From a bacterium (GTDB lineage: Bacteria > Patescibacteriota > Minisyncoccia > JAHIHE01), in the NCBI GenBank assembly GCA_030693205.1, contig JAUYBG010000005.1, positions 73,017 through 124,024 on the forward strand: 51,008 nt of DNA. The letters are read 5' to 3'. How positions within the stretch are numbered: the stretch's first letter is position 1; each line of letters starts with the position of its first letter. Below are positions 1-51,008 of this stretch, in pieces. The notes beneath the pieces are model-generated. The model saw nothing but the letters and a program-made list of their open reading frames with translations. It did not search any database and was not told the DNA's origin. A program made the position numbers and the translations under genes.

Positions 1-1
1 A

Positions 2-1174
2 AGCAAATACGAAGACAAGAAAATTAGCGGTATTTCCCATTTTTTGGAGCATTTATTTTTCAAAGGCACGGAAAAAAGACCGACTACATTGGCTATCTCG
101 GAAGATCTGGAAAAAATAGGCGCGGAATACAACGCTTTTACAGGCAAAGAATATACCGGTTTTTACGCCAAAGCGGCGGCATTCCATTTGGATAAAGCGA
201 TGGACGTAATTTCTGATATTCTCTTGAGAGCTATTTTTTTAAAGGAGGAAATGGAGCGGGAAAAGGGTGTGATTTTGGAAGAGATAAAGATGATCAAAGA
301 TGATCCTCCGAGATACGTATCTGATCTATTTGAAGTTTTGCTTTATGGCGATACTCCGGCCGGGCGCGATATTGCCGGTACGCCCGAGAGTGTGAGCGGG
401 ATAAACAGAGAACAGATTATTGAATATTTTCAAAATCAATATGTGGCGAAAAATATTACTATTGTGGTTGCCGGAGCGGTTGAAGGTGAGGAGGCGCTAA
501 GAAAAGTTGAGAATTATTTTAATAAATTTGACGGCAGATCTTCTAAAGTAAAAGAGCAAACAAAAGAATTTCAAAAAAATCCGGAAATTTTAATTTATCC
601 CAAAAAAACCGAGCAAACACATATCAGTCTTGGCGCGAGAGGATACGCTCTTGGTCACCCTGATCACTATGCTCTCAGGCTGCTCGCGGCGATTTTGGGC
701 GGAGGAATGAGTTCGCGGTTGTGGACTTCCGTTCGCGAACGCCAAGGTTTGGCTTATTATGTTTTTTCTTCCGCGGAGTCTTATACCGATTCCGGCTATT
801 TTACGACCCAAGCCGGCATTGACGCCAAAAATTTGGAAAAAGTGATAGAGATAATTTTAGGCGAATATAAAAAAATCGCCGAACAGGGGACGAGTGGAGA
901 TGAATTGCAAAAAGTCAAAGATTATATCAAAGGCAGAATGATAATGAATCTGGAATCCTCATCGTCTATGGCGAGTTTTTTCGCGGATCAGGAAATCTTG
1001 GAAGGAAAAATTCTGACTCCGGAAGAAAAAATGGCGAAAATTGACGAGGTGACAATAAAGGATATCCAAAAAGTAGCGGCCGATATTTTTAAAAACAATA
1101 AATTGAATCTGGCTTTAATCGGGCCTTTTAAAGAGAAAGATAAAAAAAGTTTGGAAAAAATTTTTAAATTATAA
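2..1174 (+). CDS. M16-family zinc metalloprotease (5' end cut by window)
   Basis: Peptidase M16 (pitrilysin/insulinase, mitochondrial-processing-peptidase-like) that would degrade or process peptides using zinc. The open frame runs back to base 2 without a start, so the N-terminus lies outside. The zinc-binding HxxEH motif is read as HFLEH at bases 38-52. The third ligand region follows about 75 residues later in EREKGVILEEIKMIKDDP. The C-terminal half has the R-Y/F-rich M16C fold signature (LGGGMSSRLWTSVRERQGLAY). It ends 11 bp before the AI-2E permease on the same strand, suggesting co-transcription. Family is clear; substrate is unknown. Confidence 0.9.
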   Translation, partial: SKYEDKKISGISHFLEHLFFKGTEKRPTTLAISEDLEKIGAEYNAFTGKEYTGFYAKAAAFHLDKAMDVISDILLRAIFLKEEMEREKGVILEEIKMIKDDPPRYVSDLFEVLLYGDTPAGRDIAGTPESVSGINREQIIEYFQNQYVAKNITIVVAGAVEGEEALRKVENYFNKFDGRSSKVKEQTKEFQKNPEILIYPKKTEQTHISLGARGYALGHPDHYALRLLAAILGGGMSSRLWTSVRERQGLAYYVFSSAESYTDSGYFTTQAGIDAKNLEKVIEIILGEYKKIAEQGTSGDELQKVKDYIKGRMIMNLESSSSMASFFADQEILEGKILTPEEKMAKIDEVTIKDIQKVAADIFKNNKLNLALIGPFKEKDKKSLEKIFKL

Positions 1175-1185
1175 ATAATTAACAT

Positions 1186-2208
1186 ATGGAAAAATATCAA
1201 TTGGAAATTTCTTACAATACGATTTTTAAAGTAATTTTTTCGATCATTGTCGTGGTGTTCTTGTTTTTGACGCAAAAATTGCTTTTGGCGCTTTTTGCCG
1301 GATTCGTGATCTCGACGGTGACTAATCCTATAGTTGATTGGGCTGAGATAAAAAAAATACCGCGCACTATTGCGACTATTTTGGTGTTTTTGATCATTTT
1401 GATATTTCTTGGCCTGGTTTTTTCATGGATAGTGCCTTCTTTGGCTAGGGAAATTAGCGGTTTGGCTTTGCACTTTCCGCAGTATTTGGAACAAAACATC
1501 GCAAAATATCCTTTTTTGGAGAGATATGGTTTGAAAGACAGCATTCATGGGTTTATTTCTGAAACTTTCAGCCTTTTGAAAGATCAAGCGTTGGGCATTG
1601 TTTTTTCGACCGTTTCTTATTTGGGAAACTTGCTTTACGTGTTTGTCGCTTTGACGATCTCTTTTTATTTAACCGACGAGAAAAGTTTCGTTAAAAAATA
1701 TTTGCGAAAGATCATTCATCACAGCCGGCATAAAGAATTGGTTGAAGTTTTGGATGAAATAGAATTTAAAATGGGCCGGTGGTTTTTAGGACAGGTGATT
1801 CTCAGTTTAGTCAGCGGCGCGGCCATATTTTTGGGTCTAACACTGTTGGGCGTGCCCTTTGCTTCGGCGCTGGCGGTTCTGGCGGCTATTTTAAGATTCG
1901 TGCCTTATTTGGGGGGATTGATCTCGGATGGAACTGGCGTTTTGATCGCTTTTTTGAGTTCACCCTGGCTTGGGGCGGAGGTTTTTTTAATGTATTATAT
2001 TATCCAGCAGATCGAATCCTATATTATTATTCCAATGGTAATGCAAAAAACAGTGGGGCTTAATCCGATTATCGTGATCCTTGCGGTGCTAAGCGGCGGG
2101 CAATTGGGCGGGATTACCGGCGCGCTTTTTGCCATTCCTATCGCTATAATCGTAATGATTTTGGTTAAAAAACTTGTTATTGGGGAAAAAAATAGTTTAG
2201 CGCAATAA
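1186..2208 (+). CDS. AI-2E/TqsA-PerM family membrane permease
   Basis: Polytopic inner-membrane protein of the AI-2E transporter family (PF01594). Several hydrophobic segments are visible: residues about 10-40 and 60-85 at the N-terminus, and a dense C-terminal group at about 200-330. The C-terminal half contains family-typical stretches such as GQVILSLVSGAA, RFVPYLGGLI and the pattern PIIVILAVLSGGQLGG. Length (340 aa) is normal. Members export small molecules or act as Na+/H+ antiporters, so the name does not prove autoinducer transport. No Shine-Dalgarno precedes the ATG, as for most genes here. Confidence 0.85.
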   Translation: MEKYQLEISYNTIFKVIFSIIVVVFLFLTQKLLLALFAGFVISTVTNPIVDWAEIKKIPRTIATILVFLIILIFLGLVFSWIVPSLAREISGLALHFPQYLEQNIAKYPFLERYGLKDSIHGFISETFSLLKDQALGIVFSTVSYLGNLLYVFVALTISFYLTDEKSFVKKYLRKIIHHSRHKELVEVLDEIEFKMGRWFLGQVILSLVSGAAIFLGLTLLGVPFASALAVLAAILRFVPYLGGLISDGTGVLIAFLSSPWLGAEVFLMYYIIQQIESYIIIPMVMQKTVGLNPIIVILAVLSGGQLGGITGALFAIPIAIIVMILVKKLVIGEKNSLAQ

Positions 2209-2248
2209 AAAAGCCATTGGATTTTCAATCTAATGCTTTTAATTAAAT

Positions 2249-3853
2249 ATGTCAATAAAAAAAACTAAGTCAAAAAATTTTTATATTACGACTCCAATTT
2301 ATTATGCCAATGCCAAGCCGCACATTGGCCACGCTTATACGACTGTAGCTGCCGATGTTTTGGCGAGATGGAACAAGCTTAACGGCAAAGAGACATTCCT
2401 TCTTACCGGTACGGATGAACACGGTTTGAAAATTCAAAAAGTGGCTGAAAAAGCGGGGAAGGAGCCGCAGCAATTCGTTGATGAAATTTCAAGCGAGTTT
2501 AAAACACTTTGGAAAAAATTGAACATAGATTACAATAATTTTATTCGCACTACGGATGCGCCGCACAAAAAAGCGGTTCAGGCAGCTTTACAGGTTTTAA
2601 AGGATAAAGGCGCAATTTATCAAGGTACTTATGAAGGGTTGTATTGTATTGGTTGCGAACAGTTTAAAACTGAAAATGAATTGGTTGACGGAAAATGCCC
2701 GGATCACAATGCCGTTCCCGAGAAATTAAAAGAGGAATGTTATCTTCTTCGGATGTCCGGAAAGACACAGGAACAGCTTGAAGAAAAAATAAAAAATGAA
2801 TTTCAAATTACGCCCGATAAGTACAAAGTAGAGATTTTATCTTTTTTTAAAAATCAAAAGATAAAAGACATTTCGATTTCTCGTAAAAATGTTTCTTGGG
2901 GAATTCCTTTGCCTTTTGATCCTTCGCATACGACTTATGTTTGGGTGGATGCGTTCTTGAATTATCTTACCGGTCTTGGCTGGAAAGGGGATCCAAAAAA
3001 ACTTCCAAAACAATGGCCTCCCGAAATGCAGCTTATCGGGAAAGATATTTTACGGGTTCATGCGACGATTTGGCCGATAATACTTATGCATCTTGGCATT
3101 TCGCTTCCTAAAAAACTTTTTACTCACGGGCATATTTTAGCCGGTGGTAAAAAAATGAGCAAGACCCTTGGAAACGTGATCGCTGTCGATGAAATGATCG
3201 GTAAATTTGGAGTAGATGCTACACGATATCTTTTGATGAGCGCCGGCACTTTTGGAGAAGATGTGGATTTGACGATGGAACGGGCGGCGGAAAAATATGC
3301 GGCGGACCTGCAAAACGGATTAGGGAATTTAGTGGCTCGGGTTTTGACGATGGTTGAAAATTATTTTGACGGAAAAATACCAGATGTTGATTTAAAAAAG
3401 ACTGGAGAAATAAACAAATTTAAAGAGCATGCTTTTGAGGCAAATAAAAATGATTTCAAGGTCGTTTGGGATAGTTTAAGTAAAGGATTTAATAATCTAA
3501 AAATAGACAAGGCATTGGGATTAATAATATCATTTGGGGAAGGAGCGGGGGGAATGGTGAGAAAGCAAAATCGGTATATTGACTTTTCGGAGCCATGGAA
3601 GCTTATTAAAACCGATAAGGAACAAGCTGCTTTAGTCATTTATGATTTATTAGAATCTTTACGTCAAATTGCTTGGTTAATCCGATCTTTTATGCCAGAA
3701 ACATCGGATAAGATTTTTTGCCAATTATTTGCGGATGAAAAAGAAAGAGCCGCGGAATTATCTAAAACTTTGAGCGAAGCGCAAAAGTGGGGCGGATTAA
3801 AACCCGGCACGAAAATAAAAAAAGGCGAGAATTTATTCCCGCGATTAAAATAA
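2249..3853 (+). CDS. metG: Methionyl-tRNA synthetase
   Basis: Class I aminoacyl-tRNA synthetase charging tRNA-Met in the cytoplasm. The HIGH-type motif appears as PHIGHAYT near residue 25 and the KMSKS-type motif as KKMSKTLGN near residue 300. A zinc knuckle (CIGC, followed by CPDH) lies in the connective-peptide region. WVDAFLNYLTGLGW is typical of the methionine-binding region. At 534 aa the protein is compact and lacks the C-terminal EMAP/tRNA-binding extension. It sits 40 bp after the permease gene and 9 bp before tatD in an apparent housekeeping operon. Confidence 0.96.
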   Translation: MSIKKTKSKNFYITTPIYYANAKPHIGHAYTTVAADVLARWNKLNGKETFLLTGTDEHGLKIQKVAEKAGKEPQQFVDEISSEFKTLWKKLNIDYNNFIRTTDAPHKKAVQAALQVLKDKGAIYQGTYEGLYCIGCEQFKTENELVDGKCPDHNAVPEKLKEECYLLRMSGKTQEQLEEKIKNEFQITPDKYKVEILSFFKNQKIKDISISRKNVSWGIPLPFDPSHTTYVWVDAFLNYLTGLGWKGDPKKLPKQWPPEMQLIGKDILRVHATIWPIILMHLGISLPKKLFTHGHILAGGKKMSKTLGNVIAVDEMIGKFGVDATRYLLMSAGTFGEDVDLTMERAAEKYAADLQNGLGNLVARVLTMVENYFDGKIPDVDLKKTGEINKFKEHAFEANKNDFKVVWDSLSKGFNNLKIDKALGLIISFGEGAGGMVRKQNRYIDFSEPWKLIKTDKEQAALVIYDLLESLRQIAWLIRSFMPETSDKIFCQLFADEKERAAELSKTLSEAQKWGGLKPGTKIKKGENLFPRLK

Positions 3854-3862
3854 TTTTTAGCT

Positions 3863-4696
3863 ATGATCGATACCCATGCCCATCTTAATTTTAAGGAATT
3901 TGATCTTGACCGCGAGAAAGTTATCAAGCGGTTTTTTGACGCGGGCGGAGAAAAAATGATCAATGTTGGCTGTGATCTGGCTTCGAGCGAGGGAAGCATT
4001 GAGTTGGCTAAGAAGCATAAAAATATTTTTGCTTCGATTGGCATTCATCCTCACGACGCGGAAAAATTAAACGAAGAAGCGCTTAAAAAATTGGAAGAAT
4101 TGATAGCGCAAAAGAAAGTAGTTGCAGTGGGGGAAATCGGTTTGGACTTTTTTAGAGATTTGTCGCCCAGAGAAATTCAAACAGAAGCTTTTAAGGCGCA
4201 ATTGGAATTGGCGGAAAAACACAAAAAACCGATCATAATTCACTGTCGCGAGGCTTACGTGGATCTGCTGGAAATTTTAAAGAGTTACAAAACATCCGGC
4301 TGGCGGGGTGTGACGCATTGTTTTTTGGGAAGTTGGCTGATTGCCGAAGAATTGATAAAGATGGGGTTTAATATCGGATTCACCGGAGCTATAACTTATG
4401 TAAAGAAACCCAAAATAGTTAAAGCGCCATTACTGCAGGACATTGATTTAGCCGAATCGCTCATAACCGATGAAGTTGAACCGGAGATTTATAAGGTGAT
4501 AAAAAATACGCCTTTAGATAGAATTTTTATTGAGACCGATTGTCCGTATTTGGCGCCAGTGCCGCATCGCGGCGAGCGCAATGAACCGGCTTTTGTGAGT
4601 CATGTGGCAAAAAAAATCGCGGAGTTGAAAGGCGTTAGTGTTGAGAAACTTGAAAAAGCGACAAGCGAGAACGCGAAAGAATTATTTGGAATATAA
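3863..4696 (+). CDS. TatD-family metal-dependent deoxyribonuclease
   Basis: TatD/YcfH-type hydrolase of the amidohydrolase superfamily, thought to act as a 3'-5' exonuclease or in DNA repair. Visible metal-ligand motifs are IDTHAHLNF at the N-terminus, GEIGLDFF in the middle, IIHCREA, and IETDCPYLAP near the C-terminus. Length (277 aa) is close to the usual 255-265, with a modest insertion after the VTHCF motif. It lies directly downstream of metG, a common bacterial arrangement (metG-tatD). Start chosen at the ATG 9 bp after the metG stop. Confidence 0.93.
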   Translation: MIDTHAHLNFKEFDLDREKVIKRFFDAGGEKMINVGCDLASSEGSIELAKKHKNIFASIGIHPHDAEKLNEEALKKLEELIAQKKVVAVGEIGLDFFRDLSPREIQTEAFKAQLELAEKHKKPIIIHCREAYVDLLEILKSYKTSGWRGVTHCFLGSWLIAEELIKMGFNIGFTGAITYVKKPKIVKAPLLQDIDLAESLITDEVEPEIYKVIKNTPLDRIFIETDCPYLAPVPHRGERNEPAFVSHVAKKIAELKGVSVEKLEKATSENAKELFGI

Positions 4697-4701
4697 CTTT
4701 T

Positions 4702-5241
4702 ATGGAATTTGAAATCGTAAATTTTTTTAATCAACTTGCCGCGGGGTGGATTGATCCGGCCACGATTTTTGTCAGCTCGAATACTTTGCTCGGAATTTTG
4801 GGAATTATTATTACCGGATATTTTTTAATTTGGGATAAAAAAAACGGCAAGCAAATTGCCGTAGCCGCCGTGATTGCGGTGGGCTTGCATTTTTTGACGA
4901 GCGAGATATTTTTTAAATATATTTTGCCAGAATTCGGTTTGTTCAGATTGCGGCCGTATTTAGCGCATCCGGGAGAGTTAATTCCTTTGGGAAAATTAAA
5001 TACCAGTTCTTCTTTTCCTTCCAGTCATATGGCATATATTTTGTCTTTGTCGACAGTATACGTCTATTACTATCGGAAATTTTTATTGCCAGCTGCGGCT
5101 TTCGCGCTATTTATGGCCTTTGCCAGGATCCATAACGGCATGCATTATCCGAGCGATGTTTTGGCAGGAGCAGTGCTGGGAGTGCTGTACGGAATAATGG
5201 CGATTAAAATTAGCAAAAAATATGCTAAAAAAGACATTTAA
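4702..5241 (+). CDS. PAP2-family membrane phosphatase (BcrC/undecaprenyl-diphosphatase-like)
   Basis: Small integral membrane phosphatase of the type 2 phosphatidic acid phosphatase family. The three signature parts are visible: RLRPYLAHPG, the PSSH motif in SSSFPSSHMAYIL, and RIHNGMHYPSDVLAG, which carries the catalytic Arg-His-Asp. About five hydrophobic segments occur in 179 residues. The likely substrate is undecaprenyl pyrophosphate, inferred from family and cell-wall context (murG nearby); other lipid phosphates are possible. Its 3' end overlaps the start of the next gene by 20 bp, so translation may be coupled. Confidence 0.88.
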   Translation: MEFEIVNFFNQLAAGWIDPATIFVSSNTLLGILGIIITGYFLIWDKKNGKQIAVAAVIAVGLHFLTSEIFFKYILPEFGLFRLRPYLAHPGELIPLGKLNTSSSFPSSHMAYILSLSTVYVYYYRKFLLPAAAFALFMAFARIHNGMHYPSDVLAGAVLGVLYGIMAIKISKKYAKKDI

Positions 5242-6070
5242 AATTTTATCTGCCTTTTTGATTTTATTTATCGCCTTGCTCGGCTACGCTTATTTTATTG
5301 AGCCGAATACTTTGAAAATAGAAAATCAAACGATTAAATTAAATTGTTTAAAAAAAGATTTGCCGGATAGATTTGTCCAGATCTCCGATTTGCATTTTAC
5401 TCGCGAAACAAAAGAAACAAGGATCAGTCAAATCTATGAGGCGATAAAATCGCAAAATCCGGCGGCGGTTTTCGTTACCGGAGATTTGGTCAGCGATGAT
5501 ACCGGAATGGAAAAAGCGGTAGAGCTGATCGGGAAAATTTCGGCGAGCTACAAAACTTTTGTGATTTTTGGCAATTGGGATTATTGGGCGCTGGATTATG
5601 GGGTCGGGGAATTAAAAACGCGTCTTGAGGCGGTTGGCGCAAAAGTGCTGATAAATAGTTCTGAAAAAATTGTTTCAGGGAACGAAACATTGAGTATATT
5701 GGGAGTTAAGGATCCGTATACGAGCGGAGAGCTGAAAGGCGATTTGGAAAAAGCGGAAAAAAATTTGGACGAGGGCGACAAGAATTGCCGGATACTTTTG
5801 GCGCATTCGCCGAATATCATCAAAGAAGCCGCGGATAAAAATATTGATTTGGTTCTAGCGGGACATACTCACGGCGGGCAGGTTTATATTCCATTTTTAA
5901 CCAAATATATAATTCCGGCGAAAAGGCCGGCCGGGAAGGGTTTTATCAAAGGGCTTTATACGATTGGCAATACTCAGATGTATATTAATCGCGGCATCGG
6001 TATGAGTGTTTTGCCGTTTAGATTTCTTGTTCCGCCGGAAGTGACGGTGATAAAACTGGAAAAACAATAA
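5222..6070 (+). CDS. Calcineurin-like metallophosphoesterase (YaeI/YkuE type)
   Basis: Metallophosphoesterase with an N-terminal membrane anchor (hydrophobic residues about 8-25) and the dimetal motifs QISDLHFT, VTGDLVSDD, FGNWDYW, LAHSP and LAGHTHGGQV in order. This layout matches the YaeI/YkuE subfamily, some of which cleave UDP-diacylglucosamine or other lipid pyrophosphates. The histidine of the usual GNHD motif is replaced by Trp (GNWD), which is frequent in this subfamily. The start overlaps the PAP2 gene. Convergent with murG, which ends 11 bp away. The substrate is not deducible. Confidence 0.87.
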   Translation: MLKKTFKILSAFLILFIALLGYAYFIEPNTLKIENQTIKLNCLKKDLPDRFVQISDLHFTRETKETRISQIYEAIKSQNPAAVFVTGDLVSDDTGMEKAVELIGKISASYKTFVIFGNWDYWALDYGVGELKTRLEAVGAKVLINSSEKIVSGNETLSILGVKDPYTSGELKGDLEKAEKNLDEGDKNCRILLAHSPNIIKEAADKNIDLVLAGHTHGGQVYIPFLTKYIIPAKRPAGKGFIKGLYTIGNTQMYINRGIGMSVLPFRFLVPPEVTVIKLEKQ

Positions 6071-6081
6071 TAAGTTACATT

Positions 6082-7197
6082 TTATGGTTTTATTAAAGAT
6101 AAAATTTCTTCAGAAAGGCGGTTTCGCGCATCGGGAATCGCTAAAGACAGCGCTTTTTTTTCTATTTTTTTTCTTTCCCCCGGATTTTTTAGAAGAGTTT
6201 CAATTTTTTCCGTTAAGAATTTTTTGTCAAAATTAACTTCGTCAATCGTTATAGTGGCACCAAGATTTGAAAAATGGTTCGCATTTTTTGCTTGATGATC
6301 GTTTGCCGCTGTTGAAAGCGGGACAAGAATACTGACTTTTCCCAAAGAAAGTATTTCGCTTATGGAATTTGCTCCGGCTCGGCTGATAACGAGGTCCGCG
6401 GCCGCGTAAGCTTCTTTCATTTGTTCATTAAGAAAAGGATAAGCGTGATAATTTTCCGCATTTTTCAGATTTTTATTTTCTGCCAAGCTTTTTGATTCTT
6501 CGTAATTATTTGTGCCTACCAGATGTATTACCTCAGAAAAGCCAAGTATTTCCGGTAGTATTTCCAAAATTATTTCATTTAATCGTTTGGCGCCTTGACT
6601 GCCGCCTGTAATTAGGATTACGGGTAAATTGCTTTTCAGTCCGAATTCTTTTCTCGCTTGTTCCTTAGTTCCTTTTAATAATTCTTCCCGTATAGGATTT
6701 CCGGTGAAAACTATTTTTTCCCCAGGAAAATATTTTGCGGAACCTTGAAATCCGAGAGCGATACGGCTCGCAAATAACGCGGACAAGCGATTGGCGATAC
6801 CCGGAACCAGATCGGATTCATGAATGATCACCGGAATGCCCAGTATTCTACCGGCGACTACCGGCGGGAAGCCGGCATACCCGCCTTTGCTAAAAATAAC
6901 ATCCGGTTTTATTTTTGCCAAAAACCAAAGCGACTGAAAAAAACCGATCATTATTTTAAATATATCGGTGAAATTTTTCCAGTCAAAATAACGCCTTAAC
7001 TTGCCGCCTTGGATCAATTTACAACTAAAATTATTTTTTTTAAAAATTTCCATTATCTGCTTGTCGCCGGCAGCAATGAATACAATTTCTGTTTTTAAAG
7101 CGGTAGAGCCGGAAATTTGTTTAAAGTGATTGGCCAGAGCGATGGCCGGCATAATATGTCCGCCGGTTCCGCCGCACGCAAAGACGATTTTCGCCAT
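6082..7197 (-). CDS. murG: UDP-GlcNAc transferase of lipid II synthesis
   Basis: Transfers GlcNAc from UDP-GlcNAc to lipid I, forming lipid II at the cytoplasmic membrane face. The glycine-rich N-terminal loop ACGGTGGHIMPA, the membrane-association hydrophobic patch, and the C-terminal donor-binding motifs (ITGGSQGAKRLNE; DLVISRAGANSISEIL; PLSTAANDHQAKNA) are all present. Length (371 aa) is normal. It is the only reverse-strand gene among its immediate neighbours and is divergent from the gene at 7455. No Shine-Dalgarno precedes the start. Confidence 0.96.
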   Translation of the reverse strand: MAKIVFACGGTGGHIMPAIALANHFKQISGSTALKTEIVFIAAGDKQIMEIFKKNNFSCKLIQGGKLRRYFDWKNFTDIFKIMIGFFQSLWFLAKIKPDVIFSKGGYAGFPPVVAGRILGIPVIIHESDLVPGIANRLSALFASRIALGFQGSAKYFPGEKIVFTGNPIREELLKGTKEQARKEFGLKSNLPVILITGGSQGAKRLNEIILEILPEILGFSEVIHLVGTNNYEESKSLAENKNLKNAENYHAYPFLNEQMKEAYAAADLVISRAGANSISEILSLGKVSILVPLSTAANDHQAKNANHFSNLGATITIDEVNFDKKFLTEKIETLLKNPGERKKIEKKALSLAIPDARNRLSEEILSLIKP

Positions 7198-7267
7198 AAT
7201 TATTTTTTTAATCCGGATGAATGTTTATTCTTTCTTTGTATGTAAATACTATAATAATTTGACTATC

Positions 7268-7296
7268 TTGACAAGGATGATTAAAAGGAATACTAT
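7268..7296 (+). promoter_or_regulatory. Sigma-70-type promoter for the gene at 7455
   Basis: Consensus -35 TTGACA (7268-7273), 17-bp spacer and -10 TACTAT (7291-7296). Transcription would start near 7303, leaving a 5' leader of about 150 nt. Confidence 0.75.
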
Positions 7297-7321
7297 AATA
7301 TATTAGTTCTTTAAAAATTAA

Positions 7322-7421
7322 TTTCTGCGGTGCCAAATATTCGCTGAAATCGGCAAATAGCGGCTATTTGGCACTGCGGAAAAAATGTTTTGTTCTTCGC
7401 GGTGCGCGCTTCGCGACCGAA
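7322..7421 (+). promoter_or_regulatory. Structured 5' leader RNA
   Basis: A long hairpin pairs 7322-7329 with 7375-7382 (two G-U pairs) and GTGCCAAATA (7330-7339) with TATTTGGCAC (7365-7374). After a 2x2 internal loop, a further CGCT/AGCG stem (7342-7345 / 7359-7362) closes a 13-nt loop. A second GC-rich hairpin follows at about 7394-7421 (CTTCG...CGAAG). No U-run follows either stem, so these look like a regulatory or stabilising leader rather than terminators. Function unknown. Confidence 0.6.
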
Positions 7422-7454
7422 GCAAAAAGGTAGATAAAATGAGGAGGAAAAGAC

Positions 7455-8456
7455 ATGGAAGTTAAGGAAATGTTTCCCGATATAATAAGAGAGACAAGAA
7501 TTTGTACCGGAATAAGGAATCCGGAAATCCAGAAAGCTCCGGCTCCCGGCGATTTGATCGACGGTGTATCGTTTTCAGCAGAGCAATGTATTTTGCTCTA
7601 CGGCAATCATACGCGCGAGCAGATATTGCAAGAATGGAGAAATAAAGGATTTTCGTCGGTTCATCTTTCCGGCGGATGGGCAAATCCATTTCAGCAGGAA
7701 CTGATTACATTGCTTTCTCTTGCCGGAAATGTTCCGTTAAGAGAAAGAACGGTGGGTGATATTATGGAGGCTTACCGGAAAGGATCTATGGTGAGAATTT
7801 TCCACGATTATTTCCAAGCATGGGAAGAGCTTTTTAAGAGAAAAATGACCAAGGAAAACAAAACATATGGCTCGAAAGAATCTGAGATATTGTTTAAAAA
7901 TCAAAAGATCGGCGACCTTTTGGCAGTAGGCGCTCCTGATTTTTGGGAGCTTTGCTCCTGGAAAGACGGCAAAAGAACAGTGCTTAATAAATCGGTTTCC
8001 AATCCTTATGCCGGACAGGCTAGTGAACCGGGACATATCACGGTAATGCGAACCGATGACTTGATGGTCATAAGTAATGCAACTGGGTCCAAAGGAGATG
8101 GGACATTCGCGCTGAATTGTTTGATGGTATTTCTGACAAACGGAAGAGAAACTGCACGAAGGTTCTATGTCGAAAATGCTCTTAATCGGGCCAGAGTTCT
8201 CAAAGAAACCGGGAAAGTGGCTTTGTTTTCCTTAGAAGACATAGAAACTCTGGTAGAGGAATTTCTGGATTCGGCAGAACGCGTAAAAGCGGACTTGGAA
8301 GAGGTTCTTGACCCCCATGATATAGCAGAAGTATTGGTATTCCAATACGCGGCAAATATTACCATTGTCAAGAATTTGCCGGCGAGGATTGATACAATGT
8401 CGAGTGTTCTGCCATATTGCTGGATTAAGAAGGAAGAAGGCTGGGAGACCCCTTAA
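7455..8456 (+). CDS. Uncharacterised protein, 333 aa
   Basis: I do not recognise this family. It is a soluble-looking protein without a signal peptide or membrane segment. There is a conserved-looking block around SSVHLSGGWANPFQQEL, a Cys/Trp-containing middle (APDFWELCSWKDGKR), and an acidic helical stretch near residues 265-290. The ATG is preceded by an unusually strong Shine-Dalgarno (GAGGAGG at 7441-7447), unlike most genes here. It has its own promoter, structured leader and terminator, so it is a monocistronic unit. Likely a lineage-specific gene; no function is assigned. Confidence 0.8.
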   Translation: MEVKEMFPDIIRETRICTGIRNPEIQKAPAPGDLIDGVSFSAEQCILLYGNHTREQILQEWRNKGFSSVHLSGGWANPFQQELITLLSLAGNVPLRERTVGDIMEAYRKGSMVRIFHDYFQAWEELFKRKMTKENKTYGSKESEILFKNQKIGDLLAVGAPDFWELCSWKDGKRTVLNKSVSNPYAGQASEPGHITVMRTDDLMVISNATGSKGDGTFALNCLMVFLTNGRETARRFYVENALNRARVLKETGKVALFSLEDIETLVEEFLDSAERVKADLEEVLDPHDIAEVLVFQYAANITIVKNLPARIDTMSSVLPYCWIKKEEGWETP

Positions 8457-8468
8457 AAAAATTTTGAA

Positions 8469-8530
8469 AGCGAGAAATGGTTCTTTGGCGAAACTGCCAA
8501 AATAGAGAATTATTTCCCGCTATTTTTTTT
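8469..8530 (+). terminator. Rho-independent terminator after the 7455 gene
   Basis: AGCGAGAAAT (8469-8478) pairs with ATTTCCCGCT (8512-8521), enclosing a nested TTGGC/GCCAA hairpin, and is followed by a run of eight T (8523-8530). Confidence 0.75.
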
Positions 8531-8555
8531 ATCCAAAATTTATGCAAATCGAGTC

Positions 8556-8583
8556 TTGACAAATTTTTATTTTGTGCTAAGCT
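8556..8583 (+). promoter_or_regulatory. Promoter for the gene at 8608
   Basis: -35 TTGACA (8556-8561), 16-bp spacer, -10-like TAAGCT (8578-8583). The -10 is weak, but position and -35 fit; the start codon is 25 bp downstream. Confidence 0.55.
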
Positions 8584-8607
8584 TAAAGTACAAATTTGGA
8601 GGTATTT

Positions 8608-8898
8608 ATGAAATGGTTTGAAAAATTGTTTGGAAAAAAGGCTGAAGAATCGGAAGAAGAAAAAGAGAGCGGCGTAATAGAAATAAAGACAATTGGAGAG
8701 TGGGAAAAACAAAAAGTGTCCCAAAATCTAGAGACCGTAGAAGTAGGTGACAGTACCATTAAAGTAAAAGAACTGTATGAGCTAAAACCGCGAGTTTTCT
8801 CTGTATTTCGTGCTATAAAAATGCACGAATATATCGGGGATATTCTGGCGCCGGCGTATGTCGGTTTCCTGCTTCAAAGCCAACCCTACCGGAGTTAA
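8608..8898 (+). CDS. Uncharacterised small protein, 96 aa
   Basis: Not recognised. The N-terminus is amphipathic (MKWFEKLFGKK) and followed by a highly acidic stretch (EESEEEKE). The C-terminal half is mixed, with a hydrophobic segment IGDILAPAYVGFLLQ that is too polar to be a confident membrane helix. I chose the ATG at 8608 because GGAGG lies 8 bases upstream; an in-frame TTG at 8596 has no such signal. Flanked by its own promoter and terminator, so expressed alone. The MKWFEKLFGKK start resembles small peripheral membrane proteins, but this is only an impression. Confidence 0.7.
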   Translation: MKWFEKLFGKKAEESEEEKESGVIEIKTIGEWEKQKVSQNLETVEVGDSTIKVKELYELKPRVFSVFRAIKMHEYIGDILAPAYVGFLLQSQPYRS

Positions 8899-8918
8899 TT
8901 TTCTCTCCGGATTTTTTT
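8889..8918 (+). terminator. Rho-independent terminator overlapping the 8608 gene's stop
   Basis: CCGGAG (8889-8894) and CTCCGG (8905-8910) with a 10-nt loop, followed by a T run. The 5' arm is inside the last codons of the gene. Confidence 0.75.
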
Positions 8919-8928
8919 ATGGAAATTT

Positions 8929-8957
8929 TTGACTTAGCTTCGCTTTTAAGATAAGAT
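8929..8957 (+). promoter_or_regulatory. Promoter for the MFS permease
   Basis: TTGACT (8929-8934), 17-bp spacer, TAAGAT (8952-8957), ending about 30 bp before the ATG. Confidence 0.6.
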
Positions 8958-8988
8958 TTAAGAGCTAAAGTTTTTTTAAAAAAAATTT

Positions 8989-10185
8989 ATGGCCATCTCT
9001 CTTAATATTGAAAAAACCACTCGAGACGTCACAGCGGCGCATTTCGGAGTAATGTTCGCTTACAAACTTTTTTCTTTGTATTTTCCGCTGTTTTTGTCAG
9101 GGCGAGGATTTTCTTTGCCGGAAGTGGGTTATGCCTATTTATTGATTTATTTGCTGTTCGCGATTTTTTCGCCCATTGTCGGTTTTTTGAATCATAAAAT
9201 TAATCCGGCTAAATTAGCCACGGCGGGCATTGTTGGGTATGGGTTCTATTCTTTGGGAATGATTTTTATTCATAGTCCCATTTTATTTTATTTTCTTCAG
9301 GCGATGCTTGGGATTTCCGCCGCTTTGTTTTTTGTTTCTATCCGGGCAATTTTGATTTCCTCTCCGATAAAAAATTACGCGAATTCGTTCGGCTGGTTTT
9401 ATTCGGCTCCGTTTTATGCCAATGCGATTGCTCCTCTTACCGGAGCTTTAGTGATCTGGAAGTTTGGATTTTCCGGCGTTTTTATCGTGAGTTTGGCTTT
9501 GCAGTTTTTGCTCGCCATTTTATTTTTTACCAGGTTTAAAAATCAAAAGCCGGATTTTTTGAATAAATCTTTTGATTTGGCCAAGTTACGCCGTAATTAC
9601 GCGGATGTTTTTGATAAATTGAAGGTGAGCCGGATGCTTCCTTTTTTCGCCTTATCAATGATAGTGTTAATTTTTGACGGATTTTATCACGCCTTTTTTC
9701 CTTTATTTCTCAAGAGTCTCGGTTGGTCACAAAATTATATTTTGTTTTTTTTATCCGCGTTTTCTCTTTTGTTTTTGCCAATTTCTTTTTTAATTATCAG
9801 GCAGTTTGGCAAAGATGGACATCAGAGCGAAAGCGCGATTATTAAAGGAAGCTTGATTGCCGCGATTTTTTCCATTGTACTGGGAATATTCGCCGGATTT
9901 ATGAATTTTTTTATCATCCTTTTTCTTTTCTTGGGAAAAGCTGCCGGAGTTTATATCGCCGATACGGCGCGGAGCGGTTTTGTGGCTGAGAAGCTTAAGG
10001 TCAACTCCGAAGAAGCCGGAGCCATAGATTCGGTTTTTTCTCCATTAGGTACGGCTCTCGGCTCGCTGATTTCTGGTTTGCTTCTCGGTTCTCTGGGTTT
10101 TGGCCTGATGTTCATTCTCGGCGGTGTAGTAGCGGGATTGTTCGGAATGGCGGCAGGAAGAAATTTTTTACGCTCTAAAAAATGA
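8989..10185 (+). CDS. Major facilitator superfamily permease
   Basis: Integral membrane transporter with about 12 hydrophobic segments across 398 aa and a central cytoplasmic loop near residues 185-210 (KNQKPDFLNKSFDLAKLRRN). The N-half carries an MFS-like loop after TM2 (SPIVGFLNHKINPAKLA), in the position of the usual GRxxGRR/K motif. The 3' end is rich in Gly/Ala/Leu helices typical of TM11-12. Substrate is not deducible. It has its own promoter and no Shine-Dalgarno, unlike the two unknown genes flanking it. Confidence 0.85.
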   Translation: MAISLNIEKTTRDVTAAHFGVMFAYKLFSLYFPLFLSGRGFSLPEVGYAYLLIYLLFAIFSPIVGFLNHKINPAKLATAGIVGYGFYSLGMIFIHSPILFYFLQAMLGISAALFFVSIRAILISSPIKNYANSFGWFYSAPFYANAIAPLTGALVIWKFGFSGVFIVSLALQFLLAILFFTRFKNQKPDFLNKSFDLAKLRRNYADVFDKLKVSRMLPFFALSMIVLIFDGFYHAFFPLFLKSLGWSQNYILFFLSAFSLLFLPISFLIIRQFGKDGHQSESAIIKGSLIAAIFSIVLGIFAGFMNFFIILFLFLGKAAGVYIADTARSGFVAEKLKVNSEEAGAIDSVFSPLGTALGSLISGLLLGSLGFGLMFILGGVVAGLFGMAAGRNFLRSKK

Positions 10186-10217
10186 TTTTTGATCGCAGTT
10201 AATAAGCGCGTAAACAA

Positions 10218-10246
10218 TTGACAGGATTGATTTTCTATGATAGGCT
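10218..10246 (+). promoter_or_regulatory. Possible promoter for the gene at 10317
   Basis: Perfect -35 TTGACA (10218-10223), but only a weak -10 (TAGGCT at 10241-10246 with a 17-bp spacer). The better-looking TATGAT at 10236 is too close to the -35. Confidence 0.4.
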
Positions 10247-10316
10247 GAATTCAGCAAAAGAGGAGGATTTTTATCCGGATTTTCCGGACCGTTCTTTTAT
10301 AAATGAGGTGATAAAC

Positions 10317-11255
10317 GTGAATAGAAAAAAAATAAATAAAAATCTGGAAAAGATGATACAGGTACTTGTTGCCGCAGGTCACGATCTCCAAGCAGCGATC
10401 GCAAAAGGCGATTTACCGAATTGTACCAAAGAAGCAGTGGCGAATAATGTTCAGAGATTGGCTTTTGAGTTTTCGGAGATAAAAGAAAAGTGTGTCTTTT
10501 CCGGTGACGACTGGACATGGGGCAATGACGGGGAAGAATCTAAATTTCCCAAACCAACAGCAACCATTGCCATATCTCTGCGCGACGATAAGGGCAACCT
10601 TGAGGCTTGTGCTGTAAAAACGGTGTTTGAAGATTTGCCGATAGTAGTCGGCGATAAAGATGGTGTCTGGATTTACAGGAACAATAATTTTACAGAAGTT
10701 ACAGCTGTGGATAGAGTCTTCTGTATTCCGGAAATTAAGCCTCAATTATGCGTCTACGGACAGAAAGCCAAACCCCATTGGGTAAAAATGGCCCACACGA
10801 TTGGCGATATAATCAAACAAGGCATTGGAGTTTACAACTCCATGGGTCCATTCTGGATGTTGAAGCAATATTTCGGCAACTTTGACGAAAATACTGGTAC
10901 GGTTAAGCCTTTTAACTTCGCGCTTTGCGAGCCATTCGCGAATAAACCAAAAGAAGAGATAGTCTTCACGGTGCTTTTCTGGCTTAATCAGAATTTGCCG
11001 GAAAATCAGCGGTTTATTATTACCAATATGGCCGGTGAAGGAGCAGTGTTTGAAGGAACCCATATCAAAAAAGCCGAGCCGCCCGTCTGCGAAATATATT
11101 GTGCTCCGGGCTTGATCGTCGCGCCTACTCCCGAATGTTGGGCGACCATAATGATGGCGTTTTGCAACGCAAATGAAATGGCAATACCAACAAAGGTTAG
11201 GGAATTGGCAAAAGGACTTGAGGCCGCAAGAGAAAAAATAGCAATTTCTGCTTGA
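10317..11255 (+). CDS. Uncharacterised protein, 312 aa
   Basis: Not recognised. Soluble, without signal peptide or membrane helix. It has a helical N-terminus (about residues 1-55), a Trp/Asp-rich block (SGDDWTWGNDGEES), a beta-rich middle and a Cys-containing C-terminal part (EIYCAPGLIVAPTPECW). I chose the GTG at 10317 because GAGGTG sits just upstream (10305-10310); the frame stays open to 10218, but that region contains the candidate promoter. A second GAGGAGG (10260-10266) and a tiny ATG-AGG-TGA frame (10303-10311) lie in the leader. Monocistronic, with a terminator downstream. Confidence 0.75.
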   Translation: MNRKKINKNLEKMIQVLVAAGHDLQAAIAKGDLPNCTKEAVANNVQRLAFEFSEIKEKCVFSGDDWTWGNDGEESKFPKPTATIAISLRDDKGNLEACAVKTVFEDLPIVVGDKDGVWIYRNNNFTEVTAVDRVFCIPEIKPQLCVYGQKAKPHWVKMAHTIGDIIKQGIGVYNSMGPFWMLKQYFGNFDENTGTVKPFNFALCEPFANKPKEEIVFTVLFWLNQNLPENQRFIITNMAGEGAVFEGTHIKKAEPPVCEIYCAPGLIVAPTPECWATIMMAFCNANEMAIPTKVRELAKGLEAAREKIAISA

Positions 11256-11283
11256 AAACGCAGGATAAAACTTGAACAAAGCA

Positions 11284-11334
11284 AGCGGAGTGATTTATCA
11301 GTAGTAACACGCGATAAATCCCCGCTATTTTTTT
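11284..11334 (+). terminator. Rho-independent terminator after the 10317 gene
   Basis: AGCGG...ATTTATC (within 11284-11299) pairs with GATAAATC..CCGCT (within 11313-11326), with a small bulge, followed by a T-run that merges into the TTGACA of the next promoter. Confidence 0.7.
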
Positions 11335-11362
11335 TTGACAAAATCTTTAATTAAGCTATACT
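11335..11362 (+). promoter_or_regulatory. Promoter for the YvcK-like gene
   Basis: TTGACA (11335-11340), 16-bp spacer, TATACT (11357-11362). The -35 directly abuts the preceding terminator's T tract. The ATG is 81 bp downstream. Confidence 0.7.
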
Positions 11363-11443
11363 AAAAGTAGATTTATAAGAAGCTTTTTCTTTGTTTGAAA
11401 GGCAAAAAGAACAGTTTCGCATTAATTTAATAAGTAAAAGTAT

Positions 11444-12406
11444 ATGGAAAAAAATATTGTTTGTTTTGGCGGAGGAAACGCTATGCCGAAGGCAATTTTG
11501 ATGCCGCTTAAAAAATATTCAACGATGATTACCGGTATTACTTCAATGGTTGATAATGGCGGGTCAGCCGGGCAATTGAGAGTAGATTTTAACGTTTTGC
11601 CTCCGGGAGATATCAGACGGCATATTTTGGCTTTATCCGATGCACCTCAGTGGAAAAAAGATCTTTGGGTTTTCAGGTTTGGCCATGAAGTTTTTGACGG
11701 CGGGCACAAAGGGCATGTTTTTGCCAATGCTTTTATAGCGGGACTGGAAAATAATTTAAAGGATTATGGAAAAGCATTGGATGTGATGCATGAATTTATG
11801 GAAGTGAATAAAAAACACAGAGCTCTTCCGGCGACTATTGAGAAAACCCAGATTTACGCCGAATTGGAAAATGGAGAGATCGTAAAAGGCGAAGATGAAA
11901 TTGATGTTCCTCTTAAGCATGATCCGAAACTGAAAATTAAAAAAGTTTATCTAGAGCCGAAGGCCAAGGCTTATCCGAAAGCGCTTGCGGAGGTGGAAAA
12001 AGCTGATTTGATAACTATCGGTCCGGGTGATCTGTATTCTTCCGCAATTCCTTGTTTGATGATGGAGGGAATGAGTGAAGCTTTTAAAAAATCCCGAGCG
12101 AAAAAAGTATTAATAACGAACACTATGACCAAGCTCGGCGAGACGAATGATTTTTCCGTGGCGGATTTTGCCAGCGAAGTGGAAAAATACATGGGTTGCC
12201 CGCTGGATTTCGTGATTTACAACAGTCAGACACCTGCGAAAGAAAGGATCGAAGAATACAAAAAAGAAGAGCCGGCGATAATGGAATTAGTAAAAGCGGA
12301 TAAAGGACTGGATAAAAATAAATTTATAACCGGCGATCTGCTTTTGGCAGACGGACCAGTAATTTATGATCCGGAAAAATTGGTAAAATTATTAATGAGC
12401 CTATAA
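11444..12406 (+). CDS. YvcK/CofD-like protein (gluconeogenesis-factor family)
   Basis: Member of the CofD/YvcK Rossmann-like family. In Firmicutes YvcK binds UDP-sugars and supports peptidoglycan precursor supply and growth on gluconeogenic carbon. Visible hallmarks are the N-terminal FGGGNAMPK loop, TSMVDNGGSAGQLR, LPPGDIRRHILAL, and the late ITIGPGDLYSS and NTMTKLGETNDF blocks. Length (320 aa) is normal. It is followed 28 bp later by a sugar nucleotidyltransferase and, after leuS, by glmS, a setting consistent with cell-wall sugar metabolism. True CofD (F420 synthesis) is unlikely in this kind of genome. Confidence 0.85.
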   Translation: MEKNIVCFGGGNAMPKAILMPLKKYSTMITGITSMVDNGGSAGQLRVDFNVLPPGDIRRHILALSDAPQWKKDLWVFRFGHEVFDGGHKGHVFANAFIAGLENNLKDYGKALDVMHEFMEVNKKHRALPATIEKTQIYAELENGEIVKGEDEIDVPLKHDPKLKIKKVYLEPKAKAYPKALAEVEKADLITIGPGDLYSSAIPCLMMEGMSEAFKKSRAKKVLITNTMTKLGETNDFSVADFASEVEKYMGCPLDFVIYNSQTPAKERIEEYKKEEPAIMELVKADKGLDKNKFITGDLLLADGPVIYDPEKLVKLLMSL

Positions 12407-12434
12407 GATATTTTTAAAAACTAAAAATTACTTT

Positions 12435-13712
12435 ATGCAAGCAATTTTATTGGCCGCGGGAGAATCATCGAGATTTTGGCCGTTGGCGGAAAAAAAACAT
12501 AAGTCTCTTATAAAAATAATGGGAAAATCATTGATCGAGTGGACGGTGGAAGCGGTGGCGCGAGCCGGCGTCAAAGATATTATTATCGTGCATTCGCCGA
12601 ATTCTCAAATAGAAAAATTTCTTGGAGATGGCTCTCTTTTCGGCGTAAAGCTTTCGTATCTCGTTCAAAAAGAAGCCAAAGGGATGGGCGATGCGGTAAT
12701 GCAGGCGGAATCATTGATCAAAGATTCGTTTTTTGTCTTAAATCCGGATATTTTTAACGCTGATAAGTTTTTGAAAATAATGCTTGCCAAGCAGAAAGAA
12801 ACCGGCGCAAAAATGGTTCTACTTGGCGCCAAAACAGACAAGCCATGGAAATACGGGATGCTTGACTTTAAAGGCGATAAGGCAAATTCAATCATTGAAA
12901 AGCCGGCGCAAGGAAAAGAGCCTTCGAATATTAAGGCGGTTGGGATTTATTTATTGCCCAAAGTTTTTTTTTCTTATTATCGTAAGGTTAAAGAGCATAT
13001 GTATGCTTATGAAGATGCGCTCTCGCTTTTTATGAAAGAAAATGATACGCGTCTCGCGATCACCGAAGAAGAAACTCCAAGCTTGAAATATCCCTGGGAT
13101 CTTTTTAAAGATAGTCAGATAATGATAGACGCGCTTATTAAAGAACAAAAGATTAGCAAGAACGTAAAAATTGCCAAAAGCGCTATTATCGAGGGACCGG
13201 TTTGGATAGGAGAAAATTCAATTATATTTGAGCACGCGGTTATTAAAGGTCCTTGCTATATTGGAAATGGCTGCACTATTGGCAATAATACTTTGATTAG
13301 GAAATATGTAAATTTAGAAGACGGGGTTTTAATTGGCGCGAATGCGGAAGTTACTCGTTCGATTTTTCAATCGCGGAGTCATACACATTCCGGATTTTTC
13401 GGCGATTCTATTATTGGAGAAGATGTAAAAATTGGCGCCGGAACGATCACTGCTAATATTCGGGTAGATAGGCATGAAATTAGGCCGATAGTAAAAAGCG
13501 AAAGAGTAGAAACTAAACTCGCGGCACTGGGCGCGATTATTGGCGATCGGACACATTTGGGAATTGCCGTAAATTTAATGCCCGGGGTGCTAGTCGGATG
13601 CGATTCAAAGATTGGACCCAATTCTTTGGTCAGGGAAAATATTTCCAATAATGTTGTTTTATACACGGAATTTAAAAATATTGTTAAAAAAAATACAAAA
13701 GCCAATGATTAA
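12435..13712 (+). CDS. Sugar-phosphate nucleotidyltransferase with left-handed beta-helix (GlmU-like)
   Basis: Two-domain enzyme. The N-terminal nucleotidyltransferase (residues about 1-235) has the signature LLAAGESSRFWPLAEKKHKS, with the G-x-G/S-x-R and Lys of the NTP site, and NPDIFN as the metal-binding Asp region. The C-terminal domain (about 245-425) has hexapeptide repeats (IEGPVWIGENSIIFEHAVIK and similar) forming a left-handed beta-helix. The most likely role is UDP-GlcNAc formation (GlcNAc-1-P uridylyl and GlcN-1-P acetyl transfer), inferred from nearby glmS. Glucose-1-phosphate thymidylyl- or uridylyltransferase activity is an alternative. Its end overlaps the HAD gene by 8 bp. Confidence 0.82.
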   Translation: MQAILLAAGESSRFWPLAEKKHKSLIKIMGKSLIEWTVEAVARAGVKDIIIVHSPNSQIEKFLGDGSLFGVKLSYLVQKEAKGMGDAVMQAESLIKDSFFVLNPDIFNADKFLKIMLAKQKETGAKMVLLGAKTDKPWKYGMLDFKGDKANSIIEKPAQGKEPSNIKAVGIYLLPKVFFSYYRKVKEHMYAYEDALSLFMKENDTRLAITEEETPSLKYPWDLFKDSQIMIDALIKEQKISKNVKIAKSAIIEGPVWIGENSIIFEHAVIKGPCYIGNGCTIGNNTLIRKYVNLEDGVLIGANAEVTRSIFQSRSHTHSGFFGDSIIGEDVKIGAGTITANIRVDRHEIRPIVKSERVETKLAALGAIIGDRTHLGIAVNLMPGVLVGCDSKIGPNSLVRENISNNVVLYTEFKNIVKKNTKAND

Positions 13713-14370
13713 AGCTATAATATTTGATGCTGACGGAACGCTTTATGGGGTGAGGACAGAACGCGCATATAAGGCGGCGGCTGATTTTTTGGAAACTCGC
13801 ACTGGCGTTAAGGCGGATAAAATCTTAACGGAGTGGAAAAAAACAATTGATAAAATTAATTTTTTTATTCCTGATGCTCGAGATCCTCAAAAGCGCGATC
13901 GGCGATATGCGCTTAAAAAAACGCTTGAAGCGCTTGAATTGCAGGGTAAAAATACAGATAAAATTGTCGGCGAGGCGCTGGATATTTTTTGGCGCATGGC
14001 GATAGAAGACCTGGAAGTTTCTCCTTTTTGCTTATCCGCGGTTAAAGAGCTTAATAAAGAATATGTATTAGCGGTAGTCAGTGAGGAGTTCAAAAAAAAC
14101 TTGGTTCGCAAAATCAATCAGGCTTTTAGTTCTTGGGAAAAATATTTTAAATTTTTGATCACGCCTGAAGATACTGGCGCTATGAAGCCTTCGGAAAAAT
14201 ATTATATTGAGGCAATGAAAAAACTGAATTTATTCCCGTCGGAAATCTTAGCGGTTGGGGATTCCGAAGAGCGGGATATTGCGCCGGCAAAAAAACTCGG
14301 GATCAAGACTTTGATTTTTAATTTTAAGGAAGCGGAAAGTTTGTTGGAAAAAGTGAATAAATTGATTTAA
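13705..14370 (+). CDS. HAD-superfamily phosphatase
   Basis: Haloacid dehalogenase-like hydrolase of 221 aa. Motif I is IIFDADGTLYG (nucleophile and acid/base Asp) near residue 7, motif II Ser/Thr lies near VVSEE, motif III Lys in the TGAMKPSEK block, and motif IV is GDSEERDI. The cap domain is helical (about 20-90). The start was set at the ATG overlapping the last codons of the previous gene; the frame is open further upstream, but the HAD motif begins right at this ATG. Substrate unknown. Confidence 0.87.
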   Translation: MIKAIIFDADGTLYGVRTERAYKAAADFLETRTGVKADKILTEWKKTIDKINFFIPDARDPQKRDRRYALKKTLEALELQGKNTDKIVGEALDIFWRMAIEDLEVSPFCLSAVKELNKEYVLAVVSEEFKKNLVRKINQAFSSWEKYFKFLITPEDTGAMKPSEKYYIEAMKKLNLFPSEILAVGDSEERDIAPAKKLGIKTLIFNFKEAESLLEKVNKLI

Positions 14371-14373
14371 TTT

Positions 14374-16971
14374 ATGAAAAAATACGATCCAGAAAAACTT
14401 GAGCCAAAATGGTCCCGCCATAAAAAAGGCGGGATTTCGCCCGCTGTTGTGGGCTCAACAAGTATGAATAACAAATATAAGCCAGAAATCATTGAGAAGA
14501 AATGGCAAGAGACATGGAAAGAGTTAGGGATTTATAAAACAAAAGATTTGGCTAAAAAACCGAAGTTTTATGCTTTGGATATGTTTCCGTATCCTTCCGG
14601 CGTCGGGCTTCACGTTGGGCACCCGAAAGGATATATTGCTACGGACGTGATTTCGAGAAAAAAAATTCTTGAAGGGTGTAATGTTCTTCACCCGATGGGC
14701 TGGGATGCTTTTGGTTTACCCACGGAAAATTACGCCATAAAAAATAAGATTCATCCGCGGATTGCGACTGAAAAAAATATAGAAACTTTTAAAAATCAAC
14801 TGGAAAAATTCGGTTTTACTTATGATTGGGATCGGGAGATCAATACTACTGATCCGGAATTTTACAAATGGACGCAGTGGATATTTTTAAAAATGTTCGA
14901 GCGTGGCTTGGCGTATCAATCCGATGAACCGGTGAATTGGTGTCCGAGTTGTAAGACGGTTCTCGCCAATGAGGATCTGGAAGGCGGACTTTGCGAGCGG
15001 TGCGGAACTCAGGTAGTGCAAAAAAAGATGAAGCAGTGGGTTTTAAAAATGACGGCGTACGCGGACAGATTGCTTTATGATCTGGATACGGAAAATTTGG
15101 ACTGGGAAGAATTGATCAAAGAACAGCAAAAAAACTGGATCGGCCGGAGCGAGGGCGCAACCATTAAATTTGAAATTAAAAATTCAAAATTATCTTTTGA
15201 TGTTTTTACCACACGGCTGGATACGATTTTCGGCTGTACTTATTGCGTGGTGGCGCCGGAACATTCTTTGATTCAAAAATTTAAGAACGAAATTGAAAAT
15301 TATAGCGAAGTGGAAAAATACATAGTTCAAGCACAAAATAAAACCGAGATGGAGCGAACGGCTTTGGCCAAAGAAAAAACCGGCGTGGAACTAAAGGGTG
15401 TTAAAGCGGTCAATCCGTTTACCAATGAGGAAATCCCGGTTTGGGTGGCGGATTACGTGCTGGGATTTTACGGCACTGGCGCGGTAATGGCCGTGCCGGC
15501 GCACGATGAGAGGGATTTTGAATTTGCGAAGAAATATGGTTTGCCGATTAAAGTAACTATTAGGCCTACAGTTGTGTCGATTGCCGGGATATCGATATTG
15601 GGAGAGAAAGCGAAAGAGAAAGCGATAGCAGCAGGATATAGAGAAAAAGAGCAGTTTTTAAAAGGCGAAAAAGCATTTTGTAAAGATGGCGCATTAATAA
15701 ATTCTGAAAAATATAATAGTTTAACTTCGGAAAAAGCTCGTGAAGAGATGACTAAATGGTTGGAAGAAAAAAATATTGGCAAGAAAAAAGTTAATTATAA
15801 AATGCGCGATTGGGTTTTTTCCAGGCAAAGATATTGGGGCGAACCGATTCCCATTATTCACTGCGCCAAATGCGGCGCGGTGGGAGTGCCGGAAAAAGAT
15901 CTGCCGGTGAAACTTCCGGAGGTTAAAAGTTATGAGCCAACTGGCACCGGCGAATCGCCTTTGGCAAAGATCAGTGAATGGGTGAATGTGAAATGTCCGA
16001 AATGCGGCGGCGCGGCTAAAAGAGAAACAAACACAATGCCGCAGTGGGCCGGCTCCAGCTGGTATTATCTAAGATATGTTGATCCGAAAAATAAAAAGGC
16101 ACTAGTGGATAAAAATAAAGAAAAATCTTGGATGCCGGTTGATCTGTATGTAGGCGGCGCGGAACATGCCACGCGGCATTTGCTTTATGCTCGCTTCTGG
16201 CATAAATTTTTATTTGATATTGGTGTTGTGAGCACGGAGGAACCGTTCAAAAAACTTTTCCACGTGGGTTTGATTTTGGCTTCCGACGGCCGCAAGATGA
16301 GCAAGCGCTGGGGCAACGTGATCAATCCGGATGATGTTATTCGTGAATTTGGCGCGGATTCATTTCGTCTTTACGAGATGTTTATGGGGCCTTTTTCACA
16401 GTCGGTTAGTTGGAGCACAAAGGGTGTGGTAGGAATGAGAAGATTCTTGGAGAGAATATGGCAATTAAATGACAAATGTCAAATGACAAATGTCAAATCA
16501 ATGTCAAATGACAAATTAGAGCGGTTAATCCATAAGACGATTAAGAAAGTCGGGGAGGATATTGAAGGATTTAAATTTAATACGGCGATCTCGACGTTGA
16601 TGATTTTATCGAATGAGTTTGAAAAACACGAAAAAGTTCCGAAAGATCATTTTGAAAAGTTTTTAATTTTATTGAGTCCTTTTGCTCCGCATATTGCGGA
16701 AGAATTATGGCTGGCGGTCGGAAATAAAAAAAGCATATTTTTATTCGAGTGGCCGAAATATGATCCGAACTTGGTAAAAGAAGAAGAAATAGAACTGGTA
16801 ATGCAAATTAACGGCAAAGTAAAGGACAAAATAAAAGCTGCGGCGGATATTTCGGAAAATGAAGCGAAAAAAATAGCGCTGGCAAGTGAAAAAATTAAGA
16901 AAGTGATTGAAGGCAAAGAAATTAAAAAAGTGATATTTGTGAAAGGAAGATTAATTAATATAGTTATTTAG
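14374..16971 (+). CDS. leuS: Leucyl-tRNA synthetase with repeat-derived insertions
   Basis: Class I synthetase charging tRNA-Leu. Motifs: FPYPSGVGLHVGHPKGY (HIGH region), the CP1 editing domain (including TGAVMAVPAHDERDFEFA), two Cys-pair zinc elements (CPSCK...CERCG and CAKCG...CPKCGG), and KMSKRWGNV. The ATG at 14374 is 3 bp after the HAD stop, but family alignment fits a second ATG at 14464 better. The intervening 90 bp hold an imperfect duplicate of the N-terminal coding segment plus palindromes. A TGACAAATGTC-type repeat (16467-16517) inserts about 15 residues (NDKCQMTNVKSMSNDK) before the anticodon-binding domain. The frame is intact throughout. Confidence 0.95.
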   Translation: MKKYDPEKLEPKWSRHKKGGISPAVVGSTSMNNKYKPEIIEKKWQETWKELGIYKTKDLAKKPKFYALDMFPYPSGVGLHVGHPKGYIATDVISRKKILEGCNVLHPMGWDAFGLPTENYAIKNKIHPRIATEKNIETFKNQLEKFGFTYDWDREINTTDPEFYKWTQWIFLKMFERGLAYQSDEPVNWCPSCKTVLANEDLEGGLCERCGTQVVQKKMKQWVLKMTAYADRLLYDLDTENLDWEELIKEQQKNWIGRSEGATIKFEIKNSKLSFDVFTTRLDTIFGCTYCVVAPEHSLIQKFKNEIENYSEVEKYIVQAQNKTEMERTALAKEKTGVELKGVKAVNPFTNEEIPVWVADYVLGFYGTGAVMAVPAHDERDFEFAKKYGLPIKVTIRPTVVSIAGISILGEKAKEKAIAAGYREKEQFLKGEKAFCKDGALINSEKYNSLTSEKAREEMTKWLEEKNIGKKKVNYKMRDWVFSRQRYWGEPIPIIHCAKCGAVGVPEKDLPVKLPEVKSYEPTGTGESPLAKISEWVNVKCPKCGGAAKRETNTMPQWAGSSWYYLRYVDPKNKKALVDKNKEKSWMPVDLYVGGAEHATRHLLYARFWHKFLFDIGVVSTEEPFKKLFHVGLILASDGRKMSKRWGNVINPDDVIREFGADSFRLYEMFMGPFSQSVSWSTKGVVGMRRFLERIWQLNDKCQMTNVKSMSNDKLERLIHKTIKKVGEDIEGFKFNTAISTLMILSNEFEKHEKVPKDHFEKFLILLSPFAPHIAEELWLAVGNKKSIFLFEWPKYDPNLVKEEEIELVMQINGKVKDKIKAAADISENEAKKIALASEKIKKVIEGKEIKKVIFVKGRLINIVI
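14399..14458 (+). repeat. Nested palindrome inside the 5' end of leuS
   Basis: Outer arms TTGAGCC (14399-14405) and GGCTCAA (14452-14458) enclose TCCCGCC (14413-14419) and GGCGGGA (14428-14434). A competing CGGG/CCCG pair lies beside the inner stem. It separates two related copies of about 35 bp (about 14378-14412 and 14470-14504). Confidence 0.6.
16467..16517 (+). repeat. TGACAAATGTC-type tandem repeat within leuS
   Basis: Iterations of ATGACAA / ATGTCAA make a short, self-complementary tract in frame. A 25-bp stretch (16478-16502) recurs exactly in the intergenic region upstream of lepB (39564-39588), showing it is a dispersed genomic repeat. Confidence 0.75.
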
Positions 16972-16977
16972 TTCATC

Positions 16978-17021
16978 AAGTTATAAAGTCATAAAGTAAA
17001 ATTTTGCAAACTTTATAACTT
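16978..17021. repeat. Inverted repeat between leuS and glmS
   Basis: AAGTTATAAAGT (16978-16989) and ACTTTATAACTT (17010-17021) form a perfect 12-bp stem with a 20-nt loop. No T-run follows, so it is more likely a dispersed repeat than a terminator. Confidence 0.55.
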
Positions 17022-17051
17022 TAAGAACTTTATAAACGTTCAACTAATACC

Positions 17052-18890
17052 ATGTGTGGAATAATCGGCTATACTGGCCCTCAAAAAACTTTAGACATTT
17101 TAATTTCAGGATTGAAAAATCTTGAATATCGCGGTTATGATTCCGCGGGTGTTGCCATAGCGGGCAATAAAAATAATATTTTTTCTTTAAAAGCAAAAGG
17201 GCGGATTTTGGTTTTGGAAAATCTTTTGAAAGAAATTGGCAATATGGAACACGACAGAGCGGGTATTAGCCATACGCGCTGGGCGACGCACGGAATTCCC
17301 AATGAAACCAATGCTCATCCGCATCAAGATTGTACCGGAAAAATTTGGGTGGTGCATAACGGCATTATTGAAAACTATCGCGCTCTTAGGAAAAAACTCG
17401 AATCCGAAGGGCATAAATTTGTTTCCGAAACCGATACCGAGGTTTTATCGCATTTGATAGAAAAATACTATAAAGGTGTGTTGGAAGACGCAGTGCGTCT
17501 GGCGCTTAGGGAAGTTATTGGCGCTTACGGAATTGCCGTGATTTCCGCTTCTGAACCGGATAAGATCGTTGCCGCGCGATTATCCAGTCCTTTGATCATT
17601 GGCATCGGAGATGGCGAGGCTTTTGTGGCCTCGGATGTTTCGGCAGTTATCAATTTTACCAGAAAGGTAATCTATTTGGATGATTCCGAAATGGTGATCA
17701 TAACTCCAAAAAACTACAAGATCATGGATTTGGAAAATCATGTGGTAGAAAAACAGATTAAGGAAATTGGTTGGGAAATGCAAGAGGCGAAAAAAGGCGG
17801 TTTTTCCCATTTTATTTTTAAAGAAATTTATGAAGAACCAGAGGCGATCAAGAACGCTATTCGAGGAAGAATAAACAAAGAAGAAGGTATCGCGAAGCTT
17901 GGTGGGCTCGAAATGGCAAAAAAACAATTGGCCGAAATTGAAAGATTGGTAATTGTGTCTTGCGGAACTGCGTCTTATGCAGGAAAAGTGGGAGAATATA
18001 TGATGGAAGAATATGCCGGTATCGCCACTGAAGCGGAAGTCGGTTCTGAGTTCAGATATAAAAAACCGATTTTAGATAAAAAAACTGCGGTGTTGGCTAT
18101 AAGCCAATCAGGCGAAACTGCTGATACTCTGATGGCAGTTCGGGAAGCAAAGTTAAAAGGATCTTTTACCTTTGGGCTGGTTAATACAGTAGGGTCGAGT
18201 ATTGCGCGCGAGTGCGGCGTTGGTGTTTATAATCATGCCGGCCTTGAAGTGGCTGTGCCGGCCAGCAAAAGTTTTGTTTCCCAATTGTCTATTTTAGCGC
18301 TTATTACCGTTTTTTTAGGGCGCCAAAGGCAAATGTCAAATGTAATGGGCACGCGTATTCTAAATGAATTGGAAAACTTGCCGGTTTTGGCTCAAAAGAT
18401 ATTAGAACAGGATAATAATATAAAAAATCTTGCGAAAAAGTATTCAAGCTATAAAAACTTTTTGTACTTAGGGAGAAAATATAATTATCCGATCGCTTTG
18501 GAAGGGGCGCTCAAACTTAAGGAATTAGCCCATTGCATTCACGCGGAAGGATATCCGGCAGGTGAAATGAAACATGGGCCGATCTCTATGATTGATGAAG
18601 ATTTTCCGTCTATAGTTATTGCTCCAAGTGACAGCGTTTATGACAAGATGTTTAATGCCGTGCAAGAATTAAAAGCGCGGAATGGGAAAGTTATCGCGAT
18701 CGTTACCGAAGGTAATGAGGAAATGAAAAATTTTGCCGATGATGTGATATATATTCCCAAAACCCTTGAAATGCTTACGCCTATTTTATCCGTTATTCCC
18801 CTTCATCTTTTTGCCTGCCATATGGGAGTATTCCATAATTGCGATATCGATAAGCCTAGGAATTTGGCTAAATCAGTGACCGTAGAATAA
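17052..18890 (+). CDS. glmS: Glucosamine-6-phosphate synthase (isomerising)
   Basis: Converts fructose-6-P and glutamine to glucosamine-6-P, the first step toward UDP-GlcNAc. The N-terminal nucleophile Cys2 is present (MCGIIGYTG), with glutaminase motifs LEYRGYDSAG and SHTRWATHG. Two SIS sugar-isomerase domains follow (SCGTASYAG, AISQSGETADTL; LGRKYNYPIALEGALKLKE), and the conserved C-terminal DKPRNLAKSVTVE tail is intact. Length (612 aa) is normal. No glmS-ribozyme-like leader is evident upstream; only an inverted repeat lies there. Confidence 0.97.
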   Translation: MCGIIGYTGPQKTLDILISGLKNLEYRGYDSAGVAIAGNKNNIFSLKAKGRILVLENLLKEIGNMEHDRAGISHTRWATHGIPNETNAHPHQDCTGKIWVVHNGIIENYRALRKKLESEGHKFVSETDTEVLSHLIEKYYKGVLEDAVRLALREVIGAYGIAVISASEPDKIVAARLSSPLIIGIGDGEAFVASDVSAVINFTRKVIYLDDSEMVIITPKNYKIMDLENHVVEKQIKEIGWEMQEAKKGGFSHFIFKEIYEEPEAIKNAIRGRINKEEGIAKLGGLEMAKKQLAEIERLVIVSCGTASYAGKVGEYMMEEYAGIATEAEVGSEFRYKKPILDKKTAVLAISQSGETADTLMAVREAKLKGSFTFGLVNTVGSSIARECGVGVYNHAGLEVAVPASKSFVSQLSILALITVFLGRQRQMSNVMGTRILNELENLPVLAQKILEQDNNIKNLAKKYSSYKNFLYLGRKYNYPIALEGALKLKELAHCIHAEGYPAGEMKHGPISMIDEDFPSIVIAPSDSVYDKMFNAVQELKARNGKVIAIVTEGNEEMKNFADDVIYIPKTLEMLTPILSVIPLHLFACHMGVFHNCDIDKPRNLAKSVTVE

Positions 18891-18909
18891 TTTTTAAAAC
18901 TTAACAATA

Positions 18910-20055
18910 ATGCGAATAGGAATATTTACTAATTATTTTCCACCTTCGGTAGGCGGGCTTGAGAACTCGGTGCTAAGCCTTTACGACGGTTTAAAAAAAG
19001 CCGGCCACGAAGTTTTTATTTTTGCTCCCAAATATTCTAGTCTGGATAAAGAAGAAAAAAATATTTTCAGATGCAGAAGCCTTCGGTTTAAATATAAGGG
19101 GTATCAATATGCCATTACTGTGCCTTTTTTGTTCGGTATGGATTCCGTGGTAAAAAATTTACATTTGGACATAATTCATAGCCAGCAGCCTTTTTTACTG
19201 GGAGATGAAGCTTTAAAATTTTCCAAAACTTTGAGCATACCCCTTGTTTTTACTTATCACACGAAGTACGAAGATCATTTGCATTATATCCCTTTTATTT
19301 CCAAGCTTATTCCTAAAACCTATATTATCAACAAAGCGATCGCTTATCTTAATCAATGCGATGGAGTGATTGCGCCTTCTTCTTCCATAAAAAAATTTAT
19401 TCTGAGCCACGGAGCAAAGCCGTCGATATCGGTTATTCCAAGCGGAATAAATATAGAGAAGTTCAGTAAAGACGGCGATGGAAGAAAAAGGATAAGAGAA
19501 AAATACAAGATTAGCAATGATGAGGTTGTGCTTGTTACCACCAGCCGAATTGCTGAAGAAAAAAACGTAAAATTTTTGATAAATTCTTTTTCGAAGATCT
19601 TTAACAATAATAAAAACGTAAAATTTATTATTGTTGGCGACGGTCCTTTGAAAAAAACTCTTGAGCAGATGTCCAAAGAACTTGGTCTTGAGAAAAATAT
19701 TATTTTTACCGGATGGATTTCACAGGAAAAAATTGTGGCTTATTATCAGGCAAGTGATATTTTTGTTTTTGCATCTTTGACCGAAACGCAAGGTTTGGTG
19801 GTGGCGGAAGCTATAGTTTCCGGTTTGCCGGTTGTGGCGATCAATGCCAGTGGAACGGAAGATGCGGTTGTTAACGGAGAAAATGGATTTTTAGTTGAAA
19901 ATTCAGTAGATGATTTTTCCGAAAAAGCGCTGAAAATCATTAATGATATCGAGTTGAGAAAGAAAATGGCTGCTCAGGCAAAAATAAGTTCTAAAAAATT
20001 TTCACAAGAATTGTGGATAAAAAAAATCATAAGCTTGTACGAAAGTTTGCTATAG
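18910..20055 (+). CDS. Glycosyltransferase family 4 (GT-B fold)
   Basis: Retaining GT-B glycosyltransferase, soluble or peripheral. The N-terminal acceptor domain begins with FTNYFPPSVGGLENSV. The C-terminal GT4 donor domain has VGDGPLKKTLEQ, FTGWISQEKIVAYYQASDIF and the E-x7-E motif TETQGLVVAEAIVSGLPVVA. Best resembled by glycolipid synthases such as monoglucosyldiacylglycerol synthase or phosphatidylinositol mannosyltransferase, but the specificity cannot be read. It lies 20 bp after glmS and is followed by a GT2 enzyme, suggesting a surface-glycan or glycolipid operon. Confidence 0.88.
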   Translation: MRIGIFTNYFPPSVGGLENSVLSLYDGLKKAGHEVFIFAPKYSSLDKEEKNIFRCRSLRFKYKGYQYAITVPFLFGMDSVVKNLHLDIIHSQQPFLLGDEALKFSKTLSIPLVFTYHTKYEDHLHYIPFISKLIPKTYIINKAIAYLNQCDGVIAPSSSIKKFILSHGAKPSISVIPSGINIEKFSKDGDGRKRIREKYKISNDEVVLVTTSRIAEEKNVKFLINSFSKIFNNNKNVKFIIVGDGPLKKTLEQMSKELGLEKNIIFTGWISQEKIVAYYQASDIFVFASLTETQGLVVAEAIVSGLPVVAINASGTEDAVVNGENGFLVENSVDDFSEKALKIINDIELRKKMAAQAKISSKKFSQELWIKKIISLYESLL

Positions 20056-20088
20056 ACAGATAATTTTAATTTAAATTATTTATAAAAT

Positions 20089-20814
20089 ATGATTCTTTCT
20101 ATAATTATCCCCGCGAAAAACGAAGAAAAACAATTACCCGTGCTTCTTGCGAGCATTAAAAATCAAACCTTTAAAGATTTGGAAATAATTGTGGCTGATG
20201 CCAAGTCAACCGATAAAACTCGAGAAGTGGTGGCAAGCTTGGGGGGAAGGGTAGTGGAAGGAGGAATGCCCGGGCCAGGAAGAAATCGCGGAGCCGAGGC
20301 CGCTCTGGGTGAAATTTTATTATTTCTCGACGCTGACGTGATCTTGGTCGGAGATGATTTTTTGGAAAAAACCGTCGCGGAATTCAAAGTTAAAAAACTT
20401 TGTTGCGCCGCGCCATTGAGCCGGACTTCCTCGGATATATTCCTCGATAGACTATATCCTAAGCTTTGGAATATTTGGATTATGATCGCTTCACACTTTA
20501 GTCCTTGTGCCGGCGGATGGTGTATTTTTGCCACCAAAGCTGCGCATGATAAAATAAAAGGATTTGACGAAAAAATAATTCTTGGCGAGGATTCGGACTA
20601 TTCTTATCGCGCGAGCAGAATTTGCAAGTTCGGAATTTTAAAAAGCGCCGTGGTGGAAAATTCTCCGCGCCGGCTGCACAAAGAAGGATATTTAAAAGTA
20701 TTTTTGCAAGTTGTCGGCGCGGGTTTTAATCGTTTTATCATGGGTCGGCGGGATTATCAAAATAAATTTAATTATAAATTTGACATTTATGATAAAAAAG
20801 ATGACAAAAAATAA
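20089..20814 (+). CDS. Glycosyltransferase family 2 (GT-A fold)
   Basis: Inverting GT-A glycosyltransferase of 241 aa. It starts with the canonical SIIIPAKNEEKQLPVLLASI, has the DxD-type metal site LFLDADVIL, and ends with ILGEDSDYSYRAS, the ED motif carrying the catalytic base. No membrane helices are evident, although IWIMIASHFSPCAGG is hydrophobic. Acceptor unknown. The 3' end overlaps the UMP kinase start, suggesting translational coupling. Confidence 0.87.
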   Translation: MILSIIIPAKNEEKQLPVLLASIKNQTFKDLEIIVADAKSTDKTREVVASLGGRVVEGGMPGPGRNRGAEAALGEILLFLDADVILVGDDFLEKTVAEFKVKKLCCAAPLSRTSSDIFLDRLYPKLWNIWIMIASHFSPCAGGWCIFATKAAHDKIKGFDEKIILGEDSDYSYRASRICKFGILKSAVVENSPRRLHKEGYLKVFLQVVGAGFNRFIMGRRDYQNKFNYKFDIYDKKDDKK

Positions 20815-21496
20815 AAAAACCCAAACGTATGTTCTTTCTGTTGGCGGTTCTTTAATCGTGCCCGAAGAGGTAGATGTGGAATTTTTAAAAAAGTTTCGCG
20901 CTTTGATTTTGAAAAAGGTGGAAAATGGCGATAGGTTTTTTATTGTTTGCGGCGGGGGAATAATAGCAAAGAACTATATTGAAGCGGCTAAAAAAACAAG
21001 AGAAATGAGCGATGACGAGCTGGACTGGATAGGTATTTACGGTACAAGGATAAACGCCGAATTTATGCGCGTGTTGTTCGGAAATTTGGCATACGAGAAA
21101 GTAATTATTGATCCGACAAAAAAAATAAGCTCCAAGAAACCAATTGTGATTGGTGCGGGTTATAAACCTGGCTGGTCTAGCGATTATGACGCGGTAATGA
21201 TTGCCAAAGTTGCCGGAGCCAAAACAGTGATCAACCTCTCCAATATCGACTATGCTTATACTGATGATCCGCGAAAAAACCCGGAAGCAAAACCGATAAA
21301 AAATATCAGTTGGAAAGATTTTCGAAAAATCGTGGGGGATGTATGGAAGCCTCGTATGAACAAGCCTTTTGATCCGATCGCGAGCAAATTAGCCGAGAAA
21401 GGCAAGATTAAAGTAATTATTATGAATGGTAGAAATACGGAAAATTTTGAAAATTGTTTGGAAGGGAAAGAATTTATGGGAACGGTGATAGACTAA
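20789..21496 (+). CDS. pyrH: UMP kinase, archaeal-like type
   Basis: Amino-acid-kinase-fold enzyme phosphorylating UMP to UDP. Visible motifs: VLSVGGSLIVPEEVD (phosphate-binding loop), VCGGGIIAKNY, IGAGYKPGWSSDYDAV and NLSNIDYAYTDDPRKNPEAK. The absence of the longer bacterial N-terminus and the loop pattern resemble archaeal UMPKs, which are common in CPR genomes. Start chosen at ATG 20789; an ATG at 20801 is equally possible because both lie inside the overlapping GT2 end. It converges on murA with only 3 bp between stops. Confidence 0.88.
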   Translation: MIKKMTKNKKTQTYVLSVGGSLIVPEEVDVEFLKKFRALILKKVENGDRFFIVCGGGIIAKNYIEAAKKTREMSDDELDWIGIYGTRINAEFMRVLFGNLAYEKVIIDPTKKISSKKPIVIGAGYKPGWSSDYDAVMIAKVAGAKTVINLSNIDYAYTDDPRKNPEAKPIKNISWKDFRKIVGDVWKPRMNKPFDPIASKLAEKGKIKVIIMNGRNTENFENCLEGKEFMGTVID

Positions 21497-21499
21497 AAT

Positions 21500-22792
21500 T
21501 TAAAATTTTACTCGTTTTATGTCCGCTCCAAGTTTTTGAAGCTTTTCTTCGATTTTTTCGTATCCGCGATCCAGTTGGTAAATATTGGAAATTTCAGTTT
21601 CTCCTTCAGCGATAAGAGCCGCAATCACCAGAGTTGCTCCGGCGCGAATATCGGAACTTGAAATGGAAGCGCCTTTGAGCTTGACCGGTCCGTTTATAAA
21701 AGCTCGATGCGGGTCTGTTATTTCAATATCTGCTCCCATTTTTCGTAATTCCTGGGCATATCCCAGCCGTGATTCAAAAAGAGGATCATGGATCAGGCTT
21801 TTTCCGTGAGCCTGGGTTAAAAGTACACTGATCATTGGTTGGAGGTCAGTTGGAAATCCGGGGTAAGGAAGGGCTTGAATTTTTGTCGCTTTAAAAATTT
21901 TTTTCGGTCTGACGATTATATTGCACAATTCACTTTTTTCGTATAAATGACCGTTGGGCTTTATTTCCAGGTCTACGCCTATGTCTCTTAATTTTTCACA
22001 GAATATCAGCAAATGTTCAGGAATAATGTTTTTAACTTCTACGTTTTTTCCAGCGATTGCCGCTGCGATAATGAAAGTGCCGGCTTCAAGAGGGTCGGGG
22101 ACGATAGAGTGACTGGCGCCGCCTAAAGACAAAACTCCTTCAATAGTGATAGTGTGAGTGCCGACGCCGGAAATTTTTGCTCCCATTTTTTCAAGCAAAA
22201 ATCCTGTATCTTGAACTTGCGGTTCAGCAGCAGCCAGTTTAATTACAGTTTTTCCGGGAATCAAACTTGCGGCCATTAAGATATTTTCGGTAGCGGTAAC
22301 GGAAAATTCTTTTAAGATTATTTCTTTGCCGGACAATCCTTCCGAGTCGAATTTATAGAAATCCCCTTCATTTTTAATATTGGCGCCGAGGAGTTTAAAA
22401 GCTTCCAGGTGAGTTTCAATCGGTCGCAACCCGATTTTATCTCCGCCAGGATGAGGAATTTTAAAATGCTTAAAACGCGCGAGGAGTGGGCCGATCAGCA
22501 ATACCGATACGCGCATTTTTTTTACCAATTCATAATCCATTTTTTCCGGATTAATGTTTGAGCCCGCTTTGATTTTTATTTTTCGCTTACTGAGCCAAGA
22601 GACTTCTACTCCGATACTTTCCAAAACTTTGATTAAATTTAGAACATCTTCAACCAGAGGAAGATTGTCTATAACGCATTCTTTGTCAGTTAAAAGGGTT
22701 GCGGCTAACACTGAGCCCGCGGCGTTTTTATATCCGCCAATTTCCACGGAACCTTTTAATTGTTTTTTGCCTTTTATAATAAATTTTTCCAT
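21500..22792 (-). CDS. murA: UDP-GlcNAc enolpyruvyltransferase with Asp at the Cys115 position
   Basis: Commits UDP-GlcNAc to peptidoglycan by adding enolpyruvate from PEP. The inside-out alpha/beta EPSP-synthase-like fold is indicated by GGYKNAAGSVLAAT (catalytic Lys22), LLIGPLLARF, TATENILMAAS and EDRGYE-like C-terminal elements (LDRGYEKIEEKL). The loop that normally reads PGGCxIGxRP reads PGGDKIGLRP, so Asp118 replaces the cysteine that fosfomycin alkylates. Length (430 aa) is normal. A start-proximal divergent gap separates it from tsaC. Confidence 0.95.
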   Translation of the reverse strand: MEKFIIKGKKQLKGSVEIGGYKNAAGSVLAATLLTDKECVIDNLPLVEDVLNLIKVLESIGVEVSWLSKRKIKIKAGSNINPEKMDYELVKKMRVSVLLIGPLLARFKHFKIPHPGGDKIGLRPIETHLEAFKLLGANIKNEGDFYKFDSEGLSGKEIILKEFSVTATENILMAASLIPGKTVIKLAAAEPQVQDTGFLLEKMGAKISGVGTHTITIEGVLSLGGASHSIVPDPLEAGTFIIAAAIAGKNVEVKNIIPEHLLIFCEKLRDIGVDLEIKPNGHLYEKSELCNIIVRPKKIFKATKIQALPYPGFPTDLQPMISVLLTQAHGKSLIHDPLFESRLGYAQELRKMGADIEITDPHRAFINGPVKLKGASISSSDIRAGATLVIAALIAEGETEISNIYQLDRGYEKIEEKLQKLGADIKRVKF

Positions 22793-22895
22793 ATGGATTT
22801 TTTCTTAAATCGGGTGTAAAATATTATAATAACTATACAGCAATTTAATATTTTTTGCAATAAAATAATTTTTAGCAACAATACTTAATAACCCT

Positions 22896-23537
22896 ATGAA
22901 GATTATTAAAATCAATCCAAAAAATCCTTCCTTGAAAACGATTAAAATTGCCGCCGAGGTTATTCGAAAAGGCGGTGTGGTTATTTATCCCACCGATACC
23001 ATTTATGGTCTTGGCGCGAATGCTTTAAGTCAGGAAGCGATAGATAAAATTTATAAAATAAAAAAGAGGCCGGAGGCTAAGCCATTGAGCGCGGTGGTAA
23101 GCGATATTAAAATGGCGAAAAAATATTGTATTATTGGCGCGTCACAGGAAGAAATTTTCAGCGCTCTTTTGCCGGGCGCTTTTACTTTGGTTTTTAAGGG
23201 TAAAATTTTCAAGAAGAGTAATATTTTAACAATGCACAAGGGAACATTGTCGATACGGATTCCGGATTTTAAAATCACTAAATTATTATCAAAAGAATCC
23301 AGGGTTCCTTTTACTGCCACCAGCGCTAATATTTCCGGGCTTCCCGGGAGCGGGAATATCAATAAAGTTTTAAAACAGCTGGGAATTAAAAAGAAAATAT
23401 CAAACCGGCCTATTTTGCCGGAGCGTGAGCGAGACGATCGGATTGATTTGGTTTTGGATGCCGGCATTTTGCCTAAAAAAAATCCGTCAACAATTATTGA
23501 TTTGACGGGAAAAAAGCTGAAAATAATAAGGAAGTAG
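22896..23537 (+). CDS. tsaC: Threonylcarbamoyl-AMP synthase (Sua5/YrdC/YciO family)
   Basis: Makes threonylcarbamoyl-adenylate from Thr, bicarbonate and ATP for t6A37 modification of ANN-decoding tRNAs. YrdC-domain features are GGVVIYPTDTIYGLGANA near the N-terminus, KIKKRPEAKPLSAVV (the KRxxxKPL motif), and TSANISGLPG near the C-terminus. At 213 aa it has only the YrdC domain, without the Sua5 extension. Divergent from murA. YciO paralogue status cannot be excluded by eye. Confidence 0.87.
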   Translation: MKIIKINPKNPSLKTIKIAAEVIRKGGVVIYPTDTIYGLGANALSQEAIDKIYKIKKRPEAKPLSAVVSDIKMAKKYCIIGASQEEIFSALLPGAFTLVFKGKIFKKSNILTMHKGTLSIRIPDFKITKLLSKESRVPFTATSANISGLPGSGNINKVLKQLGIKKKISNRPILPERERDDRIDLVLDAGILPKKNPSTIIDLTGKKLKIIRK

Positions 23538-23588
23538 CGAAAAGGGCGGCTTTTTGGTATAATAAAAGATAGTTATAGAGTTTATGTG

Positions 23589-23672
23589 TGCCGAAGGAGG
23601 GGGTCGAACCCTCATGAGCGTAAGCTCGTACGATTTTGAGTCGTATGCGTCTGCCAGTTCCGCCACTTCGGC
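23589..23672 (-). tRNA. tRNA-Leu(CAA)
   Basis: Read on the minus strand, 84 nt fold as a class II tRNA. Acceptor stem GCCGAAG/CTTCGGC, discriminator A, anticodon loop CTCAAAA (anticodon CAA), T-loop GGTTCGACCCC, and a long variable arm (GAGC..GCTC type). The 3' CCA is not encoded. The long variable arm and discriminator A support leucine identity. Confidence 0.96.
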
Positions 23673-23703
23673 TGATTTGAGATATAGTTAAATCTATTTA
23701 AAA

Positions 23704-23732
23704 ATATTAGCAGAAAAAGGCGGGATAGTCAA
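23704..23732 (-). promoter_or_regulatory. Promoter for tRNA-Leu
   Basis: On the minus strand: -35 TTGACT (23732-23727), 17-bp spacer, -10 TAATAT (23709-23704), about 32 bp upstream of the mature tRNA 5' end. Confidence 0.7.
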
Positions 23733-23820
23733 TTGCTCTCGCATCAGTTGCAATTATATTAATATTTCAGCACATTAATATTTTAATAAAAAACAGGATC
23801 TGATATTGGTATGTTTAAAT

Positions 23821-23852
23821 GCTAAAATGCTAAAATGTTAAAATGTTAAAAT
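23821..23852. repeat. Four tandem 8-bp repeats upstream of parA
   Basis: GCTAAAAT twice, then GTTAAAAT twice, ending 6 bp before the parA GTG codon. Could be an operator for ParA or a slippage-prone tract. No canonical parS (palindromic TTTCACGTGAAA type) was seen nearby. Confidence 0.6.
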
Positions 23853-23858
23853 AATTTT

Positions 23859-24659
23859 GTGGCCAAAATAATCGGCATTGTCAATCAAAAAGGAGGAGTG
23901 GGAAAAACCACTACCGCAGTAAATCTGGGGGCATATTTGGCTTCTAAGGGCAAGTATGTGCTTTTGATCGATCTGGATCCCCAAGCCAATGCTTCCAGCG
24001 GCCTGGGAATAAGAGTTGACAACGAAGAAGGGAAAGAGCCGTCTCTCTATGAGGCGTTAATGAACAATATTCCAATTTCTGAGGTTGTAAGGAAAACAAC
24101 GATTTTGGGTTATGATATTATTCCTTCCACGACCGATTTGGCTGGAGCGGCGATAGAATTGGTATCAAGAGAGAATCGGGAATTCGCGCTTTATAATTTA
24201 CTGCATTCAGTCAGGAGCTCTTATGATTATATTATCATAGATTCTCCGCCAAGCCTCGGTCTTTTAACGATCAATGGCTTGGTAGCCACTGAGCAACTAT
24301 TGATTCCGATTCAATGCGAGTATTACGCCTTGGAAGGACTGGGACAGCTTTTAAAAACCGTGGATTTGATCAAAGAAAACATCACTCATTCTTTGGATAT
24401 TATGGGTGTTGTTTTAACCATGTACGACAAGAGAAACTTGCTTAGCCGGCAGGTGGAAAAAGAGGTAACACGTAATTTTCCCGGAAAAGTTTTTAAAACA
24501 ATTATTGCCCGCAATGTCGAGTTGGCCGAAGCGCCTTCCTTTGGCAAGCCGATAATTCTTTATAAACCGAATTCTGTCGGCGCGAGATTGTATGAAAACT
24601 TGGCGAAAGAAATAATCGCAATGGAAAAAAAGATAATACATCCGAAATTTACGATTTGA
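23859..24659 (+). CDS. parA: Chromosome-partitioning ATPase ParA/Soj
   Basis: Deviant Walker A ATPase acting with ParB in origin segregation. The N-terminus reads IIGIVNQKGGVGKTTTAVNLG (KGGxGKT with the signature lysine), with Walker A' LLIDLDPQANAS and Walker B IIIDSPPSLG. Length (266 aa) fits the chromosomal Soj type without an N-terminal HTH. GTG start at 23859, without Shine-Dalgarno, directly after an 8-bp tandem repeat. parB follows after 148 bp of repeat-rich spacer. Confidence 0.95.
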   Translation: MAKIIGIVNQKGGVGKTTTAVNLGAYLASKGKYVLLIDLDPQANASSGLGIRVDNEEGKEPSLYEALMNNIPISEVVRKTTILGYDIIPSTTDLAGAAIELVSRENREFALYNLLHSVRSSYDYIIIDSPPSLGLLTINGLVATEQLLIPIQCEYYALEGLGQLLKTVDLIKENITHSLDIMGVVLTMYDKRNLLSRQVEKEVTRNFPGKVFKTIIARNVELAEAPSFGKPIILYKPNSVGARLYENLAKEIIAMEKKIIHPKFTI

Positions 24660-24711
24660 AAATAAATTTTTAATTTCCAATTTTGAATTTCGAATGAATT
24701 TTAAATGAACC

Positions 24712-24750
24712 AATTTTGAAACAAAAGTTTTGGTAAAAAGTTTCAAAATT
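24712..24750. repeat. Inverted repeat between parA and parB
   Basis: AATTTTGAAAC (24712-24722) pairs with GTTTCAAAATT (24740-24750), loop 17 nt. It is embedded in AT-rich repetitive spacer and is not followed by a T-run. Confidence 0.5.
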
Positions 24751-24807
24751 AAAAATTAGAACTTGAATCAAAATTCAGAATTTATAATTTTAAATTAATT
24801 ATAATTT

Positions 24808-25701
24808 ATGTCAAAAATAGTTTTAGGCAGGGGGCTGAGCTCTCTTATTCCTTCGAAAAATAAAGCGCTAAGCTTTGCCGCAAACCCCGCGTCCGGCAAG
24901 GAAAATCAAAATTCTTTTTCCTATGCGGGAATTATCGCCAACATTGAAATTAAAAAAATTTCCAAGAATCCCAGCCAGATGAGGAAAATTTTTGATCCCG
25001 GGGCGTTGAATGACCTGGCGGAGTCCATAAAAATGCATGGAATTTTACAGCCATTGGTCGTAACAGAGAGATCACCCGGCGCTTACGAGCTAATTGCCGG
25101 AGAGCGAAGGCTTGAAGCTTCAAAGATCGCCGGTTTAACTAAAGTTCCGGTAATAGTCCGCACTGCCAGCGAACAGCAGAAATTGGAGCTGGCTCTGGTG
25201 GAAAATATTCAAAGGGAAGCGCTTAGTCCCATAGAAGAAGCGATGGCTTATAAGAATTTGAACACCGAATTTAATCTTACTCAGGAGGAAATCGCTTCTA
25301 AAAGCGGGAAAAGCCGGTCTCGCGTAGCTAATTTTTTAAGATTGCTGTCTTTGCCGCTGGAAATTCAGAATGCTATTAATGAAAAAAAGATTTCCGAAGG
25401 CCACGGAAGAGCGATTTTATCGCTTACGAATCCCGAGAAACAAAGAGCGCTTTTCGCGGAAATTCTTAAAAATAATTTAACCGTCCGACAGGCCGAAGAA
25501 AAAGTCAAATTAGTTTCGGTGGCCGGACACACGAGAAAAATTGGCAGAAAAAATTCTCCCTGGCAAGAGACAGAAAATATTTTATCGGAAGCGTTGTCTA
25601 CCAAGGTGGAAATTAAGAAATCAGGCAGCGGCGCTAAGATCATTATAGATTGTTATGAAGGAGAGACAGACAGGATAGTTGGCCGTATTTTAAACAAATA
25701 A
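24808..25701 (+). CDS. parB: Chromosome-partitioning protein ParB/Spo0J
   Basis: CTPase and DNA-binding clamp loading at parS. The N-terminal ParB/Srx domain (about 50-145) contains GILQPLVV and the signature GERRLEASKIAG. The central HTH (about 160-215) includes LTQEEIASKSGKSRSRVANFLRLL and SEGHGRAIL. The C-terminal dimerisation domain ends at residue 297. The N-terminus VLGRGLSSLIPSK is the usual ParA-stimulating peptide. It is the only ParB in the window and pairs with parA upstream. Confidence 0.94.
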   Translation: MSKIVLGRGLSSLIPSKNKALSFAANPASGKENQNSFSYAGIIANIEIKKISKNPSQMRKIFDPGALNDLAESIKMHGILQPLVVTERSPGAYELIAGERRLEASKIAGLTKVPVIVRTASEQQKLELALVENIQREALSPIEEAMAYKNLNTEFNLTQEEIASKSGKSRSRVANFLRLLSLPLEIQNAINEKKISEGHGRAILSLTNPEKQRALFAEILKNNLTVRQAEEKVKLVSVAGHTRKIGRKNSPWQETENILSEALSTKVEIKKSGSGAKIIIDCYEGETDRIVGRILNK

Positions 25702-25710
25702 AAGCCGGAG

Positions 25711-25739
25711 TTGAGCTAATTTTAGAAAAGTGGTATAAT
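25711..25739 (+). promoter_or_regulatory. Promoter for the response-regulator gene
   Basis: TTGAGC (25711-25716), 17-bp spacer, TATAAT (25734-25739). Predicted transcription start near 25746, with a leader of about 75 nt. Confidence 0.6.
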
Positions 25740-25820
25740 AGAGAAAGAAAGAAAGAATAAAAAGCTAAAACTCCAGGTCTTTCAAAAGGTATTAATTTTT
25801 AATTTTTAATTTTTTAAATT

Positions 25821-26270
25821 ATGACTTTAAAAGGAATGTTATCTGCTCTTGGCGGCGCTCCCGCTAAACCATTTAAACGCCCTGAGGGTAAAAAGTATAT
25901 TCTTTTAATTGAAGACGATAAAGATCTTATGGAGATGTACAAAACGAAACTGGAGAACGAAGGCTTCTTTGTTTTGATCTCTCAAGACGGGAAACAAGGG
26001 CTTAGGGATATTAGGGATACTCGCCCGGATCTGGTCCTTCTTGATATTTTAATGCCGGTTAAAGATGGTTTTGACGTTTTGGAAGAAAAAGGCAGGTGTT
26101 CCATTCCCGGGGTTAAGGAGATTCCCGCTATTGTTCTCACTAATCTTGCTTCTCCCGATGATCAGGCTGAAGGCAAGCGCCTAGGCGCCAAGGATTGGTG
26201 GATCAAAGCTTATAATACTCCGGCGGAAGTGGCGGAAAAAGTGAAAAAATTTCTTTCTAAGCAAAAGTAA
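25821..26270 (+). CDS. Single-domain response regulator (CheY-like receiver)
   Basis: Receiver-only protein of 149 aa with a 25-residue N-terminal extension (MTLKGMLSALGGAP). Acidic pocket residues are in LLIEDDKD, the phospho-acceptor Asp in LVLLDILMP, the switch Thr in VLTNLASP, and the conserved Lys in KDWWIKAYNTP. There is no output domain and no adjacent histidine kinase. It is followed 23 bp downstream by a MacB-like permease. Such stand-alone receivers are common in CPR, often near pilus or motility genes; the partner here is unknown. Confidence 0.85.
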   Translation: MTLKGMLSALGGAPAKPFKRPEGKKYILLIEDDKDLMEMYKTKLENEGFFVLISQDGKQGLRDIRDTRPDLVLLDILMPVKDGFDVLEEKGRCSIPGVKEIPAIVLTNLASPDDQAEGKRLGAKDWWIKAYNTPAEVAEKVKKFLSKQK

Positions 26271-26293
26271 AAAATATACGATAAAATAAATCT

Positions 26294-27499
26294 GTGCGCA
26301 TAATTGATATTTTTAGGCTCTCTACGAGAATTTTTAAAACCAATAAGCTGAGAACTTCGCTTACAATTTTAGGTATTTCTGTGGGTATTGGCGCCATATT
26401 GTTCTTGGTTTCATTGGGCTCGGGACTGCAGCATGTTTTGATCAGCCAGATTGCGACCTCGCTACTCTCAATGGATATTAAAGTTGATTCCAATGCGCTG
26501 GTAAAAATGGATAAAAATCAAATTGAGAAAATAAGATCTATAAACGAGATTACTGAAGTGAGTCCTATTTTTAGAGCCAGTTCAATGATGAAGGTTGATG
26601 AATTAAGCGGTGCTATTTCGACTATTTTAGTTAAAACATCCTTTTTCCGAATGGAAGGAATTAAGGTCATAAAAGGTGATTTTTTTACCGGTGACACTGA
26701 TAATAAAATTGTTATCTCGGCTGCTACTTTGCAGCTTTTTAATTTGAATAAAGACAATGCTTTGGGGAAAACGGCTCGTTTTGAATTATATATGCCGAAG
26801 ATCGATGAAACTGGAAATTTGGTTGATACGGAAGAGGTCGTTATAAAAAGCATAGAAAAAACCTATGAAATCGTCGGCATTATTGATGATAATGCCGAAA
26901 GTTATGCTTATATGCCAATGGATTCCGTGGAAGACTTAAATATTCCTTTTTATACGCAGTTAAAATTAACTGCCCGGAACCAGATAGATATTCCAAAGAT
27001 AAAAGCTGAAATTGAAGTTATCGGTTTTACTCCGACGGCGATGAGCGATACTGTCAGTGATACGGACAGGATCTTTCAGGCTATTCAGATAATTCTTTCG
27101 GTGTTTGGCGCGGTGGCGTTGATCGTATCAGCTATTGGAATGTTCAACACAATGACTATCGCTCTTCTCGAAAGAACGCAGGAAATTGGAATTATGAAAG
27201 CGCTCGGCGCTTCCCGCCAGGATATTTGGAAATTGTTTTTAGCAGAATCGGTTATTATTGGTTTTTTGGGCGGAACAGTCGGGATCATTCTTGGATTCGT
27301 GGGCACCTATGCTGTAAATGCGGGTATTAATGTTTTGGCTAAGAATTTCGGCGGTCAGCAGGTTAATCTATTCTATACATCGAACAGTTTCGTGCTTTTC
27401 ATCATAATTTTTTCCACGGCAGTAGGTTTTATAACAGGATTATATCCTTCGCGGCGCGCCAGCCGTTTGAATCCTCTCGAAGCGTTGAGGTATAAATAA
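26294..27499 (+). CDS. MacB/FtsX-type ABC transporter permease
   Basis: Permease of the MacB/LolC family. An N-terminal TM helix (about 20-45, TSLTILGISVGIGAILFLVSLG) is followed by a large extracytoplasmic MacB_PCD-like domain (about 50-255) and a C-terminal three-helix FtsX domain (about 270-395) containing TIALLERTQEIGIMKALGAS and LYPSRRASRLNPLEALR. Length is normal (401 aa). No ATP-binding partner is adjacent, so it presumably uses an ATPase encoded elsewhere. GTG start at 26294; a TTG alternative is not supported. Confidence 0.88.
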   Translation: MRIIDIFRLSTRIFKTNKLRTSLTILGISVGIGAILFLVSLGSGLQHVLISQIATSLLSMDIKVDSNALVKMDKNQIEKIRSINEITEVSPIFRASSMMKVDELSGAISTILVKTSFFRMEGIKVIKGDFFTGDTDNKIVISAATLQLFNLNKDNALGKTARFELYMPKIDETGNLVDTEEVVIKSIEKTYEIVGIIDDNAESYAYMPMDSVEDLNIPFYTQLKLTARNQIDIPKIKAEIEVIGFTPTAMSDTVSDTDRIFQAIQIILSVFGAVALIVSAIGMFNTMTIALLERTQEIGIMKALGASRQDIWKLFLAESVIIGFLGGTVGIILGFVGTYAVNAGINVLAKNFGGQQVNLFYTSNSFVLFIIIFSTAVGFITGLYPSRRASRLNPLEALRYK

Positions 27500-27522
27500 A
27501 ATCCGCTTAGCCGACTTGCAGT

Positions 27523-27550
27523 TTGCATTAAATTTTTGTTATGCTATAAT
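27523..27550 (+). promoter_or_regulatory. Promoter upstream of the DGR target gene
   Basis: TTGCAT (27523-27528), 16-bp spacer, TATAAT (27545-27550) with an upstream TATGC extension. The predicted start point is near 27557. Confidence 0.7.
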
Positions 27551-27556
27551 ATAACC

Positions 27557-27664
27557 ATGATTAGACAAAACTATCAATATATTTCAGTCGTATGCCTGAA
27601 ATACGCGAGAGAGAGTAAACGAGACTCGCCGAGTTTTAGTTTGTTTAAATTACCTGTCGAGTAA
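27557..27664 (+). other. Leader transcript with a possible 35-codon leaderless ORF
   Basis: Between the promoter and the terminator, an open frame starts with ATG exactly at the predicted transcription start (27557) and ends at TAA 27662-27664, which overlaps the terminator's 5' arm. It would encode a basic 35-residue peptide beginning MIRQNYQYISVV. It could instead be a small RNA or attenuator leader; the region also contains CTCG/CGAG pairings. Coding status is uncertain. Confidence 0.4.
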
Positions 27665-27690
27665 AGCGTCTTTTTTTTGACGCTTTTTTG
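27663..27690 (+). terminator. Rho-independent terminator between leader and DGR target gene
   Basis: AAAGCGTC (27663-27670) and GACGCTTT (27679-27686) with an all-T loop and trailing T residues. It lies 27 bp before the ATG of the 27717 gene with no new promoter in between, an attenuator-like placement. Confidence 0.75.
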
Positions 27691-27716
27691 ATTTTTAAAT
27701 CCATATTTAAAATAAC

Positions 27717-29402
27717 ATGAAAATTTTTAATAAACAAAATTTATCCAGCGGGGTTAAAAGCGGTTTAACCGTTCTAATCTCGGTCTTGATTATTTTTACG
27801 GTTGTTAAAGGCGGCACTATCACGCCGCCTTCCGGCGGAGGCGAACCAAGCGCGAAGTTTTATACTATTTCGGAAATTTACAATTTTATTGCTAGTAATA
27901 CTCCGGCAACCGAGGGCGCGCATAGTTTTACTTTCTCGGACAACTTGGAAGGAACCGGCCGCACTTTGACCGAAATTTACAATGCTTTGGCCGGCTTGAT
28001 TTCCGCTAACCAAGTTAAAAAGGATACGATTTATCTCGGGAAGACCGGCACGCTTGTGCCTTCGGGCGGCGATGCCTCGCCTGACTATGTTTTAAGCGGC
28101 AAGACATTTTTTGGCGGTTCGCAGGGGGATTGGAATTTGCAAACTGGTTCAATGGCAAATAATAGTAGTTTTGGTTTGATTTGCGGCGCCTCCAATCAAG
28201 CAGTTACAGCAGGTTATTATAGCGGCGGAAATTTGCCCGGCGATGTGGATTTAATTGCTGGAAATATCAAATCTGGCGCTAATATTTTTGGAGTTTCGGG
28301 CAATTCAAATGTAGTTAACACTTCTTCGGGCGACGCTATTGCTGGTAATATTTTAACTGGTAAAAAAGCCTGGGTGGCCGGTTTAGAGATTACAGGCAGC
28401 GTGGCGGCTGGAGCTAATGTTTCCGGAAGTAACAGCTTGTTGTCGTTCAACATTCCCGATGGTCTTTATTCCGGTTCAAAAACTTGCACCGCTAGCGATA
28501 CTAATTTAGTGGCGACTAATATCGCTTCAGGTGTGGATATTTTTGGAGTTTCGGGCACGCTTCTGAAAAATCTTTATAATGGCACTAGCCGGTTCGGATC
28601 TCTCGTCACTGTAACCCTGAATGCCGGAGGATCCGGATACACTAACGGCGCGCAGGTTTTGACAGTTGTTCAAACAAATGGCAGTCTCGGAACCGTGAAT
28701 GTTACCGTAAGCGGAGGAACGGTTATTTCAGTTGATTCAATCGTCGAAGCAGGAGTTGGATATATAGTGGCAAATAGTTTGGCAACTACCGGCGGAGGCG
28801 GTACATTGGCAAAGGTAAATATAACCGCGATCAGTTCGGATTATCCTATAAACACAGGAGGAGTGGATGATTATAATGATGATGGAACTATGCCTGCTGA
28901 TAGCTATGCCGCAATATGGACAACCTGTAATGTTGGGAATAATTATTGCGATACTGGCGCAATTAACGCTACTAACGCAGATAAAAAAGACAACAGCACC
29001 GGCTTGGTGTGGTCAATTAGAACAGGTACTAGCAGTTGGTTCTCGGCCAATAATTGTAAATATCCAAACCAACTTCTTGGAGACGACGGAGCCTGCGGCA
29101 CTCATGGCGAAATCGCTTGTAAGTGCGTAAAACAGTCAGCAGGAAGCATGACTGGATGCGAAACTTTAGGAGCGGCGGTAGCGGGAAATAGCGGCGGATG
29201 GCGTTTGCCTAGCCAGAAAGAACTGATGCAAGCGTATATCAATGGTTCCTGGGGCAATCTATCTTCAGCCGGTTACTTTTTTTGGTCAGCTACTACTACT
29301 TCCCACACCACGTTCAGCGCCTGGTATACGTACTTGGGCACCGGCCCTACGGATACCACTACTAAGACCAGTACTACCGTCAGTGTTCGTTGCGTTCGTT
29401 AG
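27717..29402 (+). CDS. Membrane-anchored repeat protein with C-terminal DUF1566/C-type-lectin-like domain (candidate DGR variable protein)
   Basis: A surface protein of 561 aa. An N-terminal hydrophobic segment (about residues 13-31) acts as anchor or signal. Repeats with IAGNIKSGANIFGVSG-like units fill residues 140-300. A Gly/Thr/Val-rich beta region follows, and then a C-terminal DUF1566-like domain with TGLVWSIRTG, SGGWRLPSQKELMQAYING and FFWSATTT, ending in SVRCVR. Residues 519-561 are dominated by Thr/Ser/His/Phe/Tyr in NNY codons, as expected when Asn AAY codons of a template are adenine-mutagenised. Together with the facing reverse transcriptase this suggests a diversified ligand-binding surface protein. 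Confidence 0.8.
   Translation: MKIFNKQNLSSGVKSGLTVLISVLIIFTVVKGGTITPPSGGGEPSAKFYTISEIYNFIASNTPATEGAHSFTFSDNLEGTGRTLTEIYNALAGLISANQVKKDTIYLGKTGTLVPSGGDASPDYVLSGKTFFGGSQGDWNLQTGSMANNSSFGLICGASNQAVTAGYYSGGNLPGDVDLIAGNIKSGANIFGVSGNSNVVNTSSGDAIAGNILTGKKAWVAGLEITGSVAAGANVSGSNSLLSFNIPDGLYSGSKTCTASDTNLVATNIASGVDIFGVSGTLLKNLYNGTSRFGSLVTVTLNAGGSGYTNGAQVLTVVQTNGSLGTVNVTVSGGTVISVDSIVEAGVGYIVANSLATTGGGGTLAKVNITAISSDYPINTGGVDDYNDDGTMPADSYAAIWTTCNVGNNYCDTGAINATNADKKDNSTGLVWSIRTGTSSWFSANNCKYPNQLLGDDGACGTHGEIACKCVKQSAGSMTGCETLGAAVAGNSGGWRLPSQKELMQAYINGSWGNLSSAGYFFWSATTTSHTTFSAWYTYLGTGPTDTTTKTSTTVSVRCVR
29271..29402 (+). other. Candidate variable region (VR) of a diversity-generating retroelement
   Basis: The last 43 codons of the lectin-like gene. 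Between the conserved FFWSA and VRCVR ends, most codons are ACY, AGY, TCC, CAC, TTC, TAC, GAT or GTC, which are single-site derivatives of AAY. The 3' boundary GTTCGTTGCGTTCG is GC-containing and A-free, fitting an IMH-type end. No adenine-rich template copy was found in the window. Confidence 0.6.
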
Positions 29403-29474
29403 TTCTGGCAACAATCCAGCTTCAATTTTGGTTTCGCTAAGCTTCTTGCTAAGGAATTTCAATGATATTTTTTT

Positions 29475-29574
29475 GTCATTTCGAATCCGTCAACAGACGA
29501 TGAGAAATCACTTGTACTCACTATTTTTGTGTGTTTAAGGGATTCCTCTTTGCCTGCTGGCAAATCGGAATGAC
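29475..29574. repeat. 100-bp MITE/REP-pair-like element
   Basis: Near-perfect terminal inverted repeats GTCATTTCGA (29475-29484) and TCGGAATGAC (29565-29574) bound an internal palindrome (TGCCTGCTGGCA). No coding capacity. It sits between the variable protein and the convergent reverse transcriptase. Confidence 0.6.
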
Positions 29575-29634
29575 AGAAATAAAGACTTAGTGCCGATAGG
29601 TTTAATTTGCTTTTTAAAATATTGAAACAGTTTT

Positions 29635-30942
<1,308 letters not shown>

Positions 30943-30972
30943 ATAAGAAATATAAAAAGTAACAGTGTTTTT

Positions 30973-30983
30973 ATTATAGCATA
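30973..30983 (-). promoter_or_regulatory. Extended -10 promoter for the reverse transcriptase
   Basis: On the minus strand TATGCTATAAT, the same extended -10 found upstream of the target gene (27540-27550). The -35 region is weak. The start point would be near 30966, about 24 nt before the ATG. Confidence 0.45.
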
Positions 30984-31007
30984 AGCGGACAAAAAAAGTT
31001 GAATTTT

Positions 31008-31868
31008 ATGCCAAAAGAAATTATTACTACAGCTAAAATTGCTTTATTCAGAGGTAAAAAAATAAGAAAAACTATTCATAATAATGAGTGGTGGTTTTCG
31101 GTAATTGATATATGTGGCGCTTTAACTGATAGTATTGATGCCGGCGCTTATTGGAGAAAGTTGAAACAAAGATTAATCGAAGAAGGCAGTGAGGTCGTGA
31201 CATTTTGTCACGGACTGAAATTGGAAGCTTCTGACGGTAAAAAATATGAAACTGATTGTGCTAATACAGAAGGTATTTTTCGCATAATCCAATCAATTCC
31301 ATCGCCCAAAGCCGAGCCATTTAAACGTTGGTTGGCGAGGGTCGGTTACGAGCGAGTTAAAGAAATAGAAGATCCGGAATTAGCCACAAAAAGAACAAGA
31401 ATGTTGTATAAAGCCAAAGGATATAGCGATGGCTGGATTGAGAAAAGAATGCGCGGCATTGCTATTCGCGAAGAATTGACTGATGAATGGCAGAAACGAG
31501 GAGCGAGAGAACAGAGAGATTATGAAATTCTGACGGCGGAAATTTCGCAAGCCGCTTTTGGATTAAAGCCGAATGAATATAAAAAATTGAAAGGATTGAA
31601 ACGTGAAAATTTGCGCGATCATATGGATGATTTTGAGCTTATTTTCACTATGCTGGGCGAGAGATCAACCACTGAAATTCATCGCCAAGAAAATTCGGAA
31701 GGCTTGTCAAAATTAAAAAAAGACGCGAATAGAGGCGGGAAAATAGCGGGAAACGCCAGAAAAGAATTGGAAAAAGAATTAGGCAGGCCGATTGTTTCTA
31801 AAAAGAATTATCTCGGCGGCGGAGATGAAATTAAAAAATTAAAAACAGCAGATGATGAAAAATTTTAA
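31008..31868 (+). CDS. BRO-N/DinD-like phage-antirepressor-type protein
   Basis: The N-terminal BRO-N domain (about 1-115) reads KIALFRGKKIRKTIHNNEWWFSVIDICGAL, followed by the usual helical segment and IPSPKAEPFKRWLARVGYERV. The C-terminal part (about 120-287) matches the DNA-damage-inducible DinD-like arrangement (NEYKKLKGLKRENLRDHMDDFE; TEIHRQENSEGLSKLKKDANRGGKIAGNAR). Such proteins are common on phages and mobile elements, but also on CPR chromosomes. Start set at ATG 31008. It overlaps the next gene by 17 bp. Role here unknown; DNA binding is inferred from family. Confidence 0.82.
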   Translation: MPKEIITTAKIALFRGKKIRKTIHNNEWWFSVIDICGALTDSIDAGAYWRKLKQRLIEEGSEVVTFCHGLKLEASDGKKYETDCANTEGIFRIIQSIPSPKAEPFKRWLARVGYERVKEIEDPELATKRTRMLYKAKGYSDGWIEKRMRGIAIREELTDEWQKRGAREQRDYEILTAEISQAAFGLKPNEYKKLKGLKRENLRDHMDDFELIFTMLGERSTTEIHRQENSEGLSKLKKDANRGGKIAGNARKELEKELGRPIVSKKNYLGGGDEIKKLKTADDEKF

Positions 31869-32805
31869 AATAATTCATTCTTTTATTATAGTGGCAATGG
31901 CAATAGCTGTTTTTGCGTTTCCCGCTTTCGCTTCCACCACCGACGGCACGATTGATTCAACGAATAAATACGCTTGGGGAGAAAACATCGGCTGGGTGAA
32001 TTTCGGCGCGAGCAATGGAAATGTTCATGTTACGGATTCCGCGCTTTCTGGTTATGCCTTAAGCGAAACTGTCGGCTGGATAAATTTATCCAATGTTCTT
32101 AATGATGGAGCGGGAAATTTATCGGGGTATGGCTGGAGCGAGAATACGGGCTGGATAAAATTCAATCCGGCCAGCGGCGGCGTGATTATCAATTCATCGG
32201 GCGAATTCACCGGCTCGGCTTTGAGCGAAACTGTCGGCTGGATTATTTTCGGCGGAGATTACAAAGTTAAAACCGATTGGCGACCGCAAAGCGCGAGAGG
32301 AAGCGGCGGAGGTTTGCCGCCAGCGGCTTACAATCCGCCGGTGCCTCCTTCTGCCAGCTCGACTAATCCCGAAGCTGGATTTAAAATTTCCATCAATCAA
32401 GGAGTTGAATATACCAATAGCTTTACAGTTAATCTTTCTCTTGTTGCCGGTTCGGATACTGTCAGAATGGCTATTTCCGAATCTCCTGATTTTAAAAATG
32501 CCAGTCAAATTCCATATCAACAGGAAATAAAATACGAGCTGTTGCCGATTCCCGGCAATCAAATTCCCAAACAAGGGATAAGAAGGACTATCTACGCAAA
32601 ATTTTATACTCAATACGGCGTAAGTTCTGAAATTGTTTCCGCTTCCATTATTCTTGTTACCTCTTTGCCCCAAACCCAGCCTTCGCCTTTTACCCCGAGC
32701 GGAGTCGAGGGGGCGCTTTCCGCTTCTCCGAAACCGGCAAGAATTCCATCCGCTTCAATTTCTCCTGCCCCCTTTGCCTTTAGCTACCCCGCCTCCATAT
32801 TTTGA
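31852..32805 (+). CDS. WGENIGW-repeat surface protein, N-terminal part (frameshifted)
   Basis: Secreted or wall-anchored protein with a clear signal peptide (MMKNFKIIHSF... ending FAFPAFAS, residues 1-27). Four imperfect repeats follow: YAWGENIGWVNFG, YALSETVGWINLS, YGWSENTGWIKFN and ALSETVGWIIFG (about 38-130), and then a Pro/Ser-rich linker and a beta-sandwich-like region (about 180-270). The frame ends in a Pro/Ala-rich linker at 32805, while an adjacent frame continues the linker and a C-terminal membrane anchor. Removing one C from the CCCCC run at 32768-32772 would fuse both into about 723 residues. A CCCCGAGC palindrome is embedded at 32693-32712. Confidence 0.8.
   Translation: MMKNFKIIHSFIIVAMAIAVFAFPAFASTTDGTIDSTNKYAWGENIGWVNFGASNGNVHVTDSALSGYALSETVGWINLSNVLNDGAGNLSGYGWSENTGWIKFNPASGGVIINSSGEFTGSALSETVGWIIFGGDYKVKTDWRPQSARGSGGGLPPAAYNPPVPPSASSTNPEAGFKISINQGVEYTNSFTVNLSLVAGSDTVRMAISESPDFKNASQIPYQQEIKYELLPIPGNQIPKQGIRRTIYAKFYTQYGVSSEIVSASIILVTSLPQTQPSPFTPSGVEGALSASPKPARIPSASISPAPFAFSYPASIF
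32693..32712. repeat. CCCCGAGC..GAGGGG palindrome (copy 1)
   Basis: A 20-bp element beginning CCCCGAGC and ending GTCGAGGGG, in frame in the surface-protein linker. The identical 20-mer recurs at 38269-38288, and a variant at 37946-37964. Confidence 0.8.
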
Positions 32806-34024
32806 AACTCCGCCGGAAAAACCCGAGCCTGTTAATCCCGATTGGAATCTCATAAAACTGCCGGAAGTTAAAAACTTTTTCCCTCAATCCAATGAAATTT
32901 CTTTTTTCAGTGAAAAATTCTCTTCTTTGTCCGAAACTTTTAAAAAGCTTGGCATCTCTCAAATTTCCGATATCGCTTCCCGCATTCCATCCGTCAGCTT
33001 TAGCATTCCCAATCTCTGGAAAATTCTCAAGCTTCAGCCGGCGGACAGCAATCCAGCGCCTTTAGTTGATCTTCCCGCCGATCTAAAGGAACAAATACCT
33101 TCAGAAATCGTCTTTGTTTCCGCCGCCTCGGGAAAAATCAATCTTGATTCTTCCCTGGTGCTGGATGAGAATTCCCTGAAACAAAAAATCTCCGCGCCTT
33201 CTTCAATCAATTTGAATATCGCCATCAAACCCAACCAGCCCGCCCGCTCCATCAGCGGCTATTTGGCTTTGAAAAAAAGCGCCTATTCCGCCAATCCCGC
33301 GCCAGAAGGTCTATCTTTTTGGGATGATATTTCTTCTTTTCTAATTCCTTCCGTTTCCGCTCAAGAATCTAAACCCATAGAAGTCGAGCAGCGCTTTGTC
33401 TTGGCTCAATTCCAATATTCTGACTTTGACAAAGACGGCATCTGGACCGCTGATATTCAAACTCCGGCTGTTACCGGTGAATACGAAATTATTTCTTTAA
33501 TCAGCTACCAAGACCCGGCTATTCCTGCCAAAGAGATTCGCTTAATCACTGTGATTGATCCGGAAGGGTATGTATTCAGGTTAGAAACTGATGGCGCGGA
33601 AACAAGAATTGCGAATGTAAAAATTTCTATCTATAGACTTAATGCCGACACTTCAAAATCCCAAATCCCAAATTCCAATGACCAAACAAATTCCAAAACA
33701 CAAAATACAAATTATAATTTTGACATCAATCAATACGAACTTTGGAACGCCCAAGATTTTGATCAAAAAAATCCCCAGACCACGGATGCTACCGGCAAAT
33801 ATTCTTTCCTGGTTCCGGCCGGCTCCTATTATCTCAAAGCCGAAGCCACGGGCTATTATCCATATCAAAGCGATGCGTTTGAGGTCTCCGAAGCCAAAAA
33901 TGTGCATATGAATTTGGAGATGAAGCCCGAGTGGTCGCTGGCAAGAGATTGGAAGACAATAGCGATAGTGATTTTAATTATTTTAGTGGCGTATAATTTT
34001 TATCGGGATCGACGAAGAGATTAA
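32762..34024 (+). CDS. WGENIGW-repeat surface protein, C-terminal part (out of frame)
   Basis: Continuation of the preceding protein in the +1-shifted frame. It begins with the Pro-rich linker (ATPPPYFETPPEKPEPVNP), followed by a middle region with ISGYLALKKSAYS and FDKDGIWTADIQTPAVTGEY (Ig/cohesin-like beta strands). A carboxypeptidase-regulatory-like domain follows (TTDATGKYSFLVPAGSYYLK), then a single C-terminal TM helix (TIAIVILIILVAYNFY) and the basic tail RDRRRD. No convincing start codon or signal peptide of its own exists, so it is probably not independently expressed. An Asn/Gln-rich insert (about 33653-33722) looks repeat-derived. It could be a real frameshift, a phase-variable site or a sequence error. 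Confidence 0.7.
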   Translation, partial: LLPPLPLATPPPYFETPPEKPEPVNPDWNLIKLPEVKNFFPQSNEISFFSEKFSSLSETFKKLGISQISDIASRIPSVSFSIPNLWKILKLQPADSNPAPLVDLPADLKEQIPSEIVFVSAASGKINLDSSLVLDENSLKQKISAPSSINLNIAIKPNQPARSISGYLALKKSAYSANPAPEGLSFWDDISSFLIPSVSAQESKPIEVEQRFVLAQFQYSDFDKDGIWTADIQTPAVTGEYEIISLISYQDPAIPAKEIRLITVIDPEGYVFRLETDGAETRIANVKISIYRLNADTSKSQIPNSNDQTNSKTQNTNYNFDINQYELWNAQDFDQKNPQTTDATGKYSFLVPAGSYYLKAEATGYYPYQSDAFEVSEAKNVHMNLEMKPEWSLARDWKTIAIVILIILVAYNFYRDRRRD

Positions 34025-34046
34025 GGGGTTTGGGCAATGAGGTATT

Positions 34047-34074
34047 AAAAAAATCCCGATTACGAGATTTTTTT
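34047..34074. terminator. Bidirectional rho-independent terminator
   Basis: A-run, ATCCCG/CGAGAT stem and T-run between the surface-protein gene (plus) and topA (minus), able to terminate either transcript. Confidence 0.75.
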
Positions 34075-34096
34075 AATAGAGAAATGAAATATTAAT

Positions 34097-36295
34097 TTAT
34101 TCTTTCGTTTCAGCTTCGTTTATCGGATTTTTTGAGTTTGTAAAATCGCACTTTGGGTACTGGTTGCAACCATAGAAAATTCTTTTGAATTTGCCTTTTT
34201 TCTCGATAATTTCTCCTTCGCCGCATTTGGGGCATTTCATACCGATTAGTTTTTCTATTTTTTTAATATTTTTGCATTCTGGGTATTTATTGCAACCCAA
34301 GAACGCTCCAAAGCGTCCGTATTTGACCTGCATTGGCGCGCCGCACAAGGCGCATTTTTCGTTTATTAGAGATTCTTTTAGGGCTTTTTCTTCGCCCATT
34401 GGCTTGGTGGTTTTGCAGTCCGGGTAATTGGTGCAAGCCATAAACTTTCCGAAGCGTCCGAGCTTGATTATCATTGGCGAGCCGCACTTGGGGCATTTTT
34501 CGTCCGATTTTTCTTCAGTCAAGTCTTTTTTATTTATTTCTTTTTCTTTTTTTATTAAGTTTTTTTTGAACGGGCCGTAGAACTCTTTTATAACCGGCAC
34601 CCATTGTTTTTTATTTTCCGCGATTTCATCCAGGCTTTCTTCCATGGCAGCGGTGAATTTTATGTCGACTATTTGAGGAAAATGTTCAACTAAAACCTTA
34701 TTGACCAGAACCCCGATTTCTTTGGGATGGAATCTTTTTTCAATTTTTTCCACATAGCCGCGGTCTTCAATCGTGCTGATGGTTGGCGCGTAGGTGGACG
34801 GTCGGCCGATGCCGAATTCTTCCAGCGCTTTAATCAAGCTTGCCTCATTATATCTTGGCGGAGGCGAAGTGAAGCGCTGTTCGGTCGCAGTATTTATCAA
34901 ATCCAATTTTTCTTCTTTTTCCAGTATGGGCAAGATAACATCTTCTGATTTAGTCGGATAAACTTTTAAAAATCCGTCAAATTTTATTATTGATCCGTTT
35001 GCCCGCAAAGTGTAATTTTTTTTATTTGCCGCTTCGGCGTTTATATCCACGCTGGTCGAATCAATTATGGCGCTGGCCATTTGAGAGGCCATCATTCTTT
35101 GCCAAATAAGCTGGTAGACTTTGAATTGTTTGCTGTCGAGGAATTCTTTTATGCTTTCGGGGTCGCGCGCGGGGTTGGTGGGACGGATCGCTTCGTGCGC
35201 CTCCTGAGCTCCTTTGCTTTTTGTTTTGAATTTTCTGGGCTCATTGGCAGCGTACTCGCGGCCGAATTTTTCGGTGATATAAGTTTTGGCGGCCGCGAGG
35301 GAATCTTCACTCAGATTAAGCGAGTCGGTTCTCATGTAAGTTATTAATCCGACTGGTCCGGCGGCGCCTAGTTCCATACCTTCATATAATTGTTGGGCGA
35401 TCATCATCGTCTGTTTGGCGCTGTATCCGAAAGTATTGCTTGAGGCTTGCTGAAGCGTGCTGGTGGTAAAAGGCGGCAAAGGGTTCCGTCCCGTTTCTTT
35501 CTTTTTTATTTCCAGTACTTTGTACTTCGCGCCGTCCAGTTCATTTTTGATTTTTTCCGCTTCGGTTTTTGTTTTGATTCCCAGTTTCGACAGAGTTTCG
35601 TCGTTTACTTTGACTAATCGCGCGGTGAAGCTTTCGTCTTTTTTTGTTTGCGTTTCGGGATTTGACCGGGATTTGACCGAGGCTTTTTGAAGCAATGTTT
35701 TTATTTCCCAATATTCATCGGGAATAAATTTTTTTATTTCTTCTTCGCGCTCCACGATCAAGCGGACGGCAACCGATTGCACGCGTCCGGCGGAAAGTCC
35801 GTAGCGAATTTTTTTCCAGAGAAGAGGGGAGAGTTCGTAGCCGACCAGGCGATCCAATACGCGGCGCGCTTGTTGGGCGTCCACTAGGTGCATATCGATT
35901 TGGCGCGGATTAGCCAAAGCTTTTTCAATGGCAGATTTGGTGATTTCGTGAAAAACGATCCTTTCATATTTTTTCTTGCCTTTTTTGGAGCCGAATTCTC
36001 CTAGGTTTAAGATCTGAGCCAAATGCCAGGATATGGCTTCTCCTTCACGGTCTTCATCGGAAGCGAGTATGATCTTATCGGCATCGGCGGCGATGCTTTT
36101 CAGCTCAGCGATATGTTTTTTGCTTTTCGGGTTTGAGATATATTCTGGTTCAAAATCATTCTCTGTGTCAACGCCGAGTTTGCTTTTGGGCAGATCGCGG
36201 ACGTGGCCATAGGAGGATCGGACAATGTAATCATCGCTTAAAAATTTTGAAATAGTTTTTGCTTTGGTCGGAGACTCCACTATTATTAAATTCAT
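34097..36295 (-). CDS. topA: DNA topoisomerase I
   Basis: Type IA topoisomerase relaxing negative supercoils. The TOPRIM domain starts with LIIVESPTKAKTISKFL, followed by LASDEDREGEAISWHLA. The active-site Tyr is in GLITYMRTDSLNLS. Three C-terminal four-Cys zinc ribbons are visible from about residue 600 onward (CPKCGSPMI...CTNYPDC; CALCGAPMQ...CNKYPEC; CPKCGEGEI...CNQYPKC). Length (732 aa) is usual. dprA lies 33 bp upstream on the same strand; dprA-topA pairing is common in bacteria. Confidence 0.97.
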   Translation of the reverse strand: MNLIIVESPTKAKTISKFLSDDYIVRSSYGHVRDLPKSKLGVDTENDFEPEYISNPKSKKHIAELKSIAADADKIILASDEDREGEAISWHLAQILNLGEFGSKKGKKKYERIVFHEITKSAIEKALANPRQIDMHLVDAQQARRVLDRLVGYELSPLLWKKIRYGLSAGRVQSVAVRLIVEREEEIKKFIPDEYWEIKTLLQKASVKSRSNPETQTKKDESFTARLVKVNDETLSKLGIKTKTEAEKIKNELDGAKYKVLEIKKKETGRNPLPPFTTSTLQQASSNTFGYSAKQTMMIAQQLYEGMELGAAGPVGLITYMRTDSLNLSEDSLAAAKTYITEKFGREYAANEPRKFKTKSKGAQEAHEAIRPTNPARDPESIKEFLDSKQFKVYQLIWQRMMASQMASAIIDSTSVDINAEAANKKNYTLRANGSIIKFDGFLKVYPTKSEDVILPILEKEEKLDLINTATEQRFTSPPPRYNEASLIKALEEFGIGRPSTYAPTISTIEDRGYVEKIEKRFHPKEIGVLVNKVLVEHFPQIVDIKFTAAMEESLDEIAENKKQWVPVIKEFYGPFKKNLIKKEKEINKKDLTEEKSDEKCPKCGSPMIIKLGRFGKFMACTNYPDCKTTKPMGEEKALKESLINEKCALCGAPMQVKYGRFGAFLGCNKYPECKNIKKIEKLIGMKCPKCGEGEIIEKKGKFKRIFYGCNQYPKCDFTNSKNPINEAETKE

Positions 36296-36328
36296 AGGTT
36301 ATGATAAAAATTATATTAGAATTATTAT

Positions 36329-37414
36329 TTATTTCATTATCGCATAATTTCCGCTTCCCAAGTTTCGCACCAGTCCTTTCATTTCCATAAGCGTCAGAGC
36401 GCTGGATATTTTATTTGCATCGTTTTTAACTTTTTCAGCAATGGCGTCTATGTGGAGCGGTTCGGCGCCGAGAAAAGATAAAATAGTTTCTTCTTCCGGC
36501 GATGCGGAAACAATACTTCTATTAATAGTATATTCCTTGGCTTTAGTCAAGTTTAGTTCGTCAAGAATCTCTTGGCAAGAGGTGATTATTTTTGCTCCTT
36601 GCTTGATTAAATTGTTTGTTCCGACCGAGTTCGGCCAATGAATTCCGCCCGGGATCGCAAAGACATCTCTATTGCAATCAAGAGCAAGCTTGGCTGTGAT
36701 GAGGGCGCCTGATTTTTCCGCCGCTTCGACTACCAGCACTGCCGGAGTGAGTCCGCAAATAATTCGATTTCTGAGAGGGAATTGGTGTTTTAGCGCGGGT
36801 TTTCCGAATGCGTATTCGGAGACAAGGGCGCCGTGCGCGATGATTTTTTCCGCGATTTGTTTCCGGGGGGAAAGATTGTATGAATCAAGTCCGGAAGCCA
36901 GAACCGCGATCGTTTTCGCGCCGTTTGATATCGCGGTTTCGTGCGCGGCAGTATCAACGCCATATGCCATTCCGCTGACAATGCTTAATCCGGATCTTGC
37001 CAGGCCGCCAACGATATCGTTTATTACCTGGGTGCCGTAAGAGGATATTTTTCTTGATCCTACAACTGCCAGAGGAAAATTTAAGGCTTCGGTCAGCTGG
37101 CCTTTTATGTAGAGTATCGCGGGAGGCGAATAACTTTCTTTTAAAAGTTTCGGATAATTTTTATCATTAATTGTTATGGCAGTGATTTGCTCTTTGGCTA
37201 ATTTTTCCCATTCTTTATCGGGAGAGATTGCCGGGCGCAGGCTTGTTATTTTTTCGGTTAACGATTCGTCCAGTCCGCTTTGTTTCAGTTCTTGAGCGCT
37301 GGCGTGCCAGGCATTTTCCAAATTTTTAAAATAAAACGATAATTTTTTAAATCTGACCGGTCCTATTTCTCCGATAAGATTAAAAGCGTTATAATATTTA
37401 GTATCGTCGGTCAT
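36329..37414 (-). CDS. dprA: DNA-processing protein DprA
   Basis: Loads RecA on incoming single-stranded DNA in natural transformation. The N-terminal helical SAM/HhH-like region (about 1-70) precedes the Rossmann core with VVGSRKISSYG, GLSIVSGMAYGVDTAAHE and PLRNRIICGLTPAVLVVEA, and the C-terminal winged helix (about 295-361, IDAIAEKVKNDANKISSALTLMEMKG). Length (361 aa) is normal. It is transcribed with topA. It suggests DNA-uptake competence, widely inferred for CPR bacteria. Confidence 0.95.
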   Translation of the reverse strand: MTDDTKYYNAFNLIGEIGPVRFKKLSFYFKNLENAWHASAQELKQSGLDESLTEKITSLRPAISPDKEWEKLAKEQITAITINDKNYPKLLKESYSPPAILYIKGQLTEALNFPLAVVGSRKISSYGTQVINDIVGGLARSGLSIVSGMAYGVDTAAHETAISNGAKTIAVLASGLDSYNLSPRKQIAEKIIAHGALVSEYAFGKPALKHQFPLRNRIICGLTPAVLVVEAAEKSGALITAKLALDCNRDVFAIPGGIHWPNSVGTNNLIKQGAKIITSCQEILDELNLTKAKEYTINRSIVSASPEEETILSFLGAEPLHIDAIAEKVKNDANKISSALTLMEMKGLVRNLGSGNYAIMK

Positions 37415-37446
37415 AGACTAGGTTTAAAGGAAAAATTATTTTGCTA

Positions 37447-37474
37447 TTGACAAATTTTATATATCTGCTATAAT
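37447..37474 (+). promoter_or_regulatory. Strong promoter of the 37.5-kb non-coding RNA
   Basis: Perfect consensus TTGACA (37447-37452), 16-bp spacer and TATAAT (37469-37474). It is the best promoter match in the window. Confidence 0.8.
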
Positions 37475-37481
37475 ATTTAGT

Positions 37482-37650
37482 TCTAACGAATATGTATCCA
37501 GTGCATTACTTCTCAGTATTCTACTGGCAAGTCGCGAACGCATGCCTATCCTCCTTGGTTATGCTAGTAGCCATAAGTTAAAGTTAGCTTTTTATAAAGC
37601 AAAACTTTTCACTTGTCGGTAGTATTTTGAGAAGTAATTTTTGTTCTTTT
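37482..37650 (+). ncRNA. Candidate structured small RNA with an anti-Shine-Dalgarno loop
   Basis: About 170 nt without a plausible ORF. A closing stem pairs 37505-37532 with 37611-37638 (26 of 28 positions, including G-U), with a U-rich tail (37638-37650) serving as terminator. Inside are two hairpins. The first, GCATGCC (37540-37546) with GGTTATGC (37557-37564, one bulge), shows loop TATCCTCCTT; the second lies at 37580-37608. The loop sequence CCTCCTT (37550-37556) equals the 16S anti-SD. Not SRP RNA, tmRNA or RNase P by their key motifs. A divergent 6S RNA cannot be excluded, although the Y-shape is unlike it. Confidence 0.7.
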
Positions 37651-37745
37651 AAAATAATTCTTGCAGGAAGAAAATCGGGTATTAATGTCGGTCGAGAATT
37701 TATTTTCTTGACCTTATTTTTTTGTCAAAACTTCAAATTAATATT

Positions 37746-37772
37746 TGTCATGCTGAATTTATTTCAGCATCT
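37746..37772. repeat. Palindromic REP, TGTCATxCTGAA..TTCAGxATCT family (copy 1)
   Basis: TGTCATGCTGAA followed by TTATTTCAGCATCT. An intergenic member of the family also found at 37828-37854 (reverse orientation) and 50962-50988. Confidence 0.8.
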
Positions 37773-37817
37773 TTAAGACTCACTTATAGTATTATGGATT
37801 ACTATTGTGTGTTATAA

Positions 37818-38387
37818 TTATTTTTTTAGATCCTGAAATGAATTCAGGATGACAGGAATAGTCTTTTCAACAACCGCATTAATTATTTTCTGTTCTTCTG
37901 CTGTAAAATTTTCCAAAACAAATTCTTTTGTAAGAATTTGTTTTGCCCCGAGCTTGTCGAGGGGCTTATCTTCAATCCCGATTCCTATCCGAATTCTGGT
38001 AAAATCTTTTGTTTCCAGCGCATCAATGATCGATTGTACTCCTTTGTGTCCGGCGGAAGTGCGGCCCCGCGCGATCTTGTATTTTCCGAGCTGAATATCC
38101 AGATCATCGTGAATGACGATAATATCCGCAACATTGATTTTATAATAATCAGCGATAGCCTTGACCGCTTTGCCCGATTCGTTCATAAAAGTTTGCGGTT
38201 TGGCAAGAATAATTTTTTCGCCATCAATCATTCCTTCCGAAATTTCCGCGTTAAATTTAAGTTGTTTGCCCCGAGCGGAGTCGAGGGGAAAATTGGCGGC
38301 GATTTTATCAAGCGCCATAAATCCGGCATTGTGCCGGGTTTTTTTATATTTCTCACCCGGATTTCCCAGGCCGATGATTAGTTTCAT
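37818..38387 (-). CDS. pth: Peptidyl-tRNA hydrolase carrying three repeat-derived peptide inserts
   Basis: Releases tRNA from peptidyl-tRNA. Family motifs are LIIGLGNPGEKYKKTRHNAG (catalytic His19), PQTFMNESGKAV, VIHDDLDI and RTSAGHKGVQSI. Three stretches are translated repeats: PLDSARGK (residues about 34-41, from a CCCCGAGC palindrome), KPLDKLGA (about 140-148, a variant copy), and the C-terminal VILNSFQDL (about 177-186, from a TGTCATCCTGAA-type REP). All keep the frame and fall in variable loops or the tail, so the enzyme is probably functional. Confidence 0.93.
   Translation of the reverse strand: MKLIIGLGNPGEKYKKTRHNAGFMALDKIAANFPLDSARGKQLKFNAEISEGMIDGEKIILAKPQTFMNESGKAVKAIADYYKINVADIIVIHDDLDIQLGKYKIARGRTSAGHKGVQSIIDALETKDFTRIRIGIGIEDKPLDKLGAKQILTKEFVLENFTAEEQKIINAVVEKTIPVILNSFQDLKK
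37828..37854. repeat. Palindromic REP, TGTCATCCTGAA family (copy 2, within pth)
   Basis: AGATCCTGAAATG then AATTCAGGATGACA; reverse orientation relative to copy 1. It encodes the C-terminal tail of Pth. Confidence 0.8.
37946..37964. repeat. CCCCGAGC..GAGGGG palindrome variant (copy 2, within pth)
   Basis: A 19-bp element CCCCGAGCTTGTCGAGGGG in frame in pth. Confidence 0.8.
38269..38288. repeat. CCCCGAGC..GAGGGG palindrome (copy 3, within pth)
   Basis: The same 20-mer as at 32693-32712, coding residues 34-40 of Pth. Confidence 0.85.
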
Positions 38388-38414
38388 AATTTTAGTTTTT
38401 AAAAATTAAACTCA

Positions 38415-39398
38415 TTATTCCTGATAAAACTTTTTCAATTCTTCATAGCTTGGATCTTTTGGCAGCAATACATCCGCCTCGTTTATATTATCAGCGCGCA
38501 ATAACCCTGTTTCCATATTCGAATTAGGGATTTTGCTTTCTGTATTTTCGACGTTCTTTGCGATGGCGTTCAGTTTTTGCAATTGAGGAAGAGAAATGTC
38601 GGTTTTGACATTTTCACCGATAATATTCAGAATATCCGTTACTTTGAAAATGTTATCCCAAAGATTATTTTTTTCTATTTTTTCTTTTAACAGAAAAATT
38701 ATCTTATGCTGGCGTTTGATGCGGCTAAAGTCTCCTTCAATGTTGTGGCGCGACCGGGCCAGCTTCAGAGCCAGATCGCCATCCAGATGATAATTGCCCG
38801 CTTTCAGAAAAAGCGGATCGTAGCCAAAACTGTCGTTGGGAAATGTCGGATCAGCGAGGTCTTCTTCCAAGGTATAATCTATGCCGCCCGCTACATCGAT
38901 AATTTTCTTAAAAGCTTCAAAATTAGCTATAACATAATAATTAGCGGGAATGCCGGTGATCTTTTTGATCTCCTCGGAAAGAATTTTAATTCCTTTTCTG
39001 GGATCGTCTTTGGCATATCGGGCATAGATGGAATTTATCTTGCCCCAATATTGGCTTTCCGGCAGTTCGACATAAAGATCTCTCGGAATAGAATTAACGG
39101 TTACTGTTTTTTGGTCGGACGAGATCGTGAGGATAATGATCGTATCCGTCAGATTTTCCCCGTTATGTTTGGGACCGGCAATGCCCAGAAGCAAGATGTT
39201 AGTTTCGTTATTCGGGTTTTTTCTCAATTCATTGTCGCTGGCTAATAAAATTTTTTTGAATTGGCTGATGATCTCGTTTTTTGAAGGGTTTTCGAATTCG
39301 TAAATGTTCTCCGCCGCTCCCATAAATTTCGCGCCGATGAAAACAAAAGCGGAAACAATGATCATTAGAAAAATTATCAAAAATAGGGATTTTTTCAT
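38415..39398 (-). CDS. LytR-CpsA-Psr (LCP) family cell-envelope protein
   Basis: Membrane-anchored phosphotransferase family that attaches glycopolymers to peptidoglycan. An N-terminal TM helix (about 4-24) precedes the extracytoplasmic LCP domain with NILLLGIAGPKHNGENLTDTI, SIPRDLYVELP, INSIYARY, and the R-x-R-H pattern LARSRHNIEGDFSRIKRQH with catalytic arginines. Length (327 aa) is usual. On the same strand as pth, separated by 27 bp. The acceptor and donor polymers are unknown. Confidence 0.92.
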   Translation of the reverse strand: MKKSLFLIIFLMIIVSAFVFIGAKFMGAAENIYEFENPSKNEIISQFKKILLASDNELRKNPNNETNILLLGIAGPKHNGENLTDTIIILTISSDQKTVTVNSIPRDLYVELPESQYWGKINSIYARYAKDDPRKGIKILSEEIKKITGIPANYYVIANFEAFKKIIDVAGGIDYTLEEDLADPTFPNDSFGYDPLFLKAGNYHLDGDLALKLARSRHNIEGDFSRIKRQHKIIFLLKEKIEKNNLWDNIFKVTDILNIIGENVKTDISLPQLQKLNAIAKNVENTESKIPNSNMETGLLRADNINEADVLLPKDPSYEELKKFYQE

Positions 39399-39709
39399 TG
39401 AATTATTTTATTGTATATACTAAATATACAGGATACTTGAAATTGATTCAATAGGGTGGTACAATGGATAGGTAAATATAAGCTATGAAAAATAGCGAGT
39501 TATTGTTATTGTGAGTGATAATAGCAAAAAAAAGTTTTTAATGACAAAAGTCAAAAGTCAAAAGTCAAATGACAAATGTCAAATCAATTTTAAAATTCAA
39601 ATGTCAAATTAAGTCATTTGTCTGGCTTTACCAGATCTTGCGCGGCGAGAGATTTTAGGCTTTGAATTTGAAGAGTTATTTGATTTTTGAAATTTGTATT
39701 TAGAATATT
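39399..39709. other. Intergenic region (311 bp) with promoter and dispersed repeats
   Basis: It contains a good plus-strand promoter, TTGAAA (39436-39441), 17-bp spacer, TACAAT (39459-39464), about 246 bp upstream of lepB. A short self-complementary stretch (39482-39530) and a tract of AAAGTCA / AAATGACAAATGTCA repeats (39541-39616) follow. No ORF is supported. The promoter may serve lepB-hisS with a long leader or a small RNA. Confidence 0.5.
39541..39616. repeat. TGACAAATGTC-type tandem repeat (intergenic copy)
   Basis: Successive AAAAGTC and AAATGACAAATGTC units. The 25 bp at 39564-39588 are identical to a segment inside leuS (16478-16502). Confidence 0.8.
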
Positions 39710-40354
39710 ATGTATAAAAGCCTTAAAAAAGAAATCGACGAGCTGTCGGGCCGCGAAGAAAATCTTGAGAAAAGCAACCAGAAAAAATCTTATAAAGTTT
39801 TTTTTGATTTTTTAAAAGAAATCATAAAGGTAGTAATAGTATCGGCTATTGTGGTTATTCCGATCAGGTATTATTTGATCCAGCCTTTTTTTGTCAGTGG
39901 AGCAAGTATGGCGCCCCAATTTCATAATGGAGAGTATTTGATCATTGACGAGTTTAGCTATAGGAATAACGCGCCCCAAAGAGGAGATGTTATTGTTTTT
40001 CGTTATCCGAAAGATATGTCTCAATTTTATATCAAGCGCATTATCGGATTGCCGGGTGAGACAATACAAATAAAAAACGAGCAAGTTGTGATTTATGACA
40101 AAAATAAGCAACTTTATCCCTGGGGGTTATTGCTAGACGAAACCGGGTATCTGAATAAAGAAGAGGCGACTAAGGGCAATATCGATCTCGTGCTTGAGGA
40201 CAATCAATATTTTGTTCTGGGCGATAACAGGCAGTTCAGCTCGGATTCCCGATATTGGGGGCCGGTGGACAAAAAATTTATCATTGGAAAAGTTTGGGTT
40301 CGCGCTTGGCCATTCAATAACCTAAAAATATTTTCACAGCAAATAACTTATTAG
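39710..40354 (+). CDS. lepB: Signal peptidase I
   Basis: Membrane serine protease removing signal peptides. A cytoplasmic N-terminus (about 1-35) precedes one TM helix (about 36-58). The catalytic Ser66 is in SGASMAPQF and the general base Lys109 in FYIKRIIGLPG. Box E GDNRQFSSDSRYWGPV is present. Length (214 aa) fits the bacterial type with a single TM. It is needed for the surface proteins seen at 28-34 kb. hisS follows 19 bp later. Confidence 0.95.
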   Translation: MYKSLKKEIDELSGREENLEKSNQKKSYKVFFDFLKEIIKVVIVSAIVVIPIRYYLIQPFFVSGASMAPQFHNGEYLIIDEFSYRNNAPQRGDVIVFRYPKDMSQFYIKRIIGLPGETIQIKNEQVVIYDKNKQLYPWGLLLDETGYLNKEEATKGNIDLVLEDNQYFVLGDNRQFSSDSRYWGPVDKKFIIGKVWVRAWPFNNLKIFSQQITY

Positions 40355-40373
40355 TTCATAATCATTTAATATT

Positions 40374-41669
40374 ATGTCGCCAAAAGTAAAATTAGAAAAT
40401 CTTATCGCTCCAAAAGGAATGCAAGATGTAATGCCCAGCGATTATTTATACCGGGATCATATTTTTTCTGTTGTGGATAAACTGGGCAAGATATATGGCT
40501 TCAGCCGGATCGAAACGCCTATCTTGGAAGATTCAAGATTGTTTCTGAGGAGCATCGGGGAAAATACGGATATAGTGGAAAAAGAAACGTACAGCTTGAT
40601 CACTAAAGGCGGCGATAAATTAAGCTTGCGCCCGGAAGGCACCGCTGGCGTAATAAGGGCGTATATCAGCAATGGTATGGCAAACTGGTCTCAGCCGGTC
40701 AAGCTTTCCTATACAGGGCCGATGTTCCGCTATGACAGGCCTCAGGCGGGAAGACAGCGGCAGTTTACTCAAGCGGGTTTTGAAATTATCGGCAGTCTGG
40801 ATCCGGTTTTTGATGCGCAAATGATACAGCTGGTTTATTCCATTTTTAAAAAAATAAAACTGAAAAATATTGTTATCAATATCAATAGTATCGGAGACGC
40901 GAAATGCCGCAATAAATACAAGACCGCTTTGGTGGATTATTATAAATCTCGGGCGAATAAATTATGTCCGGATTGCCGCCGCCGATTAAGTAAAAATCCC
41001 TTAAGGCTTTTGGATTGCAAGGAAGAAAAATGTTCTGCCATGAGGGAGTTCGCACCGCAGATAGTGGATTATTTATGCGCGGAATGCCACAATCATTTTA
41101 AATCGGTTCTCGAATATCTGGACGAAATAAATATTCCGTACATTTTAAATCCCTATTTGGTCAGAGGATTGGATTATTATACAAAGACGGTTTTTGAGGT
41201 TATTGTTGAAGGGGATAATAAAAGACAATTATCTTTGGGCGGCGGCGGCCGGTATGACGATTTGGTGGAAATTCTGGGCGGCGCTCCAACGCCGGCGATC
41301 GGAGTGGCTTTGGGGATCGAAAGAATCGTGGATCAGCTGAAAGCATCTCGCGTTGCTTTGTCAAAAAATTATTTAGCCAAGGTTTTTATAGTTCAATTGG
41401 GCGACAAAGCCAAGAAAAAAAGTTTTAAATTGTTCAATGATCTCTTGGAAGCCGGCATTCCCGCGGCAGAATCTTTCGGCCGCGGCAGCATCAAAAGCCA
41501 GTTAAGAGTAGCCAACAGGCTCGCGGTAAAAATAGTTCTTATAATCGGACAGAAAGAATCTTTGGATGGTACGGTTATTTTGCGCGATATGGAAAGCGGA
41601 ATGCAAGAAATTATCGACGGCGCCAAGATCGTTAAAATGGTTAAGAAAAAAATAAAAAACGGAAACTAG
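40374..41669 (+). CDS. hisS: Histidyl-tRNA synthetase
   Basis: Class II synthetase. Motif 1 lies in the N-terminal PKGMQDVMP/IETPILED region, motif 2 in TGPMFRYDRPQAGRQRQFTQAG, the His-A signature in RGLDYYTKTVFEV, and motif 3 in GVALGIERI. The C-terminal anticodon-binding domain (about 335-425) is complete. A Cys-pair insertion (CPDCRR...CKEEKC...CAEC) in the middle could bind zinc. Length is 431 aa. It is followed 3 bp later by a HIT gene. Confidence 0.96.
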   Translation: MSPKVKLENLIAPKGMQDVMPSDYLYRDHIFSVVDKLGKIYGFSRIETPILEDSRLFLRSIGENTDIVEKETYSLITKGGDKLSLRPEGTAGVIRAYISNGMANWSQPVKLSYTGPMFRYDRPQAGRQRQFTQAGFEIIGSLDPVFDAQMIQLVYSIFKKIKLKNIVININSIGDAKCRNKYKTALVDYYKSRANKLCPDCRRRLSKNPLRLLDCKEEKCSAMREFAPQIVDYLCAECHNHFKSVLEYLDEINIPYILNPYLVRGLDYYTKTVFEVIVEGDNKRQLSLGGGGRYDDLVEILGGAPTPAIGVALGIERIVDQLKASRVALSKNYLAKVFIVQLGDKAKKKSFKLFNDLLEAGIPAAESFGRGSIKSQLRVANRLAVKIVLIIGQKESLDGTVILRDMESGMQEIIDGAKIVKMVKKKIKNGN

Positions 41670-41672
41670 ATC

Positions 41673-42023
41673 ATGTGTGTTTTTTGCAAAATAGTAAATA
41701 AAGAAATAAAAGCGGAGATTCTTTACGAAAGCGACGATGTTCTGGCTTTTAAAGACGCTCATCCTTTGGCGCCGGTTCATGTTTTGATCATACCCAAGGA
41801 GCATATTGAGGGGATAAATTTCTTGGGAGAAACGGAAAAAGACGTTCTATTGGCGGGAAAAATGATAATTGCCGCAAAAAAAATCGCGGAAAAAGAAGGA
41901 ATCGGAAAAAAAGGCTATAAGCTTTTATTCCGGGTAGGGCGAGACGGCGGGCAAGAAGTTTTGCATATCCATTTACATTTATTGGGGGGCGCGAGGCTTG
42001 GAGAAAATATACAGCCGGCATAG
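41673..42023 (+). CDS. HIT-family nucleotide hydrolase/transferase
   Basis: Histidine-triad protein (Hint/HinT-like, 116 aa), probably a purine nucleoside phosphoramidase. The N-terminus CVFCKIVNKEIKAEILYE is the classical Hint start with paired Cys. PVHVLIIPKEHIEG is conserved, and the catalytic triad is in VLHIHLHLLGG. The usual C-terminal MxWPPG is shortened to GENIQPA. It sits directly after hisS. Confidence 0.93.
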   Translation: MCVFCKIVNKEIKAEILYESDDVLAFKDAHPLAPVHVLIIPKEHIEGINFLGETEKDVLLAGKMIIAAKKIAEKEGIGKKGYKLLFRVGRDGGQEVLHIHLHLLGGARLGENIQPA

Positions 42024-42056
42024 AATTTTAAATTTATTTTTTTAAAATAAGCTAGC

Positions 42057-42085
42057 TTTACATTTAGTTAACTTTATTGTATTAT
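42057..42085 (+). promoter_or_regulatory. Promoter for rpsU
   Basis: TTTACA (42057-42062), 17-bp spacer, TATTAT (42080-42085). Transcription should start about 42090-42092, exactly at the 5' arm of the leader stem. Confidence 0.7.
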
Positions 42086-42089
42086 ATAA

Positions 42090-42240
42090 ACCCCTGTACC
42101 AATCTTTCTGTAAAATTAAAAAATCAGTATAATAAGAGAAAAAAGCTATTTATTATACAATTTATAATTACACAAAGAGATTGGTACCGGGGTAAATCCC
42201 CGCATCGGCGGAATATATTTTAAAATATTGAAAGTGAGGT
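42090..42240 (+). promoter_or_regulatory. Structured 5' leader of rpsU with mutually exclusive hairpins
   Basis: 42090-42111 pairs with 42172-42193 (about 20 of 22 positions, including ACCCC/GGGGT and GTACCAATCT/AGATTGGTAC). Inside, GTATAATAA/TTATTATAC forms a second hairpin. The GGGG of the 3' arm (42189-42192) can instead pair with CCCC (42198-42201) in a tight hairpin CGGGG-TAAAT-CCCCG. Two alternative folds just upstream of the Shine-Dalgarno (GAGGTG, 42236-42241) suggest a regulatory switch, possibly autogenous control by S21. Inference only. Confidence 0.6.
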
Positions 42241-42247
42241 GTGATTT

Positions 42248-42520
42248 ATGGTTGAAGTAAAAAGGAGAGAAAAAGAAACAGCCGGCAGTCTTATCAGGCG
42301 TTTTACTCGAAAAATTCAGCAAAGCGGTGTTTTGTTAAATGCTCGAAAAACGAGATTTTTTGTGGGTCCGAAAAGCAAATTAAGGGTTCACCGAGAAGCT
42401 AAAATGCGCCAGGAAATTTCCGAGATTAAAGAGCAGCTTAGAAAGCTTGGCAAAGATGAGGAAAAATTTGATATTCGCGATAAGCGGCTTTTTAAACATA
42501 TGCTGAAGAAAAATAAATAA
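42248..42520 (+). CDS. rpsU: Small ribosomal subunit protein bS21
   Basis: A 90-aa basic protein. The N-terminal half matches bS21 (VEVKRREKETAGSLIRRFTRKIQQSGVL followed by RKTRFFVGPKSKLR). The C-terminal extension (KMRQEISEIKEQLRKLGKDEEKF) is longer than the 70-aa E. coli protein and predicted helical. bS21 contacts the 16S 3' end near the anti-SD. The gene has its own promoter, a structured leader and a Shine-Dalgarno, unlike most neighbours. Confidence 0.88.
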   Translation: MVEVKRREKETAGSLIRRFTRKIQQSGVLLNARKTRFFVGPKSKLRVHREAKMRQEISEIKEQLRKLGKDEEKFDIRDKRLFKHMLKKNK

Positions 42521-42540
42521 GACCTGAAATTGGTTTTTAG

Positions 42541-42575
42541 AGGGAAGGTGAATATTTTTTATCTTCCCTTTATAA
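42541..42575 (+). terminator. Probable terminator after rpsU
   Basis: AGGGAAG (42541-42547) and CTTCCCT (42563-42569) stem; the following sequence TTATAAA is only weakly T-rich. Confidence 0.45.
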
Positions 42576-42640
42576 AGCCGGTAAAAAACTTGTCCCGCTA
42601 GAAATTAAAATTTTACAAAATAATATACTAAATTAAAAAA

Positions 42641-43156
42641 ATGGAAAATAATATTTCTAACGCAAACTCCTTAAAAGAGCGGATCAGTCAAGACTTGATA
42701 ATCGCGGTTAAAGGAAAAGACAAAGTAAAATCTTTAGTACTAAGAAGCTTGAATGCAGCGATCAAGAATGCGGAAATTATCAAAAGGGCAAAACTCAGCA
42801 AGGGTTCGGAAGAAGTAAACTTAGAAAAGGAGAGCATTTTGTCGAACGAAGAAGTGATCGGAGTTATTTCGTCTCAGATCAAGCAGAGAAAAGATTCGAT
42901 CAGCGAATTTGAAAAAGCCAATCGGCTTGATCTGGTTGAAAAAGAGAAAGCGGAAATGGCGGTTTTGGCGATCTATTTGCCTCCTCAATTAAGCGAGGCT
43001 GAAGTCAGGAAGATAGTCAGCGATGCGATCGGTAAAACAGGCGCGAGTTCGGTCAAGGAAATGGGGCGCGTTATGGCTTCTATAATGCCCGAAGTAAAAG
43101 GCAAGGCTGACGGAACAATGGTCAGCGGAATTGTAAAAGAATTGCTTTCTAAATAA
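42641..43156 (+). CDS. GatB/YqeY-domain protein
   Basis: YqeY-like protein (171 aa, PF09424). The N-terminal helical part reads LKERISQDLIIAVKGKDKVKSLVLRSLNAAIKNAEI, followed by SNEEVIGVISSQIKQRKDSISEFEKANR and the C-terminal YLPPQLSEAEVRKIVSDAI and MGRVMASIMPEVKGKADGTMV. The C-terminal domain resembles the tRNA-binding tail of GatB. Function is unproven, presumed tRNA-amidotransferase-related. It lies between rpsU and ybeY, a frequent synteny (rpsU-yqeY). Confidence 0.93.
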   Translation: MENNISNANSLKERISQDLIIAVKGKDKVKSLVLRSLNAAIKNAEIIKRAKLSKGSEEVNLEKESILSNEEVIGVISSQIKQRKDSISEFEKANRLDLVEKEKAEMAVLAIYLPPQLSEAEVRKIVSDAIGKTGASSVKEMGRVMASIMPEVKGKADGTMVSGIVKELLSK

Positions 43157-43193
43157 AGCTTTTTTTAATTTAAAATGCGATAAAATATTTTGG

Positions 43194-43667
43194 ATGATCA
43201 TGTTATTAATCAAGAATTTGACTAAATCCAAGGTTGATGAAAAATTTTTTCGATCAATTGCCGGTAAAACTTTAGAAAATTTGCCGAAGTTGGCAAAAAG
43301 CGCTAAAAAAATCGAGATCAGCCTGGTTATAATCGGCGAGAAAAGAATGAAAGGATTAAATCGAATTTGGCGGGGAAAAAACAAAGCGACCGACGTGCTG
43401 TCATTCGAAAACCAAAAAAATAAATTTAATTTTATTGCTCCGCCGGATGATATTATCCATTTGGGGCAAATATTTATTTGTTATCCGGTTGCCTCGCGCC
43501 AGGCGCGGCAATATGGTTATTCGATTCGAGAAGAAGCAGCCAGATTATTAATTCATGGAATTTTGCATCTGGCGGGATACGATCACGAAAAAAACGCCGA
43601 CCAAGAGAAAAAAATGCTTGGATTGCAGGAAAAAATACTGGGAAAAATTATTGTTAAGAAGCTATAA
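43194..43667 (+). CDS. ybeY: Endoribonuclease YbeY (16S rRNA maturation)
   Basis: Single-strand endoribonuclease in 16S 3'-end processing and ribosome quality control. The zinc site H-x3-H-x5-H is in HGILHLAGYDHEK. Upstream WRGKNKATDVLSF is the usual YbeY block, and LGQIFICYPVASRQARQYG follows. Start at ATG 43194; a second ATG two codons later is possible. Length 157 aa. Part of the rpsU-yqeY-ybeY-dgkA cluster common in bacteria. Confidence 0.94.
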   Translation: MIMLLIKNLTKSKVDEKFFRSIAGKTLENLPKLAKSAKKIEISLVIIGEKRMKGLNRIWRGKNKATDVLSFENQKNKFNFIAPPDDIIHLGQIFICYPVASRQARQYGYSIREEAARLLIHGILHLAGYDHEKNADQEKKMLGLQEKILGKIIVKKL

Positions 43668-43726
43668 ACGTTATTGCTTTTCCGGAAAAAATATTTTTAT
43701 ACAATAATATAAATTTAATAAAACCC

Positions 43727-44134
43727 ATGGTCAACCTAAAAAAATTTACAAAAAGTTTTTATTACGCCGGAAGGGGCCTTGCGCATTTATTGGAAACAGA
43801 ACAAAATTTTCGCCTGGAGGTCATAGGCATTATCGTGGTTACTATTTTATTGTTTTTCTATGAAGTTAGCTGGATAAAAATAATTTTTATCAGTTTTATT
43901 TTTTTGATCATTTTATTGATTGAAATTATTAATACTATTTTCGAAAGAATAACGGATTTTTTAACGGAAGTAAACCATCTTAGTTGTGCTGATGAGGCTC
44001 AAACAAGCCATAAAAACGTTTGTCATGACGAGAGAGAAATATTAAGAAATATTAAGGATTTGGGGGCGTCGGCGGTATTGGTCATCGGCGTTATGTCTTC
44101 TTTGATCACTCTCGCTATATTTTTCAAAATTTGA
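43727..44134 (+). CDS. dgkA: Diacylglycerol/undecaprenol kinase family (DgkA)
   Basis: Small three-TM membrane kinase (135 aa). The signature region is IEIINTIFERITDFL and, after an insert, IKDLGASAVLVIGVMSSL. The N-terminal amphipathic segment SFYYAGRGLAHLLETEQNFRLE is typical, with E in TEQN. The segment between ITDFL and the KDLGA helix is longer than usual by about 15 residues (NHLSCADEAQTSHKNVCHDE), Cys/His-rich and unlike the family. In Gram-positive-like cells the substrate is often undecaprenol; which applies here is unknown. Confidence 0.88.
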   Translation: MVNLKKFTKSFYYAGRGLAHLLETEQNFRLEVIGIIVVTILLFFYEVSWIKIIFISFIFLIILLIEIINTIFERITDFLTEVNHLSCADEAQTSHKNVCHDEREILRNIKDLGASAVLVIGVMSSLITLAIFFKI

Positions 44135-44160
44135 TATAATTAGCGTAAGCTCCAAATCAT

Positions 44161-44271
44161 AAATCTCAAATCCCAATCAAATTCTAAATTTCAGCTTACA
44201 AAAGATCCTTTAGGTTTTGAGATTTGAAAATTGAGGTTTGTTTGGGTTTTGGTGCTTAGGTTTTGAGATTT
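44161..44271. repeat. AAATCTCAAA / TTTGAGATTT repeat cluster
   Basis: The dgkA-ftsA spacer (44135-44349) holds AAATCTCAAA (44161-44170) and two inverted copies TTTTGAGATTT (about 44215-44225 and 44261-44271), amid AATCCCAATC-type sequence. No ORF and no clear promoter were seen. Confidence 0.55.
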
Positions 44272-44349
44272 ATTTACAAGGGAAACGGTAAAAACAAAGA
44301 GTTAAATATTTATTATTTAATTTTGCAATAGTTTCTAATCATTTACTTT

Positions 44350-45591
44350 ATGTTTCGGTCTAATATAATAGCCGGACTTGATATCGGCACGTCTGCGGTC
44401 AGAATCGTCGTGGCGGAACAGTCAAGTGGCAATAAAAAACCTATTATTGTGGGGGTTAGCACGATTCCTTCCTCGGGATTAAGGAAGGGTATTATCGTTG
44501 ATCTTGAAGGCGTTGCCACGGATATTTCCAATTGTTTGGAACAGGCCGAGCGCGCCAGTGGCGTTCAGATCAACCGCATCGTATCCTGCATAAACGGCGA
44601 GCATATTTCATTGCAAAAAAGCAAGTCTGTGATCGCGGTGAGCCGGGCGGATAGCGAGATCAGCCAGGAAGACGTGAATCGAGCGATCGATACGGCTCAG
44701 GCAGTTTCACTTCCCCCGAATAAAGCGATCATCCATGTTATTCCAACAAGTTATATAGTTGATAACGAGAAAAATATAAAAGACCCCGTTGGCATGCATG
44801 GCATGAAGCTGGAAGCCAATGTTCTGATCGTCAGCGGCAATTATTCTTTTATTAAAAATTTAATCAAAGTGATCAATCAGTCCGGTTTGGAGGTAGCGGA
44901 AAAGCCTTTCGTTCTGGCGCCTTTGGCCGCGGCCAGGTCGGTTCTTGGAAAAAGACAAAAAGAGCTTGGGGTGGTTTTGATCGATATAGGAGCTGAAACC
45001 ACAGGAATGGCGGTTTACGAAGAAGGATCTCTATTGCACACGAAAATCATTTCAATCGGAGGAGCGCATATAACAAACGATATCGCAATCGGCCTCAGGA
45101 TCGCGATTGATGCGGCAGAAAAAATAAAAAGAGATTTCGGTTACGCTGTCGCTTCAGACATAAGCAAGAAAGATAAGATAAACCTCAAAGATTATGATTC
45201 GCAAACCGACGATGTCTATATTTCAAGGAATTATTTAGCCGAGATAATCGAAGCGAGGCTGGAAGAGATATTTGAACACGTAAACAAAGAGCTTAAATAT
45301 ATCGGCAAAGACGGTATGCTTCCCGAGGGTGCGGTGCTTACGGGAGGAGGAATTAAAATTCCCGGAACAATTGATTTGGCGAAAAAGACCCTAAGGCTGC
45401 CGGTAAAAATAGGCGTAATAAACGATTTAGGCGGAATTGTCGATAAAATTTCCGATCCGTCCTTTGCGACAGCCACCGGCATCGTATTGTGGCAAATGGA
45501 TCAGGGGGATCAGGAAGATTCTCCGGTAATCGAGATGGTCAAGAGAACATTTAAAAAAATAGTCGGTTTGTTCAAGAATTTCCTTCCTTAA
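44350..45591 (+). CDS. ftsA: Cell-division protein FtsA
   Basis: Actin-like ATPase tethering FtsZ to the membrane. Phosphate-1 loop IAGLDIGTSAVRIVVAE, the SHS2/1C domain (about 85-160, INRIVSCINGEHIS), phosphate-2 GVVLIDIGAETTGMAVY, and the adenosine motif GAVLTGGGIKIPG. The C-terminal amphipathic targeting helix is FKKIVGLFKNFLP. Length 413 aa. It precedes ftsZ, the standard order. Confidence 0.96.
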   Translation: MFRSNIIAGLDIGTSAVRIVVAEQSSGNKKPIIVGVSTIPSSGLRKGIIVDLEGVATDISNCLEQAERASGVQINRIVSCINGEHISLQKSKSVIAVSRADSEISQEDVNRAIDTAQAVSLPPNKAIIHVIPTSYIVDNEKNIKDPVGMHGMKLEANVLIVSGNYSFIKNLIKVINQSGLEVAEKPFVLAPLAAARSVLGKRQKELGVVLIDIGAETTGMAVYEEGSLLHTKIISIGGAHITNDIAIGLRIAIDAAEKIKRDFGYAVASDISKKDKINLKDYDSQTDDVYISRNYLAEIIEARLEEIFEHVNKELKYIGKDGMLPEGAVLTGGGIKIPGTIDLAKKTLRLPVKIGVINDLGGIVDKISDPSFATATGIVLWQMDQGDQEDSPVIEMVKRTFKKIVGLFKNFLP

Positions 45592-45655
45592 AAATTTATA
45601 AAAGACGATTAAATTTTTTTGTCAAGTTTTTTTTTGGATAATTATTTTTTTATCC

Positions 45656-45683
45656 TTGCCTAAAATTTATTTTGAGATATAAT
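45656..45683 (+). promoter_or_regulatory. Promoter for ftsZ
   Basis: TTGCCT (45656-45661), 16-bp spacer, TATAAT (45678-45683), 40 bp before the ftsZ ATG. Confidence 0.65.
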
Positions 45684-45722
45684 TAAATCACCCGACAGCA
45701 GATAATAAGTAAAATTAATATT

Positions 45723-46883
45723 ATGCCAGAAGTAAAACCAGAAATTGAAACGTTTGCCAGGATAAAAGTCATAGGCGTGGGAGGAAGCGGTAATAATGCC
45801 ATTAGCCGTATGATCGGAGGAAGGATCAAGGGCGTTGATTTTATTGCCGTTAATACCGATGCTCAAGCATTGCATCACAGTCAGGCAACTGAAAAAATAC
45901 ATATTGGCCGGTCTTTGACCAGAGGATTAGGCGCGGGAATGAATCCCGAGCTGGGCAGAGCGGCAGCCGAGGAAAGCAAGAAAGACATTGAAAAAGTATT
46001 AAAGGGCGCTGATATGGTTTTCATTACTTGCGGATTGGGAGGAGGAACGGGAACAGGCGCCGCGCCGATTATTGCCGAAGTTTCTCGTGAAATTGGCGCT
46101 TTAACCGTGGCGGTAGTTACAAAGCCCTTTACTTTTGAAGGAGCTGAGAGAGCGCGCATAGCCGAGGAAGGGCTTGAACAGCTAAAAAATAAAGTTGATA
46201 CGATTATTGTTATTCCCAACGAACGCTTGCTTCAGATAATTGATAAAAAAACTTCGTTGATCAATGCTTTCAAGACAGTTGATAATATTTTAAAGCAGGC
46301 TGTGCAAGGTATCTCCGACCTGATCACTATTCCGGGAATTGTCAATGTGGATTTTAATGATGTTAAAACAATTATGAAAGACGCCGGATCCGCTTTGATG
46401 GGAATAGGAATTGCGTCCGGGGAGAATCGCGCGGTAGAAGCGGCAAAAGCGGCGATAAACAGCCCATTGCTCGAGCTTTCTATTGATGGAGCAAAAGGCG
46501 TTTTGTTCAATATTTCCGGCGGCGCTGATCTGGGAATGATCGAAATAAACGAGGCGGCCAGAATAATCACTTCTTCGATCGCTCCCGACGCGAAAGTTAT
46601 TTTTGGAGCGGTAATTGATGACAGTATCAAGAAAGGCGAACTGAAGATCATCGTGATCGCTACGGGTTTTGGCAGCGAAGGAAGAATGGCCTCGGTTTTA
46701 TTTAAAGAAAGAAACCTTGAAAAAACCTTGGAAGAGATCTTGCCGAACAAAAAGTTGGATGAAAAACCGGAAGAAAGAGTATTTGAGCCAAAGATTAAAA
46801 AGTTTGATTCGAGGGTGGACGCGATCCAAAGTTCTGATGAACTTGACGTGCCGGCATTCATCAGGAAAAAATTAAAAGTTTAG
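45723..46883 (+). CDS. ftsZ: Cell-division GTPase FtsZ
   Basis: Tubulin-like GTPase forming the division ring. [13 protein letters not shown] binds nucleotide; the tubulin signature is [15 protein letters not shown]; the T7 catalytic loop is in [11 protein letters not shown]. The linker is short (about 325-370), and the conserved C-terminal peptide reads [15 protein letters not shown], which binds FtsA. Length 386 aa. It has its own promoter downstream of ftsA. Confidence 0.97.
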
Positions 46884-46943
46884 CAAAATATTTTTAAAAT
46901 TAACATATTGCATTTTGGTTTTTATTTATTTAGCTTAAAGATT

Positions 46944-48779
46944 ATGCTTAAGAAAAATGAATATACGATTAAATCGAATCAAATCAAGAAACGCGACGGG
47001 CGCATTGTGGATTTTGATGAGGGAAAAATTTACAGCGCTATTATAAAAGCGATTTCCGCCTCGGCTGAGGTCAGTGATCTAAAAAGAAAATCCCGCGAAC
47101 TGGCCGGAGAGGTTTTGGCGATTTTGGAAATTCGTTTTGACGGCCATATAGTTCCTACGGTGGAGCAAATTCAGGATGTGGTGGAAGAAGTGCTGATGAA
47201 AAATAATCTTTTTAAAACCGCGCGGGCGTATATTAATTACAGAGAACAGCATAGATTTTTGCGAGAGGGCGAAAAATTATTGAAAAATTCCAATATGTTC
47301 GTGGATGATTATTTGCGGGAAATAGACTGGAGAGTGAAAGAAAATAGCAATATGGCCTACTCTCTTCAAGGGTTGAATAATTATATCGCTAATATTGTCA
47401 CGACCAAATATTGGCTGGAAAAAATATATCCGCCAGCTGTTCGGCGGGCATATGAAGACGGCGATTTTCATATTCATGATTTGGGCATTTTGGCGGTTTA
47501 TTGCTGCGGCTGGGATTTGAAGGATCTTCTGACTCAAGGTTTTGGCGGAGTAATCGGCAAGATCCAAAGCAAGCCGCCCAAGCATTTTCGCACCGCTTTG
47601 GGGCAAATTGTAAATTTCTTTTATACTCTTCAGGGCGAGGCGGCGGGCGCGCAGGCCTTCTCGAATTTTGATACTCTGCTGGCTCCTTACATACGATATG
47701 ACGGACTGACTCAGCAAGGCATAAAACAGGCTTTTCAAGAATTTATTTTCAATATGAATGTTCCCACCCGCGTCGGTTTTCAGACTCCATTTACGAATTT
47801 GACCATGGATCTGATTCCTCCCAAGACACTGGGGGAAGAGGCGGTAATTATTGGCGGAGTGCCGCAAAAAGAACAGTATAAAGATTTTCAGGAAGAGATG
47901 AATATTTTAAATAAAATTTTTGCCGAAGTAATGCTGGAAGGGGACGCGCAAGGAAGGGTTTTTACTTTTCCGATACCAACTTATAATATTACCAAGGATT
48001 TTGATTGGAATAATCCTTATTGGGAGCCGATCTGGGAAATGGCCGCCAAATATGGCATTCCTTATTTCAGTAATTTTATTAATTCCGATATGAATCCGGA
48101 AGACGCGCGCAGTATGTGTTGCCGCTTAAGGCTTGATAATCGCGAACTTTATAAGCGCGGCGGCGGATTATTTGGCGCTTATCCATTGACCGGTTCAGTT
48201 GGCGTGGTTACTCTTAATTTGCCGCGAATCGGCTACTTATCAAATACCAAAGAAGAATTGTTGAGCAGGTTGGAAAAATTAATGGAGTTGGCAAAAGAAA
48301 GTCTTGAGATAAAACGCAAAACCCTTGAATCTTTTACCGATCAGAGATTGTACCCTTATTGCCGCCATTATCTGCAGAATATTAAAAAGAAAAGAGGCCA
48401 GTTTTGGGGAAATCATTTTTCCACTATCGGAATAATTGGAATGAACGAATTGCTTGTTAATTTTATGGGCGAAGGAATCAATGATCTTGAGGGGAAAAAA
48501 TTAGCGCTTGAAATTCTGGATTTTATGCGCGATAAAATGGTCGTCTATCAAAAAGATACGGGCAATCTGTATAATTTGGAAGCGACTCCTGGCGAAGGTA
48601 CGTCATTCCGGTTGGCTAAAGCGGACAAAGAGCGTTATCCGGAAATTATCAGTGCTAACGAGATTGATTTGGCGAAGACGAAAGCGGTTCCGGATACTAA
48701 AGACGAAAAAGCGGATTTAGTGGCTAGTCTGGTTAACACCAAGGTGCAGAAACAAACAGTGAGTGCCCAGTTGTTTTAA
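46944..48779 (+). CDS. nrdD: Anaerobic (class III) ribonucleotide reductase, main part without the glycyl-radical domain
   Basis: An ATP-cone (about 5-95: IKKRDGRIVDFDEGKIYSAI...YINYREQHRF) and the NRDD ten-stranded barrel: FHIHDLG, AAGAQAFSNFD, MNVPTRVGFQTPFTNLT and MCCRLRLDNREL carry catalytic and substrate-site residues. The barrel continues to NLEATPGEGTSFRLAKADK. Instead of running into YYTNSTHxPVG and the radical loop, the frame ends after a novel tail (NEIDLAKTKAVPDTKDEKAD...) at 48779. The missing part is encoded separately at 48926. Start set at ATG 46944; the frame is open to a TTG at 46908 that lacks support. It supports an anaerobic lifestyle. Confidence 0.93.
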   Translation: MLKKNEYTIKSNQIKKRDGRIVDFDEGKIYSAIIKAISASAEVSDLKRKSRELAGEVLAILEIRFDGHIVPTVEQIQDVVEEVLMKNNLFKTARAYINYREQHRFLREGEKLLKNSNMFVDDYLREIDWRVKENSNMAYSLQGLNNYIANIVTTKYWLEKIYPPAVRRAYEDGDFHIHDLGILAVYCCGWDLKDLLTQGFGGVIGKIQSKPPKHFRTALGQIVNFFYTLQGEAAGAQAFSNFDTLLAPYIRYDGLTQQGIKQAFQEFIFNMNVPTRVGFQTPFTNLTMDLIPPKTLGEEAVIIGGVPQKEQYKDFQEEMNILNKIFAEVMLEGDAQGRVFTFPIPTYNITKDFDWNNPYWEPIWEMAAKYGIPYFSNFINSDMNPEDARSMCCRLRLDNRELYKRGGGLFGAYPLTGSVGVVTLNLPRIGYLSNTKEELLSRLEKLMELAKESLEIKRKTLESFTDQRLYPYCRHYLQNIKKKRGQFWGNHFSTIGIIGMNELLVNFMGEGINDLEGKKLALEILDFMRDKMVVYQKDTGNLYNLEATPGEGTSFRLAKADKERYPEIISANEIDLAKTKAVPDTKDEKADLVASLVNTKVQKQTVSAQLF

Positions 48780-48925
48780 AGCAGCTAAGGTGTACACTAT
48801 ATTTACAACAAGGCTAGAAATAATAATTTGCTAAATATTAAGCGAATTATGAATTACGAATCACGAATCATGTTCGCTGGCCGGCGGATTGATTCCTAAT
48901 TCTTGATTCTTGATTCATTTCAACT

Positions 48926-49378
48926 ATGAATAAAGTCAATCGAGAAAAAATAGTCAAAGATAAGAACGCCAAAGTTCAGCCATATTATACCAACTCCACT
49001 CATATGCCGGTTGGGACAACGGATGATCTGTTTAATGCCTTGGATAATCAGGACGAACTTCAGACTAAATATACCGGCGGCACGGTTTTCCATGGATTTT
49101 TAGGTGAAAGGCTTCCGAACGGAGAAGCGGCTAAGAATTTAGTGAAACGGGTTTTTACGAAATATAAACTGCCTTATTTAACTTTAACTCCGACTTTCAG
49201 TATTTGCCCTCAGCATGGATATATTGACGGTGAGCATTTTGAATGCCCCAAATGCGTTATCAAGCAGCCCTGTGAAGTTTATTCCCGGGTCGTGGGCTAT
49301 TTACGGCCGGTTCAGCAATGGAATAACGGGAAAAAGCAGGAATTTGAGGAAAGAAAAGAATATATTGCAGGGGAATAA
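48926..49378 (+). CDS. nrdD: Class III ribonucleotide reductase, separate glycyl-radical domain
   Basis: A 150-aa protein equivalent to the C-terminus of NrdD. PYYTNSTHMPVG (19-30), LQTKYTGGTVFHGFLGERLP, a zinc site formed by CPQHG (C94) and CPKC (C107, C110), and the radical loop SRVVGYLRPVQQWNNGK with the radical-bearing Gly124. A start ATG at 48926 and an 18-residue charged N-terminus precede the homologous part. It lies 146 bp after the main subunit, with repeat-like spacer between, so both are probably co-transcribed. A two-chain enzyme is implied. Confidence 0.92.
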   Translation: MNKVNREKIVKDKNAKVQPYYTNSTHMPVGTTDDLFNALDNQDELQTKYTGGTVFHGFLGERLPNGEAAKNLVKRVFTKYKLPYLTLTPTFSICPQHGYIDGEHFECPKCVIKQPCEVYSRVVGYLRPVQQWNNGKKQEFEERKEYIAGE

Positions 49379-49439
49379 AATGAAGGAATAAAACTGGATT
49401 TTTTGAATTATTTATTTAAGCTATTTGTAAGAGTTTTTT

Positions 49440-49513
49440 GTATCAGGTATTAAGTATCAAGTATTAGGTATAAAACAGAAATTAAATTATACTTAATACA
49501 TAATACCTGATAC
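49440..49513. repeat. Long inverted repeat upstream of the activase gene
   Basis: GTATCAGGTATTA (49440-49452) and TAATACCTGATAC (49501-49513) are perfect complements; GTAT/ATAC pairs extend inward. It ends 8 bp before the GTG start of the next gene and could occlude its initiation region. Confidence 0.65.
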
Positions 49514-49521
49514 TCGATACT

Positions 49522-50238
49522 GTGATTATTGGCGGTTTACAAAAATTTAGCTTAATCGATTATCCGGGCAAGATCAGCGCGGTTGTTTTTTTGAGTGGCT
49601 GCAATTTCCGCTGTGGATTCTGCCATAATCCGGAATTGGTGAGCCCGGAATTATTAAAGGATCAGCCGCAAATCAGCGAAAAAGAATTTTTCGATTTTTT
49701 GGGCGAACGGCAAGGAAAACTGGACGGGGTGTGCGTTACGGGCGGCGAACCGACCATCTGGCAGGATTTGCCGGAATTTATCGAAAAAATAAAAAAAATG
49801 GGTTTTTTGGTAAAGCTGGATACCAATGGCACTAATCCCGATATGATCGAAAAACTTATCAAAAGAAAGCTTATTGATCATTTTGCCATTGATATAAAAA
49901 ATTCGCCGGAAAAATACCGCAAGACTGTAAATGCGGAAATCAAAACAGTAAATATTGAAAGAACATTAAAAATGATCGTTGCCGCCGGCGTTTCCATGGA
50001 GTTTCGTACCACGGCGGTGCCGGGGTTGATAATAAAAGAAGACTTTGTTAAAATTAAAGAATGGCTGGAAGATTTGGGGGTTTTGGAAAAAGTGTTATCT
50101 TACGCTATTCAGCAATTTCGTCCGCTTAAGACTTTGGATAAAAAGTTTGAGAAAATCAAGCCGTATCCTGATGGGGAGCTAAAAGAGATGGCAGGAATTT
50201 TAAAAGGGAAAGTGAAAGTGGAGATTAGAGGAATTTAA
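49522..50238 (+). CDS. nrdG: Radical-SAM activase of anaerobic ribonucleotide reductase (NrdG-like)
   Basis: Radical SAM protein of 238 aa. It carries the CNFRCGFCHNPEL cluster motif (CxxxCxxC), GGEPTIWQDLPEF (the SAM-binding GGEP) and FAIDIKNSPEKY. It would generate the glycyl radical on the 48926 product using SAM and a [4Fe-4S] cluster. The subfamily (longer than E. coli NrdG, starting IGGLQKFSLIDYPGKI) is the type associated with many anaerobic NrdDs. GTG start at 49522, no Shine-Dalgarno, just after an inverted repeat. Confidence 0.92.
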   Translation: MIIGGLQKFSLIDYPGKISAVVFLSGCNFRCGFCHNPELVSPELLKDQPQISEKEFFDFLGERQGKLDGVCVTGGEPTIWQDLPEFIEKIKKMGFLVKLDTNGTNPDMIEKLIKRKLIDHFAIDIKNSPEKYRKTVNAEIKTVNIERTLKMIVAAGVSMEFRTTAVPGLIIKEDFVKIKEWLEDLGVLEKVLSYAIQQFRPLKTLDKKFEKIKPYPDGELKEMAGILKGKVKVEIRGI

Positions 50239-50380
50239 GTCGAAAGGAAAATTTAAACGATTTACGATTAACGAATGAAACCCCAATTAATCATTATTCT
50301 TAAATCTTAAATCAAAGACAAGATAAACATTAATTGATTTGTAAATTCAATAACTAAATTATTAAAATAAAATAAATTAT

Positions 50381-50662
50381 ATGGGAATTCTGGATTTTTT
50401 AGGAAAGAACAAAATTACAATGGGGCTTTTTAAAGTCGCTTTTAAGAAAATGAACGATGAGCAGAAAGAAGATTTTATTTACAAAGCGATTGATAAATTG
50501 GCGTCCGGCGAGGAAAAAATTCCGGATAATCCTCAGATGGGAATGATAATCAAGCAGTGGAAGGGAATGAGCGATTGGCAAAAAAAACAAATGGTGAAAA
50601 TGATCGCGCCGAAAATGATCGAGGCGATCGAGAGCGGGGAGTTTGATAAAATGATGGGATGA
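50381..50662 (+). CDS. Uncharacterised small helical protein, 93 aa
   Basis: Not recognised. Basic/amphipathic and mostly helical. It starts MGILDFLGKNKITMGLFKVAFKKM, has the block DFIYKAIDKLASGEEKIPDNPQ, and ends with a Met/Lys-rich part (WQKKQMVKMIAPKMIEAIESG). No signal peptide or TM helix. It lies 12 bp before the DUF167 gene, probably in one transcript with it. Confidence 0.7.
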   Translation: MGILDFLGKNKITMGLFKVAFKKMNDEQKEDFIYKAIDKLASGEEKIPDNPQMGMIIKQWKGMSDWQKKQMVKMIAPKMIEAIESGEFDKMMG

Positions 50663-50674
50663 ATGTAATATTTT

Positions 50675-50932
50675 ATGAAAATAATTTGTCATATTACGCC
50701 GCATGCGAAAGCGAACAAGGTAGAAAAGCAAGCGGTTTTGGCATTGGGAGGCGTAGACGCGAATGACGGCGAGTTGTATAAAGTTTATGTGACGGTGGCG
50801 CCGGAACAGGGCAAGGCGAACAAGAAAATGATCGAGCTTTTGGCGGAATATTTCAAAGTATCAAAATCGCAGATTAGGATAATTAAAGGCGAGATGTCGA
50901 GGAATAAGATTGTGGAAATTATTGGAATATAA
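50675..50932 (+). CDS. DUF167 (YggU) family protein
   Basis: An 85-aa protein with the DUF167 pattern: an N-terminal ITPHAKANKVEKQ strand, then YKVYVTVAPEQGKANKKMIELLAEYFKVSKSQIRIIKGEMSRNKIVEI, where the xPexGKAN block and the final GxxSRxK are diagnostic. Biochemical function of the family is unknown. A terminator follows at once. Confidence 0.9.
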   Translation: MKIICHITPHAKANKVEKQAVLALGGVDANDGELYKVYVTVAPEQGKANKKMIELLAEYFKVSKSQIRIIKGEMSRNKIVEIIGI

Positions 50933-50963
50933 AAATCCGAGCCTAGAAATAGGCTCGGATTTG
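50933..50963 (+). terminator. Terminator after the DUF167 gene
   Basis: AAATCCGAGCCT (50933-50944) and AGGCTCGGATTT (50951-50962), a perfect 12-bp stem with a 6-nt loop directly after the stop codon. Confidence 0.7.
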
Positions 50964-50988
50964 TCATCCTGAATTTATTTCAGGATCT
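50962..50988. repeat. Palindromic REP, TGTCATCCTGAA..TTCAGGATCT family (copy 3)
   Basis: TGTCATCCTGAA then TTATTTCAGGATCT, immediately after the terminator; the same family as 37746 and 37828. Confidence 0.85.
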
Positions 50989-51008
50989 ATAACACATGGA
51001 TCCCGAAA

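Follow-up and report, generated by a model that had tools for sequence, protein, structure and literature searches.

Among the described bacterial RNAs, the alpha-r14 (NfeR1) RNAs of Sinorhizobium meliloti appear to be the closest analogue of the RNA analyzed here, albeit with a different structure; these RNAs present an ultraconserved CCUCCUCCC motif on three hairpins and silence mRNAs through pairing at the ribosome binding site, a mechanism that has been tested (PMC10746234). What the two RNAs share is an invariant unpaired anti-Shine-Dalgarno (anti-SD) motif combined with stems that vary in sequence, which is a likeness rather than kinship. NfeR1, compared by description, comes from alpha-proteobacteria and has three hairpins with CCUCCUCCC, whereas the present RNA comes from Patescibacteria, is encoded at a dprA-pth locus and has two hairpins, of which a single one carries CCUCCU, together with a closing stem of 27 bp and a motif in an internal loop. 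Because the three-hairpin CCUCCUCCC feature is absent, we place this RNA outside the alpha-r14 family. Similarities of a more general kind exist with 6S RNA (RF00013), which has the same length, a long closing stem and its own promoter, and with the bacterial signal recognition particle (SRP) RNA (RF00169, RF01854), which is likewise a single-copy RNA with a long stem. However, 6S RNA contains an open central bubble, which is missing here, with an invariant C-rich loop present instead, and SRP RNA contains a conserved helix 8, which is missing here as well, together with any match to the SRP RNA models and, in these genomes, any ffh gene above the cut-off. CcnA of Caulobacter crescentus, a noncoding RNA with C-rich loops that reportedly modulates CtrA and GcrA, comes from another phylum and resembles the present RNA by description only.

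The locus lies in a 51,008-nt stretch of DNA (hereafter, the window; all coordinates are positions in it, with the strand as marked), between the divergent dprA and the convergent pth genes (Table 1). The initial annotation recognized an ORF-free region driven by a strong promoter and folding into a long closing stem that encloses two hairpins and ends in a U-rich run, and all these features were recovered: the promoter matches the sigma-70 consensus at 12 of 12 positions, the + strand contains no ORF of at least 50 aa between ~37171 and ~37848, the closing stem (P1) has 26 paired over 28 positions and is directly followed by the U-rich run, and the two internal hairpins, P2 and P3, are supported by covariation. 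Given the position of the promoter, transcription probably starts near 37481, and the transcript would extend to ~37655 or to ~37721. Between the RNA and pth (37748-37860), short inverted repeats of the GTCATGCTGAA...TTCAGCATC and ATCCTGAA...TTCAGGAT kind were noticed by eye.

Table 1. Features of the RNA locus and its flanks in the window.
Feature	Coordinates	Strand	Evidence and details
dprA, divergent upstream neighbor	36329..37414	-	Pfam PF02481
Sigma-70 promoter, TTGACA-16-TATAAT with TG ahead of the -10 box	37447..37474	+	12/12 consensus matches
Conserved RNA core, 139 nt	37503..37641	+	Third covariance model (the window copy is one of its 55 sequences), 102.2 bits, E 7.4e-22; fold z -4.54
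P1 closing stem, 5' strand	37506..37532	+	Fold, covariation
P2 hairpin	37533..37572	+	Outer helix 37533-37535/37570-37572, inner helix 37540-37546/37558-37564
P2 internal loop, 5' strand	37536..37539	+	Family consensus GAAA, window GAAC; column counts
CCUCCU anti-SD hexamer in P2 loop	37550..37555	+	56/56 members; predicted unpaired probability 0.93 here
P2 internal loop, 3' strand	37566..37569	+	AGTA; column counts
P3 hairpin, variable in sequence	37580..37608	+	Its two helices 90.2% and 86.0% of cells paired
P1 closing stem, 3' strand	37611..37637	+	Fold, covariation; 93.9% of cells paired, 55 sequences
U-rich run, immediately 3' of P1	37638..37655	+	Sequence
Second terminator-like hairpin and T run	37690..37721 (hairpin 37690-37713)	+	Sequence
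pth, convergent downstream neighbor	37818..38387	-	Pfam PF01195

The initial annotation had left this RNA unassigned, and the search of Rfam 15 bears this out: at the curated thresholds, the window yields nothing except a tRNA, the relaxed thresholds add weak unrelated matches only, and, in 20 diverse relatives, no match falls on the RNA. A plain BLAST search with the region produced a single convincing relative, G001, from another genus of the same family, in which the promoter and both flanking genes are kept, and a BLAST search against phages produced nothing. The first covariance model, built from the window sequence and G001, gave matches in 14 of 112 genomes; the second one (14 sequences), at E≤0.1, in 46 of the 383 genomes of the window's class and 27 of the 286 genomes of the phylum; and the third one (55 sequences, with laxer filters) in 17 of 35 near relatives. 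Within the window's order, the third model matched 14 of the 18 genomes; the four without a match are G002 and three that are 67-70% complete. The matches are confined to one place per genome, barring a few weak ones and antisense shadows, which arise at the RNA loci because strong stems match on both strands. The 56 loci compared below represent 30 of the 46 matching class genomes and all 27 phylum genomes, with G000 common to both sets; G033 and G023 (L109 and L110) were added after these 56, and G304, with a weak match of 52 nt, was left out. Translation as such does not depend on the RNA, given that many genomes of the class lack a match.

A scan of genome contigs with a sequence pattern retrieved 15 stretches, 11 of which match the third model and are all labelled Patescibacteria or Doudnabacteria; the named organisms are Patescibacteria, mostly Doudnabacteria. 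The other four stretches come from outside the phylum (WOR-3, Sphingobacteriaceae, Puniceicoccaceae and Neobacillus) and were taken as chance occurrences because they produce no match to the third model at E≤1. The near version of the scan pattern recovers 7 of the 56 known members and thus provides weak evidence for absence of the RNA outside the phylum; the first DNA pattern had 0 matches among viral contigs. No description of the RNA was found in the open-licence full-text literature, and we rate it as a new, previously unlisted family common to many tiny-genome bacteria of Patescibacteria. At the level of sequence comparison, the analysis demonstrates the family itself, its structure, the invariant loop, the predicted openness of this loop and the genomic setting. 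Beyond the initial annotation, it adds the spread through the phylum, the dprA-pth synteny, the loop E-like internal loop and the strong-SD ORFs 3' of the RNA.

The region 37482-37660 folds with a predicted energy of -46.8 kcal/mol, compared to the mean of -29.6 kcal/mol for shuffled sequences (z -4.54; none of the 200 shuffles was as good). The consensus structure comprises 27 pairs in P1, 3 + 7 pairs in P2 and 6 + 4 pairs in P3, with 92.7% of cells paired across the 55 sequences. In this alignment, which is biased towards the consensus structure because a model with that structure guided the fitting, 46 of the 47 base pairs changed on both sides (controls, 25-30 with slid partners and 33.6 on average with shuffled letters). 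Its covariation score reaches 0.744, compared to 0.11-0.16 with slid partners. The E-value limit excluded antisense matches of the same loci from this alignment, and the short-core sequence L087 (G403) was also left out. A MAFFT alignment of 14 sequences made with no structure fitting gives the same picture, with 33 of the 47 pairs changed on both sides, compared to 12-15 with slid partners. All 10 pairs of P2 vary on both sides in some members of the 55-sequence alignment, and its internal loop, with GAAA opposite AGUA, is taken by us to resemble the sarcin-ricin/loop E motif. For the window copy alone, the P2 hairpin that displays the loop belongs to the second-best fold, 0.8 kcal/mol over the minimum, and is preferred over that minimum because covariation supports P2.

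The loop of P2 presents the sequence CCTCCTT (37550-37556; two occurrences in the whole window), in agreement with the earlier proposal that the first hairpin displays the anti-SD, and the expectation that the loop would be conserved while the stems covary was likewise confirmed. CCUCCU, the longest invariant stretch of the RNA, is exact in 56 of the 56 members and in 13 of the 13 further ones (4 duplicate cores), that is, in 65 of 65 distinct members, a count that covers the fetched loci and leaves out about 15 class genomes with matches for which no locus was fetched. The mean predicted probability that the hexamer is unpaired is 0.91, compared with 0.31 for the whole RNA, and exceeds 0.5 in 53 of the 56 members. 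Conservation extends beyond the hexamer, with A and then Y ahead of CCCUCCU and A or U after it in the loop. In 53 of the 56 members, C precedes the hexamer, and in the other 3 it is T, as in the window's own family, but A, the base of 16S rRNA at this position, never occurs. The 3' tail of 16S rRNA in three relatives is GGATCACCTCCTTT, so that the loop hexamer is identical to their anti-SD. For one test SD, the predicted duplex energy is -11.1 kcal/mol with the loop and the same with the 16S tail, suggesting that the RNA could compete with the tail for AGGAGG; with GGAGGUGAU-type SDs, judging from the letters, the 16S tail makes extra pairs that are absent from the loop. Pairing with SDs leaves the conserved C before the hexamer unexplained because few of the AGGAGG SDs have G directly after the motif, with no preference for G (by reading of the list, uncounted).

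Homologs of dprA, identified by clustering, are the upstream neighbors in 41 of the 56 members, and homologs of pth are the nearest downstream ORFs in 31, the window being included in both counts. At seven loci (L047, L048, L049, L054, L056, L070 and L073), the upstream neighbor looks, by eye, Mfd-like rather than dprA, so pth may be the older neighbor. Promoter-like sites 5' of the core have a mean best score of 11.3 across the 56 relatives, compared with 9.1 for shuffled upstream sequence, and in most of these relatives the best site contains a perfect TTGACA. Within 160 nt downstream, 19 of the 56 loci have the start of a strong-SD ORF on the same strand; on the divergent side, this holds for one of the 56 loci (p 7.5e-6), and among random positions, for 102 of 2720. 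These downstream ORFs encode proteins of 45-122 aa, many of which look like membrane proteins, with zero BLAST similarity to one another, and may sit behind a strong promoter and nothing more. Classified by what lies downstream, the 56 loci include 24 with a terminator-like site and without a strong-SD ORF (the window copy among them), 16 with such an ORF and no terminator before it, 3 with both and 13 with neither.

Strong SDs at the proper spacing precede 5.3% of 301 ORFs, compared to 1.7% in the control, in a sample of about a third of the window's genome. The mean excess of strong SDs is 5.8 points in 15 genomes with the RNA, which come from the window's class and others, against 2.0 points in 10 genomes without it, all from the window's class (p 0.025, uncorrected for kinship). 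The association is weak, modest in size with overlapping groups; contrary genomes are G072, which lacks the RNA and shows an excess of 8.1, and G368, which has the RNA and shows -1.3. The initial annotation held that exactly four genes in the window could pair with the loop. This stands for genes 7455 (AGGAGG) and 8608 (GGAGG) but not for 10317 and rpsU, which are poor targets because their SD letters are GAGGUG, that is, only GAGG and then U, with four pairs to the loop; further candidates in the window are 251 (AGGAGG with a 3-nt spacing) and 11483 (GGAGG, start uncertain). No shared, specific target of the RNA was found. Pfam families above the cut-off were detected in 4 of 20 AGGAGG genes (all those listed from G000, G553 and G097 plus one from G240, from simple ORF calls), compared to 11 of 20 genes of matched length that lack SD-like letters, a borderline difference (Fisher p 0.048).

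In G000 and other genomes with the RNA, genes with a perfect AGGAGG are mostly without a Pfam family (loci L089-L108, L150-L169 and L226). In G097, perfect SDs precede a reverse transcriptase gene (PF00078; L164:16708-17658, - strand) and a nearby gene for a zinc-ribbon-like small protein (18021-18401, - strand). The same genome carries adjacent genes for a ThyX-like protein and thymidylate kinase (L161:2930-4978, - strand), both with AGGAGG SDs, unlike most of the housekeeping genes seen in G097.

With the anti-SD letters always exposed in the loop, the RNA may switch off the few strong-SD genes, and we see about an even chance of its being an antisense RNA, one whose loop offers a free copy of the anti-SD and rivals the 16S tail for binding to the few strong SDs, in trans and perhaps also in cis; its expression, its pairing and repression by it are inferred. 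The same-strand strong-SD ORFs at 19 of the 56 loci and the rarity of strong SDs in these genomes speak for this interpretation. Sequestration of SDs in trans and sensing of free S21/30S had been proposed in the initial annotation as possible functions. In this family, one gene per genome, with its own sigma-70 promoter, encodes an RNA with a closing stem of ~27 bp and two hairpins, in which P2, braced by the conserved internal loop, displays CCUCCU that is predicted to be single-stranded. Under the antisense mechanism, the loop would pair with the AGGAGG-type SDs of a minority of mRNAs, with a predicted energy equal to that of the 16S tail, and this pairing would block the binding of the 30S subunit. 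The RNA of a stand-alone gene would act in trans, and cis action is possible at roughly one-third of the loci, namely, those followed on the same strand by a small strong-SD ORF. Genes without an SD, the majority here, would be spared; repression would be expected of AGGAGG-led messages only, and not of those with GAGGUGAU or without an SD. Against this antisense interpretation stand the 13 loci with neither a terminator nor a strong-SD ORF, the conserved C before the hexamer, the weakness of the SD association, the mutual dissimilarity of the downstream ORFs and the fact that no shared, specific target emerged. A broader version, in which the RNA is a global switch that turns down the entire SD-led class, so that the SD would be mainly a regulatory tag rather than a general start signal, seems to us possible but doubtful, as does, to the same degree, its premise that the strong-SD minority in Patescibacteria consists of small, mostly accessory genes.

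The main rival of pairing with mRNAs, given that the loop is conserved beyond the needs of SD pairing, is that it mimics the 16S 3' tail and thereby acts as a decoy for a protein with affinity for this tail or for C-rich RNA, candidates for which are Era, another KH- or S1-domain protein or S21. We consider this rather unlikely, and equally so its corollary that the RNA serves to sense or titrate the assembly of ribosomes, with no need for mRNA pairing. The extended loop consensus, including the base before the hexamer that is conserved without matching an SD base, fits a decoy, and the conserved GAAA/AGUA internal loop would be a suitable place for protein binding; however, the base before CCUCCU is never A, unlike in 16S rRNA, and the strong-SD ORFs downstream are left unaccounted for.

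These downstream ORFs are the starting point for another interpretation, namely, that the RNA is mainly a cis-acting leader, in which the loop masks the SD of the downstream gene until a signal arrives, the stand-alone forms being derived or targeting a distant gene. The 19 loci with a nearby same-strand ORF, 16 of them without a terminator before it, are consistent with a leader, but the 24 loci with a terminator-like site and no such ORF, including the window copy, are not, and the lack of relationship among the downstream ORFs as well as the placement of the loop distal to the 27-bp stem also render a leader unlikely.

Both identities with well-known RNAs are unlikely. The initial annotation named a divergent 6S RNA, which would imitate an open promoter and bind RNA polymerase, as the main alternative, a proposal for which we find no support. 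The length, the long closing stem, the sigma-70 promoter and the single copy would all fit, and, with 0 of 18 genomes matching the RF00013 model at E≤1 (positive controls, 6 of 14), the 6S role may be vacant. Nevertheless, this identity is very improbable: RF00013 has no match in the window or over the RNA at the loci of the 20 relatives, and an open central bubble is lacking, as the alignment leaves ~2 nt on the 3' strand between P3 and P1, and the 5' strand folds as P2; moreover, we know of no 6S feature that corresponds to an invariant CCUCCU loop. Replacement of SRP RNA in a lineage without a recognizable SRP, as could be imagined from 0 of 18 genomes matching RF00169 and RF01854 each (positive controls, 11 of 14 and 10 of 14) and from ffh above the cut-off in none, can be practically dismissed, because no Ffh would be available to bind the RNA, P3, which occupies the position of helix 8, is variable in sequence, and most genomes of the class have neither a match to the RNA nor ffh. 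A helix-8 pattern with 1 mismatch, run without a positive control, matched 0 of 20 genomes. As an observation in its own right, the SRP pathway seems to be missing in the window's class: the ffh model TIGR00959 (positive controls, 14 of 14) produced one match at E≤1e-10 among 383 genomes, and none over the cut-off.

The present analysis adds a covarying, widespread RNA gene to a phylum for which no such RNA is described in the open-licence literature found. This RNA offers a specific test, with a six-letter loop on one side and a countable set of strong-SD genes on the other. If the proposed mechanism is true, the Shine-Dalgarno sequence would serve in such a bacterium as the tag of a class of genes, countered by an antagonist of its own, and this would be relevant to the long-standing question of why genomes differ so much in SD use.
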